Below are positions 1-64,000 of a DNA stretch of 64,000 bases, piece after piece. Source of the DNA: Aporhodopirellula rubra (GTDB lineage: Bacteria > Planctomycetota > Planctomycetia > Pirellulales > Pirellulaceae); NCBI RefSeq assembly GCF_014192335.1, contig NZ_JACHXU010000013.1, positions 124,001 to 188,000 of the forward strand. The letters are read 5' to 3'. Position 1 is the first letter of the stretch, and the number at the start of each line of letters is the position of its first letter. Both the position numbers and the translations under genes were made by a program. The notes beneath the pieces are model-generated. The model saw only the letters and a list, made by a program, of their open reading frames with translations. It did not search any database and had not been told where the DNA came from.

Positions 1-18
1 ACGTTTCGCCGACTATCG

Positions 19-1143
19 TCACCTTAGCGCAGGGGCAGGGGGACGACAATCCTCGCGCGAATCGAGCAGTCCCGACCATTGTCCGGAGACCGGGGTGCGG
101 CCCCACTTCGACGCGATCATGACACTGTTGATGCCCGAGCCGATGCCGAGCAGTGCCGTTCGGTCGCCCTCGTTTAGTTCGCCGCGGTCGATCGCGGCGG
201 CCACCGTCAGGGGCAGTGCGACCGAGCCGGTGTTGCCAAGTACGGGGTAAGTGATCGAGTCGTTCTCTGTTGGCAGGCCCATCGCCTCCAGCATCGCCGC
301 CCGGTGTCGCGTTCCGACTTGGTGGCAGACGGTGCGGTCGAACGAGTCGCGTTGCCAGTTCGATTCTGACACTAATCGGTTGAGTGCCGAGACGCCCGTT
401 GCGATCCCTTCGGCCATCAGTGTTTCTGAGTCCGTGTCCATCAGCGGTCGCATGTCGGCGCCGGCCGTGTCTTGGTTGCTGCGGCAGAGGTGATGGAAGG
501 AGGTGTTCGCTTCGGCGATCGCAAACTCGATCGGGGTGCCGTCCGGGCAGAGGTCGCGATGGCAGAGCAGCCACGCGCAACTGCCGGATCCGATCGTCAG
601 GGAGGCGAACGCCGGTTTGACGCTTTTGCGAGTCAGCGACTCATCGCCGTTGAGTGATTCGATGGTGGCTTCGAGCAGCGGGCGGCTGTTCTCGGTTCCG
701 ACCACGACGCCCGCGCGGATCATTCCGGCCGAGATCATCCCGGCGATTTGGACCGCGCCGTTGAGGACTCCGAGGCAGGCGTTCGAAACGTCGTAGACCC
801 AGCAGTCGCTGCGGAGTCCCATTTCGTGATGCACTCGCGAGGCCGTCGCCGGTTCGAGGAAGTCACGACAGACGCTCGCGTGGATCAGGGCGCCGACGTC
901 GGCGCGGTCGATCGAGGCGGCGTCGATCGAGGCCAGGCCGCTGCGGATGCTCGGCCCGCTCGGCATCGTTCCCGGTTCCCAGGCTCGGCGCTCGTCGATG
1001 CCGCTCATCAGGCCGAGTCGTCCCTCGGGGAGTCGCAGTCGCGAGTAGAGAGGTTCGAGTTGTTGCTCGATCGCATCGCTCGACCACACTTCCTCTGGGA
1101 TGGTCACTCCGATCCCCGCCAACACCACATCACCGAAACGCAT
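19..1143 (-). CDS. 3-oxoacyl-ACP synthase III family protein (FabH-like thiolase fold)
   Basis: This is a thiolase-fold condensing enzyme of the KAS III type, expected to act in the cytoplasm on acyl-CoA or acyl-ACP substrates. Visible are the active-site Cys in SNACLGVLNGA (about residue 123), the His in VCHQVGTRHRAA and the Asn in GNTGSVALPL, which together make the Cys-His-Asn triad. The C-terminal GIGSGINSVM strand is also typical. I chose the ATG at 1143 because the reading frame upstream of it only adds nine residues from a TTG. The length, 374 residues, is somewhat longer than housekeeping FabH (about 320), so a specialised role (hydrocarbon, beta-lactone or secondary lipid synthesis) is as likely as fatty-acid initiation. 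It stands alone, divergent from the next gene. Confidence 0.85.
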   Translation of the reverse strand: MRFGDVVLAGIGVTIPEEVWSSDAIEQQLEPLYSRLRLPEGRLGLMSGIDERRAWEPGTMPSGPSIRSGLASIDAASIDRADVGALIHASVCRDFLEPATASRVHHEMGLRSDCWVYDVSNACLGVLNGAVQIAGMISAGMIRAGVVVGTENSRPLLEATIESLNGDESLTRKSVKPAFASLTIGSGSCAWLLCHRDLCPDGTPIEFAIAEANTSFHHLCRSNQDTAGADMRPLMDTDSETLMAEGIATGVSALNRLVSESNWQRDSFDRTVCHQVGTRHRAAMLEAMGLPTENDSITYPVLGNTGSVALPLTVAAAIDRGELNEGDRTALLGIGSGINSVMIASKWGRTPVSGQWSGLLDSREDCRPPAPALR

Positions 1144-1533
1144 CAATCGCACCCACGCTGTCTGAATCAAAAAAGGTCCATCGCTTTGATCGACCGTCCG
1201 AGTGTCAGCATACCGCCATCGGCGTCGTGTCCGAAGGTCAGCGGTGAAGCGAGAGTCCAGAAAAAAACTTGGTCAATTTCATTGACTCGGTCGGAGTGGA
1301 CACTTGGCTGGCAGGCAGTTTTGCCGTGCTTAAAAACCGAGCAGTCCGGCGAGCCCCCTCGAGATGGCGGGCTGCGTAAAAAAGTGGCGGGGCGTGCCTG
1401 GTGACGTAAGTGCTTTTGCTAGCAATGGTTGTGGAAGGCTGTTTGGCACCCCTTTCAAGATGCACCTAATCACGCAGGCCGGAACGATGGCTCTCATCAC
1501 CGGCGACCAGGACAATCGCATCTCGGAACTGAA
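1144..1533. other. Divergent intergenic region
   Basis: This gap separates a minus-strand synthase from a plus-strand gene and so must hold both promoters. I see no RNA gene, no strong inverted repeat and no convincing coding frame in it. Confidence 0.5.
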
Positions 1534-2289
1534 ATGAACTCGAAGGCCGAAACAGGCAAGTCGACCGCCAGTAAAAATGCTCGCGACATCGATGGCGCTG
1601 ACACTACCGACCGCAGGAAAACAACCGCCGCTCGCAAAACGGGAGCCGGGGCAAGGAAGTCGCGTGCGGCCGGAACTCGCAAGAAGGAAGCCGCGGGGCC
1701 TCCGGTCTACGCCAGCGATGTGGTGGCGACGAAGGCGGGTGGCGCGGCCGGTGCGAAGGACGCTCCGACGATCCCGGCAGTGCTCGAGCCGCCCAAGCAA
1801 GACGAGTTGCAGTTGTCGCCGATCGAGGAGGATCTGCCGCTGGAGTATCGTCCTGCACAGGTGCTGAAGTTGGCCGAAGAGGCTTTCGCGAAAACGGGCA
1901 GTTGGGTGGTTTTCTATCGCACGATGTTGGCGCCCGGCGGCGTGGTCGACCGACTGTACAGCGATCCCGAGTCGCGTCGGTATTTTGAAACGACGCGCGA
2001 GTTCTCTGAGTTGCTCGAGATGCTGACGGCGATGCGGAGCCAGGATGAATCGAGTGCCGGGACTCATGAGCCGACGCGCGTGATCACGATTCGAATCCCT
2101 CGCAGCATGCACGAAGCCACCATCCGCGAAGCCGAGGAGCTCGAACTGAGTATCAACGCGTACTGTGTGACCAAGCTGCTGCAGCCCGCCAACGCGAGGT
2201 TCACGCCGCTGGAATCCGGCAAGCGTCGAGGCCGTCGGCCGGGGCCTCAGATCACGATGCAGAAAGTCAAAGTCAAGACGAAGAAGTAA
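1534..2289 (+). CDS. Hypothetical protein with ribbon-helix-helix-like segment
   Basis: The function is not known. The first 80 or so residues are Lys/Ala/Thr-rich and probably disordered. The middle holds a conserved-looking helical part (PLEYRPAQVLKLAEEAFAK). Near residues 185-215 lies a segment of the form ITIRIPRSMHEATIREAEE followed by LSINAYCVTKLL. This matches the strand-helix-helix pattern of Arc/MetJ or HicB-type DNA-binding domains, where a short strand is followed by 'S-x-N-x-Y' helix 2. The basic tail (KRRGRRPG) fits nucleic-acid binding. The ATG at 1534 was preferred because upstream in-frame residues look non-coding. Its 3' end overlaps the convergent neighbour by 43 bp. A DNA-binding role is an inference from the motif only. 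Confidence 0.65.
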   Translation: MNSKAETGKSTASKNARDIDGADTTDRRKTTAARKTGAGARKSRAAGTRKKEAAGPPVYASDVVATKAGGAAGAKDAPTIPAVLEPPKQDELQLSPIEEDLPLEYRPAQVLKLAEEAFAKTGSWVVFYRTMLAPGGVVDRLYSDPESRRYFETTREFSELLEMLTAMRSQDESSAGTHEPTRVITIRIPRSMHEATIREAEELELSINAYCVTKLLQPANARFTPLESGKRRGRRPGPQITMQKVKVKTKK

Positions 2290-3434
2290 GCGGCGAGAAT
2301 TCGACGCAGATGCGAGTCGGCGGTGATCTCGCGGCAGCCCGCCCAAGGCATTTTTATCTCTGCGCTACATCTGCCCATCTCCGCAGTAGCCGCCGTCATC
2401 AGACGGTGGACTGCGTCCTGGTTTCTCAAGGAGGGAGATGCCTCGCGAGCTTGTTTGGAGAGGCTCGTGCCACGTTTGGCGAATTCGCTACGGCGTTTCG
2501 TCGGGGCTTCTTCGTTTTTGGCTGTCTCGTTTTCGGCCGTCTCGTTTTGGGGTGTCGCTGCGTCATCCGGTGTGTCGGGACTGGCGTCGCTGGTTTTCTT
2601 GCCCGGCCGCTGGCGAATTTTCTTTGGCGGTGTTTCGCCGTAAATGCGATCGGTTGTGATCTTGATCCGGTTCGCTTTGACTTTCGTTTTATCCGGCGGT
2701 TGGTAAAAGCCTTCGACGGAGACGGCGTCACCGGGTTGAGCGAGCGAGAGGTTGTTGACTCGGATCTCGAGTGAGGCGTCGGGCGCGACCATGGTTTGTA
2801 CCGGTGTCGATCCGGCTTGGAGTGCCAGCCCGCCCTGCGCGTTCAACATGGCGAGGTTGCCGACGACGATGACTTTGCCCGTCAGCGGTGCGCCGCGAGG
2901 TCGTTTCTTGCGGTCGGCGGGATGCACACCCGGTGTGTAGCGTTCGGTCTGGTTGTGGGGCAGCATCTTGGCGTTGATCGGCGCGAAGACTTCGATCTGG
3001 TTCACCGGAGCCATCGGCATGCCGGTCGGTCCGAGGACGGTGGCGAATCGAATCGGCATCCCGCGACGCAGGTACGCGGGCAGTGCCTTGGCAATGAATT
3101 CGAGCGACGTGATTTCGTCAGGGTATTGAACCATGTATTCGTTGCCGTCATCTCCCGCGACGGTGACCATGTTTCCGCGAGCGTCTTTTAGGGTCCCTTT
3201 GATTTCGATCACTTCGTTTGCTAGCGCGGTGCCACCGGCGCCTCCGAATCCGCTCGGGTCTTGGGGTGCCGCGAAGGCATTAGTCGCATCGCCGGGGCCG
3301 GCGGCTGCAGCGAGAGCGGAGCAGAGAAGGAGAAGTCCGTTGCCGATGAGGCTGGGGCTCCGTCGCGATTTCAAACGTGGTGTCGAAGGGCGTTCGGGGT
3401 GAGTGGCACGCCGAGGGAAAGAGTGATCAGTCAT
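2247..3434 (-). CDS. Hypothetical secreted protein
   Basis: The product has 395 residues. An N-terminal hydrophobic stretch (LLLLCSALAAAAG) after a basic region looks like a signal peptide, so the protein is probably exported. Two similar beta-rich segments follow: EIKGTLKDARGNMVTVAGDDG near residue 80 and PLTGKVIVVGNLAMLNAQGG near residue 185. They look like small OB/beta-barrel modules, and VNNLSLAQPGDAVSVEGFY lies between the second and the tail. The last third is Lys/Glu/Thr-rich and low in complexity. I do not recognise a family beyond similar planctomycete hypotheticals. The last 14 codons read antisense through the neighbour's stop region and yield an odd hydrophobic C-terminus, so the true 3' end may have been extended by stop-codon loss. 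Confidence 0.6.
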   Translation of the reverse strand: MTDHSFPRRATHPERPSTPRLKSRRSPSLIGNGLLLLCSALAAAAGPGDATNAFAAPQDPSGFGGAGGTALANEVIEIKGTLKDARGNMVTVAGDDGNEYMVQYPDEITSLEFIAKALPAYLRRGMPIRFATVLGPTGMPMAPVNQIEVFAPINAKMLPHNQTERYTPGVHPADRKKRPRGAPLTGKVIVVGNLAMLNAQGGLALQAGSTPVQTMVAPDASLEIRVNNLSLAQPGDAVSVEGFYQPPDKTKVKANRIKITTDRIYGETPPKKIRQRPGKKTSDASPDTPDDAATPQNETAENETAKNEEAPTKRRSEFAKRGTSLSKQAREASPSLRNQDAVHRLMTAATAEMGRCSAEIKMPWAGCREITADSHLRRILAAYFFVLTLTFCIVI

Positions 3435-3763
3435 TGGCCGAGAGCCTGGGGAGGAATGTGGGGAGGGCCCCTCATTCTACTCAACCTGGTTCACCCGGTG
3501 GTCGCGGAAGGCGATCGATCTGCCGCGCTGTTGCTCGCCCGGGTTGGGGACGCGTCATCGCTGGGCGTGAGCAAATTGCTCGTCGCCCTTTTTAGAGTTG
3601 CCGCGTCAAAACACCTGATCAAGTTCGGGCTGTCGCGGGCGTCTTCATTACGTCCATCGATCGATGAGGCCGGCGGGAACTCTTGGCGAGTTCCCCGCAC
3701 ATGGATCGTTGTGAATGACTTGCGACGTTTCTTGTGCGTCGCAAATCTTACTCGTCGCGGTTC
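3435..3763. other. Intergenic region between ndk and the secreted hypothetical
   Basis: Both flanking genes are on the minus strand, so this stretch holds the 3' flank of ndk and the promoter of the secreted hypothetical. No reading frame with recognisable protein character and no strong hairpin was seen. Confidence 0.4.
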
Positions 3764-4222
3764 TTATTCGTCGTCGGCCCGCATGAACGGGGTCAGCAAC
3801 AGTGAGTAGCCGCACAGTTCTTCGGGTTTGAAGTAGAGGTCGAGTTCACGTTTGGCTGACTCTTCGGAATCGCTCGCGTGGACGAGGTTCATTTGGCGGC
3901 TGCTGCTGTAGTCGCCGCGAAGCGTTCCCGGTGCAGCTTTGAGGCCGTTGGTGGCACCCAGCATTTCGCGGACGACGCCGATGGCTTCGAGGCCTTCGAG
4001 TGCGATCGCCACAACGGGGGCTGCAGTGATGAAGTCTTCGAGTGATTTGTAGAACGGCTTCTCGACGTGCTCGGCGTAGTGCTGGCGAGACAGTTCCGGG
4101 GTGACTTGCAGCATCTTCAGGCCGACAATTTGCAAGCCTTTGGCTTCGAAGCGGGAGATGACTTCACCGATCAGGCGGCGTTGGACACAGTCAGGTTTGA
4201 GCAGGATCAAGGAACGTTGCAT
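3764..4222 (-). CDS. ndk: Nucleoside diphosphate kinase
   Basis: The enzyme transfers the gamma-phosphate between nucleoside tri- and diphosphates through a phosphohistidine, balancing NTP and dNTP pools in the cytoplasm. The N-terminal MQRSLILLKPDCVQRRLIGE is the family signature strand and helix. RGDYSSSRQMNLVHASDS carries the catalytic His (about residue 119) in the usual N-x-x-H-x-S-D-S context, and E-L-D-L-Y-F follows as expected. The length of 152 residues is normal. It is a single gene, and the start is the only ATG that gives the canonical N-terminus. Confidence 0.96.
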   Translation of the reverse strand: MQRSLILLKPDCVQRRLIGEVISRFEAKGLQIVGLKMLQVTPELSRQHYAEHVEKPFYKSLEDFITAAPVVAIALEGLEAIGVVREMLGATNGLKAAPGTLRGDYSSSRQMNLVHASDSEESAKRELDLYFKPEELCGYSLLLTPFMRADDE

Positions 4223-4299
4223 GGACTTTTCTTCGGGGGACGGTTTCGGATGTCAAAACGTGATTGACGTGGATTCGTAATCTGAGCCGGGGAAAATAC

Positions 4300-4701
4300 T
4301 CAAGTCGCGGCATCTTTTGAAGTCCGGGCATCGAGCCACCACAGCAAAACGCCGCCGAAAAAAGTCGAGCCGCTCTCGCCGAACGTCCACCACCCCGGCA
4401 TGCCCGCCATCGAATCGACGATGAACTGCATCACCCCAAACGAGATCGTTCCCACCGCAACCCACCAAACCAGCGGTCGATAGCGGGGCAGATCCGAGGC
4501 GATGAGCATAAGCAGCACACCCACGTACCCGTAGAGCAGCGACAGATTTCGCGCGAGGTAAAACGTCAGCGGCGAATCGGGAAACGGTTCGATACCGAGC
4601 TGGCGAGCGATCGCAATCATCCATTGGCTCGGCATGACCGCGGCTGCAAAAGCAAGCAAAGCCGCGACACCGATCACGCGAAGAAAGATTCGGATGGACA
4701 T
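4300..4701 (-). CDS. Small integral membrane protein, unknown function
   Basis: The product has 133 residues from the ATG at 4701. It has about four predicted hydrophobic segments: VIGVAALLAFAAAVM; YLARNLSLLYGYVGVLLMLI; LVWWVAVGTISFGVMQFIV; and a C-terminal FFGGVLLWWL. This four-helix pattern resembles the BphX/DUF-type small membrane proteins of planctomycetes, but I cannot name the family. The codons upstream of 4701 are in frame but consist of simple repeats (see the repeat entry), so they were not included. It lies just upstream of ndk on the same strand, 77 bp away, so co-transcription is possible. Confidence 0.65.
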   Translation of the reverse strand: MSIRIFLRVIGVAALLAFAAAVMPSQWMIAIARQLGIEPFPDSPLTFYLARNLSLLYGYVGVLLMLIASDLPRYRPLVWWVAVGTISFGVMQFIVDSMAGMPGWWTFGESGSTFFGGVLLWWLDARTSKDAAT

Positions 4702-4714
4702 GGGTGCGTGAGGC

Positions 4715-4746
4715 GGGAAACAGGGAAACAGGGAAACTGGGAAGCA
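4715..4746. repeat. 8-bp tandem repeat upstream of the membrane protein gene
   Basis: The unit GGGAAACA occurs four times in a row with drift in the last two copies (A to T, then GGGAAGCA). A second simple run, CCAACCT in about three copies, follows at 4826-4847. Both lie in the 5' flank of the minus-strand membrane protein gene and could vary in copy number. Confidence 0.7.
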
Positions 4747-4854
4747 GGCGGGCGAGCGGGGGGATAAAGATCGGGGGGCAGCTTTAGGGCCTGCAAGCTT
4801 GTTGACCTGCAAACGCGTTCGCCTACCAACCTGCCAACCTCCAACCTTTAAAAC

Positions 4855-5295
4855 CTATTTCTCCCAAGGGAGTTTGGGTGGGTTGGGGCGGAGAGCGAGG
4901 GCGGCTTTGGCTTCTTCGGGGACTTCGAGGGCACGGTGGGCTTTCAGGTCAATGAACACCCAGCGGGTGCTGCCTCGACAGAGGACGGTTTCGTCGGCGG
5001 GGCGGCAGATGATGAATTTGCGGGTGCACGCATACCGCCTGACTTCGCTGACCCACGTGCGGACGACAATCTCGTCTCCACCGACGGCGGCGGCCCGGTA
5101 AGTGATTTGATGGTCACGGACGACCCAACCGAACCCGTCGCTCAGCGCCGAGCCCGCGTTCCAGCCCGCAGTTGCGTTATGATCTCGCGCAGCCCACAGC
5201 GTCCATTGCAGGTATCGCAGGTTGTGAACATGGGCCTGAGCGTCGACTTCGTCGTCCGCGACTGTGTGATGTAAGTCGTAGTAGTCGCTTCCCAT
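4855..5295 (-). CDS. Acyl-CoA thioesterase, 4HBT hotdog fold
   Basis: This is a single hotdog-fold domain of 146 residues that should hydrolyse acyl-CoA thioesters. The key sign is DDEVDAQAHVHNLRYLQWT near residue 10-28. It corresponds to the YbgC/4-hydroxybenzoyl-CoA thioesterase motif, in which the catalytic Asp is followed by G-H/V-x-N-x-x-Y; here the position before Asn is His-Val-His. The central strands (ITYRAAAVGGDEIVVRTWVSE) and the late strand RGSTRWVFIDL are typical. The ATG at 5295 gives a compact domain, whereas upstream in-frame sequence looks non-coding. The substrate cannot be told. It is divergent from msrA. Confidence 0.85.
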   Translation of the reverse strand: MGSDYYDLHHTVADDEVDAQAHVHNLRYLQWTLWAARDHNATAGWNAGSALSDGFGWVVRDHQITYRAAAVGGDEIVVRTWVSEVRRYACTRKFIICRPADETVLCRGSTRWVFIDLKAHRALEVPEEAKAALALRPNPPKLPWEK

Positions 5296-5642
5296 GTTGA
5301 TATCGTGGTCTGTCGGTGCGATTTTGAAGCAAAAAACGCCGTTTTCAATTCCGGCGGAACGACCCAACCTCAGTCGGGAGGCGTACGATAACGGATGCGT
5401 CCGCGGATGTCGGCCTCGGTGGGAAAGATGGGTTAGGTGACGGGCACTGTTCTGTTCACCGGTTTTTGTTTGACGGAAGAATCTGCCCCGTTTGGTGTTC
5501 ATGCTTCGATAAGGCTGATCGCCGAGTTGACGAACGCCCCCGCCTGTCACCGTTGGCCTTTGTGTCATCATCGACGTGTCCTGACCTCATTCCCCGCCGT
5601 TTGAATACCTTCCCGCCCTGCCCATCCGATCGGAGTTGCCTG
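5296..5642. other. Divergent intergenic region, thioesterase / msrA
   Basis: This gap must contain both promoters. No RNA element or repeat was recognised. In-frame extension of msrA into it is possible but lacks protein character. Confidence 0.4.
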
Positions 5643-6407
5643 ATGTCCAGTTCTTCACGGTTTTCTCGTCCAGTCTCTCGTCGCGTCTGTAATGCGGTTT
5701 CGGTCGCAATGACGACGGATCGGCGAAGCCACTCACACCAAATGGGCGTTTATTTTGTGTGCCTGATCGCGTTGACATCGATTTTCGTGATGTTTGGGTG
5801 CGTGCGGGCCGAAACACCTGTGGCAGGCGCGGATGCTGCCTCGGAGTCCGGTTCGGTTGATGAGAAGGAATCGGTCGCGATCCTCGCCGGTGGGTGTTTC
5901 TGGTGCACTGAAGCGGTCTATGAGCGGATGGAAGGGATCACCGACGTTGTTTCGGGCTATATCGGCGGACGCAACGCTAACCCGACATATCAACAGGTAT
6001 GTACCGGTCGGACAGGCCACGCCGAGGCGGTTCAGATTTTCTATGACCCGTCGAAGACATCGTTTGAGGAAATCCTCAAGGTGTTTTTCAAAACCCACGA
6101 TCCCACCACTCTCAACCGTCAGGGCGTGGATACCGGGACGCAGTATCGCAGCAGCGTTTTCTATTTGAACGAAGAGCAGAAGAAGATTGCCGCCGATTAC
6201 ATCAAGGAACTCGACGAGCACGGTGATTTCCGTAACCCGATCGTGACCAAGCTCGAGAAAGCGACGGAGTTCTTCCCGGCCGAGGAATATCACCAAGATT
6301 ATTTCCGGCGCAACCCGAACGCCGCGTACTGCCAACGCGTCGTCGTCGACAAGGTGCGAAAGTTCAACCGCAGTTTCGGCGACAAGATCAAGGAAGAGCT
6401 GAAGTAG
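5643..6407 (+). CDS. msrA: Peptide-methionine (S)-S-oxide reductase, exported
   Basis: The enzyme reduces methionine-S-sulfoxide in proteins. The catalytic motif GGCFWCTEAVYE (about residues 81-92) carries the nucleophilic Cys. GYIGGRNANPTYQQVCTGRTGHAEAV, the region around HDPTTLNRQGVDTGTQYRS and the C-terminal EYHQDYFRRNP are all family signatures. An N-terminal hydrophobic run (YFVCLIALTSIFVMFGC) before the catalytic domain indicates export. The Cys at its end could be a lipobox (MFGC), which would make this an envelope lipoprotein repairing oxidised proteins outside the cytoplasm. The start could be 5643 or the internal ATG that begins just before the hydrophobic run. No msrB is adjacent. 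Confidence 0.95.
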   Translation: MSSSSRFSRPVSRRVCNAVSVAMTTDRRSHSHQMGVYFVCLIALTSIFVMFGCVRAETPVAGADAASESGSVDEKESVAILAGGCFWCTEAVYERMEGITDVVSGYIGGRNANPTYQQVCTGRTGHAEAVQIFYDPSKTSFEEILKVFFKTHDPTTLNRQGVDTGTQYRSSVFYLNEEQKKIAADYIKELDEHGDFRNPIVTKLEKATEFFPAEEYHQDYFRRNPNAAYCQRVVVDKVRKFNRSFGDKIKEELK

Positions 6408-6496
6408 CGGGCTCTCTGTTCACCTTTGACGCCTTACGTTAAGTTTTGCCGCATTCCCTGGTTTGACCTCTTTACGCAAGACGTTTTGGTAGTTTG

Positions 6497-7933
6497 ATGA
6501 ATCCGGACACCGATGAACCGCCCGAGTTGGTCCACAGTGATTTCCGTGTGCTCGTCGTCGACAATGAGGCCGCGCACGCTCGCGCGATGACCGAGAGCCT
6601 CGAGAAGGTAGGCTATCGTTGTGAAGTCGCGATCAGCGGGCCGCAGGCGGCGGATCTGATCCAGCGAGAAACGTTTGATATCGTCATCACCGATATGGTC
6701 ATGAACGATATCGACGGCATGAAAGTCTTGAAGCTCGCCCGCCAACGGTTGCCCGACTGCGAAGTCGTGATGGTGACCGGGCACGCGACGGTGCCGATCG
6801 CGGTCGAAGCGATGCAGAAGGGCGCGTTCAGTTTTCTCGAGAAACCGATCACGCCCTCGAGTCTGCGCGCGATCGCGGAAAAGGCGGCCGAGAAAGTCGC
6901 GCTGCGGCGGCAGAACACCGAGTTGATGCAGCGGCTCGACGAGCGGTTCGGTTTCGAAGGGATCATCTACACCAGCAAGAAGATGCAGACGGTTATCGAT
7001 CGTTTGCGCCGCATCGCGGCCACCGACGCAACCGTTCTGATCACCGGAGAAAGCGGCACGGGGAAAGAGATGGTCGCGCAGGCCATCCATCAAAACAGCC
7101 CGCGACGTAACAAACGGATCGTTGCGCTGAACACTCGCGCGGTGTCTGAGAATTTGGTTGAGAGCGAATTGTTCGGGCACGTCAAAGGATCGTTCACCGA
7201 TGCGGTGTCCGATCGCGAAGGTGCGTTCGAATACGCCAACGGCGGATCGTTGTTTCTCGATGAAGTCGGTGACATGCCGATGAGCACGCAGATCAAGTTG
7301 CTGCGAGTGCTCGAAGAGAATCAGATCACACGCGTTGGCGGCAATAAGTCGATCAAAGTGAACGTGCGGTTGATCTCGGCAACGAACCGCCCGCTCGAAG
7401 AGATGATTGAAGCCGGGACGTTCCGAAACGATCTTTATTTTCGTTTGAAGGTGGTCACGATTGAATTGCCGCCGCTACGAGATCGCCGTGACGATGTGAT
7501 CGCGTTGATGGACCACTTTCGAAAAATGTTTCTGCGGCGTCACGGTAAACCGACCGCCCATTTTGCTCCTTCGGTAACCAAGAAGTTCTACGCCTACGAT
7601 TGGCCGGGCAACATCCGTCAATTAAGGAATTTCGTCGAGACGATGGTCGTTCTCGATACAGACGGTTCGCTCGGTGAAGACGACCTACCGCCGGAACTGA
7701 TGGACGACGTTGAATCTGCCGATGGTGATACCGAAATGCCGGCGGGGTTGATCGACGGGCCGTCGGCCATGATCGGTCAGCCGTTGGCGACGATTGAAAA
7801 GTGGGCGATCGAAGAAACGTTGAAGCTCACCGGAAACAACCGCGAGCAGGCCGCCGAAATGCTCGGTATCGGAGCCCGAACGCTGTACCGGCGTTTGGAT
7901 CAATACAAGAAAGAGGAAGAAGAGTCGCAGTAG
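6497..7933 (+). CDS. NtrC-family response regulator, sigma-54 activator-type with altered GAFTGA motif
   Basis: The protein has 478 residues in three parts. A receiver domain (about 15-130) has the phosphoacceptor D66 in ITDMVM, acidic D22 and the Lys in EKPIT. An AAA+ domain (about 155-390) has Walker A GESGTGK (184-190), Walker B GGSLFLDEVGD and the R-finger region RLKVVTIELPPLRDR. A Fis-type HTH (about 440-470) reads NREQAAEMLGIGARTLYRRL. Loop 1, normally GAFTGA and needed to contact sigma-54, reads GSFTDA here (231-236). The central T is kept but the last G is Asp. No histidine kinase is adjacent. The ATG at 6497 was preferred over the TTG one codon earlier. It likely activates distant sigma-54 promoters; whether it controls the pilus genes downstream is unknown. 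Confidence 0.9.
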   Translation: MNPDTDEPPELVHSDFRVLVVDNEAAHARAMTESLEKVGYRCEVAISGPQAADLIQRETFDIVITDMVMNDIDGMKVLKLARQRLPDCEVVMVTGHATVPIAVEAMQKGAFSFLEKPITPSSLRAIAEKAAEKVALRRQNTELMQRLDERFGFEGIIYTSKKMQTVIDRLRRIAATDATVLITGESGTGKEMVAQAIHQNSPRRNKRIVALNTRAVSENLVESELFGHVKGSFTDAVSDREGAFEYANGGSLFLDEVGDMPMSTQIKLLRVLEENQITRVGGNKSIKVNVRLISATNRPLEEMIEAGTFRNDLYFRLKVVTIELPPLRDRRDDVIALMDHFRKMFLRRHGKPTAHFAPSVTKKFYAYDWPGNIRQLRNFVETMVVLDTDGSLGEDDLPPELMDDVESADGDTEMPAGLIDGPSAMIGQPLATIEKWAIEETLKLTGNNREQAAEMLGIGARTLYRRLDQYKKEEEESQ

Positions 7934-7968
7934 TTCGGTCGCGGCCGCATCATTCCTGACCCGCTTTG

Positions 7969-8008
7969 CGAGTGAGTTGTCTGCTGACACTCACTCGTTT
8001 TCTTTTTT
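7969..8008 (+). terminator. Rho-independent terminator of the response regulator gene
   Basis: A stem CGAGTGAG (7969-7976) pairs perfectly with CTCACTCG (7990-7997). After a single bulged T it continues with TGTC/GACA around a TGCT loop, giving 12 pairs in total. A T-rich run, TTTTCTTTTTT, follows immediately. It lies 36 bp after the regulator's stop codon. Confidence 0.9.
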
Positions 8009-8117
8009 GGGCGTTTCTTAAAAGAGGCCGCTGATGTCGACAGGCTTTGGGGGCCTGAATCCAGGCGGATCTCGCTGCTCGCTCTGACGTCTTCGGTGCC
8101 CTGGTGTTCGGGTTGAC

Positions 8118-8462
8118 TCAATCTTTGATCGGGTATTCCAGCAGGCTGATCGGTGTTTCCGATTCGGCGATCTCTCGCAACCGGCGGTACGCTCGGCTGA
8201 CGCGCGTGGTTTGTTCAGCGACATACTTCGCGTCGAGTTGTCGTCTGTCGAATTCGCTATCGATGAAAATCATTTCGAAACGTTCGTCCTCGATGTATTG
8301 TGCGAGCACTGGGTTGCAACGGAGGTGGCGTTCAGGGGACACATGTAGTTTTTCGGCATCGAGTTGTCCGAGCACGTATCGCAAATAAAGATCGCTCTCA
8401 ACGATCGACGTCACTTCGTCGCCACAAACTTCGCACAGATAGCCTTGATCGCATTTTGCCAT
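8118..8462 (-). CDS. Conserved hypothetical protein, possible zinc-binding N-terminus
   Basis: The product has 114 residues and an unknown function. The N-terminus MAKCDQGYLCEVCGDEV offers C4, C10 and C13, and a further HLRC at residues 46-49 could complete a zinc site. The remainder is mixed alpha/beta with a charged helical stretch near the C-terminus (AKYVAEQTTRVSRAYRRLREI). The frame has good coding character (acidic and basic residues alternating, no low-complexity run). It converges on the sigma-54 activator, with that gene's terminator between them. It looks like a planctomycete-specific hypothetical. Confidence 0.7.
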   Translation of the reverse strand: MAKCDQGYLCEVCGDEVTSIVESDLYLRYVLGQLDAEKLHVSPERHLRCNPVLAQYIEDERFEMIFIDSEFDRRQLDAKYVAEQTTRVSRAYRRLREIAESETPISLLEYPIKD

Positions 8463-9283
8463 GAGTGGTTGGGGACGTTGGCGGGGATCGATGGGGTGAA
8501 AGCGGGATGAAAACTGGTGCGGGACCGTCGGCCGGATATCTTAACGCGTTCGAGGCAATCACGCGTGCCCCGTGTTTGATGTTGAGGCGAGTGACAGGCC
8601 CGCGAACAGAGTAGGTAGGCGAATGGTCGATGCAGGTGAGTTGCAAATATTGATGGTCCGTGCTTGCCTTGTTTGATTTCGTCGCGATGTTTCATGGTGT
8701 GTGGGTTGGATAAAATTGAAGGTCCTCGCGTGGGGGGAAACGGCCTTAGGTATCTCCTAGTCCGGACAATCGTTACAGGCGGGGCTTTTCGCTGACCATC
8801 GGGGTTCGACTGACCCATCTTTTTTGACTCGTCCTATTCCTGGCGTACTTTTCTGTAGTGAGAGAGCGAGACCCTTGGGTGGGTCTTGCTGCCAGGACGA
8901 ACTCTTGATCGGTGTGTTGCCGTTCTTGGGAGCGAGTTTTGGTCAGCCGAAGTTCCCTGACAAAGGCAAACCGTCCGAGAGGGCGGGGCGCAAAACCACG
9001 GGTCCGTGAGTCGGTCTGATAACGACGCATGTCGCGATTCAGGCTTGGCTTCAGGAAAGCCGAGTTGCCTGGCACTGGCGGTTGGTGGGTTGGATCCGAC
9101 ACGTTTCTTTATGCGACGTTTCGGCGAGAGTCCACCGGTCGTTGAACCGAGGCTTGTCAGACGTTAATTCGTACTTGATATGGCTGCTTTACGATCGAGC
9201 CGGCTCGCTGTGAGTCGTCTCATTTATCGTCGCCGGGTCGTTCGCCTTTGAAGGCGCTGCCCACGAATCGTCTGGAGATAGAC
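8463..9283. other. Long leader region upstream of the flp pilin gene
   Basis: This is 821 bp without a protein gene. It holds the putative GEMM riboswitch (8960-9072) and, upstream, the strand 8890-8904 able to pair with the riboswitch 3' end. It also holds a 12-bp perfect palindrome CGAGCCGGCTCG (9196-9207) and a small hairpin CGCCT/AGGCG (9243-9256) about 20 bp ahead of the pilin ribosome-binding site (GGAG at 9273-9276). The first 350 bp, next to the minus-strand hypothetical, contain GGGGT/ACCC followed by a T-run (8801-8825), a weak terminator-like hairpin with no plus-strand gene before it. Confidence 0.6.
8960..9072 (+). promoter_or_regulatory. Putative GEMM-I (cyclic-dinucleotide) riboswitch upstream of flp
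   Basis: The conserved elements occur in order. ACAAAGGCAAACC (8960-8972) is followed by a 6-bp stem CCGTCC/GGGCGG closed by a GAGA GNRA tetraloop (8971-8986). Next comes GGCGCAAAACCACGGGTCC (8987-9005), close to the family's GACGCAAAGCCACGGGTCT. A variable stem-loop (9004-9012 with 9036-9043) follows, and the 3' end AAAGCCGAGTTGCC (9056-9069) has TTGCC that can pair with GGCAA (8965-8969) to form P1. Two core positions differ from the consensus as I remember it, including G where the ligand-stacking A usually sits. Ligand choice (c-di-GMP or cGAMP) is therefore open. It begins 212 bp before the end of the flp leader, which fits known control of pili by these signals. Confidence 0.7.
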
Positions 9284-9457
9284 ATGAAGAAATTTGCAGA
9301 AAACGTTGTTGCATTCCTGAAAGAAGAAGACGGACCGACTGCGGTTGAGTACGCCGTTATGTTGGCTCTGATCATCGTGACTTGCTTGATCGCCGTTCAA
9401 AGCGTCGGCGACAACGCATCGGCTAAGTTCCAAGAAACTGCCGACATCCTCGCCTAA
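9284..9457 (+). CDS. flp: Flp/Fap-type class IVb prepilin
   Basis: The product has 57 residues and is the major subunit of tight-adherence (Tad) pili. The N-terminal leader MKKFAENVVAFLKEEDG ends in Gly17. The mature N-terminus PTAVEYAVML has the Glu5-Tyr6 pair that defines Flp pilins and leads into a hydrophobic helix (LALIIVTCLIAVQSV). The short length is typical. The start at 9284 is supported by GGAG eight bases upstream. It is the first gene after the putative riboswitch and is followed by a strong hairpin, which suggests abundant transcript of this gene relative to the rest of the cluster. Confidence 0.95.
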   Translation: MKKFAENVVAFLKEEDGPTAVEYAVMLALIIVTCLIAVQSVGDNASAKFQETADILA

Positions 9458-9482
9458 TCATTTTTGGCAGACACGAGGCCCT

Positions 9483-9523
9483 CCGCGAAGCATCCTTCTC
9501 ATGCTTCGCGGGGGTGACCTTTT
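9483..9523 (+). terminator. Strong hairpin after flp (terminator or attenuator)
   Basis: An 11-bp perfect stem CCGCGAAGCAT (9483-9493) / ATGCTTCGCGG (9501-9511) has a 7-nt loop. Three further pairs extend it outward. A short TGACCTTTTG follows rather than a long U-run, so it may leak, allowing some read-through into the downstream pilus genes. Confidence 0.75.
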
Positions 9524-9650
9524 GCCAAGAACGATCGCGACGACTCGCACCGAGGAAGCGGACGGAAGTTCAACCAGCAGTTGGTCTCCCGATCGCTTTC
9601 CTCGGTCGCCTGCGTCTAGAGAAAACCATCTTTTGAAACTGAGTAATCTC

Positions 9651-9761
9651 ATGAACTACCCGCTGCTTCCCGCCGACACCGCCGCATATGCCTGGCAACT
9701 GGCCTGCTGCGGATTCACGCTGATTTTCGCGATGATTAGCTTCGTGATCGGCCCTCGATAA
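9651..9761 (+). CDS. 36-residue single-pass membrane peptide in the tad cluster
   Basis: The tiny frame starts at ATG 9651 and encodes a peptide of 36 residues: an N-terminal polar part (MNYPLLPADTAAYAW), one hydrophobic helix (QLACCGFTLIFAMISFVI) and the end GPR. It lies between the pilin hairpin and the prepilin peptidase, on the same strand. I do not know a family for it. The presence of a clean start, a plausible membrane helix and the position inside a functional cluster support a real gene. It could be an assembly or regulatory peptide for the pilus. Confidence 0.55.
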   Translation: MNYPLLPADTAAYAWQLACCGFTLIFAMISFVIGPR

Positions 9762-9790
9762 CACAATTCACAATACACGCTTTTCACGCC

Positions 9791-9810
9791 GAGCCCGCGC
9801 CGGCGGACTC
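9791..9810 (+). other. Hairpin between the small peptide gene and the prepilin peptidase gene
   Basis: GAG/CTC and CCGC/GCGG pair around a GCCG loop with one internal mismatch. It is short but GC-rich and lies 18 bp before the prepilin peptidase start, so it could affect translation. Confidence 0.4.
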
Positions 9811-9827
9811 ACACGGGGATTTTAGAC

Positions 9828-10385
9828 ATGTCCACTTTACTGCAAGCCATCACGGAAAATTGGACCATTTGGTTCGTTACTGTCGTCTTGATCGTCGCCG
9901 CCGTGATTGACGGTATGATCTTGAAGGTTCCAAACTGGCTGACGTTTCCTTTCATCATCTGCGGATGGATTCACTGCACGATCCAAGGCGGAATGCCGGG
10001 GTTGGGGTGGAGCCTGCTGGCAACGTTTGCCGGTATGATGATGTTGCTGCCACTGCGAAACGTAGGCGGCATGGGAGCCGGCGACGTGAAACTGCTCGCG
10101 GGCATCGGCGCCTGGTGCGGTCTCATGGTGACGTTGAAAGCATTCGCCGCGACGGCAATCGTCGGTGGGGTCATGGCTGCGTTCATGATTTGGAAGAGCG
10201 GCGACTGGGTGAAACACTATGCCCAAGCTCTCACCATTCTTAACGAATGGAAAACCGTCCGCGATCCAGAGAAACTCGCTGCGATTGCCCGCGAACGCAA
10301 ACCGACCATGTACCTGTTGCCATACGGAATTCCTATGGCAATCGGAACCATCATGTATTTCGCCGCATCTGGCATGATGGCCTAA
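9828..10385 (+). CDS. tadV: Prepilin peptidase of the Tad type (A24 family)
   Basis: This membrane aspartyl protease removes the leader of Flp pilin. The two catalytic aspartates are visible: D28 in AAVIDGMILKVPNW and D86 in the G-x-G-D motif MGAGDVKLLAGIG. The protein has 185 residues and about six hydrophobic segments. It lacks the N-terminal methyltransferase/zinc domain of PilD, as is normal for TadV/CpaA. The C-terminal segment contains an additional charged loop (NEWKTVRDPEKLAAIARERK) before the last helix. It follows flp and the small peptide gene on the same strand. CpaA is an alternative name for the same role. Confidence 0.92.
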   Translation: MSTLLQAITENWTIWFVTVVLIVAAVIDGMILKVPNWLTFPFIICGWIHCTIQGGMPGLGWSLLATFAGMMMLLPLRNVGGMGAGDVKLLAGIGAWCGLMVTLKAFAATAIVGGVMAAFMIWKSGDWVKHYAQALTILNEWKTVRDPEKLAAIARERKPTMYLLPYGIPMAIGTIMYFAASGMMA

Positions 10386-10440
10386 AGTCAAAATAGTAAA
10401 GATAGGGCTTCTGTTTCAGATGCCCGGCGTAGGTTTGAGT

Positions 10441-10487
10441 CGAACGCCCGGATTCTCCGATTGTAGGGGAGAGTCACCCGTCGTTCG
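10441..10487 (+). other. Nested stem-loop between tadV and cpaB
   Basis: The outer stem is CGAACG (10441-10446) / CGTTCG (10482-10487). The inner stem is TCTCC (10454-10458) / GGAGA (10468-10472). No T-run follows. It may be an mRNA processing or regulatory structure in the cpaB leader. Confidence 0.55.
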
Positions 10488-10545
10488 GATACCTGCGTGG
10501 ACCCGACCGTCTTTGACCATCTCGACCACCCATAGTTAGCCCGTC

Positions 10546-11625
10546 ATGAGAAATAAAACTGTTCCTTTGCTGATAGCGTGTGTTTGCGGCACGATCGCCG
10601 CGATCGGGCTGAGTCAATGGATGCAAGCTCAATCGACTGGCGAATCAACCGTCGGCACTGTCGAGATTTTCGTTACCGCGAAAACCATTGACATCGCCGA
10701 ACAAATCACTCCCGACAAGATCCGCCTCGAACAATGGCCAGCCGACCGAGTGCCCAAGGGCGCCAGTGGCAAGCTCGAGGACCTCGAGGGCAAATACGCT
10801 CGCCAGCGTTTCTACGAAGGCGAACCCGTCATGCCCGTTAAGTTGATGGACGATTCCAACGGTTCGTCGCAAACGATCCCTCGCGGTTTCAGCGTGGTGT
10901 CGATGCGAGCGGACCCCGAAAGCAGCGTTGCGACTTTGGTTCGCCCTGGCGACCGCGTCGACGTGGTTGCCTACTTTACAAAGAGCGAACTGATTCCCGA
11001 AACCATGGCAAAGACCGTGTTGACCGGAGTTCGTGTGTTCGCCGTTGATGGACGTACCGAACGTGAAAACACCGACGAAGAAAAGGAAGCCAAACCGGCC
11101 CGCTCGATCTCGTTGTTGATCAATAAGAAAGACACGCCGGCGTGGACCTACGCCAGCGAGCTCGGAAAGATCCGCCTCACACTTGGTAACCCGACCGACA
11201 TCGTCGATTCGACCTCCGGTGAAAATGGTAGCGGAGCTGGCCAAGAGTTCCTGACGTGGTTGTCGGACTATCAAGCGGCCCAAGCCGCTCGTGAAGAAGA
11301 GAGCAATCGACCAGCACCGAAGACTCCCGTTGTCAAACTTCCACCAACACCGGTGAAAGAAAAGAAGAAGGGATTCAAGATGCTCAAGATGTCCGGTGGC
11401 AAACTGACGGAGTACTGGATCGAAGATGGGAAACAAGTTCCCGTGATCTTGAACGAGTCAGGTCCTGACGGAATCAAAGAGAAGGAAGAGGAAGCTGATA
11501 ACAAAACAGCTCGGCCTGGTGCCGATCATCCCACCGCACCCGGTGACTACAGTTATCTCAATGGTTCGGAGAGCCCGTTCTACCAACCACCACCCCGCGA
11601 ACACGATGATCGTCCCCGCCAATAA
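10546..11625 (+). CDS. cpaB: Flp pilus assembly protein CpaB/RcpC
   Basis: This is the periplasmic partner of the Tad secretin, anchored by an N-terminal hydrophobic segment (VPLLIACVCGTIAAIGLS). An SAF-like domain follows (VFVTAKTIDIAEQITPDKIRLEQWP read as strand-turn-strand, about residues 40-100). Then comes the RcpC/CpaB core, with PRGFSVVSMRADPESSVATL and VRPGDRVDVVAYF, and a second beta domain (ARSISLLINKKDTPAWTYA, IRLTLGNP). The C-terminal 120 residues are a Lys/Glu/Pro-rich extension not usual for the family. They include KKGFKMLKMSGGKLTEYWI and are probably flexible. It lies between tadV and the secretin gene. Confidence 0.9.
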   Translation: MRNKTVPLLIACVCGTIAAIGLSQWMQAQSTGESTVGTVEIFVTAKTIDIAEQITPDKIRLEQWPADRVPKGASGKLEDLEGKYARQRFYEGEPVMPVKLMDDSNGSSQTIPRGFSVVSMRADPESSVATLVRPGDRVDVVAYFTKSELIPETMAKTVLTGVRVFAVDGRTERENTDEEKEAKPARSISLLINKKDTPAWTYASELGKIRLTLGNPTDIVDSTSGENGSGAGQEFLTWLSDYQAAQAAREEESNRPAPKTPVVKLPPTPVKEKKKGFKMLKMSGGKLTEYWIEDGKQVPVILNESGPDGIKEKEEEADNKTARPGADHPTAPGDYSYLNGSESPFYQPPPREHDDRPRQ

Positions 11626-11673
11626 CGTGGACGTCGTGTTGTCAGCAACGAAGGAACCTGGATTGTCGTTACA

Positions 11674-11786
11674 GTGAGAAACATTCTCACAGATCGTACT
11701 TTCCAAACAAGTCGCATCATCAGGCAGCAGCGTTACTGCCGATGAAACAAACAGTACCTCTATGGCGGTGTTCGTCGACATAGAGG
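11674..11786 (+). other. Two hairpins between cpaB and cpaC
   Basis: The first is GTGAGAA (11674-11680) / TTCTCAC (11684-11690) with a 3-nt loop. The second is CCTCTATG (11757-11764) / CATAGAGG (11779-11786) with a 14-nt loop, followed by GGCCTATTT. The second ends 29 bp before the chosen secretin start and overlaps an in-frame GTG, which argues against using that upstream start. Confidence 0.65.
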
Positions 11787-11815
11787 GGCCTATTTACTCG
11801 ACCCGACCGGCAAGG

Positions 11816-13615
11816 ATGCCAACGATGCGAGCGTGTTACTCGATATTCTCTATCCGTTCTCTTATCGCGTTTACCGCGATGATCGCATACGGATCTATTG
11901 CCGTACCAGCACTACGGCCTGCGTCCGCCCAATCGCTGGCTTCCGTTTCAGGTGATCATAAAATCGCCAACACGGTGGAGCGAATGGAGCTGATCGTTAA
12001 GACCAGCCGAATTTTGTCTTTGGGCGATCGCATTCCGCGATTCCAAGTCCACAACGAAGAGGTCCTCGGTGCCACGCCGGTGAGCGAAAATCAGATCCAG
12101 ATTTTCGCAAAGAACCCCGGCACCACCCAGGTCAACCTTTGGGACACTGAAGACAAACTCTACACGATCGACGTGACGATTGTCGCGGATGCTCGAGAGG
12201 TCGAGGGCATCTTGAATTCGCAGCTGCCGCTGGCGTCTCTCAAGGTCATGCCGATCAACGAGAGTGCCATCGTTTCGGGATTCGTCACGAGTGTTGACGA
12301 TGTGGAACGTGCAATCTCGATTATCGAGCAGTTCTACAAAGTCGTCATTAACAACATTGAAGTCGTTGGTGTGCAGCAAGTCTTGTTGCATACCCGGATC
12401 ATGGAGGTCAGTCGTACGAAGCTGCGTCAGCTCGGTATCGACTGGTCGCTCGCTCCGGGGAACTTCACGTTGCTAAACGGTCCTGGTGAATTGCTGAACG
12501 TTCCGGCCGGATTGGTCGAGGGCGACTCCGGTATTCTCGGGTTTGTTCCATTCGGAAGTGCCACGAACTTGCGTTTGAACGTGAACGGTGACTTCGAAGC
12601 GTTTGTCGAGGCGTTGGACGAACAGAAGCTCGTTAAGCTGCTCGCCGAACCAACCGTCGTCGCAACACACGGCCGTCCCGCACGATTCATCGTCGGTGGT
12701 CGCGTGCCTAACGTGGTTCCTGGTAACAACGGGCAGTTGCAGGTTGAGTACGAAGATTACGGAACGAGCATCGACTTCCTGCCCTTCGTGATCGGGCCTG
12801 GTCGAATTCGTTTGGAAGTCCGCCCGGAAGTCAGCGAGCCTGACCCGACCCGCGCCGTCGCCATTGGCAGTACAAACGTTTCGGCGTTCACAACGCGTTA
12901 TGTCGAAACCGCCGTTGAAATGCAGGCCGGTGAGACATTCGCGATCGCAGGTTTGTTGCAGTCACGCGTCGAAAGCACTGTCAAACGTACGCCTTTCCTG
13001 GGGCACATCCCGTTGCTCGGAGCCTTGTTCCGCAACACGCAGGACCAACACAATGAAATCGAATTGCTGATCATGGTGACGCCTGAACTCGTTGACGCGA
13101 TGGCACCTCACCAGGTACCACCAGGTGGCCCGGGGCTCAACTCCGACTTGCCGGATGATTACGAGTTCTACATCAACGGTCACATCGAAGTACCGACCCT
13201 GAAGAGCGACCAATGCGAACAGGAAGGTGGAGCGTGTGGACCAGCCGATGCCGCCTTCCAGGGAGGCCAAGTGATCATGCACGACGGCTATTCGATGAAC
13301 AAAGCCGGTGCACCTGCGGCCAAGTCGCAGGCCGGTCCGGCGGCGGCAGGTCCGACCCAATCGGTCGCGGCTCGTCAATTGCCACAACAAGTGCGTACGC
13401 CACCGACGGCATTCGAAGGGCCTAGCCTGATCGAACCGCCGGCGGCCCGCATCGCCACCGCACCACGCGGTAGCGTTCCAGCATCCTATTCGAAACCGAC
13501 CGGGGCATCGCGTTTCGAAAGTGGAACTTTGCTTCCCGCAGGTGCTGTCACGCCAACGTCCGAACCGAAAACGGTTGGGCAAGGCGTGTCGGTTTTCATG
13601 CCGACGCAAAAATAA
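11816..13615 (+). CDS. cpaC: Tad pilus secretin CpaC/RcpA
   Basis: This is the outer-membrane ring through which the Tad pilus passes. The product has 599 residues. A signal peptide (SLIAFTAMIAYGSIAVPALRPASA region) is followed by the N-terminal pilus/BON-like domain (ELIVKTSRILSLGDRIPRF; GTTQVNLWD). Then come the secretin N-domain and the C-terminal secretin barrel. The latter has the signatures VEALDEQKLVKLLAEPTVVA, GRPARFIVGG and the characteristic TPFLGHIPLLGALFR. After the barrel (about residue 440) lies a 150-residue Gln/Pro/Ala-rich tail, longer than in typical CpaC, that may reach a pilotin or the cell wall. The start could be 11816 or 11825. Confidence 0.93.
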   Translation: MPTMRACYSIFSIRSLIAFTAMIAYGSIAVPALRPASAQSLASVSGDHKIANTVERMELIVKTSRILSLGDRIPRFQVHNEEVLGATPVSENQIQIFAKNPGTTQVNLWDTEDKLYTIDVTIVADAREVEGILNSQLPLASLKVMPINESAIVSGFVTSVDDVERAISIIEQFYKVVINNIEVVGVQQVLLHTRIMEVSRTKLRQLGIDWSLAPGNFTLLNGPGELLNVPAGLVEGDSGILGFVPFGSATNLRLNVNGDFEAFVEALDEQKLVKLLAEPTVVATHGRPARFIVGGRVPNVVPGNNGQLQVEYEDYGTSIDFLPFVIGPGRIRLEVRPEVSEPDPTRAVAIGSTNVSAFTTRYVETAVEMQAGETFAIAGLLQSRVESTVKRTPFLGHIPLLGALFRNTQDQHNEIELLIMVTPELVDAMAPHQVPPGGPGLNSDLPDDYEFYINGHIEVPTLKSDQCEQEGGACGPADAAFQGGQVIMHDGYSMNKAGAPAAKSQAGPAAAGPTQSVAARQLPQQVRTPPTAFEGPSLIEPPAARIATAPRGSVPASYSKPTGASRFESGTLLPAGAVTPTSEPKTVGQGVSVFMPTQK

Positions 13616-13666
13616 CATGTGACTTGGTTTTTCTGTCGCCGCGGACCATTCGCGTCGAAAATGATA

Positions 13667-13692
13667 GGGCACTCTGCTTCGGTTGAGTGCCC
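13667..13692 (+). terminator. Hairpin between cpaC and tadZ
   Basis: GGGCACTC (13667-13674) pairs perfectly with GAGTGCCC (13685-13692) around a 10-nt loop that contains CTTCGG. The following GTTCCTTC is only weakly U-rich, so partial termination or mRNA protection is as likely as full termination. Confidence 0.65.
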
Positions 13693-13789
13693 GTTCCTTC
13701 GAGAAGATTTGCCTCCGTTGGCATCGACTTAAAGGGCTCGGCTCCCGCGCCGAAATCCAACCCCATCCCTTCGTTCATGATGATCTACG

Positions 13790-15025
13790 ATGAGTAATGT
13801 TCTTCGATTGGCCTTGGTCGATCCCAACGACTCTTCTCGCGAACAGTTAAAAGCGATGCTGTTGGGTATGGATTCGATCTGGCTCGAAGCGGACTGTTCA
13901 CGCTACGAGTTCTTTCCCGATATCGTCGAACAAACCACACCCGACGTTGGCGTGGTGTCTCTCGACAGCAATCCCGTCTCGGCGATCAACCTGATCACGC
14001 GAATCACCGCCGAATGTCCGGGAACGGCATTGCTCGCCGCGAGTGAAAGCAGTGACGGCCAGCAAATCTTGAAAGCCATCCGGGCCGGTGCTCGAGAATT
14101 CTTAACCCTGCCGCTGAACGACCAAGAATTATCCGAGGCTCTCGACCGAATCAGCATGGCGAAATTCGGTGGCGGAGACTCCCGCAACCGATCGTGCGAA
14201 GTCATCGCGGTCGCGGGCGCAACCGGCGGCGTCGGTTCGACCAGCACGGCGGTCAATTTAGGTTGTGTACTCGCGGAGGAGCCTCGGAATAGTGTTGCCC
14301 TTGTTGACCTTGATATTGCGCTCGGTGATGCGGATGTGTTTCTCGATGCAATTCCGGATTATACGCTCGCCGATGTCGTACAGAATATCAGCCGACTCGA
14401 TATTCAATTGCTCAAACGTTCGCTCACCAAGCACTCGTCCGGTTTGTACCTTCTCCCGCGCCCGGTCGAATTGCACGATGTCGCCGGTATCGACTCCGAA
14501 AGTCTGCGGAAAGTCATCGGGTTGCTCAAGGCGTCGTTCACACACCTGATCATTGACCTGTCGAAGACCTACAACGATCTCGACATGGTCGCAATCGAGG
14601 CGGCGTCACGTGTGATGTTGATCACACAACTCGATCTGCCTTGCCTTCGAAACGTCGTGCGATTGATGATGAGCTTCGACGAGACCGAAGGGTTGCAAGA
14701 CAAGGTCGACATCATCGTCAACCGCGCCGGTCTCGACGCGGGGCAGATCAGTTTGAAGAAGGCGAAAGAAACGCTCGGTCGAGACATCTTCGCGTTGCTG
14801 CCGAACGATTACCGGACGATGGTCGAGGTGCGAAACAACGGTGTGCCGTTGATCACGCAAGCACCGAAGGCCGCGTTGACGCAAGCGTTCCGGGACATGG
14901 CGACCCGGATCGGTGGCGATCACGGTGGCGAAGCTCAACCGGATCCACAAGAATCGGATGCCGGTGCCGCCAACGAAAGTCGTTGGAAACGATTCTGGCC
15001 TGGGCAAACGAAAGCCAAATCCTAA
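13790..15025 (+). CDS. tadZ: Pilus assembly ATPase-like localisation protein TadZ/CpaE
   Basis: The product has 411 residues. It has an N-terminal receiver-like pseudo domain (LRLALVDPNDSSREQLKAML ... LTLPLNDQELSEAL, about 1-125) and a MinD/ParA-type domain (about 135-390). The deviant Walker A reads AVAGATGGVGSTSTAVNLG: the signature lysines of the MinD KGGVGKT motif are absent, as reported for atypical TadZ proteins. VALVDLDIALGDADVFLD is Walker A' and HLIIDLSKTYND the Walker B region. It is expected to place the Tad machine at a cell pole or site. It is the last pilus gene here; the motor ATPase TadA and the TadB/TadC platform genes are not in this window. Its stop overlaps the convergent neighbour's stop by 4 bp. 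Confidence 0.88.
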   Translation: MSNVLRLALVDPNDSSREQLKAMLLGMDSIWLEADCSRYEFFPDIVEQTTPDVGVVSLDSNPVSAINLITRITAECPGTALLAASESSDGQQILKAIRAGAREFLTLPLNDQELSEALDRISMAKFGGGDSRNRSCEVIAVAGATGGVGSTSTAVNLGCVLAEEPRNSVALVDLDIALGDADVFLDAIPDYTLADVVQNISRLDIQLLKRSLTKHSSGLYLLPRPVELHDVAGIDSESLRKVIGLLKASFTHLIIDLSKTYNDLDMVAIEAASRVMLITQLDLPCLRNVVRLMMSFDETEGLQDKVDIIVNRAGLDAGQISLKKAKETLGRDIFALLPNDYRTMVEVRNNGVPLITQAPKAALTQAFRDMATRIGGDHGGEAQPDPQESDAGAANESRWKRFWPGQTKAKS

Positions 15026-16929
15026 CGAAGGCTGAGCAGCGTTTGAATCGATCCGTCGGGCCAATGGACATTGAGTTCCGACGTGATCTTCGCGTCTGCA
15101 TCTAGCAACGCAACGAGTTGGTCAAGTTCAGCCAACCGTTTTGCCATCGCCGTGCCACCACGCACGGCTTCTTCAATTCGATCTCTCTGCATTTCGAGCG
15201 AAACTTCTTGTCGCCGGGCTCTCAGTTTCTCGGCTCGCGAGATCGCCGTGTCGAGCATCAGCAATTGCTCGTCGGCCGCCTGCAGTTGAGCGGTCACCGC
15301 ATCGAGTGTTGATCGAATCGTCTTCGCATCGGTCCATTGCCAGGGCATGGTAGGCCCCAGTCTGCCGCCGTAACGCACTCGCATCGAAAGTGAACCGCTC
15401 GTTCGAATGTCCATCCGCACGACCAAGGCGGATGCGTCGGGCGAGTCCTTCAGCGTCAATATTGCGATGCCACGAGTGCTGCGAGGTGAACCGCCATCAA
15501 TCTCTTCAATCCACTCGATCGCGACATCCTCGGGAACGTCAACGGAGACGGACAGCCGAGTCGATTTGGCAACGATCGGTCCGCCCAAGTTCCACTTCAG
15601 CTTTTCGTCACGCCGCTGCAGGTTGAGCGGGATGGGGGCAGCGTCGAGTTGCGACCGCAGGTGAATGATGTCGCCGGCGTCGGTTCGCAATCGTCCATTG
15701 ATGATCGCATCGCTTCTTCGTGAATCGGCTGCTTCGGCGAGCCAGCGAAACGTTAAGCCGGATTCCGTTTCGTCGTCGCCCGGGTGCATTTCGATCCTAG
15801 CGAGAGGAGTTTCGTCAGACGCCTCGGTGATCTTCCACTCATTATCCGACGAGTCCGATTGCAAGCGGAGCGGCGAATCATCGGGGAATTCGAATTGCAG
15901 ATTCTCCAGGCGAGATTCGTTCGCAAAAAGTAACACGGTCGGCGGCAATTCAGTGCGTGACTTTGTCGGTGCTTTCGGGAGCGACACCGACGTCGTTTGT
16001 GGCTCGCTCGAAGAAATCGATTGGGTTTGCTGTTCCTCCGCATCCTCGAGCATTTCGTCGTCGGTCAGTTCGCTGTCATCCGCCGCGATGTCGACCGAAG
16101 CGATCTCGGGCGTCGGCGTGTTGGATCCGTCGAGTGGTTCCGGTGCAGCAATTGGTGAACCGTCAACGCTATCGCTCGATCCCGCCGTGGATGGCGTGTC
16201 ATCGTCCACGACGTTTGAGATCGAGGGCGGCAAAAAGGAGTCGAGCGAGACACCGAGCAGTGACGTGTCCACGTTTGCATCACGTGGGATAACATCCGTG
16301 TTCGGCATTTCAGCCGTGTCCATCACCGTTTCCAATGTTTCCGCCGAGACGTCTTGATCGAAGGGACGCGTGGAGGGTTTGCGAGCGGAGCGTGTGTCGA
16401 ACACGTTCGACGCCGAATCCGCCGAGGATGCCGGACCCGTCGATTTGTCGGGTGTCGACATGGCGGTTGATTGTGGCGATTGATCGTCGAAACTCCCACG
16501 TAGCGTGTATGCCGCGATGGCGACGGCGATGATACCGATCGCGATACCAGGAACGGCGAATCGTTTTAGATTCCGCGGGTTGTCTTGATCGGTTCGCGCG
16601 TCGGACCCTTGGGATGGTTGCTCAGGTTCTGTTTTGAGATCCGGAATCGTCGACAAGGCCGGTTTGATCGCGTCTTGCTCGGCGGCGTCTGTGTCCGAGA
16701 TCTCGCTTTTCGGAGTGTCAGGAGACGCGGAATCGTTCGACAGATAGAGTCGTCCGGACTCATCGACGAACAGTTGTTGCCACACTGGGTCGGACGGGTC
16801 GAACGAGGTCGCGGAATACGACGCGATGTGGGTTCGGGCATCGTCGAGCCAACCTTCGGCGATATCGTTCGGAGGGGGGCCCAGTCGGGCGACCAAGTCG
16901 GCGGCCGTTTCGAGGTTCTCGGTGGTCAT
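15022..16929 (-). CDS. Membrane-anchored hypothetical protein with long acidic linker
   Basis: The product has 635 residues and an unknown function. The N-terminal 120 residues are cytosolic-looking; VWQQLFVDESGRLYLSN resembles a GYF-like snippet. A single TM helix follows (FAVPGIAIGIIAVAIAAYTL, about 124-143). Next is a 190-residue Ser/Asp/Thr/Pro-rich disordered linker. The C-terminal 300 residues are predicted beta-rich (TRLSVSVDVPEDVAIEWIEE; GSLSMRVRYGGRLGPTMPW), and a helical coiled part near the end includes LQAADEQLLMLDTAISRAEKL. It is probably a bitopic envelope protein. It lies 76 bp downstream of the RNA methyltransferase gene on the same strand, at the end of that operon. Confidence 0.75.
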   Translation of the reverse strand: MTTENLETAADLVARLGPPPNDIAEGWLDDARTHIASYSATSFDPSDPVWQQLFVDESGRLYLSNDSASPDTPKSEISDTDAAEQDAIKPALSTIPDLKTEPEQPSQGSDARTDQDNPRNLKRFAVPGIAIGIIAVAIAAYTLRGSFDDQSPQSTAMSTPDKSTGPASSADSASNVFDTRSARKPSTRPFDQDVSAETLETVMDTAEMPNTDVIPRDANVDTSLLGVSLDSFLPPSISNVVDDDTPSTAGSSDSVDGSPIAAPEPLDGSNTPTPEIASVDIAADDSELTDDEMLEDAEEQQTQSISSSEPQTTSVSLPKAPTKSRTELPPTVLLFANESRLENLQFEFPDDSPLRLQSDSSDNEWKITEASDETPLARIEMHPGDDETESGLTFRWLAEAADSRRSDAIINGRLRTDAGDIIHLRSQLDAAPIPLNLQRRDEKLKWNLGGPIVAKSTRLSVSVDVPEDVAIEWIEEIDGGSPRSTRGIAILTLKDSPDASALVVRMDIRTSGSLSMRVRYGGRLGPTMPWQWTDAKTIRSTLDAVTAQLQAADEQLLMLDTAISRAEKLRARRQEVSLEMQRDRIEEAVRGGTAMAKRLAELDQLVALLDADAKITSELNVHWPDGSIQTLLSLR

Positions 16930-17005
16930 GCGTCGTTGATTTTCTGCGTGCCCGTCGGTTCGTATACGATTCGACGCAGTCTAGCAGGTCCGGCGCGGTG
17001 GTGAG

Positions 17006-18583
17006 CTATTCGACCCGCGCGAACCGGGCCAAATGGTTTTTCCCGATACGCCCATCGCTCTTGATCCAACCCAACGGTCGGCCACGATGGCGAACGATCT
17101 GCCATCCGGTTTGTTCCGTTGCGGGGATTGTTTGACCCGACAAATACATCGACGCGGTCGCGTCGTCGACGTCCAACGACGTGGTCCCCTCGATCGCCGC
17201 GTTCCGCCGGATCGCCGCGGCGTGGGATGGTTTCCAGGTCGACCCAGTGCGGTGCGCGACCTCGGGGCCAATCACAAATTGCTCGTTGACCCAATCCGGC
17301 GCGTCGGGAGCGTTTGCGTCGATGATCCAATCGCGGAGTTGGAAACGATGACGCCGATCATCAGGGCAAATCAAGAAGGGAAGTTGCTCGATCGCATCAC
17401 GGGGAACCATGGCGTCGTCACGCGAACGCGATGTCGTGCTGCGTCTCCACGACGCATCGATCCGATCGCGATCAAGGTCGGCCGTCTCGGCAGCAGCGGG
17501 TTTCGCTAGCCGAGCGGCAAAGCTGCCCGCGCACGCGCTGCGATGCGGCCAGAGTCGGTAACTGCACTGGAGAGCTTCGCCGGGAAAGGAAATCGGCAGG
17601 TCGCTGCGGTAGTCAACAAGGCGTTGGACCGGAGACGCGGTGAGGCCGAGTTCCTCCATCATGAATCGCACTTGCCCCTCGTTCTCTTTGATCGCGAAAG
17701 TGCACGTGCTATAGACGATCGTGCCGCCGGGACGAAGCAATCGTTCTGCCGCAGCGAGAATTCGGTTTTGCCGTAAACGGTTTAATTCGATTTGACTGGT
17801 TTGAACCGCGGTGGCGGATTGTTTGCCACGAGCTACGAGAGCCTGGCCGCTGCACGGGGCATCGACCAAAACGAAATCAAACAAGCCCGGGAATTTATCC
17901 GCGAGCACCTCGGGGTCTTCGCTCGTGATCGCGTATTGGTCCGAGCCCGTGCGGGCAAGGTTGTAGGCCAACGGTGCGACGCGAGACCGGATCGGTTCAT
18001 TGGCGAGTAGGAAACCACGAGGTGGTATTACTTCGTCAGGCGTCGTTTCGGCGAGCCGGTAAGGTTCGTCAATTGCTTCGAGCAAGCCGCTGGCCTTCCC
18101 GCCCGGAGCGGCACAGAGATCACAAATCAGTTTTCCACGGAGTTGATCCGTGTCGGCTTGAGCCGCCGCGAGTGCGAGCAACGATCCGGCGTCCTGGAGA
18201 TAGAACTCACCCGCTGCGTAGTCGATCGTTCGCGAGGGACGCGTCATTTCCGGCGACGGATGCATCGCCATCGGGTACCACGGAACCACGCGTGATTCAC
18301 GATCCGGACCGAGCACAGTATCGGCGAGGTCGGTCGAAAGATTGTCTTTGCAATTGAGGACGTCGCGCCGCATGCGCAGCACGTTCTCATGACGGGCGAC
18401 GATCGCCTCGCAGAGCTGCGTGATTTCCGCTTCGGGCAGCGCAACCTCGCCCCCGACCTCACACTTCAACGATTCGCCGACGGCCTCAACGCTGAGGTTT
18501 GCCGAGTCATTGGAGCCGCGTTTGGGACGTTTGGATGGACGCTTGGACGACGATTTCGATTTTCGATTCTTCTTGTGGCTCAC
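17006..18583 (-). CDS. RNA m5C methyltransferase, NOL1/NOP2/Sun family
   Basis: This is an S-adenosylmethionine-dependent cytosine-C5 methyltransferase acting on rRNA or tRNA. The family motifs are all visible. CDLCAAPGGKASGLLEAI is the SAM-binding motif I. FDFVLVDAPCSGQA carries the motif IV Cys used for product release. GGTIVYSTCTFAIKENEG carries the catalytic Cys of motif VI. The N-terminal 25 residues are very basic. The C-terminal 150 residues, with MYLSGQTIPATEQTGWQIV and RPLGWIKSDG, resemble the PUA-like RsmF C-terminal domain. RsmF or RsmB are the nearest named relatives; I leave the symbol open. The start overlaps the upstream small membrane protein gene by 4 bp. Confidence 0.92.
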   Translation of the reverse strand: MSHKKNRKSKSSSKRPSKRPKRGSNDSANLSVEAVGESLKCEVGGEVALPEAEITQLCEAIVARHENVLRMRRDVLNCKDNLSTDLADTVLGPDRESRVVPWYPMAMHPSPEMTRPSRTIDYAAGEFYLQDAGSLLALAAAQADTDQLRGKLICDLCAAPGGKASGLLEAIDEPYRLAETTPDEVIPPRGFLLANEPIRSRVAPLAYNLARTGSDQYAITSEDPEVLADKFPGLFDFVLVDAPCSGQALVARGKQSATAVQTSQIELNRLRQNRILAAAERLLRPGGTIVYSTCTFAIKENEGQVRFMMEELGLTASPVQRLVDYRSDLPISFPGEALQCSYRLWPHRSACAGSFAARLAKPAAAETADLDRDRIDASWRRSTTSRSRDDAMVPRDAIEQLPFLICPDDRRHRFQLRDWIIDANAPDAPDWVNEQFVIGPEVAHRTGSTWKPSHAAAIRRNAAIEGTTSLDVDDATASMYLSGQTIPATEQTGWQIVRHRGRPLGWIKSDGRIGKNHLARFARVE

Positions 18584-18903
18584 CGGTTTGTCAGTTTGCC
18601 CCAGAGCATCGTTCCTAGCGACAGCGCGGCCGCGAGCAGCAACGGCGACGTGACCGTGAACAGAATGAAAAGGATCTGTGGGCCACGCCGACTGCGGTCG
18701 GCCGTGATCGGAGTCCCCAACAAGAGAGACAATTCCTCTTGGATTTCAGGGATTCTCGCCGCGTAGACCAAGCCTGCCGAGATGACGGCGGCGACAACGA
18801 CGAGGATCAGCATCGGCGCGATCCCGATCTGAATCGGATGTGTCGGCGCACGACGCGGTGGCGTCGAGACAGTGGAAGAAGATTGAACGGGACGATCAGT
18901 CAT
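18580..18903 (-). CDS. Small two-helix membrane protein
   Basis: The product has 107 residues. There are two clear hydrophobic segments, [22 protein letters not shown] and [20 protein letters not shown], separated by a short polar loop ([24 protein letters not shown]). The N-terminus is Ser/Thr/Pro-rich. The function is unknown. It overlaps the spoVG stop by 8 bp and the methyltransferase start by 4 bp, so all are surely co-transcribed and probably translationally coupled. Confidence 0.8.
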
Positions 18904-19933
18904 CGAGAATGCCGGCGCCGAATCCAGAACTCATGTTGTCATCGGAATCGGGCGAGTCGCTCGATGTGTCGACCTTGCCCATCCCCGTCGAGGGCGGAGT
19001 GTTGGTGATGGTTTGTCGGCTCGAGCCACCACGACGGTCTTGGAAATGGGGCCGCGGGATCGTGTTGCGGACACCGGTTTCGGCACGCGTCATCTTCGCG
19101 TCGTCGGTTCGTTCGGTTTCGTCTTGGGCCGATCGTTGGCGGGATGGTTTGGCGTCGGAGGCAAAATTAGGCGACTGCAGATTCTGCTTCTCGTCAATTC
19201 TCGCAGTCGTGGTTGCGGGATCGGTTTGCGGCGACTCGGCGCCGCTATCGTCCGCATCAGAGGCGGTTGCCTCCGTGGCGGCGGCAGCATCGGACGGAGC
19301 GGGTGCGTCGGACTGCGTTGTTTCGGCGGGTGTTTCGTTGTCAAACAATCCCGCGCCGAACGCATCGTTGGTGGGCGGTTCGGTGGCATTTTCGGAGATG
19401 ATCGCCGGGCCGGGGAGGGACGCTTTCTTGATATTCGATTTCACTTTAGGTGGATTGGGTGAGGTGGACGCGTTCGATGCCGAGACGTTGGCGTCCGCGT
19501 AGTCGGCTTCGTCGTAATCACCGGCGTCGAAGTCGTCGTCGTAGCGGCTTCGGTAGTTGGGTTGAGCTGACCGTTGCAGTTCCGCGTTGAATTCTTCGAT
19601 AACCGCGTTTTGGATCATCTCGCGGCATTCACTGTTAATCGGATGAGCGACATCCGCGTAGAGCTTTTGCGGCGAATCGACGTTACCGCTGAACAGTTTC
19701 GCACCGCATTGGTTGCAGAAGGAAGCACGAAGATGGTTCTTGCTGCCGCACCGGTTGCAGTGTCCGGTGAGTTTGCGTGACGGCATGGCGACGAAGGGGC
19801 CGTGACTGCCGTCGATTATTTTTAGGTCGCGAACGACGAAACTTTGGTCAATCGTGATCGAACAGAACGCTCTCAAACGGTCTTCCGAACCTTCCATCAA
19901 TTTGATGCGAATCTCGGTAATTTCCACCACCAT
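18896..19933 (-). CDS. spoVG: SpoVG-family protein with inserted zinc ribbon and long tail
   Basis: The N-terminal part is a SpoVG domain, an RNA/DNA-binding regulator. [20 protein letters not shown] (3-22), [20 protein letters not shown] (33-52) and [20 protein letters not shown] (91-110) match the family in order. Between MPSRKLTG and [12 protein letters not shown] the usual short loop is replaced by a zinc ribbon, C59-x2-C62 ... C73-x2-C76. Residues 130-345 are Ser/Thr/Asp/Pro-rich and probably disordered; they end in a short motif GFGAGILDD that also appears as FGAGLFDN near residue 203. It follows ispE after a 3-bp gap. The ispE-spoVG neighbourhood is also known from Bacillus. A nucleic-acid regulatory role is expected; the target is unknown. 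Confidence 0.9.
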
Positions 19934-19936
19934 CCC

Positions 19937-21166
19937 CTATGCGATTTGGATCTCCGGTGCTGCCGAACAGGTCGCGACGACTTTTACCAACGCGCCTCCT
20001 GACAACTGCTCGCGAACGAACGCGCTCAATTCTCGTGTTTTCGCGACGTCCGATGCGCTCGTCGCGTCTGTCGCCGAACCGGGTGCCGTGTCGGCCGACA
20101 ATTCATCGGGAGTCAACCAAGCGAAACAGGCCGAACCGCTGCCGGTCATTTGACAATGCGAATCATGTTGCGGTTTCGGAGACCATCGTGCTTTGGACTG
20201 CCGCAAACATTCTAGCGCCTCATTGACGTGAGGTGATAGCCCGCTGGCCGGGTCCGCGAGAGCATTATAAAGAATCCCGGCGGTCGGGATGGGACTGGGG
20301 CGAATAAATGTTTTAATCGTATCGAGGCCACTTTTGGGGTTCGCCGAGACGGTTGCTCGCGAGTAGACCGCGGCCGTCGAGAGAGCGATTGGCGGGTAAA
20401 TGACGAGAAAACGATGCTTCACAGGCATTTCGTGGAAACTCAATTTCTCGCCGCGGCCGAGTGCTCGTGCGAGTGAACCGAAACGTTCGCGCGATGGATC
20501 GGACTCCGGATCGTGGGAAATGTCCGCACATGTGTCCCCTAAGAAAAACGGCACGTCGCTGCCGAGTTGGGCGGCCATTTGTGTCAGCTTTTCGTCCGTG
20601 AGGGCGCTCGCGAGATCTGGATTGGCGTTTTGCAGGGCACATTTGGCCAAACGCAGGGTCGCCGCCGCGTCGCTGCTGGCTCCGCCCATTCCCGCACCAC
20701 TGGGGATCCGTTTACCTAGTTGAACTTTCCATCCGCCGTTGTATCCGGTTTCGTCGTTGACCAGTTCGAGTGCCCGGTGGACCAGATTGCTGCCGTCGGT
20801 CGGAACGTCGAGCAACGCGTCGCGAACCCCAACGCCGAGTTCCTCTGCGATCGCCGTTCGATCGGGCAACCAATCCACCGACAGTTTGATGCCGGGTGTC
20901 GGTTTGAGTTGCAGTTGCAGTTCGTCACGCCAGTCGATTGCGACCATGACGGTGTCGAGTTCATGAAATCCATCGTCTCGCCGACCGAGAATTTCGAGAA
21001 AGAGGTTTAGCTTCGCAGGCGGCGAGGTTCGGTAGGGCGTGTCGGCGTTGGAAATGAGTGCGATTCCGTCTGGATTGAAAAAGCAAAAGGAATTGCCAGC
21101 ACGATGCGTAACATCTTTGGTGGCGTTACTAGTCGCAAGTTTCGGCCGGTCGCAGGTTTTAGCCAA
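19937..21166 (-). CDS. ispE: 4-diphosphocytidyl-2-C-methyl-D-erythritol kinase
   Basis: This GHMP kinase phosphorylates CDP-methylerythritol in the non-mevalonate isoprenoid pathway. Key signs are the N-terminal PPAKLNLFLEILGRRDDGFHEL (starting about residue 49), the ATP loop RIPSGAGMGGASSDAAATLRL, LGSDVPFFLGDTCADI and the late MTGSGSACFAW. The C-terminal region has an insertion (LTPDELSADTAPGSATDATSA). No ATG or GTG exists between the upstream stop and the conserved N-terminus. The only ordinary start in the frame is the TTG at 21166, which gives a roughly 45-residue non-conserved extension, so the true start is uncertain. It is the first gene of an operon with spoVG. Confidence 0.93.
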   Translation of the reverse strand: MAKTCDRPKLATSNATKDVTHRAGNSFCFFNPDGIALISNADTPYRTSPPAKLNLFLEILGRRDDGFHELDTVMVAIDWRDELQLQLKPTPGIKLSVDWLPDRTAIAEELGVGVRDALLDVPTDGSNLVHRALELVNDETGYNGGWKVQLGKRIPSGAGMGGASSDAAATLRLAKCALQNANPDLASALTDEKLTQMAAQLGSDVPFFLGDTCADISHDPESDPSRERFGSLARALGRGEKLSFHEMPVKHRFLVIYPPIALSTAAVYSRATVSANPKSGLDTIKTFIRPSPIPTAGILYNALADPASGLSPHVNEALECLRQSKARWSPKPQHDSHCQMTGSGSACFAWLTPDELSADTAPGSATDATSASDVAKTRELSAFVREQLSGGALVKVVATCSAAPEIQIA

Positions 21167-21416
21167 TGTGACGCCCGGTGTTGGACGATTGATTCGCCGC
21201 GAAGGCGAGTTCCATGTTGCTCTGCGAGTTTTTAATTCATTTTCGATAGGCCGGACCGAGCAAACATTGTGATTGCCGGAGCGGCGGACGCGATTGGGGC
21301 GTTTGGGAATTTGTTGCTGTGTTTTGAAGTTGGTTCTTTGCGCTGTTCGATCGCGGTTTGCGTCCTTGATCCGGCCTACTTTGTTGGCGTTCGGTCAAAT
21401 AGGCAACCACGTGCGA

Positions 21417-22439
21417 TTAGGCTGCGACGCTTGCTGATTTAGTTCGTTTGAACGCGATCAGGGCAATCCCCAAACGGTCGGCTAATGCGATCGTTTCTTC
21501 TTGATCGAGCAAGATCGTTCGGTCGGCTTCGATCGCGATTGCGACTCCGCCTGCGTCGGCGACGTTTTGGATCGTTTGGGTGCCGATGGTCGGGACGTCG
21601 AAACGCATGTCTTGGTTTGGCTTGCTGACTTTGACCAACGTCCATCCGCCTCGTCGGCACAATTCACCACTGCGACGGATGCACGCGTCGGTACCCTCAA
21701 TCGCTTCGACTGCGATCACGGTGCCGTCTTTGATCGCGACGGCTTGTCCGATATCCAGTCCGCCCATCGTTTTGGCGATCGACCATCCGAACTCCGCATC
21801 ACGCATCGCTGATGTCGACAACGATTTGCGTGTCAGTAATCCTTCCTTCACGAGTAGCTCCGGTGCGAGTCGGGTGGCCGAACAAATTTCGATTCGGTTG
21901 CGATGATAGGTATCAATGACGGCCGACAACAATCGATCGTCGCGGGCGTCGCGGCCTCGTCCCATCAGCAGCGGGCCGAAAGTACGCAGGCAGGTGAGGT
22001 CGGGGAAATGACGCAGCCAGAGCGAACCGCCATACAACAGGTCGGACTTGAACAGTTTGCCCGCCATGGTCACTTTCGTGACATTCTGTTTTTTGAAGAA
22101 ACGCAGGTGTCGACCGAATCGGCCGACGCCCGACCACAAAACGTGATCACACGCGGCTTCGATTTCAGGACCCGCGTGGCCGCTGATGGCGACACAGACG
22201 ACTGGGTTGCCTCCCTCGCGAATGCGATGAGCGACTGAGATCGGGAAGCGTCCCCACCCGGCAACCAAACCCACCGGTTCACCCGCGGCCAACGTGACGT
22301 CGATGTCATTGCTGACGACGTCATCCACCGACGCGTCCATGAAGGAGACGTTGCCTGCGGAAGCGGCCATGTCATCGCGGATCGCGTGTTCGTAGGCCGC
22401 TTGATCGAGGACAGCGTTTTGGTGAGAGATTGGTTTCAT
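21417..22439 (-). CDS. lpxI: UDP-2,3-diacylglucosamine pyrophosphatase LpxI
   Basis: The enzyme hydrolyses UDP-2,3-diacylglucosamine to lipid X in lipid A synthesis and is an alternative to LpxH. Family signs are the N-terminal PVGLVAGWGRFPISVAHRIR and KKQNVTKVTMAGKLFKSDLL. GRDARDDRLLSAVIDTYHRN follows, then the C-terminal GQAVAIKDGTVIAVEAIEGT with DACIRR, RRGGWTLVKVSKPNQDMRFD, DVPTIGTQTI and AGGVAIAIEADRTILLD. At 340 residues it has an extra N-terminal 45 compared with the minimal family length. It lies 20 bp downstream of lpxD on the same strand. Confidence 0.93.
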   Translation of the reverse strand: MKPISHQNAVLDQAAYEHAIRDDMAASAGNVSFMDASVDDVVSNDIDVTLAAGEPVGLVAGWGRFPISVAHRIREGGNPVVCVAISGHAGPEIEAACDHVLWSGVGRFGRHLRFFKKQNVTKVTMAGKLFKSDLLYGGSLWLRHFPDLTCLRTFGPLLMGRGRDARDDRLLSAVIDTYHRNRIEICSATRLAPELLVKEGLLTRKSLSTSAMRDAEFGWSIAKTMGGLDIGQAVAIKDGTVIAVEAIEGTDACIRRSGELCRRGGWTLVKVSKPNQDMRFDVPTIGTQTIQNVADAGGVAIAIEADRTILLDQEETIALADRLGIALIAFKRTKSASVAA

Positions 22440-22459
22440 GCTGGCGTGTGGCCGTTGTG

Positions 22460-23587
22460 CTATGCCGCTTTGGACGAAGAGTCGTTCACCTTGTCTTCGA
22501 TTTGTTTGACCAACGTGCGAACTTTGCCCTGCACTTCTTTGAGTTCACGGCGGAGGTCGGGCAGTTTTCGCTGCACGGCCAACATTCGGAGCTGTTCTTG
22601 CTGTGGCGTTGCCGGTGATCCGAAGTAAACGCCTTTGGTCAGGTTGTCCATCACTCCCGCTTGAGCGCCGATCGTGACGTGGTCGCCAAGGTGAATGTGG
22701 TCACGCAGTCCGACTTGTCCGGCGAGCACAACGTAGTCGCCCGTCGAGCAACTGCCGGCGATGCCGACTTGGCTGCACAGCAGGTTGTGTTTTCCGATTC
22801 GGCAGTTGTGTCCGATCATGACTTGGTTGTCGATCTTGGTGCCTTCGCCGATGCGTGTGGCGCCGTAGGTGCCGCGGTCGATCGTGACGGCCGCGCCGAG
22901 TTCAACGTCGTTGTCGATCTGCACGTAGCCGAGTTGGCTGGTCGGCATATGTTTGCCTGCCACGTTTCGATATCCGAATCCGTGGGCCCCGAGCGTCGAG
23001 CCGGCATGGATCACCACGCGGTCTCCGAGCCGGCAATACGAATAAAGGGTCACGTTAGGATACAGGACACATTCGGCACCGATCGTGCAACCGGCCGCGA
23101 TGCTGACTCCGGCGTGGATTTTGCAATCAGGGCCGATCGTCACCCCGGCGCCAATGGAAGCGGCGGCACTGATTTGTGAGGAAGGATGGACATGCGCGGT
23201 CGAATCAACGCCGGTTCCTGGCACGTCTTGATCGATCGGTGGACGGAAATGAAGGATGATTTTCGCAAATGCCGCGTGTGGGTCTTCGACGATGATTTGC
23301 CATGCGGGGCCTTCGTTGTTGATCGATTCGGCGGTCAATGCCGAAGGCGTGATCAGCACGTCAGCGTGGCATCCACGGATCGCTCCGGCGTTTTGCACTT
23401 GGTCGACCATGGTGACTTCGCCCTGCTCGGCTTCCGAGGGCGGCGCGGCACCGCGGAGCGACGGGTTGTTCGAGTCGGTCTTGCTGCCGGACAGCGGCAA
23501 CAGTTCCCCGCCCGTCATTTCGACGATTCGAGCGAGGGAAAGCGGCGCGGGCGATGAGCTGTCGGCGGAGTAAATCACGGTGGTCAT
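22460..23587 (-). CDS. lpxD: UDP-3-O-acylglucosamine N-acyltransferase
   Basis: The enzyme adds the N-linked acyl chain to UDP-3-O-acylglucosamine in lipid A synthesis. The N-terminal uridine-binding domain ends near residue 125. The left-handed beta-helix follows, with many hexapeptide turns (ISAAASIGAGVTIGPDCKI; CTIGAECVLYPNVTLY). The active-site region GAHGFGYRN, TIDRGTYGATRIGEGTKI and VMIGHNCRIG holds the catalytic His of the G-H-N motif. The C-terminal part (LRMLAVQRKLPDLRRELKEV) is a charged helix typical of trimeric LpxD. It precedes lpxI in a two-gene lipid A operon and is divergent from the flagellar genes. Confidence 0.95.
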   Translation of the reverse strand: MTTVIYSADSSSPAPLSLARIVEMTGGELLPLSGSKTDSNNPSLRGAAPPSEAEQGEVTMVDQVQNAGAIRGCHADVLITPSALTAESINNEGPAWQIIVEDPHAAFAKIILHFRPPIDQDVPGTGVDSTAHVHPSSQISAAASIGAGVTIGPDCKIHAGVSIAAGCTIGAECVLYPNVTLYSYCRLGDRVVIHAGSTLGAHGFGYRNVAGKHMPTSQLGYVQIDNDVELGAAVTIDRGTYGATRIGEGTKIDNQVMIGHNCRIGKHNLLCSQVGIAGSCSTGDYVVLAGQVGLRDHIHLGDHVTIGAQAGVMDNLTKGVYFGSPATPQQEQLRMLAVQRKLPDLRRELKEVQGKVRTLVKQIEDKVNDSSSKAA

Positions 23588-23868
23588 GGATCGGAACTCC
23601 TGTCAAACGATCTTCTGGGTCAGATACACGTTCCTATGTAGCAATCCGGCCCGAGCGGTCGCAACGCTGATTCAGCCCTCACGGGCGTCTTCCTGGTTGT
23701 TTCATTCGCGAATTTCTGCCGCCGAATTCAGCCTTCGCGCCGCACCCGGAACTTTAGTAGAAGTCAAAAAAGAATCGTAAAAAGTTCGATCTCGCGTTTC
23801 GCGTGCTGTTCTCCTTTGCTGATCGTTCTTTTTCCCGTCTCCACGTTCCTTTTGTCTGTCCGACTGCT

Positions 23869-25206
23869 GTGAATTCTGTCGCATCCACCGCCGAAAACGA
23901 AGCTCGACGTGCCGCGTCGCTGCGTCGGATCGCGATCGTGTTGCAGGATTTGCCCAAATCAATCGCCAAAAGTCTGCTCGCGGACCTCTCTCCTGAGGCT
24001 CGGCAGCGAATCCGTCACGAGGTGGCAAACCTCATCGATGTCGATCCGATGGAGCGACGACGGGCACTCGAATCGTTCACCGGATCGCTCCGCCGAGGCG
24101 CCGCACGACAACAGGACACGGCCCCGTCCAACGGCACCGACGAAATCACGCTATCGCATTCTGCCCACGCGGCGGCCGCCTACCAGCCTCATCTCGCGGG
24201 CACTCGAGAGAAGGGCACCCGAGAAAACGGGGGCCGAGAGAATTCGGCCCGCGCGGCGTCGAATCACTCGCCGCAGAATCATGATAGCCCGTCCGCTCAA
24301 TCGCTCGAATTTCTCGGCGAGGTCAGCGACGAGGATTTGTTGAGCCTACTTAAAGACGAACATCCGCAAACCAAAGCCGTCGTTCTCTCGCAGATCGCGC
24401 CTTCGCGTGCGGCCGCTTTGTTGCCGCGACTCGGCCCCGCTCAGCGACAAGATCTCCTCACCCGGATCGGACGACTGCACACGCTCCCCGAAGAAATGCT
24501 GTCAGATTTGGCGAGCAGTTTTCGCTCCCGTGTCGAACGCATGACCACCACACGCAGTCCCAACCCGTTGCAGAGTTTGATCGACGCCTACGGCGCGGGC
24601 CAACCAATCGACCCCGCAACTGCGGCGAGTCACGTGCCCTCATCAGCCGCCGCCGTGTCGCCCCGATTGCAAGCGATCTTGGCGGAGATGCCTTCGTCAA
24701 CGCCACCAAATAAAAACAACCATTCCGAAGCGTCACCCGCTTCTCACGTTTCGACTGATGATACGCAGGAGTCCGCCGCGGATCGGTTACGACGGATCAC
24801 TCGCGATGAACCCAACGCCCCAACAAGTAACGCCAGTGAACCCCAGGCAGCCACGAGTGCGTCGAACGCTAACCGTGGGTTATCGACCGATGAAATTCAT
24901 CAGGAACTCGTGAAGTTGCCGCCGCGAAAATTGTGCGAAGCCCTCGGCCGAGTAGAAACTCGTAGTGCGATTTTGGCGTTGTGTGGATTGCCGAACAAAG
25001 TGGCCGATGCGGCGATCGGATGTCTGCCGCGAGCCCAAGCCAATCAGGTCCGTCAGCGATTGATGGCCGTCGGTTCTTTGGAGATTCGTGATATCGATCG
25101 TGCCAAAGAAGCGGTCGCCGCGGCCGCACAAATCAGCACCCAGTTGTCTTCGCCCGCCACGCCGACCGTCGGTGTTCCTCAACCACGGGTAGCCGTTGCG
25201 ATGTGA
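23869..25206 (+). CDS. fliG: FliG-like flagellar motor switch protein, divergent
   Basis: The product has 445 residues. The N-terminal domain (SLRRIAIVLQDLPKSIAKSLLADL) is FliG-like. The middle domain has the conserved E-H-P-Q-T motif in LLKDEHPQTKAVVLSQIAP. The C-terminal domain (LGRVETRSAILALCGLPNKV ... VGSLEIRDIDRAKEAV) aligns with FliG_C. Two low-complexity linkers join them (about residues 70-150 and 265-345), longer than in typical FliG. By hand alignment to E. coli FliG, K264 corresponds to Cys and the D288-D289 pair to Gln-Arg, so the usual torque-site acidic residues are lost. I chose the GTG at 23869 as start because the sequence upstream is not protein-like. It heads a cluster with fliH, fliI, fliJ and fliK. 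Confidence 0.8.
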   Translation: MNSVASTAENEARRAASLRRIAIVLQDLPKSIAKSLLADLSPEARQRIRHEVANLIDVDPMERRRALESFTGSLRRGAARQQDTAPSNGTDEITLSHSAHAAAAYQPHLAGTREKGTRENGGRENSARAASNHSPQNHDSPSAQSLEFLGEVSDEDLLSLLKDEHPQTKAVVLSQIAPSRAAALLPRLGPAQRQDLLTRIGRLHTLPEEMLSDLASSFRSRVERMTTTRSPNPLQSLIDAYGAGQPIDPATAASHVPSSAAAVSPRLQAILAEMPSSTPPNKNNHSEASPASHVSTDDTQESAADRLRRITRDEPNAPTSNASEPQAATSASNANRGLSTDEIHQELVKLPPRKLCEALGRVETRSAILALCGLPNKVADAAIGCLPRAQANQVRQRLMAVGSLEIRDIDRAKEAVAAAAQISTQLSSPATPTVGVPQPRVAVAM

Positions 25207-25363
25207 CAAGCGTCGTTGAGTGCCGCGGACGCTGCGGAGTTCAGGGGCTGCGTCACGCGATACGCGTTTTTCCCAACTCGACGTCGGAAATATCCCAAGC
25301 GATGCCTCGCGTCGAATTCGCCTCTTCAACCACGCTTAGATTCCCTTCGCTACCAATCGCTCC

Positions 25364-26308
25364 ATGGCCACCATTGTTAAATCCGACTCCGCGTCGGCTC
25401 CAACGACGCCCGCCGCCGAGCATTCGACTCCGGCGACGGGAGTGTCCGTGCCGGCAGGTCGATCCCGGCGTGTGATTAAAACCGTATCGGTTGCCCCTGA
25501 CGCTCCGTCAACGTCAAAGGCATCGGATTCGCTCGCCCCGGCGGGAACGGCGGGAGTGTCGGGACGTATCTCCGGTGCAACGATCGGCAAACATGAGGCT
25601 GGCAAGACCGGTTTGGCGGAGTTCAACCTGTCGGATTTGGCAGACGAGGGGCGGAAGCAAATTCAGCGATGTCAACAACAGGTGGACGCGATGCTCGCCG
25701 AAGCCACCAAGCAAGCCGAAGAGCTGCGAAAGCAAGCCCGCGTCCAAGGGCACAGTGACGGAACCCAAGCGGCGATCAAAGACATCGAGCAACGCGTCAA
25801 TCGCGAAGCGGAAGCGAAAGCGAAAAATCAGGTGCAGTCGTTGCACCAAGCCGTCGAGCAAATGAAGCGGCAGTACGATGATTGGATGCGGCAGTACGCC
25901 GAGGTCCTGACCACGACCGCAATCGCAGCCGCCGAACGCCTCACGCGTTCGCAACTCGTTCTGCCCAATGCGGAGGACGGGTATGCGGTAACCGAGTCAC
26001 CGAAGGCATCCAATGATAACGAGAACGGCGACGAACCCGCCGAGCATCTTCTCGTTCGATGGGCGCGCGAGGCGCTGCACAGCACGCGTTCGGCGAGCCG
26101 GTTGACGCTCGCGGTTCATCCCGACACGCTCGCGCAGCTCGGTAAGGCTCTCGACGAATTACTCGCGAACCCTGATTTGCCCGAGCAGTCGATGGTTATC
26201 CCTGACGAAACGTTGAAGGTAGGCGACGTGATCGTCCGACAAGACGGCGGCGAAATCTCCGCCGGTCTCGACGCTCAACTCAACCGCTTGCGTGAGGAGC
26301 TATTGTGA
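25364..26308 (+). CDS. fliH: Flagellar assembly protein FliH-like
   Basis: The product has 314 residues. FliH regulates and links the FliI ATPase to the export gate. After a Pro/Ser/Ala-rich N-terminal 90 residues there is a long helix with charged repeats (EGRKQIQRCQQQVDAMLAEA, KQAEELRKQARVQGHSDGTQ). The typical FliH C-terminal domain follows (LLVRWAREALHSTRSASRLT, LAVHPDTLAQLGKALDELL, DETLKVGDVIVRQDGGEISA). The last line holds the G-D-x-x-V/I-x-x-D/Q-G-G-x-I-D/S-A motif of the family. It overlaps fliI by four bases with a shared GTGA, so translational coupling is likely. Confidence 0.88.
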   Translation: MATIVKSDSASAPTTPAAEHSTPATGVSVPAGRSRRVIKTVSVAPDAPSTSKASDSLAPAGTAGVSGRISGATIGKHEAGKTGLAEFNLSDLADEGRKQIQRCQQQVDAMLAEATKQAEELRKQARVQGHSDGTQAAIKDIEQRVNREAEAKAKNQVQSLHQAVEQMKRQYDDWMRQYAEVLTTTAIAAAERLTRSQLVLPNAEDGYAVTESPKASNDNENGDEPAEHLLVRWAREALHSTRSASRLTLAVHPDTLAQLGKALDELLANPDLPEQSMVIPDETLKVGDVIVRQDGGEISAGLDAQLNRLREELL

Positions 26309-27822
26309 GCAACGTTCCCACACTCGACCTGCCTCGTCTTCCTGATGCAGATGCCACCGCCGCGTCGTTGCGCAAAGCGGTCATGTTTCAAGTTCGCGGT
26401 CGTGTCGCGTCGGTGACCGGTGACGCCGTCACCGTGCAAGGCATGACGGCGCCGTTGGGCGCTCTTTGTGAGTTGCAACCACCCGGCGCGCCGGCAACGC
26501 TCGCTCGTGTGATTGGGTTTGACGATACGCGGCCGATTCTGGCGCCGATGGAACCGATCACGCGATTGGCTGCGGGGGATCGTGTTCGATTGGTCTCTCA
26601 CGCGTTGACCTTGCGTGTCGGGCAATCGTTGTGCGGGCGGATCGTGGACGCATTCGGACGCCCGATCGACGGGCGACCTCTCAGCGACGATTTGATGCGT
26701 GTTGATGTTTCTCACTCGTCACCCGATTCGCTCTCTCGCCCGCCAATCGATCAACCATTGCAAACCGGTGTGCGAGCGATCGACGCGATGTTGACGTGCG
26801 GTATCGGTCAACGACTCGGGATCTTTGCCGGTTCCGGTGTCGGTAAAAGCACGCTGTTGGGCATGATCACTCGCGGCACGAACGCGGACCGCGTCGTCAT
26901 CGCGATGGTCGGCGAACGAGGACGTGAAGTCGGCGAATTCATCCAACGCACCCTCGGCACCGAAGGACTGAAGAAAAGTGTCGTGGTGGTGGCGACCAGT
27001 GACAAACCCGCCGCTCAGCGATTATCGGCAGCCTACACCGCGACCAGCATCGCCGAACAATTTCGCGACGAAGGACACAACGTCTTGTTGTTGGTCGACA
27101 GTGTTACACGATTCGCGATGGCGCAACGTGAACTCGGGCTCGCAGCGGGCGAACCGCCGACGACTCGCGGGTATCCGCCGAGTGTTTTCAACCTGTTGCC
27201 GCAACTCGTCGAACGTGCCGGACGGACTGAGAAGGGATCGATCACCGCATTCTATACCGTGTTGGTTGAGGGGGACGACAATAACGAACCCATCGCCGAT
27301 ACCGTTCGCGGTTTGCTCGACGGGCATATCGTGCTGAACCGTAAACTCGCTCACCGTGGACACTTTCCCCCGATCGATATCCCCGAAAGTGTCAGTCGAC
27401 TGCAGAACCATCTCGTGACACCGGAGATTGCCAACGCCGTTTTGAAAGTTCGCGAGCACATGGTCCAGTACGACAACAGCGAAGATTTGATTTCGATCGG
27501 CGCCTATCGCCAAGGAAGTGATCCCCGGATCGATGCCGCGATCGCAATGCGTGACCCCATTAACATTCTGCTGCGGCAACACAGCGACGATCAAACACCG
27601 ATGGAGATGTCGCACCAGATGGTGATGAAGTTGGCCGCCGCACAAACCGTCCCCGCGAACCCGGCCGTAGCTGGTAACGGCGGCGCGCAGGCTAACGCGG
27701 CCGCACAAGCAAACGCGGCCGCACAAGCTAACGCGGCCGCACAGGCAAACGCGGCCGCCGCTGCGGCAAATGCCGCCCAAGCCAACGCGGCCGCACGTCC
27801 CAATTCAGCCGCGGCAGGATAA
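26305..27822 (+). CDS. fliI: Flagellum-specific ATPase FliI with repeat-rich C-terminal tail
   Basis: This export ATPase of the flagellar type III system is related to F1 beta. Walker A is GIFAGSGVGKSTLLGM (about residues 171-186). VIAMVGERGREVGEFI, the Walker B region NVLLLVDSVTRFAMAQRELG, EPPTTRGYPPSVFNLLPQLVERAG and SRLQNHLVTPE are all conserved. The start is GTG at 26305. After the normal C-terminus (about residue 447) there is an unusual tail of about 55 residues made of Q-A-N-A-A-A units, encoded by an 18-bp DNA repeat. The family does not have such a tail, so it is probably a recent expansion. It lies between fliH and fliJ. Confidence 0.95.
   Translation: MSNVPTLDLPRLPDADATAASLRKAVMFQVRGRVASVTGDAVTVQGMTAPLGALCELQPPGAPATLARVIGFDDTRPILAPMEPITRLAAGDRVRLVSHALTLRVGQSLCGRIVDAFGRPIDGRPLSDDLMRVDVSHSSPDSLSRPPIDQPLQTGVRAIDAMLTCGIGQRLGIFAGSGVGKSTLLGMITRGTNADRVVIAMVGERGREVGEFIQRTLGTEGLKKSVVVVATSDKPAAQRLSAAYTATSIAEQFRDEGHNVLLLVDSVTRFAMAQRELGLAAGEPPTTRGYPPSVFNLLPQLVERAGRTEKGSITAFYTVLVEGDDNNEPIADTVRGLLDGHIVLNRKLAHRGHFPPIDIPESVSRLQNHLVTPEIANAVLKVREHMVQYDNSEDLISIGAYRQGSDPRIDAAIAMRDPINILLRQHSDDQTPMEMSHQMVMKLAAAQTVPANPAVAGNGGAQANAAAQANAAAQANAAAQANAAAAAANAAQANAAARPNSAAAG
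27688..27795 (+). repeat. 18-bp tandem repeat inside fliI (Q-A-N-A-A-A units)
   Basis: Units of CAR-GCN-AAC-GCG-GCC-GCA run at 27688, 27706, 27724, 27742 and 27778, with a degenerate unit at 27760. Each contains GCGGCCGC. The repeat is in frame, so copy-number change would lengthen or shorten the tail without a frameshift. Confidence 0.95.
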
Positions 27823-27828
27823 TCACGG

Positions 27829-28323
27829 ATGCCACCTTTTCGTTTTCGATTCGAGTCGTTGTTGTCTCTCCGTTGCCGCCGCCGTGACGAGGTTGGAGGA
27901 GAAGTTGGCAAGGCAACCGAGGCGATTCGTCGTGTCGATGAACAGATCGATTCGTTGCAACAACAACGTGACGCCGTTCGCGTGGAAGCCGCCCAACGGT
28001 TCGCATCTACCGGCTCTGGGGGAACGAATCGCGTTGTCGTCGATCGCATTTTGCAAGAAGGACGATACGACATTCAGCTCTCCCTTGAACAGAATGCCCT
28101 TCGAGACACGCGAGCGAAATTGGAAGTCGAGCTCAACCGTCGTCGAGGTCTGCTCGTCGAAGCGGAGGCCGAGGTGAAACAACTCGAGCGATTGCGTGAA
28201 ACTCAAATGGCCGAGCATCATCAATTGCAGTTGCAAGCGGACCAGGCCGAAGCAGATGATCTGACGACGGCGAGAATGGTGATCGCCCAGCGACAAGCGA
28301 TTAAGAAACGCAACGCGTCGTGA
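27829..28323 (+). CDS. fliJ: Flagellar protein FliJ-like
   Basis: The product has 164 residues, almost entirely predicted coiled coil (ATEAIRRVDEQIDSLQQQRD; EAEAEVKQLERLRETQMAEH). The N-terminus MPPFRFRFESLLSLRCRRRD is the FliJ start pattern F-x-F-x-x-L-L-x-x-R. FliJ is a cytoplasmic coiled-coil factor acting with FliI in export. It is preceded by AGGA and begins six bases after the fliI stop. The stop codon sits in a 13-bp tandem duplication. Confidence 0.85.
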   Translation: MPPFRFRFESLLSLRCRRRDEVGGEVGKATEAIRRVDEQIDSLQQQRDAVRVEAAQRFASTGSGGTNRVVVDRILQEGRYDIQLSLEQNALRDTRAKLEVELNRRRGLLVEAEAEVKQLERLRETQMAEHHQLQLQADQAEADDLTTARMVIAQRQAIKKRNAS

Positions 28324-28340
28324 GTTAGCGTCGTGAGTTA
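28315..28340 (+). repeat. 13-bp perfect tandem duplication at the fliJ stop codon
   Basis: GCGTCGTGAGTTA occurs twice without a mismatch (28315-28327 and 28328-28340). The first copy includes the last codons and stop of fliJ. It looks like a recent slippage event. Confidence 0.9.
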
Positions 28341-28387
28341 GCGGCACCCAATACAAACGCCATGGAATCCGAGGAGGTCGGTAAAAG

Positions 28388-29038
28388 ATGAAATTCTTAA
28401 TGCGAATGATCGCGATGGTCTGCGTCGCTACCTGTCTGACCCAGTTGATCCTGTTTGGCTATTTTGTCTTTCAAGGCACCCTCGATGGGGCCTCCGCCAC
28501 CAAAGTTCTCGCGTTAGTGAACGGAATCGATATTTCCGGCAATCAATTGCGGCAAATCATGCGTGAGGGCGAAGACCGCGAGCAACCCGATTTCGATGAG
28601 ATTTTGGAAGCCCGACAGCGTCAGAGTCTCGATATCGACATGCGGCTGCGGAGCCAGCGAGAGTTCAAGGACGAGCTTTCCGTCATGCTGGCGAGTCTCC
28701 GATCCGAACGCGAGCGGTTCGACGAACGTCGCGAATCATTTGACCGCCGACTTGAGGAAATCCGCAAAGGAGCCCAAGAAGAGGGGATCCGAGAAGTCCA
28801 ACGGACGTTACAAGCTCTCGAAGCGGAACAGTCAAAAGAGCTACTGTTGAGAATGTTTGACGATAAAAGAATTGATGATGTCGTTAATATCATTCAAGCT
28901 ATGCCAATCGATAAACGAAAAGATATCTTAGCGGAGTTCGCATCTGTTGAAGAACAGGACAAGCTTCACGAGATCCTGCGCCGCATCGGTGATGGGATGC
29001 CCACGACCACGGTGATCGACGACGCCCAAGGAAGATAA
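28388..29038 (+). CDS. MotE-like membrane protein of the flagellar cluster
   Basis: The product has 216 residues. An N-terminal membrane helix (MIAMVCVATCLTQLILFGYF) is followed by a long coiled coil (about 90-155, with ERERFDERRESFDRRLEEIR). A C-terminal globular part of the MgtE-N/MotE type closes the protein: LLRMFDDKRIDDVVNIIQAM, PIDKRKDILAEFASVEEQDK and LHEILRRIG. MotE proteins are associated with flagellar motor stability in other bacteria. A strong Shine-Dalgarno AGGAGG lies a few bases upstream of the ATG. It is placed between fliJ and fliK. Confidence 0.8.
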   Translation: MKFLMRMIAMVCVATCLTQLILFGYFVFQGTLDGASATKVLALVNGIDISGNQLRQIMREGEDREQPDFDEILEARQRQSLDIDMRLRSQREFKDELSVMLASLRSERERFDERRESFDRRLEEIRKGAQEEGIREVQRTLQALEAEQSKELLLRMFDDKRIDDVVNIIQAMPIDKRKDILAEFASVEEQDKLHEILRRIGDGMPTTTVIDDAQGR

Positions 29039-29124
29039 TCCGACGGATTTGGCGTTTGGCGATCTTTTCGCCGCTGGACAAGGCACCCCGACCAGGACAT
29101 CCGATCACGGCTGGGGGGCCGGTG

Positions 29125-30858
29125 ATGACATCGAACCATACATGGAGCGCGAGCCAAGCCGGCTCCCGCACGTCGGACACTTTATCGCCGACACGCACCG
29201 AATCGGGAATCTCCAATTTGCGTCGCCGAATTGCGGCGGCCAATGGCGATGACGGCGGAACCGCTGTCGGATTGGGAGATCCGTTTGCGGAAATCTTCGC
29301 CGCGATCGCCACCGCCGACACACCATCGTCGCAACCGGTGGAGCCCGTCGAGCCAGTTTCCTCGGATGATACTCAGGTCGATGATCGCAAAGAATCCGAG
29401 GACACGTCTAACGATGAAGCTGCGCAGGCGGAGCATACCCAAGCCGTCGTCGCGGTCAACGATGAATTGCCGTTAGATGGCGTCGAAGAAGCCGACGTCG
29501 AAGAATCCGAAGCCGTCGCTTTGGTAGAATCGGAAACGATCGACGAAGCGCTCGGGGATGCCGACAGTGATGGTGAAACCGTTGAACAGGTCGAACTGAC
29601 TCAAGAAGACGACCAGAGCGAGAGCGAAACGCCTGTCGTTGTCGCGGAATCAGAAAACGGTGAGCAGGAAACGGTCGTTGACCCCGAGCTGATCGTCGGT
29701 GCCACTCAAGATCGTGAGCGGCGCCAGTCTGATTCGCCGACCGAAGAAGTCGCCGAACTCGAAACGCAAGTGGTCGAAGCTGACGAACTCGCTCAGGCGA
29801 CCGCGAAGACGCCGAAGGATGAGCAAGCCGACGAGTCAGATTCGGACGTTGAACTCAGTTCGAGCGACAATGGTGATAAACCGACCGAATCGAAAGTGGA
29901 GCGTCGCCGCTACACGAACGGATCCGAGCAGGGTGCGGCGAACCAAGATTCAGAGTCCAACGGATCATCATCCGACGCTCAACAAGACGCCTCCGGTGAG
30001 AAGGCTCGCCAAGCCGTTGCGGCCGACAGAGCGAGAGCAAAAGGGGATTCGCGTTCCGGAGGTATCGACATCTCCGGCATGACGACAACCTCGACCGCGA
30101 TGCCCGCCGACGTTGGGGCCGCCGCTTCGGCCGCGGTTCGTGCGGTCGGCCAAACTTCCGCGTCCGCGGTCACGGGCAAGGCGGCATCGGGCGGCATCAC
30201 GGCGACGAATTCGGTGTCGTCGGCTGGGAATTTTTCCGCAGACGGTGCGGGATCGGAATCGGGTCCAGGCGTTGATTCGACGAGTCGTCCAGGACGCGAG
30301 GCCAATTCCTCCGCGTCGGCCAAAGGTAGCGCCGGCGTCGACACGAATGCTGCGGTGCAACGGGCGAAACTCGTACAGCGGGTCAGTCGCGGTTTCCAGC
30401 ATCTCGGCAGTGGTGGCGGTCAAATTCGAATGAAACTCGCACCCGAACAACTCGGGTCGGTGCAGTTGCAGATGAACGTTCAGAACGGCCAACTCAGTGG
30501 GCGGATGGTGACGCAGTCGGACGCCGCGACACAGATGCTTCGAGAACAGTTGCCCGACCTCCGTGCGGCGTTGGAAAACCAGGGCATCAAACTGCAGCGA
30601 ATCGATATCGAAACCGACGCGTCGTCGACCGATACAATGGGGCGCGACGCCGATGGGCAGTCGGGCGAGTCCGCCGGTCACGGTGGTCAGCAGTTCGCGG
30701 ACGGCCAAGCCTTTGCGGGCGGACGAAATCGCGCGGGATGGTCTGACGTCAACGCATCGTCGCGAAATCGAGCGGACTCCAAAAAGGCGAACGCCTCCGC
30801 TCCGGCGCCGGTTCGCTCGTTACCCGTTGCCGCCGGGCGTGTCGATCTGCAGGTTTAA
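29125..30858 (+). CDS. fliK: Flagellar hook-length control protein FliK-like
   Basis: The first 320 or so residues are very acidic and repetitive (Glu/Asp/Ser/Val), likely unfolded, as in the ruler part of FliK. The C-terminal domain (about residues 425-520) has the family motif QIRMKLAPEQLGSVQLQMNV. GQLSGRMVTQSDAATQMLRE and LPDLRAALENQGIKLQRIDI follow, matching the L-R-L-x-P-x-x-L-G-x-V pattern of FliK C-termini. The start could be the ATG at 29125 or an upstream TTG at 29056; I chose the ATG because it follows a G-rich site. It controls hook length and the switch of export substrates. Confidence 0.85.
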   Translation: MTSNHTWSASQAGSRTSDTLSPTRTESGISNLRRRIAAANGDDGGTAVGLGDPFAEIFAAIATADTPSSQPVEPVEPVSSDDTQVDDRKESEDTSNDEAAQAEHTQAVVAVNDELPLDGVEEADVEESEAVALVESETIDEALGDADSDGETVEQVELTQEDDQSESETPVVVAESENGEQETVVDPELIVGATQDRERRQSDSPTEEVAELETQVVEADELAQATAKTPKDEQADESDSDVELSSSDNGDKPTESKVERRRYTNGSEQGAANQDSESNGSSSDAQQDASGEKARQAVAADRARAKGDSRSGGIDISGMTTTSTAMPADVGAAASAAVRAVGQTSASAVTGKAASGGITATNSVSSAGNFSADGAGSESGPGVDSTSRPGREANSSASAKGSAGVDTNAAVQRAKLVQRVSRGFQHLGSGGGQIRMKLAPEQLGSVQLQMNVQNGQLSGRMVTQSDAATQMLREQLPDLRAALENQGIKLQRIDIETDASSTDTMGRDADGQSGESAGHGGQQFADGQAFAGGRNRAGWSDVNASSRNRADSKKANASAPAPVRSLPVAAGRVDLQV

Positions 30859-31204
30859 TGCCTTCCCGATTTCGACGCAGCCACTGTCGCGAGACGGTGG
30901 GCCGCGTTTGGGAAAAATGTTGCAACCTATTAAAGGCATGCAACGTTTACATAATTGCTATCAAACCATCTTCGTTGCCGAGGTAAGTCTCGGATGCGTG
31001 TGTCAGATGTCTGTTTCTGATGCCTATTGAGCCCGGAAGGATTCAACGCATGAAGGCCAGCGTTACTTCTTGATTGTTCGCGGCTACGACGAGCAAATGG
31101 ATCGAGAACGAAGCGCGCGTTATCGAATTGGCGGCGCTCGCTTCCTCTCTGAAATGCTGCATGGGTGGCGGACGTCAGGCTCTCGAGGTGGTGTTGAAAT
31201 GCAC

Positions 31205-31271
31205 ATCAATTCTGGTGCCGGTTGTGCCGATAGAAGGGACAGAATTGATCTTTCGCCGGTCGGCGTTTTTT
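31205..31271 (+). terminator. Large stem-loop plus rho-independent terminator after fliK
   Basis: A 10-bp perfect inverted repeat ATCAATTCTG (31205-31214) / CAGAATTGAT (31240-31249) is followed at once by CGCC-GGTC-GGCG (31254-31265) and six T (31266-31271). The second element is a classic terminator. The first could be part of a structured RNA end. Confidence 0.8.
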
Positions 31272-31289
31272 CTATGATCGGTTCGGACC

Positions 31290-31323
31290 GAACGTGTCAA
31301 CTTTGGGCACGTTCTTTGTTTTC
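31290..31323 (+). terminator. Second terminator-like hairpin before the repeat protein gene
   Basis: GAACGTG (31290-31296) pairs with CACGTTC (31308-31314), followed by TTTGTTTTC. It overlaps an odd-length palindrome GTTCGG-A-CCGAAC (31281-31293), which could instead be an operator for the gene that begins at 31350. Confidence 0.65.
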
Positions 31324-31349
31324 AGTGATTGCGTACTCAAGGATGGGCC

Positions 31350-31856
31350 ATGCGGACTCTGCTTTTACTCGGATTAGCTGTCGGCGGTGCTTTCATGGCC
31401 GGATGGTTCACGATCGAACGTGACGGCGACAAAACCCGGATCGAGATCAACAAGACCGAAATCCGCCAAGACACGCGGCAAGCGATCGACAAGGGCCGCG
31501 ATTTGCTCGAGAAGCGTGAGCAAGAACGTCTCGCCCGCGAGCAGCAGCAACAACAGCAATCCGGGTACGCGACCGGCCAAGGCGGCTGGCCCCCACAAGC
31601 CGCGCCGATTCAAGACACCGGGTACGCAGGCTATCCACCGCAGAACCCGTACAGCAACCAGGCGGGATATAACAACCAGGCCGGGTATAACAACCAGGCT
31701 GGGTATGGTAACCAGCCTTATGGAGCGCAGCCCGCTCCCGGTGGCTACAACCCGTCGTATCCAGCCCCAGGTGCCAACCAACAACCGGCGCCGATCCAAC
31801 CACAGCAGCCTCGCTGGACCGAGATGCCACCACCGTGGCAACAACAAACCCGCTAA
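31350..31856 (+). CDS. TM-anchored Gln/Asn/Gly/Tyr-rich repeat protein
   Basis: The product has 168 residues. An N-terminal hydrophobic anchor (LLLLGLAVGGAFMAGWFTI) is followed by a charged amphipathic segment (DKTRIEINKTEIRQDTRQAI; REQERLAREQQQQQQ). A low-complexity tail follows, with three N-Q-A-G-Y-N-like units and many Pro, Gln and Tyr. The tail resembles prion-like or spacer sequences that form flexible or phase-separating regions. The ATG at 31350 was preferred to an in-frame start seven codons upstream. The function is unknown; similar short anchor-plus-tail proteins occur in planctomycetes. It is not clearly linked to the flagellar genes because terminators intervene. Confidence 0.75.
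   Translation: MRTLLLLGLAVGGAFMAGWFTIERDGDKTRIEINKTEIRQDTRQAIDKGRDLLEKREQERLAREQQQQQQSGYATGQGGWPPQAAPIQDTGYAGYPPQNPYSNQAGYNNQAGYNNQAGYGNQPYGAQPAPGGYNPSYPAPGANQQPAPIQPQQPRWTEMPPPWQQQTR
31656..31715 (+). repeat. 18-bp tandem repeat coding N-Q-A-G-Y-N
   Basis: Three units (31656, 31674, 31692) and a partial fourth of AAC-CAG-GCN-GGN-TAT-RRY lie in frame inside the anchored repeat protein. Confidence 0.9.
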
Positions 31857-32508
31857 GATGGGAGGCGATCGTCCGGTAGCGACTGGCATTTGGTGCACGT
31901 CAATATCAAGTAATGGATCTTGCGAAAGCTCCAGTCCGTTGATTGATCGGCCAGGACCAGTAAGGTCATGGGGTCGGCAAGAACGCCTATTGCCGAACGT
32001 GTCTTCATCCTGCCACGGGATGCTTCAGGCCGGTGAACGCTGTGCCTAGGAGCGGGCGCAACTCTATTTGAAAAGTGCCACGCAAGATTGGCAGCGTCGC
32101 CTTTTCTGGGAATGCTAGGGCAGCACCGAAGTCGCCCGTCGGCAGCGTTTATCTATCTTGATTTTAAGCCTGCCATCGCGGTGCTTTGTCGGTGAAATCC
32201 CTTCTCTCGTTGCTCTTGTCAAAGCGAGACCTGGAAGGGGAGGCTATGTCTGGTATGCAATTTTTAGCCGGCCAGTCAGCTCAGGTTTGTCTCCGATGTC
32301 GCGGCTACCCTTGGCTGTCCAGGGCTACCCGTTTATCGAAAGCGTGTCCGAGGCATGGATTCGGATCATCTTTGCGGATCAGGCCTTCAAGTTTCGATGT
32401 GATTTTCCAAACGCTGTTAGTCCGAAGCAATGAAAAAAGGGGAGGCCACCGAATTGGCAGCTTCCCCTACAACGAAACTCATCCTACGCGTTTCAGCGAT
32501 AGAGTTGA
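31857..32508. other. Intergenic region before the DUF1559 gene's terminator
   Basis: This is 652 bp between convergent genes. No frame has recognisable protein character. A direct repeat GGCTACCC flanks a small hairpin near 32305-32330. The end holds the minus-strand terminator at 32433-32468. Confidence 0.45.
32433..32468 (-). terminator. Rho-independent terminator of the DUF1559 gene
   Basis: Read on the minus strand, AGGGGAAGC pairs with GCCTCCCCT (one G-U pair) around a 13-nt loop, followed by six T. It lies 40 bp after the DUF1559 stop codon. Confidence 0.85.
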
Positions 32509-33735
32509 CTAAAACTCTTGGTCGATAACTTCCTTGGAAGCACGCGTACCGAGGGCTCCCCACAATCCGTATGGGCTTTCGCGACCTGGTGCACGTGCCC
32601 CTGTACCATCCCGCCAAACGTTTCCGATTGTTGCATCGCCAGCCTCGATCGAATCCGTGATGAACTTGACCGCGCCGTCAGCCATCAGCACGTGAGCACC
32701 GCCTTGATGGCGACTGCTTGCTGAACCAGTGCCGAATGTATCGTTGGGGGAGCCAGCCGTTCCACCACCACCAAAGCAAAGCTCTGTATTGGGAGGCAGG
32801 ATCGTATTCATCCCCGACCAGACCATACGGCCAGCAGCCCAGCGATACCCACGACCGACAGCCGACGCTGCCAAAGTCGCTGGTCCGGGCATGGAGCTGA
32901 CCCAGAACTGCGGTCGCTGCGGATCAATTTGATTTTGGTTGCGGCAGTAAAGCGGAACGTTACGCACGTTGTTATTCTCGTTTCGGAAACTTGCGATTGT
33001 TCGTTTGTCTCTATCACCCAAATCTGTCGCAATCTCGCCGCCAGCGATCGTATTGGCGAGCCCATCCAAAATATCACGGAATGCCGTACTCTCTCTTGGC
33101 ACATAGACGCCACGGCACGCTGCTCGGCCTCGACCGCTGAACCAGTTTGGGATGCCTGCCGTCGTCACGGCACCACCAGAGATGTAGGTTGATCCGTAGT
33201 GTCCGGCATCAGTGGAGTCGCCCATGCAAGCTGCATAGTTGGTCCTCCCACGAGCGGGGGCACCCGTTCCAGGGTCGCTCGGGCATCGCAGCCCTGGTAC
33301 TTCCGTTGCCCATGGAACGTATTGCCCATTCCACTGAGGAGGCCCCATCGGCGGGAAGGGAGGGTTCTGCGTCCCGCCATCGATTCGTTCTTGATTGGGA
33401 TTAGCGATCTGTTCCCAGAGAGCCTGCTGTTCCATAAACGGCAGTAGGCCAATTAGATACGACTGCTGAAACGCATTGTCATCGTTCCCGCCGTTACCTG
33501 GAGAAATTGTTCCCCAGTTCTGACCAGGAAGCGATTTATAGGCAGAATGATAGTTGTGCATCGACAACCCAATCTGTTTGAAGTTGTTGCTGCAACTCAT
33601 GCGACGTGCGGCTTCTCGGGCAGCCTGGACCGCCGGGAGGAGCAGTCCAACAAGCACACCGATGATGGCAATCACGACTAGGAGTTCAACTAATGTGAAT
33701 CCGTCGCGATTATCTCGCGATCGATTAAAGAACAT
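32509..33735 (-). CDS. DUF1559 domain protein with type IV pilin-like N-terminus
   Basis: The product has 408 residues and is one of the large planctomycete family of pilin-like surface proteins. A prepilin-type site and helix lie at the N-terminus ([20 protein letters not shown], about residues 11-30), followed by [20 protein letters not shown], the family hallmark. The C-terminus has the H-X9-DG motif: the His of RHQGGAH and the Asp-Gly of LMADGAVKF are nine residues apart. The Glu of TLVELLV is the pilin E5 residue. It probably forms pseudopilin-like fibres or an envelope component; the function of the family is unsettled. It is preceded on the same strand by a small lipoprotein gene, a recurrent pairing. 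Confidence 0.93.
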
Positions 33736-34028
33736 GAAATTAACCTGTGGGGAGGAGAATAATCAAAACACGCATAGGAGAATGTAAGGCAGTGCTTACG
33801 CACACAACTCACTTTGATTTGATATGAAAACTTAAAGAGCAAAACATCCAGACGGCGCAATCATTCTTTGTTCAAACAAATTTTGTCAAACAAAGCTGTC
33901 TACAAGAATTACGCGAATGAAAAACCCCCTCCCGCATAATTTCGATAAGAAGGACGGGCCACGCACGCAGGCTGCAACTTGATCACTGAGTAGCGGGACG
34001 TATTGAAGTATGCGTCCAATGTGCCGAG

Positions 34029-34193
34029 CTATTCCGTATCATCGTTGGCTGCTTCGGCCATCCCATCATTGATCTCTTGTAACTCAGCATCGTTTGGCAG
34101 CGGCTGAATGACTGTCGGTTCGGAGCTACCGCAGCCTAATGTGGGGGCGAACAAAACTGAAACGAGGACGAGTCGTCGAATGGCAGAATTCAT
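34029..34193 (-). CDS. Small lipoprotein next to the DUF1559 gene
   Basis: The product has 54 residues, too short to be found by length cut-offs. It has a basic start (MNSAIRRLVLV), a hydrophobic core (SVLFAP) and a lipobox-like PTLGC with the acceptor Cys at residue 21. A short polar, acidic tail follows (GSSEPTVIQPLPNDAELQEI ... ANDDTE). The frame is clean from ATG to TAG. Similar tiny lipoproteins lie beside DUF1559 genes in other planctomycetes, as far as I recall. It lies 293 bp upstream of the DUF1559 gene on the same strand. The interval is AT-rich with an imperfect CTTTGTT/AACAAAG hairpin (33866-33895). The role is unknown. Confidence 0.75.
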   Translation of the reverse strand: MNSAIRRLVLVSVLFAPTLGCGSSEPTVIQPLPNDAELQEINDGMAEAANDDTE

Positions 34194-34756
34194 GGTTTTT
34201 CAGCAGGTTTAAAGTTGGAAACGGTTTCGGATGCCGCGTCCGAGTGGCGGATCGTTTCAAAATTCGCAAGCAAACAAATCGATTGCGGAAACAAACTAGT
34301 CAAGCGAGGGATTGCAAATTTAAGCCATTGCCTTCGCTCCTAGATGGAAGCCTCCACTTGCTAGAGAGAGGATAGTGGAGGGTGAGCAACCGAGAGGTGC
34401 TTAAGAAATCAAACGATAGCTTTTCGGAGACGCGTCTGAAGGAAACCATAGAGACGCGTCAATACGAACTTTTTGCGTTTTACCAAACGCTCGTTGCACT
34501 ATCGCCCTGCTCTGTTGGGGGGATGTGGCTTAAGTTCCGTTTGGGAAGTTTGCGGAACGGCGTTCAGGTTTTGAGAAAGAAGTACGGTTGTTCCTGTAGT
34601 TAGTTGCCATGCGTAGGTGGCACCTAAAAGATCTTTTCCTGAACGGTGGAAAAGATTGTCGACGGATTCAGAACCATTTGTTCAAACGAGTCGCCATCCA
34701 AAATTGCGAACGTGAACGCGTCTGTATTTTGAGCGTTCGTTATCGCTCGCGGGACG
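34194..34756. other. Intergenic region, lipoprotein / sulfatase
   Basis: This is 563 bp with low coding character. It contains a direct repeat GAGACGCGTC about 30 bp apart (near 34428 and 34450). It also has a 9-bp perfect hairpin ATCTTTTCC (34631-34639) / GGAAAAGAT (34648-34656). On the minus strand that hairpin is followed by CTTTT, so it may end the sulfatase transcript, whose stop lies 100 bp upstream of it. Confidence 0.5.
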
Positions 34757-36199
34757 TTATCGTGATGCGTTGGTTGGTTTGATGATTTCAAGAAGTCGTG
34801 CGTCGAGTTGATTCACCGTGACCGTGTTTTCGGGAAGCTCGGCAACGTTTTCAGTAGCGATGTCAGACCGAGAATGATCGTACAACTCTCGGGCAATCAA
34901 CTCACCGTTCTTTCGTTGCCATCTCGTGTAACGCCAATTGCCGCTGCGGATCGAATATCCCATGCCGCCGCCGCGAGGATACTGGCTTAATGCCGCTCGC
35001 TTTCCAGGCAGTGTTGGATCGGCGAAGAGCGGCAACAGGCTCTCGCCCTCGCATGATTTTGGAGTGTTCAGTCCGCACCACGCGGCGAGCGTCGGGTAGA
35101 TGTCGATGTATTCAACGAGCGCTTTTGAACGCTGGCCTGTTGGGATCCCTGGGCCGCTGCAGATCAGCGGAACGTGAGTGTCCAATTCGAAGTTGGTGTG
35201 CTTGCACCAGTCGCCGTATTCTCCAACTTTCCAACCGTGGTCACTCCAGAAAACAATGATCGTGTTCTCGCGAAGGCCTTGCCGATCGACTTCCTCGAGG
35301 ACTCGGCCGACCTGGGGGTCGATGTAGGAAACACAGGCACGATACCCGTGAATCAACGTTCTCGTTTGTTCGTCGGAGAGATCGTCCTTCGCGGGAATCC
35401 CGGAGTAGGATCGCAGTTCACCCCACGTCGTCGTGGCTTGGTCCGCGGCACCGCGGGGCGGTGTTCGCGCAGGGATTTTAATCTCGGCCGGGGCGTACAT
35501 GTCCCAATATTTTTGGGGAGCGACAAACGGGAGATGCGGCTTTTTGAATCCAACCGCAAGGAAGAATGGCCGATCATCTTTTTGTCGCAATTGCTCGATC
35601 GCGTTGTCCGCGATGACTCCGTCGGAGTAGGTGCTGTCGGTGACGTCGGAACTCTCGAACGCCGGCCCTTTGACGAACTGTCGGAACTCTTTCCCTTTTA
35701 GTTTTTGCTTTCGCGCTTCCTTGGTTTTTTCAGTGATAACGGCAACCGTTTCCGCTCCCGTGTACTGCGGTGTTGAGCAGGCGTCGAGCACATCCCAGAA
35801 CGCTTTGTCGTCGCGACCGTGGTGATAGATTTTCCCGAACGCAACGGTTCGGTAGCCGTTCTCCTTGAAGAACCGAGGCATCGACATCGCGTCTGGCAGA
35901 GCTTGGTTCAGGGGATGGTCGAGATCAAAGACGCCGGTTGAATCCGGACGCATGCCCGTCATGAGGCTAATGCGTGAGGGCGCACAAACGGCCTGTTGGC
36001 AATATGCCTGTTCAAACAAAAGTCCTTGCCGGGCGAGTGCATCAAGATTCGGCGTCTTCATGTGTTCGGCGCCGTAGCAACCAAGTTCGACGCGTAAATC
36101 ATCAACGCCAATGAAGAGAATGTTTTTGCGTGGCGATTGTGCGTTCGCAATCGAGGTTAAAAAAAGCAGGGTGGTCGCAAGAAGGAAAAGTTGTTTCAC
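34757..36199 (-). CDS. Secreted sulfatase, iduronate-2-sulfatase type
   Basis: The product has 480 residues with a signal peptide (LFLLATTLLFLTSIANA). Sulfatases remove sulfate from polysaccharides; planctomycetes use many on algal material. The catalytic signature C-x-P-S-R in VCAPSRISLMTG (about residue 72) supplies the Cys that becomes formylglycine. Metal ligands are at FIGVDDLR near the start and WSDHGWKVGEYGDW further on. KPHLPFVAPQKYWDMY is typical of the iduronate-2-sulfatase-like group. It needs a formylglycine-generating enzyme or anSME not seen here. A second sulfatase gene lies upstream on the same strand. Confidence 0.93.
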   Translation of the reverse strand: MKQLFLLATTLLFLTSIANAQSPRKNILFIGVDDLRVELGCYGAEHMKTPNLDALARQGLLFEQAYCQQAVCAPSRISLMTGMRPDSTGVFDLDHPLNQALPDAMSMPRFFKENGYRTVAFGKIYHHGRDDKAFWDVLDACSTPQYTGAETVAVITEKTKEARKQKLKGKEFRQFVKGPAFESSDVTDSTYSDGVIADNAIEQLRQKDDRPFFLAVGFKKPHLPFVAPQKYWDMYAPAEIKIPARTPPRGAADQATTTWGELRSYSGIPAKDDLSDEQTRTLIHGYRACVSYIDPQVGRVLEEVDRQGLRENTIIVFWSDHGWKVGEYGDWCKHTNFELDTHVPLICSGPGIPTGQRSKALVEYIDIYPTLAAWCGLNTPKSCEGESLLPLFADPTLPGKRAALSQYPRGGGMGYSIRSGNWRYTRWQRKNGELIARELYDHSRSDIATENVAELPENTVTVNQLDARLLEIIKPTNASR

Positions 36200-36220
36200 G
36201 ATGGTGGCTTCGCGGGGGAT

Positions 36221-36275
36221 TGAATGCAGGGAAGTGAATGCAGGGAAGTGAATTCAGGGAAGTGAATTCAGCGGA
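36221..36275. repeat. 14-bp tandem repeat upstream of the first sulfatase
   Basis: TGAATKCAGGGAAG occurs in three full copies (36221, 36235, 36249) and a partial fourth (36263). It lies in the 5' flank of the gene that starts at 36199, within 20-80 bp of the start codon, where copy number could alter promoter or leader spacing. Confidence 0.85.
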
Positions 36276-36335
36276 GTTGTGGGGAAGGTGTGCAGTCTGT
36301 CGAACCAAACATGGCAGGCCCGAAGCCTTTGTTGT

Positions 36336-37820
36336 TTACTTCTTTGGTTTGTGTTTGCCTTTCTTCTCGGCCGTGGTGGCCGGTTTGCGTTGGAAGCCTG
36401 TTGATTCGCGTTTGGCGTTAAGCTGTGCTCGGAGTTTTTTCAACACCGAAGCGTATTCTGGATTTTCTGCTTGATTCGTAAATTCACCAGGGTCTTTTTT
36501 TAGGTCGTACAGTTCCGTGCCTGCGTCGCCGAAGCCCCACTGAGTGAATCGCCATTCCGCAGTGCGGATCGATTCGCCACCGCTGCGGCTGATCGTGAAT
36601 GCTTGCTTCTTGGTCCAAGATGGCGACTGGGGATCGACCAACAACGGTTGGAGACTTGTTCCCTGGAGAGTGTCGGGTGCGGGAAGGCCGGCCAGGTCGG
36701 TAAGCGTTGGATAGAGGTCGACCAATTCGGTGATCTCGGTGGTGCCACGACCGTGCCGGTCTTTTAGCCACGGCACGCTGATGATGAATGGCACACGTGT
36801 GGCTTCCTCGAACAGGTGCTGTTTTTGGTATTTGTGGTGGTGTCCCAAGAGGTATCCATGGTCGCTAGTGAAGACAACGATCGTGTTCTCAGCGAGCCCC
36901 GTTTCTTCTAGTGCATCGAGAACGCGTCCGACTTGTGCGTCCATGTAGGAAACGCTGGCGTAGTAAGCTTGCAGCAGTCCTTTGTGCGATTCCGATGTCA
37001 CGCCGTACGTCGTGCTATTTCGTTTGTAGTTGCGGATGATTGCAGGCACATCGTCCAGGTCGTTCTCGGGTACAACCGGAGCTTCCATTGCCTCACGGTC
37101 GTAGAGATCGAAATACTTCTTTGGTGCAACGAGAGGCACGTGCGGTCTTACGAATCCCACCGCCATGAAGAACGGTTTGTCTTTCACCCGGTCTAGCATC
37201 TCGATGGCGCGATCTGCCGCCATCCCGTCGGCGTGTTCGCTGTCTCCACCGGATGCCACCACACCGGTAAAGTTTTGGGACTCTTTGTCTTTTGGTGACC
37301 AGTTCGTCAGTTCGCCGGGAGCGTTTTGTTCGGGAGCCTTGATGTTGATGGCGTCGTCCCATGACAAGGGATCGTCTCTCTCCGATGTTCCCTCAATGAT
37401 TTCAAATGGAATCCGCATGTGATAGATCTTGCTGACTCGTCCCGCGAAGTAACCGTTGTTACGAAACGTCTGCGACAGCGTCACGACGTCAGGCATGCTG
37501 GCTCGTAAGGTTCCTCGATTTCCGAGCGTCATGTTCGAATACGGATATAGCCCTGACATGATCGACGCACGCGACGCACCACAAACCGGATATTGACAGT
37601 GCATGTTCTCAAACTTCACGCCTCGTTCGGCGAGGCGATCGAGGTTTGGCGTCTTGCACTGCTTGTGCCCAAAACCACTCAACGCGGTGTTCAGGTCATC
37701 TGCAATCAAAAACAAGACGTTCGGTTTTTCAGCGTGTGCTGACGATTGCGGAATCAATGTCGCTGCGATCATGGCAGAAATGATCAGCGCAGGAATGATC
37801 CGACAAGGTGTTTTCATCAT
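36336..37820 (-). CDS. Secreted sulfatase, C-x-A-S-R type
   Basis: The product has 494 residues and a signal peptide (IIPALIISAMIAATLIPQSSAHA). Metal-binding Asp residues are in LFLIADDLNTAL and TSDHGYLLGHHHKYQKQHLF. The modification motif reads VCGASRASIMSG, C-x-A-S-R rather than C-x-P-S-R, a known but less common variant also processed to formylglycine. RPHVPLVAPKKYFDLY and VDLYPTLTDLAGLPAPDTLQ resemble the iduronate-2-sulfatase-like group. The start is one of two adjacent ATGs at 37820/37817. It lies upstream of the other sulfatase with a 136-bp gap, so the two may form an operon or a paralogous pair with different specificity. Confidence 0.92.
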   Translation of the reverse strand: MMKTPCRIIPALIISAMIAATLIPQSSAHAEKPNVLFLIADDLNTALSGFGHKQCKTPNLDRLAERGVKFENMHCQYPVCGASRASIMSGLYPYSNMTLGNRGTLRASMPDVVTLSQTFRNNGYFAGRVSKIYHMRIPFEIIEGTSERDDPLSWDDAINIKAPEQNAPGELTNWSPKDKESQNFTGVVASGGDSEHADGMAADRAIEMLDRVKDKPFFMAVGFVRPHVPLVAPKKYFDLYDREAMEAPVVPENDLDDVPAIIRNYKRNSTTYGVTSESHKGLLQAYYASVSYMDAQVGRVLDALEETGLAENTIVVFTSDHGYLLGHHHKYQKQHLFEEATRVPFIISVPWLKDRHGRGTTEITELVDLYPTLTDLAGLPAPDTLQGTSLQPLLVDPQSPSWTKKQAFTISRSGGESIRTAEWRFTQWGFGDAGTELYDLKKDPGEFTNQAENPEYASVLKKLRAQLNAKRESTGFQRKPATTAEKKGKHKPKK

Positions 37821-38343
37821 TCGATTCCTCTTTGTCGTTGAGAGACTTAGCAACGGTCGATTCGTATTCGACATGGGGACTTTCGCAGCGTGCCGCTGAG
37901 GCTTCGGTCGTTGGATGTCGTTCCGCGTTATCTCTGACAGCGATACGAACTTTTAGCGGCAGTGCTGGTCCGCTGAGTGCGTCGTCGTCGTCGACCTCGT
38001 TCATCCGCGCATCAATCACTTCGCGAACGTTCGATCAGTGTACCAATTTGCGCTGCTGTGATCGGCAAGTTGCTTTTTCCAGACGCATCGACTTCCATCG
38101 CGTCAATCACTTCTGCCGAATGGCTGGGAAGCGTCACGCAAGAGCGATGCCTTTTGAGGGACGAGTCAGCGGGGCCATGAGGATTCGCGAATTCATATGT
38201 CCGTGATTGTGAAATCGGTGACGGGGGACGGTGAGTGGATCGGGTGGGGAGGAATTTTTGGGGGTGAGAACGTGCTTGGGGGAGGGGAATCGAGTATCTT
38301 GGCGTTGATTCCCTCCCCATTCTCGTTTTTGCAAACGCCCGCC
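37821..38343. other. Divergent region between the sulfatases and the PQQ-propeller gene
   Basis: This is 523 bp. On the minus strand two frames look weakly protein-like and could be read as one if a frameshift near 38020 is assumed, but I cannot identify a family. The region next to 38344 has G-rich runs. It must contain both promoters. Confidence 0.4.
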
Positions 38344-39675
38344 ATGAAGCCCCGCCTTTCTTTAATTCTGTCTGTTGTTGTGTCCGCAGTTCCGTTGATG
38401 TCGGCACGCGGTTCAGACTCGTGGCCGCAGTTCCGGGGGCCTGCGGGTGACGGGGTGGCGGTGGACCAGTCGCCGCCGGTCGCGTTCGGCGAAGATGATC
38501 ATGTCGCGTGGAAAACGACGCTGCCGGGGAAGGCGTGGTCCTCGCCGGTGATTTCCGACGGTGTGGTTTGGGTGACGACGGCGGTCGAACGAGTTCCCTC
38601 GGAGGAGGAGCGTGAAGCGTTGTTGCGCAACACGAACAACGACGCGCGGAAGTTCAAGCAACTCGCCATTGCGAAAGCGATCGAGCTGAAGTTGTTGGCC
38701 GTTGATCTCAAGAGCGGTCAGCATCGGCAGACGATCGATCTCGTGACCGTCGAAACACCTGATGCCATTCATGCGACGAACTCGTACGCTTCGCCAACTC
38801 CCTTCATTGATGGTGAGCACGTGATTTGTCACTTCGGCACGTTCGGGACATTTTGTGTCGACCGTAGGTCGGGTGAAGTTCTTTGGCAGCGTACTTTGCC
38901 ACTCGAACACGGTGTCGGTCCGGGGAGTTCGCCTGTGGTGCACAAGGGACGCCTGATCTTGATTCAAGACGGCATGGATCGTCAGTACGTGACGGCGCTC
39001 GATGCGTCGACCGGGCAAACGTTGTGGACGACCGATCGTCCGCCCATGGAGGCTCCCACCGGTGACCAAAAGAAGGCGTATTGCACTCCCGTCGTGGTGA
39101 CGGATTCGACGGGTCGGGAGCAATTGTTGTGCATGGGGTCGCAGTGGATGGTTTCCTACAACGCGGAAACGGGTGAAGAATTCTGGCGGCTTTATCACGG
39201 CAAGGGGTTCTCGGTGGTGCCGCGACCTGTTCTGCTCGATGACGTGGTTTATTTTGCGACGGGTTTTGGGAAGCCCGAGTTGTGGGCGGCGCGGATTGAC
39301 GGCAGCGGTGATGTGTCGTCAACGCACGTGCTCTGGTCGGTCAAGAAAGGCATCCCTTCGAAATCTTCACCATTGCTTCATGATGGGCTGATTTACTTGG
39401 TCGACGACAACGGTGTCGCGTCGTGTTTTGATCCCGAGAGCGGGGATTTGGTTTGGAAGAAACGTCTCGGTGGCAAGTTTTCGTCATCGCCGTTGTTTGC
39501 GGGCGGTCATTTGTACTTCGGCAATCATGAAGGCGAAGTCTTTGTGCTGACGCCCGGAGAGGATTCCGAGGTGGTGCAAACCAATCAGGTGCAAGGCCAG
39601 ATCATGGCATCACCCGCCGCGATCGAGAACGCATTGATCCTGCGAACCGACCTGGCACTTTATCGATTCGAGTAG
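38344..39675 (+). CDS. Secreted PQQ-like beta-propeller protein
   Basis: The product has 443 residues. A signal peptide (LSLILSVVVSAVPLMSARG) is followed by repeated propeller blades with the motif A-x-D-x-x-T/S-G-x-x-x-W. These can be seen in AVDLKSGQHRQTID, CVDRRSGEVLWQRT, ALDASTGQTLWTTD, YNAETGEEFWRLY and CFDPESGDLVWKKR. The start of the mature protein, DSWPQFRGPAGDGVA, is the common planctomycete 'WPxFRGP' opening. Such proteins are usually annotated as BamB-like or PQQ-binding; no catalytic site can be assigned. The ATG at 38344 gives a proper signal peptide. Confidence 0.85.
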   Translation: MKPRLSLILSVVVSAVPLMSARGSDSWPQFRGPAGDGVAVDQSPPVAFGEDDHVAWKTTLPGKAWSSPVISDGVVWVTTAVERVPSEEEREALLRNTNNDARKFKQLAIAKAIELKLLAVDLKSGQHRQTIDLVTVETPDAIHATNSYASPTPFIDGEHVICHFGTFGTFCVDRRSGEVLWQRTLPLEHGVGPGSSPVVHKGRLILIQDGMDRQYVTALDASTGQTLWTTDRPPMEAPTGDQKKAYCTPVVVTDSTGREQLLCMGSQWMVSYNAETGEEFWRLYHGKGFSVVPRPVLLDDVVYFATGFGKPELWAARIDGSGDVSSTHVLWSVKKGIPSKSSPLLHDGLIYLVDDNGVASCFDPESGDLVWKKRLGGKFSSSPLFAGGHLYFGNHEGEVFVLTPGEDSEVVQTNQVQGQIMASPAAIENALILRTDLALYRFE

Positions 39676-39757
39676 TTCGGTACGATATCGCTCGACCGTA
39701 CTGTTCGCCCGAGTGGACGCGAATGGCCAATCCGTCTACCGGGGAAGACTCTCGTCA

Positions 39758-41011
39758 ATGAACGCGGCACTGCCAGTTGTTACCGAATCGCGCGGACCCG
39801 ACACACCGAACTCGTTAATCGAGATTGGCGTTGTTGTGGCGGGCCCCCTGGATATGGTGGATGCCCGTGCCGCGCGGGTTGCGGTCGAGCAGACGGACCG
39901 GCGGTTGTCGGAACTGTTCGAGGAGTTTCGGTTTAATTTCTTCGAAATCAAACGGCCCGAAATGACGGGCACGAGCACGACGGGCAACGGCCGCGTCGAG
40001 CCGAGTGTGTTGTTGCAACAAGCGGTTGAGGAACGCGATTCCCGGCACTGGGACTTTGCGATCGTGTTGACCGCGTCGGAGTTGGTCGGCAACTATTCCC
40101 CGTTTTGTTTTGCGGCGATCAGTCGTCCGCTCGATGCCGCGGTGTTGTCGATGTCGTTGATCGATCCGTTGGCTTTGGGCGTGGAAGCGAACCGAGCCGA
40201 GCGGGTGGAGCGAATCGCACGTCGATTGAGCCGGTTGATGTTGCATAGCATCGGTCACCTTTGTGGGTTGCCCAAGAGTGATCACCCGAACGATTTGTTG
40301 TTTCATCCGCACAACGCGCAGGCACTCGATTTGATGGCGGGGATGGACACCGAGAGCATCGATCGCCAGCGTCGGGCGTTGGCGGAAATTGCTGACCAGC
40401 GATTGGAAGAAGGTGCGGGTCGGTCGCTCGGTAAGCCGATCTTTGCGATCCGGGCGGCGTGGATTAACCGCAAGGAAATCCTGCAGGCGATCTGGGCGGC
40501 GCGGCCCTGGGAGTTTCCCAAACGGCTCAGTCGATTGACGATCGCCTCGTTTTCAACGCTCGCGATTTTGTTCATGACCGCGGAGGCGTGGGACCTCGCG
40601 CTAGCGCAGAGTCACACGCGTTTGCTCGCGCTGTTCGTGCTGACCATTTTGGCGACGACATGTTACGTGGTGCTGCGTCAGCAGTTGTTGGTTCGTCGAG
40701 GAACCCGTCGCACGGAACAGTCCGTCGTGACGTCGGCGGCTGCCCTTGGGATTGTTTTCGTCGGGATGGCGACAACGTGGACGGCGCTGTACTGCGTCGG
40801 CATCATGTTGGCGTACTCGCTTTTCCCCGGGCCGTTGATTGCCGGATGGGCCGCGTCAACGACGGCCGGTCCGAGTGAGCTCGTCTGGACCGATCGGCCT
40901 CAGATGGCTGTGTTTGCCGCGTCGCTGGGGTTGCTGATCGGAGCCCTCGGTGCGAGTTTTGAGTCGCAGCATTATTTTCGGCATATCATCTTCGTTGATG
41001 AAGAGATCTAG
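39758..41011 (+). CDS. Metzincin-like membrane protein lacking the catalytic Glu
   Basis: The product has 417 residues. The N-terminal half resembles a metzincin metalloprotease. RLMLHSIGHLCGLPKSDH keeps two zinc-type histidines (H163-x3-H167, numbered from the ATG at 39758) and the Gly three positions later. The catalytic Glu is Ser, and the third-ligand position is Lys. LMAGM further on could be the Met-turn. The C-terminal half has about four hydrophobic helices (LTIASFSTLAILFMTAEAW; LLALFVLTILATTCYVV; GIVFVGMATTWTALYCVGIM; AVFAASLGLLIGALGA). It may be an inactive relative that binds rather than cuts. The next gene, a membrane protein, follows on the same strand after 144 bp. Confidence 0.7.
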   Translation: MNAALPVVTESRGPDTPNSLIEIGVVVAGPLDMVDARAARVAVEQTDRRLSELFEEFRFNFFEIKRPEMTGTSTTGNGRVEPSVLLQQAVEERDSRHWDFAIVLTASELVGNYSPFCFAAISRPLDAAVLSMSLIDPLALGVEANRAERVERIARRLSRLMLHSIGHLCGLPKSDHPNDLLFHPHNAQALDLMAGMDTESIDRQRRALAEIADQRLEEGAGRSLGKPIFAIRAAWINRKEILQAIWAARPWEFPKRLSRLTIASFSTLAILFMTAEAWDLALAQSHTRLLALFVLTILATTCYVVLRQQLLVRRGTRRTEQSVVTSAAALGIVFVGMATTWTALYCVGIMLAYSLFPGPLIAGWAASTTAGPSELVWTDRPQMAVFAASLGLLIGALGASFESQHYFRHIIFVDEEI

Positions 41012-41155
41012 AGCATTTTCGAATGTGACGTAGCCCATGTTGTCAGACTTCGTGAGACTGAATTCTGGCGAACCCCGTTACCGTGAATGGGCACGCCCTC
41101 GTTTGTAGTGCTCCGGGTTGAGGAAGCATTCTCGTTTGGGAGGTGATGGCTCGTG

Positions 41156-42298
41156 ATGCTCCTTATCGTGTTGTTGATCTTTTCCACCGCGTTGTCGACG
41201 TTGGGATGGGTTGCGATCCCGTTGGCGCTCGGGCCTTGGCCGTGGTGGTGGCGTTTGATTTCGTTGGTGCTGTTGTCGGGGGTGATGGGGTGGATTGCCG
41301 TGATCGCCAAAATGGGAAACGAGGCGACAGGGTTGGTTTTTTTCGGAATGATCTTTGCTGCCGCTGCGTCACTGTTGCAGCCCGGTTCGGTTCGGAATTG
41401 GTTGTGGGGCATCTCGGGTCTGTGTGGATGTATCGCGTTGGTATGGATGCGAGAGGTCCGCGTTGACGCGGCGCCCACGGTCGTGCGGGCGATGTTGTTG
41501 GTCGTTGGAATCGCGGCGACCGCGGTGGTGTTGCGGTTTTTTGGGGCAAGAATGATTTGCCTGACGGGAAGCCTCGATGAGGAGGAGTTGTTGTGCGGGA
41601 CCGGTCGTGGACTGGATGATTGGTTTCTCGAGTTCGATCAGTTTGTTACTGACAACGGGCAAGGCGAGTCGGCGGCCGATCGCACCGTCGAAAGTCGTCG
41701 CGGATTCATTGAGCATCTGGGCACGTTTGGGCTTAGCGAAGCTTGGAAGCTCGCGATCGCGGATGCCGTCGAGATCGGACGCGGACGGTTGCCGATCGGG
41801 AAAGGCAGCGACGGTCGACTGGAATTCGTCCGACAATCAATCGTTCAAGTTGACGGTCAGACGGTGCAGCGTTCGCCGCTGGAAATGGTGTTGATCGGGA
41901 TTCGCGAGGTTCGTTTTTCACTCTCGCAAATGTTTGTCTGGTCAATTGCCGTCGCCGTGATAGCCGGATTGTTGAGGCGTTCGGATATTGAGTTTCCGGT
42001 GCCGTACGACTGGGATTACGGAGTGTCCGCGTTGGTCTTGCTCAGTACGACGACGTGCCTGTCCGCGATCGGTGCGTTGTCGATCACGCCCCGCCGGCTG
42101 ACTCTGTTTGTGTGTTTGGCGGTCGCGACAATCATCGCGGCGACGTCGCCAGTTGTGCTGGGGGTACAGGGCATTCGGCTCGGCCCCGTGGCGACGATGT
42201 CGGCGGTCGCGTATTTGGTGATGGCGGTGCAGTGGTTCGGATTCTCGTTGATGAGGTCCCGCGGATATCGGTGGGTCTGGGCGGGACGAACGGCGTGA
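41156..42298 (+). CDS. Polytopic membrane protein of unknown function
   Basis: The product has 380 residues. Four hydrophobic segments lie at the N-terminus (MLLIVLLIFSTALSTLGWVA; WWWRLISLVLLSGVMGWIAV; GLVFFGMIFAAAASLL; VRAMLLVVGIAATAVVLRFF). A soluble central domain of about 110 residues follows (GTGRGLDDWFLEFDQFVTDN; RRGFIEHLGTFGLSEAWKL). Four more helices close the C-terminus. I do not recognise the family. The position behind the metzincin-like gene on the same strand suggests related work, perhaps in the same membrane complex. The ATG at 41156 was preferred to the GTG directly before it. Confidence 0.7.
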   Translation: MLLIVLLIFSTALSTLGWVAIPLALGPWPWWWRLISLVLLSGVMGWIAVIAKMGNEATGLVFFGMIFAAAASLLQPGSVRNWLWGISGLCGCIALVWMREVRVDAAPTVVRAMLLVVGIAATAVVLRFFGARMICLTGSLDEEELLCGTGRGLDDWFLEFDQFVTDNGQGESAADRTVESRRGFIEHLGTFGLSEAWKLAIADAVEIGRGRLPIGKGSDGRLEFVRQSIVQVDGQTVQRSPLEMVLIGIREVRFSLSQMFVWSIAVAVIAGLLRRSDIEFPVPYDWDYGVSALVLLSTTTCLSAIGALSITPRRLTLFVCLAVATIIAATSPVVLGVQGIRLGPVATMSAVAYLVMAVQWFGFSLMRSRGYRWVWAGRTA

Positions 42299-42471
42299 TT
42301 CCGTCGGGGGGCGAGGTTGAGTGACGGGGTGATGAGTGAGAGGAAGAGAGTGATTTGTGTTCCCTTTTTGAGACTCGTGAAATCCTTCTGTTTCACAAAT
42401 CGAGACTCTTGGCTACAATGGAACTCCCGCCTCGCGACTGCTGTGTCGCTGTTCGCTCGCCCCTGAAGTCG

Positions 42472-45400
42472 ATGGATTTTGCGATGGTATCAAGGTGTCT
42501 TGCAATCGCTCGCGTTCTGCTTTTGCTGAACTTAGCCGCTTTCTGCGGAGGGATTGCCGCCGGTGACGAAGGAGTGTCGTTTCAAAACGATATTCGGCCG
42601 TTGCTTTCGGACCGCTGTTTCGCCTGCCACGGTCCGGACGAGAACAACCGAGAATCGGGGGTGCGTCTCGATACCGCCGAAGGCGTCGCGTCGGTCATTG
42701 ACCTTGATGCGTGGGACGAAAGTCTATTGATCGAACGTGTCCGCACCGACGACCCTGACATGGTGATGCCACCTGCGGAATACCACAAACCGCTCGATAA
42801 GGACTCGATCGACCTGCTCGAGAAATGGGTTCGCAGTGGCGCCGAGGTGCAGGCACATTGGTCTTTCATTCAGCCTGTCAAACATTCGCTCAAAGAGGCC
42901 AGTGAAGCTGCTGAACAAGAAATTGCCGAAGAAGGTAGCGGAGAAGTTGTGGCCGTCGAGGAAGCAGCGGCGGGCGATCCCGTGATCGATCGCGTGGATC
43001 GCTGGATCGATGCGGCATTGGCGAAGCGATCGCTTGTTGCCAACGGTCCGGCCGACCGCGCCACGCTCGCTCGCCGTGTGACGTTGGATTTGACCGGATT
43101 GCCGCCGACGTGGGCTCAAGTGCAACGGTTTGTTAGTGATAACTCACCTGACGCATATGAGAACTATATTGATGAGTTGATGGCGACGCCCGCGTATGGC
43201 GAACACATGACGCGGTATTGGCTCGATCTCGTGCGTTACGGCGACACGCACGGGATGCATCTGGATAACTATCGCGAGATGTGGCCGTATCGAGATTGGG
43301 TGATTGAATCGTTCAATCAGAACAAGCCGATGGATGTTTTCATCACCGAACAGCTCGCCGGTGATCTCTTGCCCGATGCCACCATCGCTCAGAAGATCGC
43401 GTCGGGGTTCAATCGATTGAATGTCACGACCAACGAAGGCGGATCGATTTATGATGAAGTCTTCACGCGAAATGTGATCGACCGCACTGATGCGTTCGGA
43501 ACCGTTTTCTTAGGACTGACGACGGGCTGTGCGGTTTGCCACGACCATAAGTTTGACCCGATATCACAGCGTGATTTTTTTGCGTTGTCGGCGTTCTTCA
43601 ATTCGCTCGACGGGCGAGCGATGGACGGGAATGTGAAAGATCACGCGCCGTCGATTCGCGTTCCGAGCGAAGAGGACACACAAAAACTCGCCGAGATCGA
43701 TTCCGAGCTTGCCATCTTGGACGAGCAGATTGCCGGTGATCTCCCGGAGGTGGACGAGGCCGAGAAAGTTTGGGTCGCATCCTTGGCGAACAAGCCCAAC
43801 GACGTCCATGCGGGGATCGTCGTTCGATCTGCGTCGGCGAAGGCGGAGACGGAGGTGAGCGTTGTTGACGATGAAGTCGTGCATATCGGTGAAAACGTTT
43901 CGGAAAAAGACACGATTGAAATCGAGGCCGAATTACCGCCGGGTGCATGGCGGATGATTGAACTGAGTGCATTGACGGACGAAAAGAACCCACGCGTCGG
44001 AACGGCGGTCAACGGCAACGCGGTGCTCAGCGAAATTGTATTGAAAACCCGGCCCCACGGCAGTGAAGAATGGTTGCCGATCGAGATCACCTCCGGCGTC
44101 GCCAGCCACCAACAAAAAGGTGACGGATTCGCGGTTGAGCGTGCCTTCGATGGAAAATTGGATGCGACTCAAGGCTGGGCCGTCGGCGGACACGAGAGCA
44201 ACGGCGACCGGTCGGCGTGGTTCCGATTGTCGTCCGTGATCGAGTCGTCGGGAGATGAGCCGACGAGTCTACGGATCGAATTGCATTATCAATCAGTGCA
44301 TGCATCGCACGCGCTTCGCGACGTTCGGTTCACAGCGTATGAGTCGCCGGAGGCGGTACCCGCGTCACAAAAGATTCAGTTGTCCGAAGTGCATGTCGTC
44401 GGCCCGTTGTCCGTTGAAAAAGCATCAGGTGCTTACGAACATGAGTATGCGGGTGAGAAGGCGGACGCGTTTGATCCAGACGCGGTCGTGCCGGTCGGCG
44501 AGACGGAAATGCGTTGGGAGCAACATGTTGACGTGTCTCTCGTTGTGAGGAATGACTTGCCGTACCGTGAAGACGGACCGTCGGTCACTTTGTTGCATCA
44601 AACGTTGCAATCGCCCTCGGACGCGACGGTCAATTTGATGATTGGTAGCGACGACGGTTACGTTGTCTACCTCAATGGCAAGAAGGTCGCGCAATCACGC
44701 GGCAAACATTCGCTCAAACCGTTGTCGGCAACGCATGAGTTGAAGGTTCGAAAAGGTGACAATCATCTGTTCGTTAAGCACGTTCACCATGAGGGTGCCG
44801 CAGGAATAACCTATGCATTTGCGTCTCGAATGGTCGAGTTGTCCGAAAGGGTGCGTGAGCGACTCGTTGCGGTCGAGCCCGGCACCGATGACGCGGCTGC
44901 ATTGCGGCGTTTTTTCCGTGATGTGTATTGCCAGTCGCCTCAATGGCTCGCGTTGCAGGACATGCGAAACGGTTTGGCAAAGCTGCGGTCGGAGACTGAG
45001 GGCAAGATCCCGACAACGTTGGTGTGGAAGGAAACCGCGGAGCCGAGAAAGGCTCACGTGCTGCTGCGAGGGCAATACGATGCTCCAGGCGACGTGGTCG
45101 AACGCGACGTTCCCTCGTTCTTGTCGCCGATCGACAAGTCGAACCCGCCCGACCGATTGGATCTCGCCGAGTGGTTGGTCGCTCCTGAGAATCCGTTGAC
45201 CGCGCGTGTGGCCGTAAACCGTTTTTGGCAGCAACTCTTTGGGACCGGGTTGGTCAAAACGAGTGAGGATTTCGGGAGTCAGGGGACTCCTCCGTCGCAC
45301 CCGGAATTGCTCGATGAGTTGGCGATCGACTTCCGTGATAGCGGATGGGATGTCAAAGCGTTCATGAAACGGTTGGTGATGACTGACGCGTATCGCCGAG

Positions 45401-46086
45401 ATGCGAGGGCGAGTCGCGAGATGTTGGCCGTCGATCCGAATAACCGCTTGCTCGCACGGGGCCCGCGTTATCGGCTCGATGCCGAGGTGCTTCGAGATCA
45501 GATTCTCGCCGTTTCCGGATTACTCGTGGATCAAGTCGGTGGGCCGAGCGTGAAGCCACCGCAGCCGGCCGGATTGTGGGCTGCGGTCGGTTACACGGAT
45601 TCGAACACGGCGACGTTTGTTCCCGATGAGGGCGACAAGGTCTACCGTCGCAGTGTCTACACGTTTTGGAAACGCACCAGTGCTCCGGCCGTGATGGCGA
45701 CGTTCGATGCGCCGAGTCGCGAATCGTGCACGGCTCGTCGCGAACGTACCAACACGCCTCTTCAGGCGTTGTTGATGCTTAACGAGCCGCAAACGTTGGA
45801 GGCGTCTTTGGAACTTGCCAAGCAGACCATCGCCATCGCCGAAGTCGACAATGAAGAGCTCGACAATGAAATTCGCATGCGTGGTTTATTTGAACGCGTG
45901 GTCTTGCGATCACCAGAGCTCGTGGAACTCGAGTCGCTGGTAACGTTGCTCGACGATCTAACAACCTATTACGGCAATGAACTCGAGCAAGCGTCTGCGT
46001 TAACGGGGGCGTCGGATGCGACTTTGGCCGCATGGTCCGTCGTCGCCAGCACACTATTGAATACTGACGAGGTGGTTTCGAAATGA
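42472..46086 (+). CDS. PSCyt1/DUF1549/DUF1553 planctomycete cytochrome protein
   Basis: A giant exported protein of about 1200 residues, characteristic of planctomycetes. After a signal peptide ([20 protein letters not shown]) the PSCyt1 domain holds a c-type heme site C-F-A-C-H (about residue 48). DUF1549 follows ([40 protein letters not shown]). A central insertion of about 400 residues looks like carbohydrate-binding or discoidin/PA14 modules ([40 protein letters not shown]). DUF1553 closes the protein ([54 protein letters not shown]). The start could also be the ATG at 42484. It overlaps the DUF1501 gene by four bases (ATGA). Confidence 0.92.
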
Positions 46087-47624
46087 GTCATTTATCCGAC
46101 CAACGTATTGCTGAATTGCTGGCCGCCTCGGATGCTCAGACGCATTTGTCGCAGTTGACCCGTCGCTCGCTTTTTTCGAGTTCCGCCGTCGGGCTCGGTG
46201 CCGCGGCGCTCGCGTCACTCGATGGGACGCGTTCGCTCGGCGCGGAGTTAGCGTCCAGTGCTCCGGTGCCCGCCACGCCGACGGGTAACGAGACGGCTGT
46301 GGGTGGGCGACCGGATTTGCCGCATCATCCGCCGGCGGCCAAGCGAGCGATTTACTTGTTCATGTCTGGTGCGCCCAGCCAGATGGATATGTGGGATCAT
46401 AAACCGGAGATGGCTGACTGGTTTGACAAAGACCTGCCGGAATCGATTCGGCAGGGACAACGACTGACGACGATGACGAGTGGGCAGGCTCGTTTTCCGA
46501 TCGCGCCGAGCATCTACAAGTTTGCGCCGCACGGTCAGAACGGCACGATGGCGAGTGAGTTGATTCCGCACATGGCGGGCAAGGTCGACGAGATCGCGTT
46601 GGTGAAATCGATGTACACCGAAGCGATCAACCACGATCCGGCGATCACGTACATTTGCACCGGGAATCAATTGCCCGGAAAGGCGTCGCTCGGCGCATGG
46701 CTCAGCTATGGCCTCGGTACCGAAAACGCGGACTTGCCGGCATTCGTCGTGATGACCGCGTCATGGACGGGAAGAAAGCAGGCACAGGCGTTGTATAACC
46801 GTTTGTGGGGCAGCGGTTTTTTGCCGAGTCGCTATCAAGGCGTCGCCCTTCGCAGCACCGGTGACCCTGTCTTGTATTTATCCAATCCGTCGGGAATCGA
46901 TTCACGAGTCCGCAGGCGTATGCTCGACACGTTGGCGGACTTAAATGCGGAAACGCTTCGCCGTATCGGCGACCCGGAGACCGATGCCCGGATCGCTCAG
47001 TACGAGATGGCGTTCCGGATGCAAACGAGTGTCCCGGATTTGACTGATCTGAGTGACGAGCCCCAGCACGTTTTGGATCTTTATGGACCGGACGTTTTGA
47101 AGCCCGGTACGTTTGCAAACTGCTGTTTGATGGCGAGACGGATGGCTGAACGGGGCGTTCGCTTTACCCAGATCTTCCACCGTGGATGGGATCAACACGG
47201 CGCGTTGCCCAAAGATTTGCCGAACCAATGTCGAGATACCGACCAGCCATCGGCCGGATTGCTAACCGATCTCAAGCAACGTGGTTTGCTCGATGATACG
47301 TTGGTGGTTTGGGGGGGGGAATTTGGGCGGACGATTTATTGCCAAGGAAAATTGACCAAAGACGATTACGGTCGTGACCATCATCCAAAGTGTTTCACCG
47401 TTTGGATGGCGGGTGCGGGCATCCGGCAAGGCGTCGTGCACGGCGAGACCGATGAGTTCAGCTATAACATTCTGCGTGACCCGGTTCACATCCGCGATCT
47501 CAACGCAACCATCCTCGATCAGCTAGGCATCGATCACGAACGCTTTACCTATCCTTTCCAAGGCCTCGATCAAAAGTTGACGGGCGTAGAAGAAAGCCGT
47601 GTCGTGCGAGAGTTGCTGGTTTAG
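46083..47624 (+). CDS. DUF1501 protein, Tat-exported
   Basis: The product has 513 residues. A twin-arginine signal ([20 protein letters not shown]) indicates export of a folded protein. DUF1501 belongs to the alkaline-phosphatase-like fold. [54 protein letters not shown] and [20 protein letters not shown] are conserved and hold probable metal ligands. The C-terminus [20 protein letters not shown] is also typical. Its start overlaps the stop of the PSCyt1 gene, so both are translated from one mRNA. The pair is thought to act in polysaccharide or sulfate-ester metabolism, but the biochemical role is not established. Confidence 0.93.
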
Positions 47625-47746
47625 CGAGCGACGATGGCGTGATCATCGCTGTGTGCTCTCTGTTGGTGTATTGACCGACGGATTTCGGCGGTGGAGGCGA
47701 GCTTGTCCTGGAATCGAATGTTTGACCCTATGATGAAACGCTCGGA

Positions 47747-48214
47747 ATGTTCTCTATTTTGATTGCGGCGACGGTTGGTGCGGGTTTGGTAACGGGCCTG
47801 TTATTTGCGTTTTCCAACTTTGTCATGCGTGCGTTAGCGGACTTGCCGAGAGAGCATGGGATGTTGGCGATGCAAAGAATCAATGTGAGGATTATCAATC
47901 CGATTTTCGTCTTCTTGTTTCTTGGTACGCCCTTGCTTTGCGTGCTGATTGTGATTCATACGCTGCGGAGTCTGGAACTATCGGAGAATTGGCCCGCACT
48001 GCTCGGCTCATTGTGTTATTTGCTTGGGCCCTTTGGAGTGACGATGTTGTTTAATGTCCCTCTGAACAATCGCCTTGCAGAAGCGGACGTTACTGAAGCG
48101 GACGCCATTTGGACAGACTATCAATTGCGGTGGCAACGGTGGAATCACCTGCGGACGTGCATTGGGGTGGTTGCTGTCGCGTTGCTCGCGAGTGGTATCG
48201 CTCGGGGCATGTAA
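47747..48214 (+). CDS. DUF1772 (anthrone oxygenase-like) membrane protein
   Basis: The product has 155 residues and four membrane helices (ILIAATVGAGLVTGLLFAFS; INPIFVFLFLGTPLLCVLIV; LLGSLCYLLGPFGVTMLF; GVVAVALLASGIARGM). The motifs F-S-N-F-V-M, P-L-N-N-R-L and W-x-x-W-N-H-L-R are those of DUF1772, whose members include small oxygenase-like membrane proteins. The reaction, if any, is unknown here. A short hairpin CGCCA/TGGCG (48215-48229) follows the stop, without a T-run. Confidence 0.88.
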   Translation: MFSILIAATVGAGLVTGLLFAFSNFVMRALADLPREHGMLAMQRINVRIINPIFVFLFLGTPLLCVLIVIHTLRSLELSENWPALLGSLCYLLGPFGVTMLFNVPLNNRLAEADVTEADAIWTDYQLRWQRWNHLRTCIGVVAVALLASGIARGM

Positions 48215-48353
48215 CGCCACGTACTGGCGAATGCGCATCACGGTGAAAACCTTGTGACGAGACTCGATTCGCCCGCGGCACTTTGGCGGTCTAAGGTGGA
48301 GCGGTTCGAATCTGTCGGATGCTCGTCTGTGGTGTGCCTGCGTTGGCGTGTGG

Positions 48354-49283
48354 CTAGGCGTCGGTCGGCTTTTGGTAGAATTTGCTCAAGTCGAATTCTT
48401 GGCGTTGTTCCTGTTCCATCAGTTTGATGCGTGATTCGAGACGCTCGATTCGACGCAGCATCGCCGGGATGGTATCGCGATCGGTCTCTTCTTTGATTGG
48501 TCGTGGAACGGGCGGGTATCCGAGGTGCCGCTGCATTGCACCGAAGAGATAGACCGGGTCTTTGCGACGGTTCGCCAGCGCGATGCGACCTTCTTTTTCG
48601 CCAAACAGGAACGGGCCTTTGCCATCGAGGGGAACGTTTTCCTCGATCAACCGTCGGCGATACTCGTCGCTGGCGAGAAAGAGGAGGTCGGCCATGTCGA
48701 CGAGTCCCACGTTGGCTCGCAAGTCGAGCAGCCATTTCGTCCAATCGGCATCGTAGACGGGATCGTTGCTCATCGCGGTGAGGCCGGCGTCATAGCCGAG
48801 TCGGTTTCGCGAGATCGCTTCGAAATGGAAGAAGAAAAATCCGCTGCGAGCACGTTGCGCCATGACGGTCGGTGTCATCGCGCCGCCGCCTCGCGGGATC
48901 GTGGAGAAGGAATCTCCGAGGTTGCCTTGCGTGTCGATGGATTCCAGACGCGCGGTATAGTCGGCTCGGAGTTTCGCGTCGGCCTGCAGGACCTGTAATG
49001 CGATGTGGATTGTGAACCGGCCGGTTTCACTTTCAGATTCACGGATCAAAAAAGTTTGAAACGGAGAGAAGTAATGCGATAGTCGGGCCATCGCGTCACC
49101 CATCAGTCCGGAGTGCCGTAACTCCGTCAACATGAAATCGATCGCCATCGGCAATCGTGTCGTCGCGAGCAACTCGTGGCGGAGTTGCCCGAGGAGTTCC
49201 TGCATGGGCGTTTGTTCCGCGATCCGTTCCCGCAGAAGGTCGAATAGGTATGCCTGTTCGACGTATTCGGCGTTATCGAGCAT
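48354..49283 (-). CDS. Conserved planctomycete hypothetical protein
   Basis: The product has 309 residues from the ATG at 49283. It is largely helical and soluble. Segments such as YVEQAYLFDLLRERIAEQTP, LSHYFSPFQTFLIRESESET and LFLASDEYRRRLIEENVPLD look well conserved by composition. No catalytic motif, TM helix or signal peptide is visible. A coiled-coil C-terminal stretch (AMLRRIERLESRIKLMEQEQ) suggests oligomerisation. I cannot assign a function. Upstream in-frame codons to 49397 were excluded because they are Cys/Arg-rich and unlike the rest. Confidence 0.75.
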   Translation of the reverse strand: MLDNAEYVEQAYLFDLLRERIAEQTPMQELLGQLRHELLATTRLPMAIDFMLTELRHSGLMGDAMARLSHYFSPFQTFLIRESESETGRFTIHIALQVLQADAKLRADYTARLESIDTQGNLGDSFSTIPRGGGAMTPTVMAQRARSGFFFFHFEAISRNRLGYDAGLTAMSNDPVYDADWTKWLLDLRANVGLVDMADLLFLASDEYRRRLIEENVPLDGKGPFLFGEKEGRIALANRRKDPVYLFGAMQRHLGYPPVPRPIKEETDRDTIPAMLRRIERLESRIKLMEQEQRQEFDLSKFYQKPTDA

Positions 49284-49701
49284 GTTTATCGATTCTCGGG
49301 GCGGAGCAAGGGATCGCACAACTCTTTGATGCGGCACGCCAAAGTGAAGTGAGGGGGAGCAATCGCAACATCGCACGGTGCAACGAATGTTATACACGAC
49401 TCCGTGATCGCTTGGACTGGCCGACTCACGAGAGGGATTGGCATCGGATCCGGCACTCGGTGATCTCTGTCTGTTCCTTGATGCCCCGTTTGCTCTGCAC
49501 CGTTCGGCTCTGGCTCATGAGGCCATGACCGCTCGGCTTGCACCACTTGAGTCTCAACGTTGTTCGACTTTCGTTGAGGGAGGACGAAAGCGGATGCCAT
49601 CGGCCGTGCAGAATTGAGACTGCACGACCGCGACTGTTGGGGTGGGAGGGCGGCGTGATGCAAACGCGAGCGGTTGAAATGCCTTTGTCACCTACGCGGA
49701 A
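49284..49701. other. Intergenic region downstream of glgB
   Basis: This is 418 bp between the 3' end of glgB and the start of the hypothetical gene, both on the minus strand. No RNA gene, strong hairpin or coding frame was recognised. Confidence 0.4.
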
Positions 49702-51906
49702 CTACTGTTCCAATCGCAGGATAGTCGTCCCCAGTGGCGGCAACGTGACGGCAATGCTGTCGGGTCGACCATGGTGGCCGATGCCACGGCTGTGTTTGCC
49801 GGGATAGTTGCCAACGTTGCTGCCGCCGTACGCTTCACTGTCGCTGTTGAAAACTTCCTTCCAAAATCCCGATTCGGGGACACCGATCGGATAGTTTTCA
49901 CGCACGACGGGCGTGAAGTTGCTGCAGATGAGCATTGGTGGTGAGCCCGGCATTCCTTTGCGGAGATAAACCAACGTGCTGTCTTGAGCGTTTTGGCAAT
50001 CGACCCACTCGAATCCTTCATGACCAAAGTCGAGGTGATGAAGTGCAGGGTTGTCGATCACCAATTTGTTCAAGTCGGACACGAGTTGTTGCACGCCGCG
50101 GTGTGTTGCAAAGTCCAGCAATTGCCACTGCGGTCCGTCGTCTTCGTTCCATTCGTTCCACTGGGCGAGTTCCCCACCCATGAACAGCAGTTTCTTACCT
50201 GGGTGCGTCCACATGTAGGTGTAGAGCAACCGCAGGTTGGCGAACTTCTGCCACATGTCACCTGGCATTTGGCTGATCAGGGATCCCTTGCCGTGAACGA
50301 CTTCATCGTGCGAAAGAGGCAACATGAAGTTTTCGGTGAAGGCATAGATCAGGCTGAACGTCAATTCGTTTTGATGGTACTGACGATGGATCGGTTCGTT
50401 CCGCATGTAACGCAACGTGTCGTTCATCCAACCCATGTTCCACTTATATGTGAAGCCCAGGCCGCCTTCGCTGGTCGGTTTTGACACACCCGGCCATGCC
50501 GTTGATTCTTCGGCTGCGGTGACCACACCGGGATGGTTCTCGTGAACGGCGTCGTTGAACTCGCGGAGGAAGTCGATCGACTCGAGGTTTTCGCGTCCGC
50601 CGTAACGATTCGGAACCCACTCACCATCTTCGCGGCTGTAATCGAGGTATAGCATCGAGGCGACCGCGTCCACGCGGAGTCCATCGATGTGATACTTGTC
50701 GAGCCAGAACAACGCGTTTGCGATCAAGAAGTTCTTCACTTCGTTGCGACCGAAGTTGAAGATCATCGTTCCCCAATCGGGATGTTCGCCTTGCCGCGGG
50801 TCGGCGTGCTCGTAGAGAGCCGATCCGTCGAAGCGGCGTAGTCCGTGGTCGTCTTTGGGGAAGTGGGCGGGGACCCAATCGATCAGAACGCCGATGCCGT
50901 TTTGGTGCAGGTGGTCGACGAAGAACATGAAGTCCTCCGGGTTGCCGTGACGGCTGGTCGGGGCAAAGTAGCCGACGCTTTGGTAACCCCATGAGCCCGT
51001 GAACGGGTGCTCGCTGATCGGCATCAGTTCAACGTGCGTGAAGTTCATGCGGTGGCAGTAGTCGGACAATCGACGTGCGAGGTCGCGATAGTCGAGCCAG
51101 CCGTGTTTGCGACCGGGGCCTTTTTGCCAGCTGCCGAGGTGGACTTCGTACACGTTCATCGGTGCGTGCATCGGGTCGAACTCGGTGCGCTCCTGCATCC
51201 ACTCGTTATCGCTCCACGCGTAGGAGTTGATGTCCGAGATGATGTTCGCGGTCAGCGGTGGGAGTTCCGAAGCGAACGCGAGCGGATCGCACTTGTCCAT
51301 CCATTGGCCGGCTTCGCTGAGGACGCGGAATTTGTATCGTTGGCCGGGTTTCGCGCCGGGGATGAACAGTTCCCAAATTCCGAGGTTGGGTAGGCGTCGG
51401 GCGCCGTGTTGGCGTCCGTCCCACGAGTTGAAATCGCCGACGACCTGGATCGCTCTCGCGTTGGGCGCCCAGACGGCAAAGTTCACACCTTCGACGCCGT
51501 TAACCGTTCGCAGTTGCGCGCCGAGGCGTTCGTACAAACCGTGGTGTCGACCTTCGCCGATTAGGTAACGGTCAAAATCAGTCAGCAGACTCGGAGTGGC
51601 ATACGGGTCGGTTGTTTCAATCGTTTTGCCTTGTTTGTCTATCATCTCGACCTTGTAGTTGCTCTCTGGAGTTTCGTCAAAAATGGCTTCGAATACACCT
51701 TCGGGGTGTAAACGACGCATGGGTCTTCGGAGTCCGTTGGACGAATCGACCACCCAAATCGATTGGGCTTCGGGTTCATACATGCGGATTGCGGTCGCCT
51801 GCGTTCCACGATAATCGACTGAGTGTCTACCAAGCAAACTGCCGGGATCGGACACATTCCCGTCAATAAGCGATTGGATGCTGGAGAGGGAGAGTTGCGT
51901 ATTCAT
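49702..51906 (-). CDS. glgB: 1,4-alpha-glucan branching enzyme
   Basis: This GH13 enzyme forms alpha-1,6 branches in glycogen. At 734 residues it has the long form with an N-terminal N1 domain, then the CBM48 domain (GVNFAVWAPNARAIQVVGDF), the catalytic barrel and a C-terminal beta domain. Barrel motifs are visible: THVELMPISEHPFTGSWGYQ; GVLIDWVPAHFPKDDHGLRR; the nucleophile Asp in GLRVDAVASMLYLDYSRE; the acid/base Glu in VVTAAEESTAWPGV; and the transition-state Asp in LPLSHDEVVHGKG. It lies 78 bp downstream of the RNase H-like gene on the same strand. No other glycogen gene is in the window. Confidence 0.97.
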   Translation of the reverse strand: MNTQLSLSSIQSLIDGNVSDPGSLLGRHSVDYRGTQATAIRMYEPEAQSIWVVDSSNGLRRPMRRLHPEGVFEAIFDETPESNYKVEMIDKQGKTIETTDPYATPSLLTDFDRYLIGEGRHHGLYERLGAQLRTVNGVEGVNFAVWAPNARAIQVVGDFNSWDGRQHGARRLPNLGIWELFIPGAKPGQRYKFRVLSEAGQWMDKCDPLAFASELPPLTANIISDINSYAWSDNEWMQERTEFDPMHAPMNVYEVHLGSWQKGPGRKHGWLDYRDLARRLSDYCHRMNFTHVELMPISEHPFTGSWGYQSVGYFAPTSRHGNPEDFMFFVDHLHQNGIGVLIDWVPAHFPKDDHGLRRFDGSALYEHADPRQGEHPDWGTMIFNFGRNEVKNFLIANALFWLDKYHIDGLRVDAVASMLYLDYSREDGEWVPNRYGGRENLESIDFLREFNDAVHENHPGVVTAAEESTAWPGVSKPTSEGGLGFTYKWNMGWMNDTLRYMRNEPIHRQYHQNELTFSLIYAFTENFMLPLSHDEVVHGKGSLISQMPGDMWQKFANLRLLYTYMWTHPGKKLLFMGGELAQWNEWNEDDGPQWQLLDFATHRGVQQLVSDLNKLVIDNPALHHLDFGHEGFEWVDCQNAQDSTLVYLRKGMPGSPPMLICSNFTPVVRENYPIGVPESGFWKEVFNSDSEAYGGSNVGNYPGKHSRGIGHHGRPDSIAVTLPPLGTTILRLEQ

Positions 51907-51984
51907 GCGGTGTCTGCAAGACGTTAAAAGGTGGCCGGAGCGTGTAAGAGTTGAATATGCGAATAAAACAAAAATGATGAGCGG

Positions 51985-52749
51985 TTATTTCGGGCGTTCT
52001 TGACCGATCATGGCGATGCGGTGCGCCCGTTGGCTGGTGTCGACGGCGGACTGCAACAGCCAATCTCGCAGCCGATTTCCGGTGTGCGGCGAGCCCTTCG
52101 CGGTGTGCGCGGATTCGATCCGCGTCCGCGGCGTGTGGCAGACGATCGCCGTGCGGGCGTCGGTGGATGGCTGATTCTGGATGCATTTTTCAGCGGGCAT
52201 CGTTAATCGTTGGGACGATGAAACATCGGGTCGGCTGACCATGCGTGCGGTCAACAAACACGCCTGTACCTCATGAATTCCCAGTGCGTGATCGATCCGC
52301 CGCCACAGATCGGCATGTTGAACTTCGACCCGCCTGCCGAAGTGGTCCCACACGAAATCGCTACGCCGCCAACGTGGTAGCGAATCGGTCAGAGACCTGA
52401 TCAGATAGCGATTGTGGCTCAACAGTGTTACCCCAGATGGGCCGTCGATTGCTTCCAGTCCTCGTACCGCCGCCAGAAGCGTCAAGCGGTTGAGATCCCC
52501 CCGTTCGTGATCCTCGGCTTCGAGAATTGGATCTCCCCCGGCGGTTTCGATCGCGAATTGCCATCGTCCGTCGTCGAGCGTCGTGCTTTGTGCGGAAACA
52601 ACGAGCAATAAGGATGCCAAGTTCGGTACCGGCGAAACGGGTTCCGAACCCATCGACGGATTGAGTGCCTCGGCGACTGCCCGTTCGGCAAACGCGAGTC
52701 GATCGAGGGCGAGCGATTCGGACGACTTTCTGGTGGGGTATTCAATCAT
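51985..52749 (-). CDS. RNase H-fold protein without the catalytic carboxylates
   Basis: The product has 254 residues. The middle matches RNase HI in order: GDLNRLTLLAAVRGLEAI stands for R-T-T-N-N-R-M-E-L-x-A-x-I-x-A-L-E; SGVTLLSHNRYLIRSLTDSL for V-x-L-x-T-D-S-x-Y-V; and HADLWRRIDHAL for V-D-L-W-x-x-L-D. The residues that bind Mg in E. coli RNase HI are not kept: the Glu48 position is Thr and the Asp70 region reads S-H-N. The N-terminal Y-T-D-G-S motif is not found. It therefore probably binds nucleic acid without cutting, or is a relic. N-terminal 50 and C-terminal 90 residues are lineage-specific. The ATG at 52749 gives the whole domain. Confidence 0.7.
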   Translation of the reverse strand: MIEYPTRKSSESLALDRLAFAERAVAEALNPSMGSEPVSPVPNLASLLLVVSAQSTTLDDGRWQFAIETAGGDPILEAEDHERGDLNRLTLLAAVRGLEAIDGPSGVTLLSHNRYLIRSLTDSLPRWRRSDFVWDHFGRRVEVQHADLWRRIDHALGIHEVQACLLTARMVSRPDVSSSQRLTMPAEKCIQNQPSTDARTAIVCHTPRTRIESAHTAKGSPHTGNRLRDWLLQSAVDTSQRAHRIAMIGQERPK

Positions 52750-52817
52750 GGGAGGTTAGGGTCCGCCGAAGCGGAGGCATGCGAAAAGGAGCGTCGATTG
52801 GGGGAGGCAAATTTTCG

Positions 52818-52874
52818 GGCGACGGCCCGAGTCGCCCTGGTTGGTGGGAAGAACCAGAGTCTCGGGCCGTCGCC
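52818..52874. repeat. 57-bp hairpin element, REP/MITE-like
   Basis: A 14-bp perfect inverted repeat, GGCGACGGCCCGAG (52818-52831) / CTCGGGCCGTCGCC (52861-52874), encloses a second stem CTGGTT/AACCAG. Both flanking genes read away from it, so it is not a terminator. The compact two-stem shape resembles mobile REP-type elements. No second copy was seen in this window. Confidence 0.7.
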
Positions 52875-53011
52875 GGGGCGCGGCGTTCGCGGTGGTGTGG
52901 GAGGGAGGTCACGACCGTTTACGCGTTTTGTCGAGCGATTCGGCATGGAACAACTGACCAACCCGGGGCCGGTTGGTTGGCGATTGGCAACTCTCGGATC
53001 CATCGTGCCTA

Positions 53012-53131
53012 CTGACCGCCGCAGTCAGCGACCCGCTGCGATCAGCGGCCCAGTGCCAACGATCCAGTACGGTCAACGATCCACGTGCGTCAGACGACCC
53101 AATAGGAGATGAACCCAAAAGCGATGAACCC
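53012..53131. repeat. Degenerate 15-17-bp repeats
   Basis: About seven units end in GACCC, GGCCC, GATCC or GAACCC and begin with a GCGATCA-like core, drifting strongly from left to right. They look like an old tandem array in the AraC promoter region. Confidence 0.5.
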
Positions 53132-53563
53132 AGTGCGGTGCATCACTCGTGAGGCCTCAAACCCGATGCGGCGAGTAACTCGACAAGTGTTGGTTTCGAC
53201 AATCTTTGCCGGTCCACCAAAGCTGTCCTGATCGAAAACGTTCCCGCAAATTGCCATGGTGTCGGACAACCGGGACAACCCGCCCAAGCGGCAGAGTTTT
53301 CGAGCGGAGGTCGGATAATGCGGGCGGTCAATTCGACGGCGGCCAGATTTTGAGGTGTGAAATGCGAGCTGCGCGTTGGGCTAGAGGGCGTTTTACCTTG
53401 TTCGCCGGTTCGGTGACGGCATTGACGGGGCATCGGTGAAGCCTGTGCCGTTCACGATGTGGCGTCACCTGCGGCCCGCCGAGCGAGGCGGATCGAGGCG
53501 AATCGGGGCGGGTTGAGACGCTAGCGGGGTTGTTTCTCGCATGTGAATTCTTAACATCCAGGA

Positions 53564-54445
53564 ATGAATGAATCTCCCCGGGAACCGTCCACGTCGGAGC
53601 CGACGTTTGTCTCGCAACAGGTTTCCGGTGCCCGCCGTTATTACCTCGATCTGAATCCGTCGGAGGAGGTGGCGTTGACGGTGGCGTGTGGCGGCGTGGA
53701 GCGAATGACGCCCGAGTATGTCGTTTCGCGAACGCAGTTTCCGTTCTACGCGATCGAGATGGTGACCGAGGGGGCGGGCAAGCTCGAACTCGATGGCAAC
53801 ACATTCGCTCTGCAACCCGGTGTCGTGTTTGCCTATGGCCCTCGCACCCGCCATCGCATTTGGACGGACTCGATTCATCCGATGCGGAAGTACTACGTTG
53901 ATATCGCCGGGCAACAAACAGAGCGGCTGTTGGGCGAAGCCGGGTTGCTCGATGGGCGACCGCTGCGTGTGATCGCGTTGCACGAATTCGTCGAGATCTT
54001 TGAGAATCTCGACCGCGAAGCACGCAGCGACAGCGAATGGACGCCGGATGTTTGTCGTTCGCTCGCTGAGTTGTTGGTGCTCAAAATCCGGCAAAGGACC
54101 GTGGTCGAAGGGAAAGCAATGTCGCGGGCCTACGCCACGTACCGCCGGGTTCGCGACGAGATCGAGGAAAACTACATGGACCTGCGAACGGCTGAAGACG
54201 TTGCCGCGAAATGCGATTTGTCGCCGATTCATGTTTCGCGGCTGTTCAAACGGTTTGGCGGTGTGGGGGCGTATCAGTTTTTATTGCGTAAGAAAATGAA
54301 CCACGCCGCGGAACTGTTGATCGAGGAGCGACTCTTAGTAAAGGAGGTTGCCGATCGGTTAGGGTTTTCCGACGCGTTTCAATTTTCTCGAGCTTTCAAA
54401 CGCGTTTATGGGATCCCGCCGAAAGAACTCGTCAAAGTTCGCTAA
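53564..54445 (+). CDS. AraC-family transcriptional regulator with cupin sensor
   Basis: The product has 293 residues. The N-terminal cupin-like sensor (FYAIEMVTEGAGKLELDGNT; LQPGVVFAYGPRTRHRIW) probably binds a small ligand. The C-terminal AraC domain has two helix-turn-helix motifs: RTAEDVAAKCDLSPIHVSRL with FKRFGG, and LLVKEVADRLGFSDAFQFSR with AFKRVYGIPPKEL. The second is the family signature. It belongs to the one-component regulators that often control sugar or sulfated-polysaccharide genes in planctomycetes. It stands alone; the upstream repeats may include its operator. Confidence 0.93.
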   Translation: MNESPREPSTSEPTFVSQQVSGARRYYLDLNPSEEVALTVACGGVERMTPEYVVSRTQFPFYAIEMVTEGAGKLELDGNTFALQPGVVFAYGPRTRHRIWTDSIHPMRKYYVDIAGQQTERLLGEAGLLDGRPLRVIALHEFVEIFENLDREARSDSEWTPDVCRSLAELLVLKIRQRTVVEGKAMSRAYATYRRVRDEIEENYMDLRTAEDVAAKCDLSPIHVSRLFKRFGGVGAYQFLLRKKMNHAAELLIEERLLVKEVADRLGFSDAFQFSRAFKRVYGIPPKELVKVR

Positions 54446-54517
54446 AGGGATTCGTTTGAGGTGGAACATCTTTCCGCGACTTTGGCAATGGAGTCTCGAG
54501 GCGATGAGTAACGTGAA

Positions 54518-55066
54518 ATGAATTGGTGGCAACATCTGCGGAAGAAATGGGACGATTGGTGCGGTGACCATGAAATGGAAATGTCGATCCGCGGTCATTT
54601 GACGCGGAACGGATATTTCGGTCACACGGCGAAATTCGAAGCCGTGCGATTGGTCGCGGTGCAGCGTCCGGGTTGGTTGCAAGTTTATCGTTTTGAAGTG
54701 ACCGCTCGGGTGAACCCTGGGCACGTTTCAGCGGAGACTCGCGACGCGGACGCTTCTTCCACCGCGGCCGTTTCTTCCACATCGAGCAGCGTTGTCGAGG
54801 GGCGAAACATGAAGCGGCGTGACATGGAAGGACGTGACACGGGAGGACCTGATTTGGAAGGACCTGATTTGGAAGGACCTGGCGCGGAAGGGGCTGATCC
54901 AAAGGCCGAGTATCATCGTCTCTACGGTCTCGTCCGAGAAGACATTCGACAGAACCGCAGTAACGTGCGTGTTTTCGAAGCCGAATCGGAGCGTAAAGAA
55001 TTATTTGATCGTTGGAGCGACGGATTGATCTGTCTACGGGGAGCCAAAGGGCTGCTCAATTCGTAA
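54518..55066 (+). CDS. Hypothetical protein with repeat insertion
   Basis: The product has 182 residues. The N-terminal part, WWQHLRKKWDDWCGDHEMEM and IRGHLTRNGYFGHTAKFEAV, looks like a compact beta-rich domain with a Trp-rich start. The C-terminal part (YHRLYGLVREDIRQNRSNVR) is helical. Between them six 15-bp units code for a D-x-E-G-P-like stretch that interrupts the domain. The function is unknown; similar planctomycete proteins seem to lack the repeat, as far as I can judge by composition. It overlaps nothing; the M28 peptidase gene starts 47 bp later. Confidence 0.6.
   Translation: MNWWQHLRKKWDDWCGDHEMEMSIRGHLTRNGYFGHTAKFEAVRLVAVQRPGWLQVYRFEVTARVNPGHVSAETRDADASSTAAVSSTSSSVVEGRNMKRRDMEGRDTGGPDLEGPDLEGPGAEGADPKAEYHRLYGLVREDIRQNRSNVRVFEAESERKELFDRWSDGLICLRGAKGLLNS
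54806..54895 (+). repeat. 15-bp tandem repeat inside the hypothetical gene
   Basis: Six units of GAY-NTG-GAA-GGA-CCT type start at 54806, 54821, 54836, 54851, 54866 and 54881. The third and fourth full units are identical. The repeat keeps the frame. Confidence 0.85.
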
Positions 55067-55113
55067 ACTATCTCGTTCACGTTCCCGACACCCTCGTTTT
55101 CCATCCCGACAAA

Positions 55114-58100
55114 ATGCTGATCACTCGCTCGCCGTTCCTGGCAATCCCATCATTGATGCTCGCGTTTTCGCTCGTTGCGACAGGTGCGAGCGGTCTCGCC
55201 GACGACAACCCCGCCGCGTCGACGGAAAAGGCCGAGTCTACTGGTTCGGTTGAAACATCCGAGACGAAAGAAACGGATCTGCTGACCAACACGCGGAAGT
55301 TGACGTTCGAGGGACGCCGGGCAGGCGAAGGTTACTTCAGTGCCGACGGATCGAAGATGGTTTTCCAGAGCGAACGTGATCCGGCAAACCCGTTTTATCA
55401 AATCTATCTGACGGATCTCGAAACGGGCGATATCCGGCGAGTCAGTCCTGGGTTTGGAAAGACCACGTGTGCGTGGATTCACCCCGACGGCGAGCGAGTT
55501 TTGTTTGCCAGCACTCACGAGGACGCCGAGTCGAAGGCGAAGCAGCAAGAAGAGATCGACTTGCGCAATTCGGGAAAGCAACGCCGGTACAGTTGGGACT
55601 ACGACCCGAACTACGAAATCTACGCCGCGAAATTAGATGAGATCCAAGACGACACCACCGACGGACTGACACGTCTGACGAACGCGAAGGGCTATGACGC
55701 CGAGGGCAGTTACAGCCCGGACGGGACACAGATCGTATTTGCGTCCAACCGCGAGGCCTACTCTCGCGAATTGACGAAGCGTGAACAGGAACAGTTCGAT
55801 CGCGACCCGGCTTTCATGATTGATCTTTATCTCATGAACGCGGACGGATCGCCGTTGCCCGATGGCAGTCACGTGCGACGTTTAACCGATGAGCCGGGCT
55901 ATGACGGTGGACCGTTCTTTTCGCCCGACGGTACTCGAATTTGTTGGCGCCGGTTTGCACCCGACGGGGCAACCGCTGAGATCTTTACGATGAACGTCGA
56001 CGGGACTGACGTGCAACGTTTGACCAGTCTCAACGCGATGAGTTGGGCGCCGTATTTTCACCCCAGTGGTGATTACCTGATCTTCACGACTAACCGACAC
56101 GGGTTTGCGAATTTTGAATTGTATTTGGTTCGCGCTGACGGCCAAGGCGAACCGGTTCGAGTGACGACGACGCCGGGGTTCGACGGGTTGCCAGTTTTCT
56201 TGCCCGGTGGCGATCAATTGTCGTGGACGAGTAATCGACTGCTCAACGCAGACGGAACGCTCACGATGGAAGATGACGAGCCCAAACAAGGCACGTCGCA
56301 AATCTATCTCGCAGATTTTGACGACGAGAAAGCTCGTGCGTTGCTCGGTCTGGTGACCAGTCAAGACGATTCCGGAAGCGTGGACGAGGTCATGGCTCTC
56401 GAAAATGTGCGAGCGACTGCGCCGGAGTATCGGCCGAGTGACGTGATGCGTCACGTCGACTATTTGACGCGAGACGAATTGGCGGGCCGGATGACGGGGA
56501 CCGAGGGCGAACGCCGGGCGACTGCCTATGCGGCCGCGTATTTGGAGAGTCTTGGTTTCCGTGGGGCTGGCGACAACGGCTCGTTCTTTCAAACGTTTGA
56601 GTTCCCCGCGGGATCGTCGTTAGGAGAAAACAACCACGCGTTGATGACGTTGAATGAAAAGGCACAGTCCGACGAGGCGGGGGCGTCTGCGAATGATGTG
56701 TCTGCGAAGAAGGTCAGCGAACGCACGTTGGAGTTGTCGTCCGAATGGACGCCGCTGTCGTTTTCACAGACCGGAAAGATCGAACCGGCTGAAATCGTTT
56801 TCGCCGGTTATGGGTTGCAAATCCAAGGCGATGAGAATCACGAACAATACGACAGCTACGTGCATTTGGACGTGTTTGATAAATGGGTGATGGTGTTTCG
56901 CGACGTGCCGCAGGACATCACTCCGGAAACGCGTCAGTGGATGGCTCGCTATGGCTCGCCGCGTCGCAAGGCCACCATTGCTCGTGATTTAGGGGCCAGG
57001 GGCATTTTGTTTGTTTCTGGTCCGACCAGCAAAGTAAACCGTCAACTGATTCGGTTCGACCGCTCGGCGTCTCAGGCCGAAGTCAGCATCGCGGCCGTTT
57101 CGGTCAACAACGACATCGCCGCTCAAATCATCAGTCACGCGGGTGAAGATCTCGGCGAGTTGCAGAAGTCAATTGACGACGGTTCGTTGGCGATGGGGTT
57201 CGCAATTGAAGGCGTTACTCTCGGTGCCAATATCGAAGTCATTCGGCGAACCGGAACGGGCAGAAACGTGATCGCTCGTTTGCCAGCGGACGACGTTGAC
57301 ACGCCGGCGAAATACCCGTTCGTGATGGTGGGGGCTCACATTGACCACCTCGGTCGCGGCGGCAGCAGCAACTCGCTCGCTCGAGATGATGAGGAAGGCC
57401 TGATCCACTACGGCGCCGATGATAATGCCAGCGGTGTGGCGGCGATGTTGGAAATCGCTCAATCGGTCGCCTCGGAAAAGCGATCGGGAAAATTGAGAAT
57501 GAATCGAGATTTGTTGATCGCGGCATGGAGTGGCGAGGAGCTCGGCTTGTTCGGTTCGCAGTACTTTGTCGAGAACCTCGCGGCGTTGTATCCCGACGCA
57601 CCCGAGCCGATTGCGGATGAACAGGCGGCAGCGATGGCGACCGCACACGGGATGACTCCGGAGGCGACGTCGTTGTCACCAACGATCGGCGTGTATCTGA
57701 ATCTCGACATGATCGGCCGCTTGGACAAGAAGTTGATCATCCAAGGCATCGGTTCATCGCCGGGTTTCGAAGGGGAAGTCGGCCGCCGGAACGTGCCGGT
57801 CGGATTGCCCGTGCAGCTCGATCGCGCGAGCACCGGATTACCAACCGACGCGTCGGCGTTTGTTTCGCGTGGTGTGCCGATTCTGTCGGCGTTCACGGGG
57901 GCTCATGAGGACTATCACACGCCGCGTGATACCGCCGACAAACTGAATTATGACTCGGCTGCCAAAGTCGCGAGGTTGTTCGGGTTGCTGACTCGAGGAT
58001 TCTTGACATCCACGCAATTGCCTGCGTTTGAACTCAACGAGGGCGATGCCGGCAAGGAAACTCCTCGCGTCGCATTGCGGGCGTATCTCGGCACGATTCC

Positions 58101-58344
58101 GGATTACGCGGCTGGTGAGGTCAAAGGGCAACGACTCAGCGGCGTGACCGCGGGGGCGCCAGCGGCCGAGGGGGGGCTGCGTGGTGGCGACGTTGTCGTG
58201 AAAGTGGCCGGTCGAGTTGTCGAGGACATCAACGACTACACATACGCGATCGAGGCACTGAAGATCGGTGAGCCCGTGACGATCGAAGTGGTTCGAGAAG
58301 GAAAGACGTTGCAGTTTACGGTTACACCGGGATCTCGAGATTGA
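55114..58344 (+). CDS. Exported beta-propeller / M28 peptidase / PDZ fusion protein
   Basis: The product has 1076 residues. After a signal peptide (FLAIPSLMLAFSLVATGASG) come TolB/WD40-like blades (about 50-420), seen in GSYSPDGTQIVFASNREAYS and GPFFSPDGTRICWRRF. The M28 domain (about 440-970) has zinc ligands in VGAHIDHLGRG (His, about residue 740), YGADDNASGVAAMLE (Asp), AAWSGEELGLFGSQY (Glu-Glu) and AHEDYHTPRDTADKL (His). A PDZ domain (about 985-1076) with GAPAAEGGLRGGDVVVKVAG closes the protein. It should be an aminopeptidase of the envelope with a peptide-recognition module. The start at 55114 gives the signal peptide. The next gene follows directly. Confidence 0.9.
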   Translation: MLITRSPFLAIPSLMLAFSLVATGASGLADDNPAASTEKAESTGSVETSETKETDLLTNTRKLTFEGRRAGEGYFSADGSKMVFQSERDPANPFYQIYLTDLETGDIRRVSPGFGKTTCAWIHPDGERVLFASTHEDAESKAKQQEEIDLRNSGKQRRYSWDYDPNYEIYAAKLDEIQDDTTDGLTRLTNAKGYDAEGSYSPDGTQIVFASNREAYSRELTKREQEQFDRDPAFMIDLYLMNADGSPLPDGSHVRRLTDEPGYDGGPFFSPDGTRICWRRFAPDGATAEIFTMNVDGTDVQRLTSLNAMSWAPYFHPSGDYLIFTTNRHGFANFELYLVRADGQGEPVRVTTTPGFDGLPVFLPGGDQLSWTSNRLLNADGTLTMEDDEPKQGTSQIYLADFDDEKARALLGLVTSQDDSGSVDEVMALENVRATAPEYRPSDVMRHVDYLTRDELAGRMTGTEGERRATAYAAAYLESLGFRGAGDNGSFFQTFEFPAGSSLGENNHALMTLNEKAQSDEAGASANDVSAKKVSERTLELSSEWTPLSFSQTGKIEPAEIVFAGYGLQIQGDENHEQYDSYVHLDVFDKWVMVFRDVPQDITPETRQWMARYGSPRRKATIARDLGARGILFVSGPTSKVNRQLIRFDRSASQAEVSIAAVSVNNDIAAQIISHAGEDLGELQKSIDDGSLAMGFAIEGVTLGANIEVIRRTGTGRNVIARLPADDVDTPAKYPFVMVGAHIDHLGRGGSSNSLARDDEEGLIHYGADDNASGVAAMLEIAQSVASEKRSGKLRMNRDLLIAAWSGEELGLFGSQYFVENLAALYPDAPEPIADEQAAAMATAHGMTPEATSLSPTIGVYLNLDMIGRLDKKLIIQGIGSSPGFEGEVGRRNVPVGLPVQLDRASTGLPTDASAFVSRGVPILSAFTGAHEDYHTPRDTADKLNYDSAAKVARLFGLLTRGFLTSTQLPAFELNEGDAGKETPRVALRAYLGTIPDYAAGEVKGQRLSGVTAGAPAAEGGLRGGDVVVKVAGRVVEDINDYTYAIEALKIGEPVTIEVVREGKTLQFTVTPGSRD

Positions 58345-58352
58345 GCAGTTTC

Positions 58353-59213
58353 ATGCATGACCGATCGAAACAAAACCGAAGCTCCCGTCCGATTTGCGTT
58401 CGGGAGTCTTTCGGGAACGGTTTCGTTAGGGCCGTGACGATCGGGATGCTCGGGGTGGCCGGAATCTTGGGATGTTCGTGTTCGGCAGTGCAGGCCGACG
58501 AGAATCGAAAAGTCAATCGACACGGACAACACGAACTCGCGCTGGCAGATCTTCCCGAACCACCCGCTGATTTGAAACTGTTGATCACAAAAGGGAACAT
58601 CACATTTTTAATTGGTGGCGAACGCCCTTCGGTCGTCAATCCGAATCGGTCGACGTCGATACGCGGACGCAAGTTTGATGCGGAGACTCAGTTTCGTTTG
58701 AGCTATTCGTTCAAGAGTCGCTGTCGTTGGGGATGGGATGGGGCGCCGACGTCGCGTCGATTGGCGATCGATGTCGGATTCAATCGATTGCGGATCGAGG
58801 TTCGGCATTTGATGTGGTTTCTAAACATGCCCGATCGTGAAACGTTTTGGGAATCGCCATTAGTGCGTCACGAGTTTGACCACGTCCGATTGTCGAGCGA
58901 TCCGAGGGTGTCGTCGCAATTTGTTTCGGCCGTCCGAGAGCACGATCGGATCGAGTTGACGCGCGATGATAGCGAGGAATTGATTGCGGAGGCGAATCGT
59001 CGAGCGGGGCGGACTCAATATCAACGCGGCGGTCCGTTGAACACGCTCACCGGGGCGGACGCTCAGTCATGGCTGACCAAAATCGTGCAGGCCGAATTTG
59101 ACCGAATCGTTGAGTTGGTTGGCATCCGTTATCAGGAACTCGATCGGCAGACGGATCATGGGCGGTATGACGTCCCCGAAACCGGTGAATTACGTGAATG
59201 GTTGCAGCGTTAA
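58353..59213 (+). CDS. Lipoprotein with HExxH motif, candidate metallopeptidase
   Basis: The product has 286 residues. An N-terminal hydrophobic run ending in ILGC (a lipobox) suggests a lipoprotein. The segment LVRHEFDHVRLSSDPR contains H-E-F-D-H, the zinc-metallopeptidase H-E-x-x-H pattern; E-L-I-A-E-A-N further on could give the third ligand. The rest is mixed and has no known family. The start (ATG 58353) follows the stop of the M28 gene by eight bases, so both are likely one operon, which would put two envelope peptidases together. Catalytic activity is an inference from one motif. Confidence 0.65.
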   Translation: MHDRSKQNRSSRPICVRESFGNGFVRAVTIGMLGVAGILGCSCSAVQADENRKVNRHGQHELALADLPEPPADLKLLITKGNITFLIGGERPSVVNPNRSTSIRGRKFDAETQFRLSYSFKSRCRWGWDGAPTSRRLAIDVGFNRLRIEVRHLMWFLNMPDRETFWESPLVRHEFDHVRLSSDPRVSSQFVSAVREHDRIELTRDDSEELIAEANRRAGRTQYQRGGPLNTLTGADAQSWLTKIVQAEFDRIVELVGIRYQELDRQTDHGRYDVPETGELREWLQR

Positions 59214-59470
59214 GGGGGTGGTTTTTGTCCCCAATGACGCGAGCGGGGACGTGGAGAGTCGAGGGGCGGGATATTCGTCGCACATCGTTAATGGACGAAA
59301 CTTCAAGACGATGATGGGGTTGAAATGGACATATCCGGACCAGAAGACGGGTTTGGCATCGGTTGACCGCAGTTTTTGCTGGGGAAATGTGCCAAGTCGA
59401 TTAGACTGAACGCCCCGCTTTTTGGCCGGTTGTCCCGCATCGCACTCCTTTTCTCATTGCCAGCCGCGAA
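59214..59470. other. Intergenic region before the secretin N-domain gene
   Basis: This is 257 bp. A hairpin GTCCCC (59227-59232) / GGGGAC (59245-59250) has no T-run after it on the plus strand. No gene is supported. Confidence 0.4.
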
Positions 59471-62400
59471 ATGCCACTCATCGTCTCTTATCGTTCCCGC
59501 CCGGCTCGTTACGTTTTGGTTGCGTTTTTGATCGCAACGGCATGCGAATTGGGGATCTCCGAATCCTCGGCGCAAACGTCCGAGGCACCCGCGACGGCGG
59601 GAGCGGCCGAGCCTCAAGGATCGGCTGAAGCGACGCAGACGCCCGCTTCACCTGCGGAACCGACGTCTGAGGCCGCAGCGAGTGAGACCGCGAACACTGA
59701 ATCTGACCCGGTGGCGGTCTCAACCCCCGCCGCTGCCACGGACGCCCCTGCCATGGACGCGCCGGCCACGGACGCGCCGGCAAACGAGGCACCTGCCGAG
59801 ACGGTTCCCGCTCCTCCCCTCGTCGCTGCACCAGCACCCGCTCCTACCCCTGTTGCGGCGACGCCTGCCCCTGCCAGCGAGTCGACAGCGGTCGCCCCTT
59901 CGGTGAGTGAGGAGGGATTGCGATTCAATTTTGCTGGAGCGAGTTGGCGTGATGTGTTGGATTGGTTTTCCGAGCAAGCCGACCTGTCGCTGCAGATCGA
60001 CACGGCACCCGCGGGAACGGTCAATTTTGTTGACCCAACGAAGACCTACACCGTCGCCGAAGGATTGGACCTGATCAATCGTTTGTTGCTCGACCGCGGT
60101 TGGGCAGTCGTGCGTCGCGGACGGATGTTGTTGCTGGTCGATTTGGAAGCCGACAACGCTGAAAAACTAATCTCGGAAATGGCTGAACTCGTCACGCCCA
60201 ATTCATTCGGCGATCGTGGCAATAGCGACATTGTTCGTTGCGTGTTTCCACTCGGTTCCATCTCGCCGGATCAGGCTCGTGAAGAGCTGTCGCAAATCAT
60301 TGGACCCTGGGGACGCATCAATGTGCTCGCGGGGGCTCGCCAAGTTGTGGTGACCGAGACGGTTGGCAAGTTGAAGGTGATCGATGAAGTGCTCCGCGCG
60401 ACAACGCAGGCGTCATCGAGCGTGGTTGAATTAACGCTCAAACATCGCGCCGCCGATGAAGTTCTGGAGATCGCTAGGCCGTTGCTCGGTCTGGAACCGG
60501 GAGCCAACGCGAACGACGAAATTCGATTGTCGGTGTCGATCTATGGTGATCGTATTTTTGCGACCGGCAATCAATCGAAACTCGATCTGTTGGCGAGCGT
60601 GATCGAGAAAGCCGACCGGGCGATGCCGGGTGAAGAAGCCGAAGTCGATACGGCATTGATCACTCCTGAACTGCGAACGCACCCGGTCGCTTCGGCTGAC
60701 TTGCAAACGGTGTACGACGTGTTGCAGACCTTGATCGCGGGATCACCGGACGCACGTTTGGCGGTTGATGCTAACCGTGGTGCCGTGATCGCGTTCGCTC
60801 GCCCTGAAACTCAAAAGACGATTTCAAAAACGATCGCGGAACTCGAGGGCACCGGACGTGACTTCACGATCATCGATCTAAAACGGCTCGAGCCCGCACA
60901 GGCTTTGCTGACCATCAATAAATTCTTTGGTGTCACCGAGACGGGAACCGGTAACGCTCCGATCGTCGATGGCGATCCCGTGACCGGACGTTTGTGGGTC
61001 CGAGGGACGACGGATCAGATCGAAGCGGTGAAACGGTTGATCGCTGAGTTGGAGAACGATCCGCTGTCCGGTGGTCTCGGGGACAACGTGCGAATTCTGC
61101 CTTTGACAGGATCTGCGGCATCGGAAACGTTGCGGCAACTCGAAAGCCTCTGGCCGTTGACTGGTCGCGGCAACCGAATCCGTGTGATCACGCCTGCGGC
61201 GGAACGTGACAGCCAGGAATCGCAGAACCGCAATTCACCTAACCAAACGAACGGGCGGACCGATCGTTTTGATGCATCGAGTTTGGAAGACACGAGCGTA
61301 TCGCTGGGGCAATTCGATCAAACGTTGGTTTGGCAGTATTCCGGTTCTGATGCATCGGGGGCAGGTGCATCGGGGGCAGGTGCATCCAACGAATCGCGAG
61401 AATCAGAAGAGGGGCAGGAAACAGTTCTTGCCGCCGAAACTCAGGCCGGGCCTGAGTTTGCCGGTGAAGACATCATTGTGCAATTGACTCCGGCCGGTCT
61501 CGTGATCGCGTCGCGTGATCAGAACGCGTTGGACCTGATGGAGCAGCTCGTTACCTCGTTGGGCAGCGAGTCGGCGATGGCGTCGGACTTGCCAACGATC
61601 TTTTGGTTGCGATTCATCAAAGCCGACGTGGCGTCTGAACTGGTCGCGGGCGTGCTCGGCGGTGCCGATTCGAGTGGTTCGGCCTCGGCGTTGACCGAAT
61701 CAATGATGGGCGGCATCGGTGGCGGGATGCTGGGCGGTCTGCTCGGCATGGGCGGTGGCGGTGGTGAGACGTCGGAAACGCGAACCATCTTGACTAGCCG
61801 CGGCAGCGTGAACATTGTGCCGGATAACCGCTTGAACGCGTTGATCGTTCAGGCTCCGCCCGCAGACCTCGACTTTATTCGTACGGTGCTGCAAGAAATC
61901 GATCGCGAAGAGAGCCCCGAGACGATTCAAACGATCGCTCGTCCGACGTTGATTCCGGTCGTTTATCAGGATGCAGCGGCGGTCGCGAAGATTGTCACCG
62001 CTGTGTTTGCTGACTTGATCGGCAGCACGAACGAAAACGGTGGCGGCGGTCGGGGCGGTCAACCCAATCCTCAGGACTTTATCGAAGCTCTGCGGGGCGG
62101 CGGACGTGGTGGACGCGGCGGTGGTGGATCAGCCCAAGCGGCGCCGAAGAGCGAAGCGAGTAAGATTATCGTCGCGGTCGACGAACGCAGTAACTCACTG
62201 GTCGTGACGGCGACCCCACAAAACTTACAATCAGTCCGTGAACTGGTAGAAACGCTCGATCAGCAAGGTCTCGAATCCGAACAACGCGTGGAAGTCATCG
62301 CGATGGGTGGATCGGTTCGGCCGGAAATCATGCTGCAGGCGCTTCAGTCGGTGACCGGAAAACAGGCAACGACCGCTGATTCCACCTCCGGTGGCAGTTC

Positions 62401-62614
62401 GTCGAGTAGTTCGACATCAGGCAATCCTTCATCGAGCCCAAGTTCGGCAGAAGAGGTTCAAAGAAGAATCGATTTCTTCCGCTCGCGGTTTGGCGGAGGC
62501 GACGCCGGTCGCGGTGGTGATTCTGGACGTGGCGGGTCAACGCGCGGCGGAGGATCGACCCGCGGTGGCGGAGGAGGCGGTAACACAGGCGGCCGAGGAG
62601 GGCGCGGAAGATGA
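59471..62614 (+). CDS. Secretin N-domain protein without a visible barrel (GspD-related)
   Basis: The product has 1047 residues. A signal peptide ([20 protein letters not shown]) is followed by a 115-residue Ala/Pro/Thr linker. An STN-like domain comes next ([33 protein letters not shown]). Then follow several secretin N1-type repeats of the form 'x-V-x-x-L-x-x-A-D-A-x-x-V' ending in D-x-R-x-N-x-L-I/V-V-x-A. They can be seen near [60 protein letters not shown] and [20 protein letters not shown]. The C-terminal barrel signature (V-P-x-L-G-x-I-P-x-L-G-x-L-F) is absent; a Gly/Arg-rich tail ends the protein. It overlaps gspE by four bases. Confidence 0.8.
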
Positions 62615-64000
62615 TCATGCACGCGGCGGAAATTTTGTGCAGGCGAGGTCTGCTTACATCCCAACAACTCGAACAAAGTCGTAACGGCGACCCGGCGTCG
62701 ATCGTCGATAATGCGGTGTCTTTGGGATACGTCTCCGCCCGTGCAGCGCTCGAGGCGATCGCGGACGAAGTCGGGTTGGACTTCATCGATCTGCGTACCG
62801 CCGAAATTGATCTGACCGCGTTGCAAGGTTTTCCTCAAAAGCTGATCTATCGGCATTCGCTGTTCCCAATCGGTTGGGCCGACGGTGGATTGCGAGTTGC
62901 GACGCCTGACCCGTTCGATTTGTATCCGCTCGATGAAGCGTGTGCGGCGACTGGAAAAACCGTCACGCCGGTGGTTGCCGAGCGGGCCGAGATCAACCGT
63001 CTCGTTAAGAAACATTTGGGCGTCGGTAGCGAAACGATCGAAGGCCTCGTTGCCGCGGCGGGCGACGAAGAGATCGAACTGCTCGAAAGCATCGAGACCG
63101 ACGGCAGTGAACTCAGCGAGATGGCTCAGGAAGCATCCGTTGTTCGGTTGGTTAACGAGATTTTGACCGAAGCGGTTGATTCACGCGCGAGTGACATTCA
63201 CATCGAATCGCAGTCCGACGGGTTAGTGATTCGGTATCGGATCGATGGGATTTTGCACCCGCAACCGGTGCCGCCGGAAATCAACCGGTTTCAAGCGGCG
63301 ATCATCAGCCGTTTGAAAATCATGGCTCGGTTGAACATCGCTGAAAAACGTTTGCCGCAGGACGGTCGCATTCGCCTCCGCGTTCACGGGCGCGAGGTCG
63401 ACATTCGTTTGAGTGTGATCCCGATGATCCACGGCGAAGGCCTCGTCATGCGTGTGCTCGATAAGTCGTCGATGGTCTTCGATCTGAAAGGATTGGGGAT
63501 GTCGGAAGAAATCTACAGCCGGTTCAAGAATTTGATCCGGATGCCGCACGGAATCGTTCTCGTTACGGGCCCAACGGGGAGTGGTAAAACGACGACGCTG
63601 TACAGCAGTCTGTTGGAGATCAAGAGTCCTGAGAACAAGATCATCACAACGGAAGATCCGGTAGAGTATCAACTCGATGGGATCAACCAAATTCAAGTCC
63701 ACTCCAAGATCGGCCTGACGTTCGCCGCGTCGCTGCGGAGCATCCTGCGTCACGACCCTGATATTGTTCTGGTCGGGGAAATTCGAGACTTGGAAACGGC
63801 CGAGAACGCGACTCAGGCGTCGCTCACCGGTCACCTCGTGTTTAGCACGTTGCACACCAACGACGCCGCGGGTGCGTTCACCCGGATGGTCGACATGGGT
63901 GTCGAACCGTTCTTGGTCGCGGGGACGGTGGAAGCCGTCATGGCCCAGCGATTGTTGCGACGACTCTGTCCGCATTGCAAAGAAGCCTACCAACCTGATC
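62611..64000 (+). CDS. gspE: GspE/PilB-type secretion ATPase, cut by the window end
   Basis: The frame runs from ATG 62611 to the end of the window and is not closed, so only the first 463 codons are seen. The N-terminal GspE/PilB domain ([38 protein letters not shown]) precedes the ATPase core. Walker A is [20 protein letters not shown], the Asp box is [20 protein letters not shown], Walker B is [20 protein letters not shown] and the His box is [16 protein letters not shown]. The zinc-binding motif begins at the very end with LCPHCK. It powers type II secretion or type IV pilus assembly. The overlap with the secretin N-domain gene indicates one operon. Confidence 0.95.

Follow-up and report, generated by a model that had tools for sequence, protein, structure and literature searches.

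In the planctomycete Aporhodopirellula rubra, the leader of flp, a Tad pilin gene, carries a canonical c-di-GMP-I aptamer that, in our judgment very probably, is a riboswitch controlling this gene. The DNA analyzed, called the window here, is a stretch of 64,000 nucleotides. Its sole Rfam match at gathering thresholds (cmscan) is to RF01051 (c-di-GMP-I, GEMM-I); it scores 52.6 bits, where the gathering cut-off is 35, and has an E value of 2.1e-7 for the 64 kb searched. It is also the one RF01051 match in the 8.5-Mb genome, and none of 14 control genomes had a match. This score bears out an earlier sequence-only reading that had proposed a GEMM-I aptamer from the order of its core blocks, all of which are present: GGCAAACC (8965-8972), CGCAAA (8989-8994), CCACGGGTC (8996-9004), and GCCGAGTTGCC (9059-9069). 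The coordinates of the aptamer and of the features around it are collected in Table 1.

TABLE 1 Features of the flp leader and Tad locus in window coordinates
Feature	Position	Strand	Basis
Promoter-like pair TTGACT - 16 nt - TACTTT (8824-8829, 8846-8851)	8824..8851	+	aligns in 13/13 genus genomes
CAGCC; pairs with X (9151-9156) or, as candidate P0, with GGCTG 9182-9186	8944..8948	+	invariant in genus
c-di-GMP-I (GEMM-I) aptamer, P3 lengthened	8955..9072	+	RF01051 52.6 bits, cut-off 35
G20 equivalent, contacts one ligand guanine	8965	+	RF01051 alignment; numbering from presumed Vc2 sequence and PMC3764141
P2, GNRA-capped; arms 8971-8976/8981-8986, loop GAGA 8977..8980	8971..8986	+	motif check
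Position 43, supposed stacking G of the sequence-only reading	8988	+	G in window
A47 equivalent, stacks between ligand guanines, canonical A	8992	+	RF01051 alignment
P3 extension, genus-specific	9003..9054	+	alifold pairs, columns 104-114/150-161 of alignment A1
C92 equivalent, pairs with other ligand guanine	9068	+	RF01051 alignment
Element X (GAACCGAGGCTTGTCAG)	9144..9160	+	nearly invariant in 11 genomes; in alifold consensus
GGCTG, candidate 3′ strand of P0	9182..9186	+	aligns with GGCTG of other genera
Hairpin HP-M	9197..9219	+	covariation over 28 leaders
Hairpin HP-A, just 5′ of Shine-Dalgarno region	9235..9262	+	GGG/CCC base kept in 11/11
Small predicted hairpin GTCT-GGAGAT-AGAC, ends at start codon	9270..9283	+	kept in 11/11 genus members
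flp, Tad pilin, 57 aa	9284..9457	+	PF04964 33.2 bits, cut-off 32.2
Rest of Tad cluster	9828..15025	+	Pfam
Prepilin peptidase	9828-10385	+	Pfam PF01478
RcpC/CpaB	10546-11625	+	Pfam PF16976
Secretin	11762-13615	+	Pfam PF00263
TadZ-like ATPase	13790-15025	+	Pfam; TadZ_N match below cut-off

The aptamer and its locus

Helix P2 is present in the consensus fold (alifold) of 11 leaders of the genus. P3 is lengthened, with 41 positions in place of 10 of the RF01051 consensus, and three of the four apical pairs of its extension show changes on both sides in that fold. As to the proposal that the 3′ end of the aptamer can form helix P1, the flanks can pair, but P1 in the window is weak, consisting of two pairs (8952-8953/9074-9075), a mismatch, and two further pairs (8955-8956/9071-9072). 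In 8 of the 11 genus members P1 is possible as UUCC/GGAA.

The gene downstream was correctly taken for a Tad pilin gene, since its PF04964 score exceeds the cut-off and Tad genes follow; flp stands beside genes for a prepilin peptidase, RcpC/CpaB, a secretin, and a TadZ-like protein, the composition of a Tad pilus locus. The aptamer precedes flp, as had been stated, with 211 nt between it and the start codon. The 821-bp leader given for it is, however, the intergenic distance to a divergent open reading frame (ORF) (8118-8462, minus strand). As judged from the promoter-like pair, transcription would start near 8858-8860 and yield an RNA leader of about 425 nt; a generic sigma-70 consensus scan made no call at 8824-8851. 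Upstream of the Tad cluster, positions 6494-7933 encode a sigma-54-dependent response regulator (PF00158, 235.7 bits; PF00072; PF02954). Farther along the window, at 23803-27822, are ORFs that we take, by resemblance, to encode flagellar FliG, FliH, and FliI.

Conservation within the genus, family, and phylum

Conservation upstream of flp, which the sequence-only reading had expected of a genuine element, is seen in the genus and also in the family. Eleven of 13 genomes of the genus carry the aptamer, each with one located 173 to 230 nt before the flp start codon. The remaining two (G045 and G091; L147 and L148) lack an RF01051 match and retain a relative of flp (58 and 64% identity) behind a short leader, together with the promoter-like pair and, judged from sequence, the divergent neighbor. 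Because flp and the promoter-like pair persist there without it, the aptamer is a separable piece of the leader, and these two genomes are natural controls. Each of the 11 aptamer-bearing genomes also encodes a second, more distant Flp copy, none of which lies, by coordinates, near any of the 15 aptamer places of the genus; four genus genomes have a second aptamer elsewhere. The exact 32-nt core was found in at least four named records (Aporhodopirellula aestuarii, Rhodopirellula europaea, R. sallentina, and Neorhodopirellula pilleata), in a search that may miss records very near the window's own, and in no viral contigs.

Across the family, RF01051 matches 116 of 199 genomes, a count that takes in the window's own. 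Among the 150 places and 150 Flp matches listed, at least 49 aptamers (48 genomes) lie upstream of a Flp pilin, 47 of them at 166 to 251 nt from the Flp domain. Our family set comprises 117 aptamers out of 156 places noted; a flp start was assigned to 59 of these, under 15 genus labels, and at least two more aptamers (G003:C74 and G101:C547) run into a Flp-like ORF. At one locus (L018:794-1763) the aptamer sits between two nearly identical flp genes, and by coordinates it is likewise placed between flp copies in other genomes of genus g37 (G111, G164, and G172 among them). Of 69 genomes sampled from the phylum, 27 have an RF01051 match, again counting the window's; a crude motif scan of 25 loci, one per genome, detected no Flp, with a regular expression that missed 7 of the 25 aptamers. 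One 3.6-Mb planctomycete genome of that sample (G247) contains 35 RF01051 matches.

Structure of the leader 3′ of the aptamer

The consensus fold of the 11 genus leaders contains 72 pairs, 12 of which are changed on both sides, some of them in HP-M and in the lengthened P3. It is a fold without the ligand-bound junction: G20, A47, and C92 are hidden in pairs between 8990-8993 and 9065-9068 and between 8956-8958 and 8964-8966, and 8944-8955 is paired with element X. This modeled arrangement, whose pairs are invariant and show no covariation, may be the ligand-free state. Pairing of element X with 8944-8948 and 8952-8955 would put it in competition with P1; the element shows no covariation because almost nothing in it varies.

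The CAGCC strand has a second potential partner, GGCTG, with which it would form a long-range helix, P0. In the genus fold CAGCC pairs with element X and not with GGCTG, and the GGC of 9182-9186 pairs with 9232-9234. A gapped duplex test found that the duplex of a leader with itself was overall no better than duplexes formed across genera. In an ungapped test the best helix was similarly placed, with covarying letters, in six genera (g19, g20, g33, g44, g53, and g56), each modest when taken alone (0.01 to 0.34 of shuffles were as good); the other genera, the window's included, gave no consistent place or significance in this test. P0 is a candidate helix that draws on genera other than the window's.

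Closer to flp, HP-M was evaluated in 28 leaders of five genera, in which 87.9% of cells were paired and 37 cells carried changes on both sides; shuffles gave 12.7, and none of 500 was as high. We set the registers by eye, working from the loop, a choice that favors the hairpin; sliding the strands out of register strongly lowered the signal. The count leaves out G175, which has no such hairpin, G037, whose hairpin is one base longer, and G148, G179, G185, and G186, which duplicate included rows. At the place of HP-A, genus g46 has a hairpin with changes on both sides. The small hairpin at the start codon holds the Shine-Dalgarno GGAG (9274-9277) in its loop and is without covariation because it hardly varies.

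A model (R1) built from nine g46 leaders was searched over 94 sources with E values up to 1. It returned 32 matches, the nine training leaders and 23 others, and all 23 fell between the aptamer and the start codon of flp leaders. By genus, R1 matched 9 of 11 leaders in g1, 9 of 11 in g37, both in g38, and 3 of 4 in g29; none was matched in g55 (0/1), g7 (0/3), or a second group of genera (0/17). There were also no matches in 28 aptamer loci lacking an assigned flp start or in eight Flp loci lacking an aptamer. Eleven of the 23 matches, including all nine of g1, had E values of 0.05 to 1. The window was unmatched even when 8900-9300 was searched alone, and 9 of the 10 other leaders of its genus were matched, all weakly (E 0.05 to 1). 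That a structured stretch reaching from aptamer to start codon is common to the flp leaders of several genera is plausible, not settled.

Proposed direction and level of control

We propose that c-di-GMP would bind at the P1/P2/P3 junction and stabilize the aptamer over the competing ligand-free fold, that the roughly 210 nt separating the aptamer from the start codon would then refold, and that this refolding would alter ribosome access to the flp start. That flp is the gene under control we regard as highly probable. That c-di-GMP turns the pilin on is likely, by analogy to c-di-GMP riboswitches of pilin and adhesin genes and given that Tad pili serve attachment. PMC4744006 describes a class II riboswitch for c-di-GMP that switches on a pilin gene of Clostridioides difficile and a class I riboswitch, Vc1, that promotes gbpA expression. 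Translation is, on balance, our favored main level of control.

Start-site access was computed for 59 leaders with the aptamer forced in the Rfam register and P1 taken as the best short helix. The forced aptamer changed the cost of opening the region from Shine-Dalgarno sequence to start codon by 0.12 kcal/mol on average; opening became easier by more than 0.5 kcal/mol in 7 leaders and harder by more than 0.5 kcal/mol in 11, with 41 in between. No common sign emerged, so these computations lend support neither to a translational level nor to either direction. For the window's own leader, the forced aptamer core lies 8.0 kcal/mol above the free ensemble, and the penalty grows when P1 is forced. 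A c-di-GMP-I element that binds without regulating is described in PMC11218506 (Bc1 of Bacillus thuringiensis).

The same riboswitch could instead act on transcription, through intrinsic or Rho-dependent termination within the long leader, a course we consider possible and rather unlikely. The 211-nt gap gives room for it, short U-tracts follow HP-M in some relatives (G046, G141, and G055), and a scan of 8460-9600 gave five terminator-like sites, HP-M (9201-9217) among them, where shuffled sequences averaged 1.4. The U-tract is, however, absent in the relatives G130 and G187 and interrupted in the window (UCUCAUUUAU). The sites other than HP-M comprise three located 5′ of the aptamer and a fourth that is past flp and on the minus strand. 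Conserved intrinsic termination in particular was rejected, as no regular U-tract follows HP-M.

The RNA might also serve in trans as a c-di-GMP sink with no cis control of flp, in the manner of the Bdellovibrio merRNA, an abundant c-di-GMP-sink RNA. The length of the leader and the lack of a consistent change in computed start-site access when the aptamer was forced are compatible with this, but the narrow spacing between aptamer and flp over many genera and the structure shared up to the start codon in several of them fit control in cis, and we hold a sink to be very unlikely.

The ligand site has the canonical c-di-GMP contacts

Vc2 numbering was placed on the window through what we take to be the Vc2 sequence and the RF01051 alignment. 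In Vc2, according to PMC4744006, c-di-GMP is contacted by G20, A47, and C92; PMC3764141 lists C22, A23, A25, G32, A35, G42, C44, G45, A47-A49, and G83 as also conserved. The window is canonical at G20, A47, and C92, and the interhelical pair C44-G83 is canonical as well (C8989 and G9059). The sequence-only reading had suspected a differing ligand specificity on the grounds that the base stacking between the ligand guanines was G instead of A. That G occupies position 43 (G8988), where 79 of 117 family aptamers have A and 38 have G; position 47 is A8992, and altered specificity by an A-to-G change at the stacking base is ruled out. The GAGA tetraloop on which the reading also relied is indeed present, but it is an ordinary GNRA loop and no mark of altered specificity.

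Could the aptamer nonetheless sense 3′,3′-cGAMP or another dinucleotide, given the reading's suggestion of a different specificity? The variant model RF03167 (c-di-GMP-I-GGC) scores 56.9 bits at the window, above the 52.6 bits of RF01051, but it falls short of its cut-off of 59. Position 47 is G in the RF03167 consensus and A8992 in the window, so the aptamer is placed outside that family. The cGAMP-selective GEMM-Ib aptamers, the 3′,3′-cGAMP riboswitches of Geobacter, share the fold and are marked by A at position 20. The window has G8965 there, whereas A20 occurs in relatives (G116 and G175). With G20, A47, and C92 all canonical, we regard cGAMP or another ligand as a most improbable reading and c-di-GMP as very probably the ligand in vivo. 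With 14 GGDEF and 3 EAL matches in its genome, this organism very likely makes c-di-GMP. As for a chance origin of the RF01051 match, the E value of 2.1e-7, the aptamer at the same place in 11 of 13 genus genomes, and the absence of matches in 14 control genomes rule it out for all practical purposes.

Among the 117 family aptamers, a regular expression read 113 with G, 3 with A, and 1 with C at position 20, and 116 with A and 1 with G at position 47. The odd C20 and G47 readings come from the second aptamer of G003:C74, where the first motif reads GGGTAAACC and the expression consequently caught a second CGCGAA, in P3. The three A20 aptamers are G116:C9:17877-17980 (L109) and G175:C1:87952-88056 (L115), both in flp leaders, and G174:C29:920962-921046 (L034, L134), the second aptamer of its genome. 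A pattern search for A20 matched 89 of 199 family genomes, and a reversed control pattern also matched widely; among the matches listed, only those of G116, G175, and G174 were full aptamers by eye. A further match, in G050:C305, has the P2 arms, yet no RF01051 match. In G020, on many contigs, dispersed repeats (AAGCAAACGAAA...ATCACGCAAAG) matched the pattern 18 times and are not aptamers by eye. A structure of a G20A GEMM-I RNA with cGAMP is cited in PMC6274999. A G20A lineage with a retuned ligand is plausible, not settled.

Aptamers before other genes

No flp start was assigned to 58 of the family aptamers; in 53 of these cases an ORF of at least 90 residues begins within 700 nt. Ten such ORFs, picked by eye, were compared with Pfam: six were TadE/TadG-like, one was CheW, one was a response-regulator receiver, and two had no match. 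Aptamers before TadE, TadG-like, CheW, and response-regulator genes (L130, L029, L066, L120, L056, L090, L027, and L061) possibly form a pilus and chemotaxis regulon.

In several genera, non-flp aptamers are followed at 11 to 82 nt by the start of a recurring predicted protein that carries the motif EE(D/N/Y)W(E/Q) ... (S/A)PQ (L128, L133, L134, L035, L084, L092, L080, L083, L091, L025, L071, L123, and L126); the two examples scanned had no Pfam match. Divergent aptamer pairs about 0.9 kb apart occur at L120 (G068:C84:92302-93331) and L123 (G101:C98:48247-49274).

Discussion

The aptamer itself is ordinary. With RF01051 members such as Vc2 and Vc1 it shares the three-helix architecture, the GNRA loop of P2, the ligand-contacting G20, A47, and C92, and the C44-G83 pair; it differs from them in its lengthened P3, its weak P1, GAGA in place of GAAA, and the roughly 210 nt that separate it from flp. 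The class II riboswitch of C. difficile offers a functional parallel, in that a pilin gene is under the control of a c-di-GMP RNA acting as an On switch (PMC4744006), but it belongs to an unrelated RNA class and governs another pilus type, through a type IV pilin. The genetic setting is well supported, and among the titles and abstract openings searched, which leave subscription journals largely outside, we found no published description of a c-di-GMP riboswitch before a Tad/flp gene in planctomycetes.

More tentatively, and with somewhat less than even confidence, we suggest that the aptamer may be the input of a larger, undescribed structured leader of a Pirellulaceae type, comprising element X, P0, HP-M, HP-A, and the Shine-Dalgarno hairpin and fixed before the Tad pilin gene, an input that in G116 and G175 would have been retuned by G20A, possibly to cGAMP. 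The long leader is a place to study how a c-di-GMP-I aptamer acts over about 200 nt, and the natural G20A aptamers are material for studying ligand switching.

The change from swimming to sessile cells is a central question of the Rhodopirellula life cycle, and the proposal is testable in cultured Rhodopirellula. If it is true, the aptamers found ahead of TadE/TadG-like, CheW, and receiver genes would extend it to a pilus-wide RNA regulon, and in a large family of planctomycetes the Tad pilus would be a direct target of c-di-GMP at the RNA level. These bacteria probably set the production of their pilus directly by the biofilm messenger c-di-GMP.
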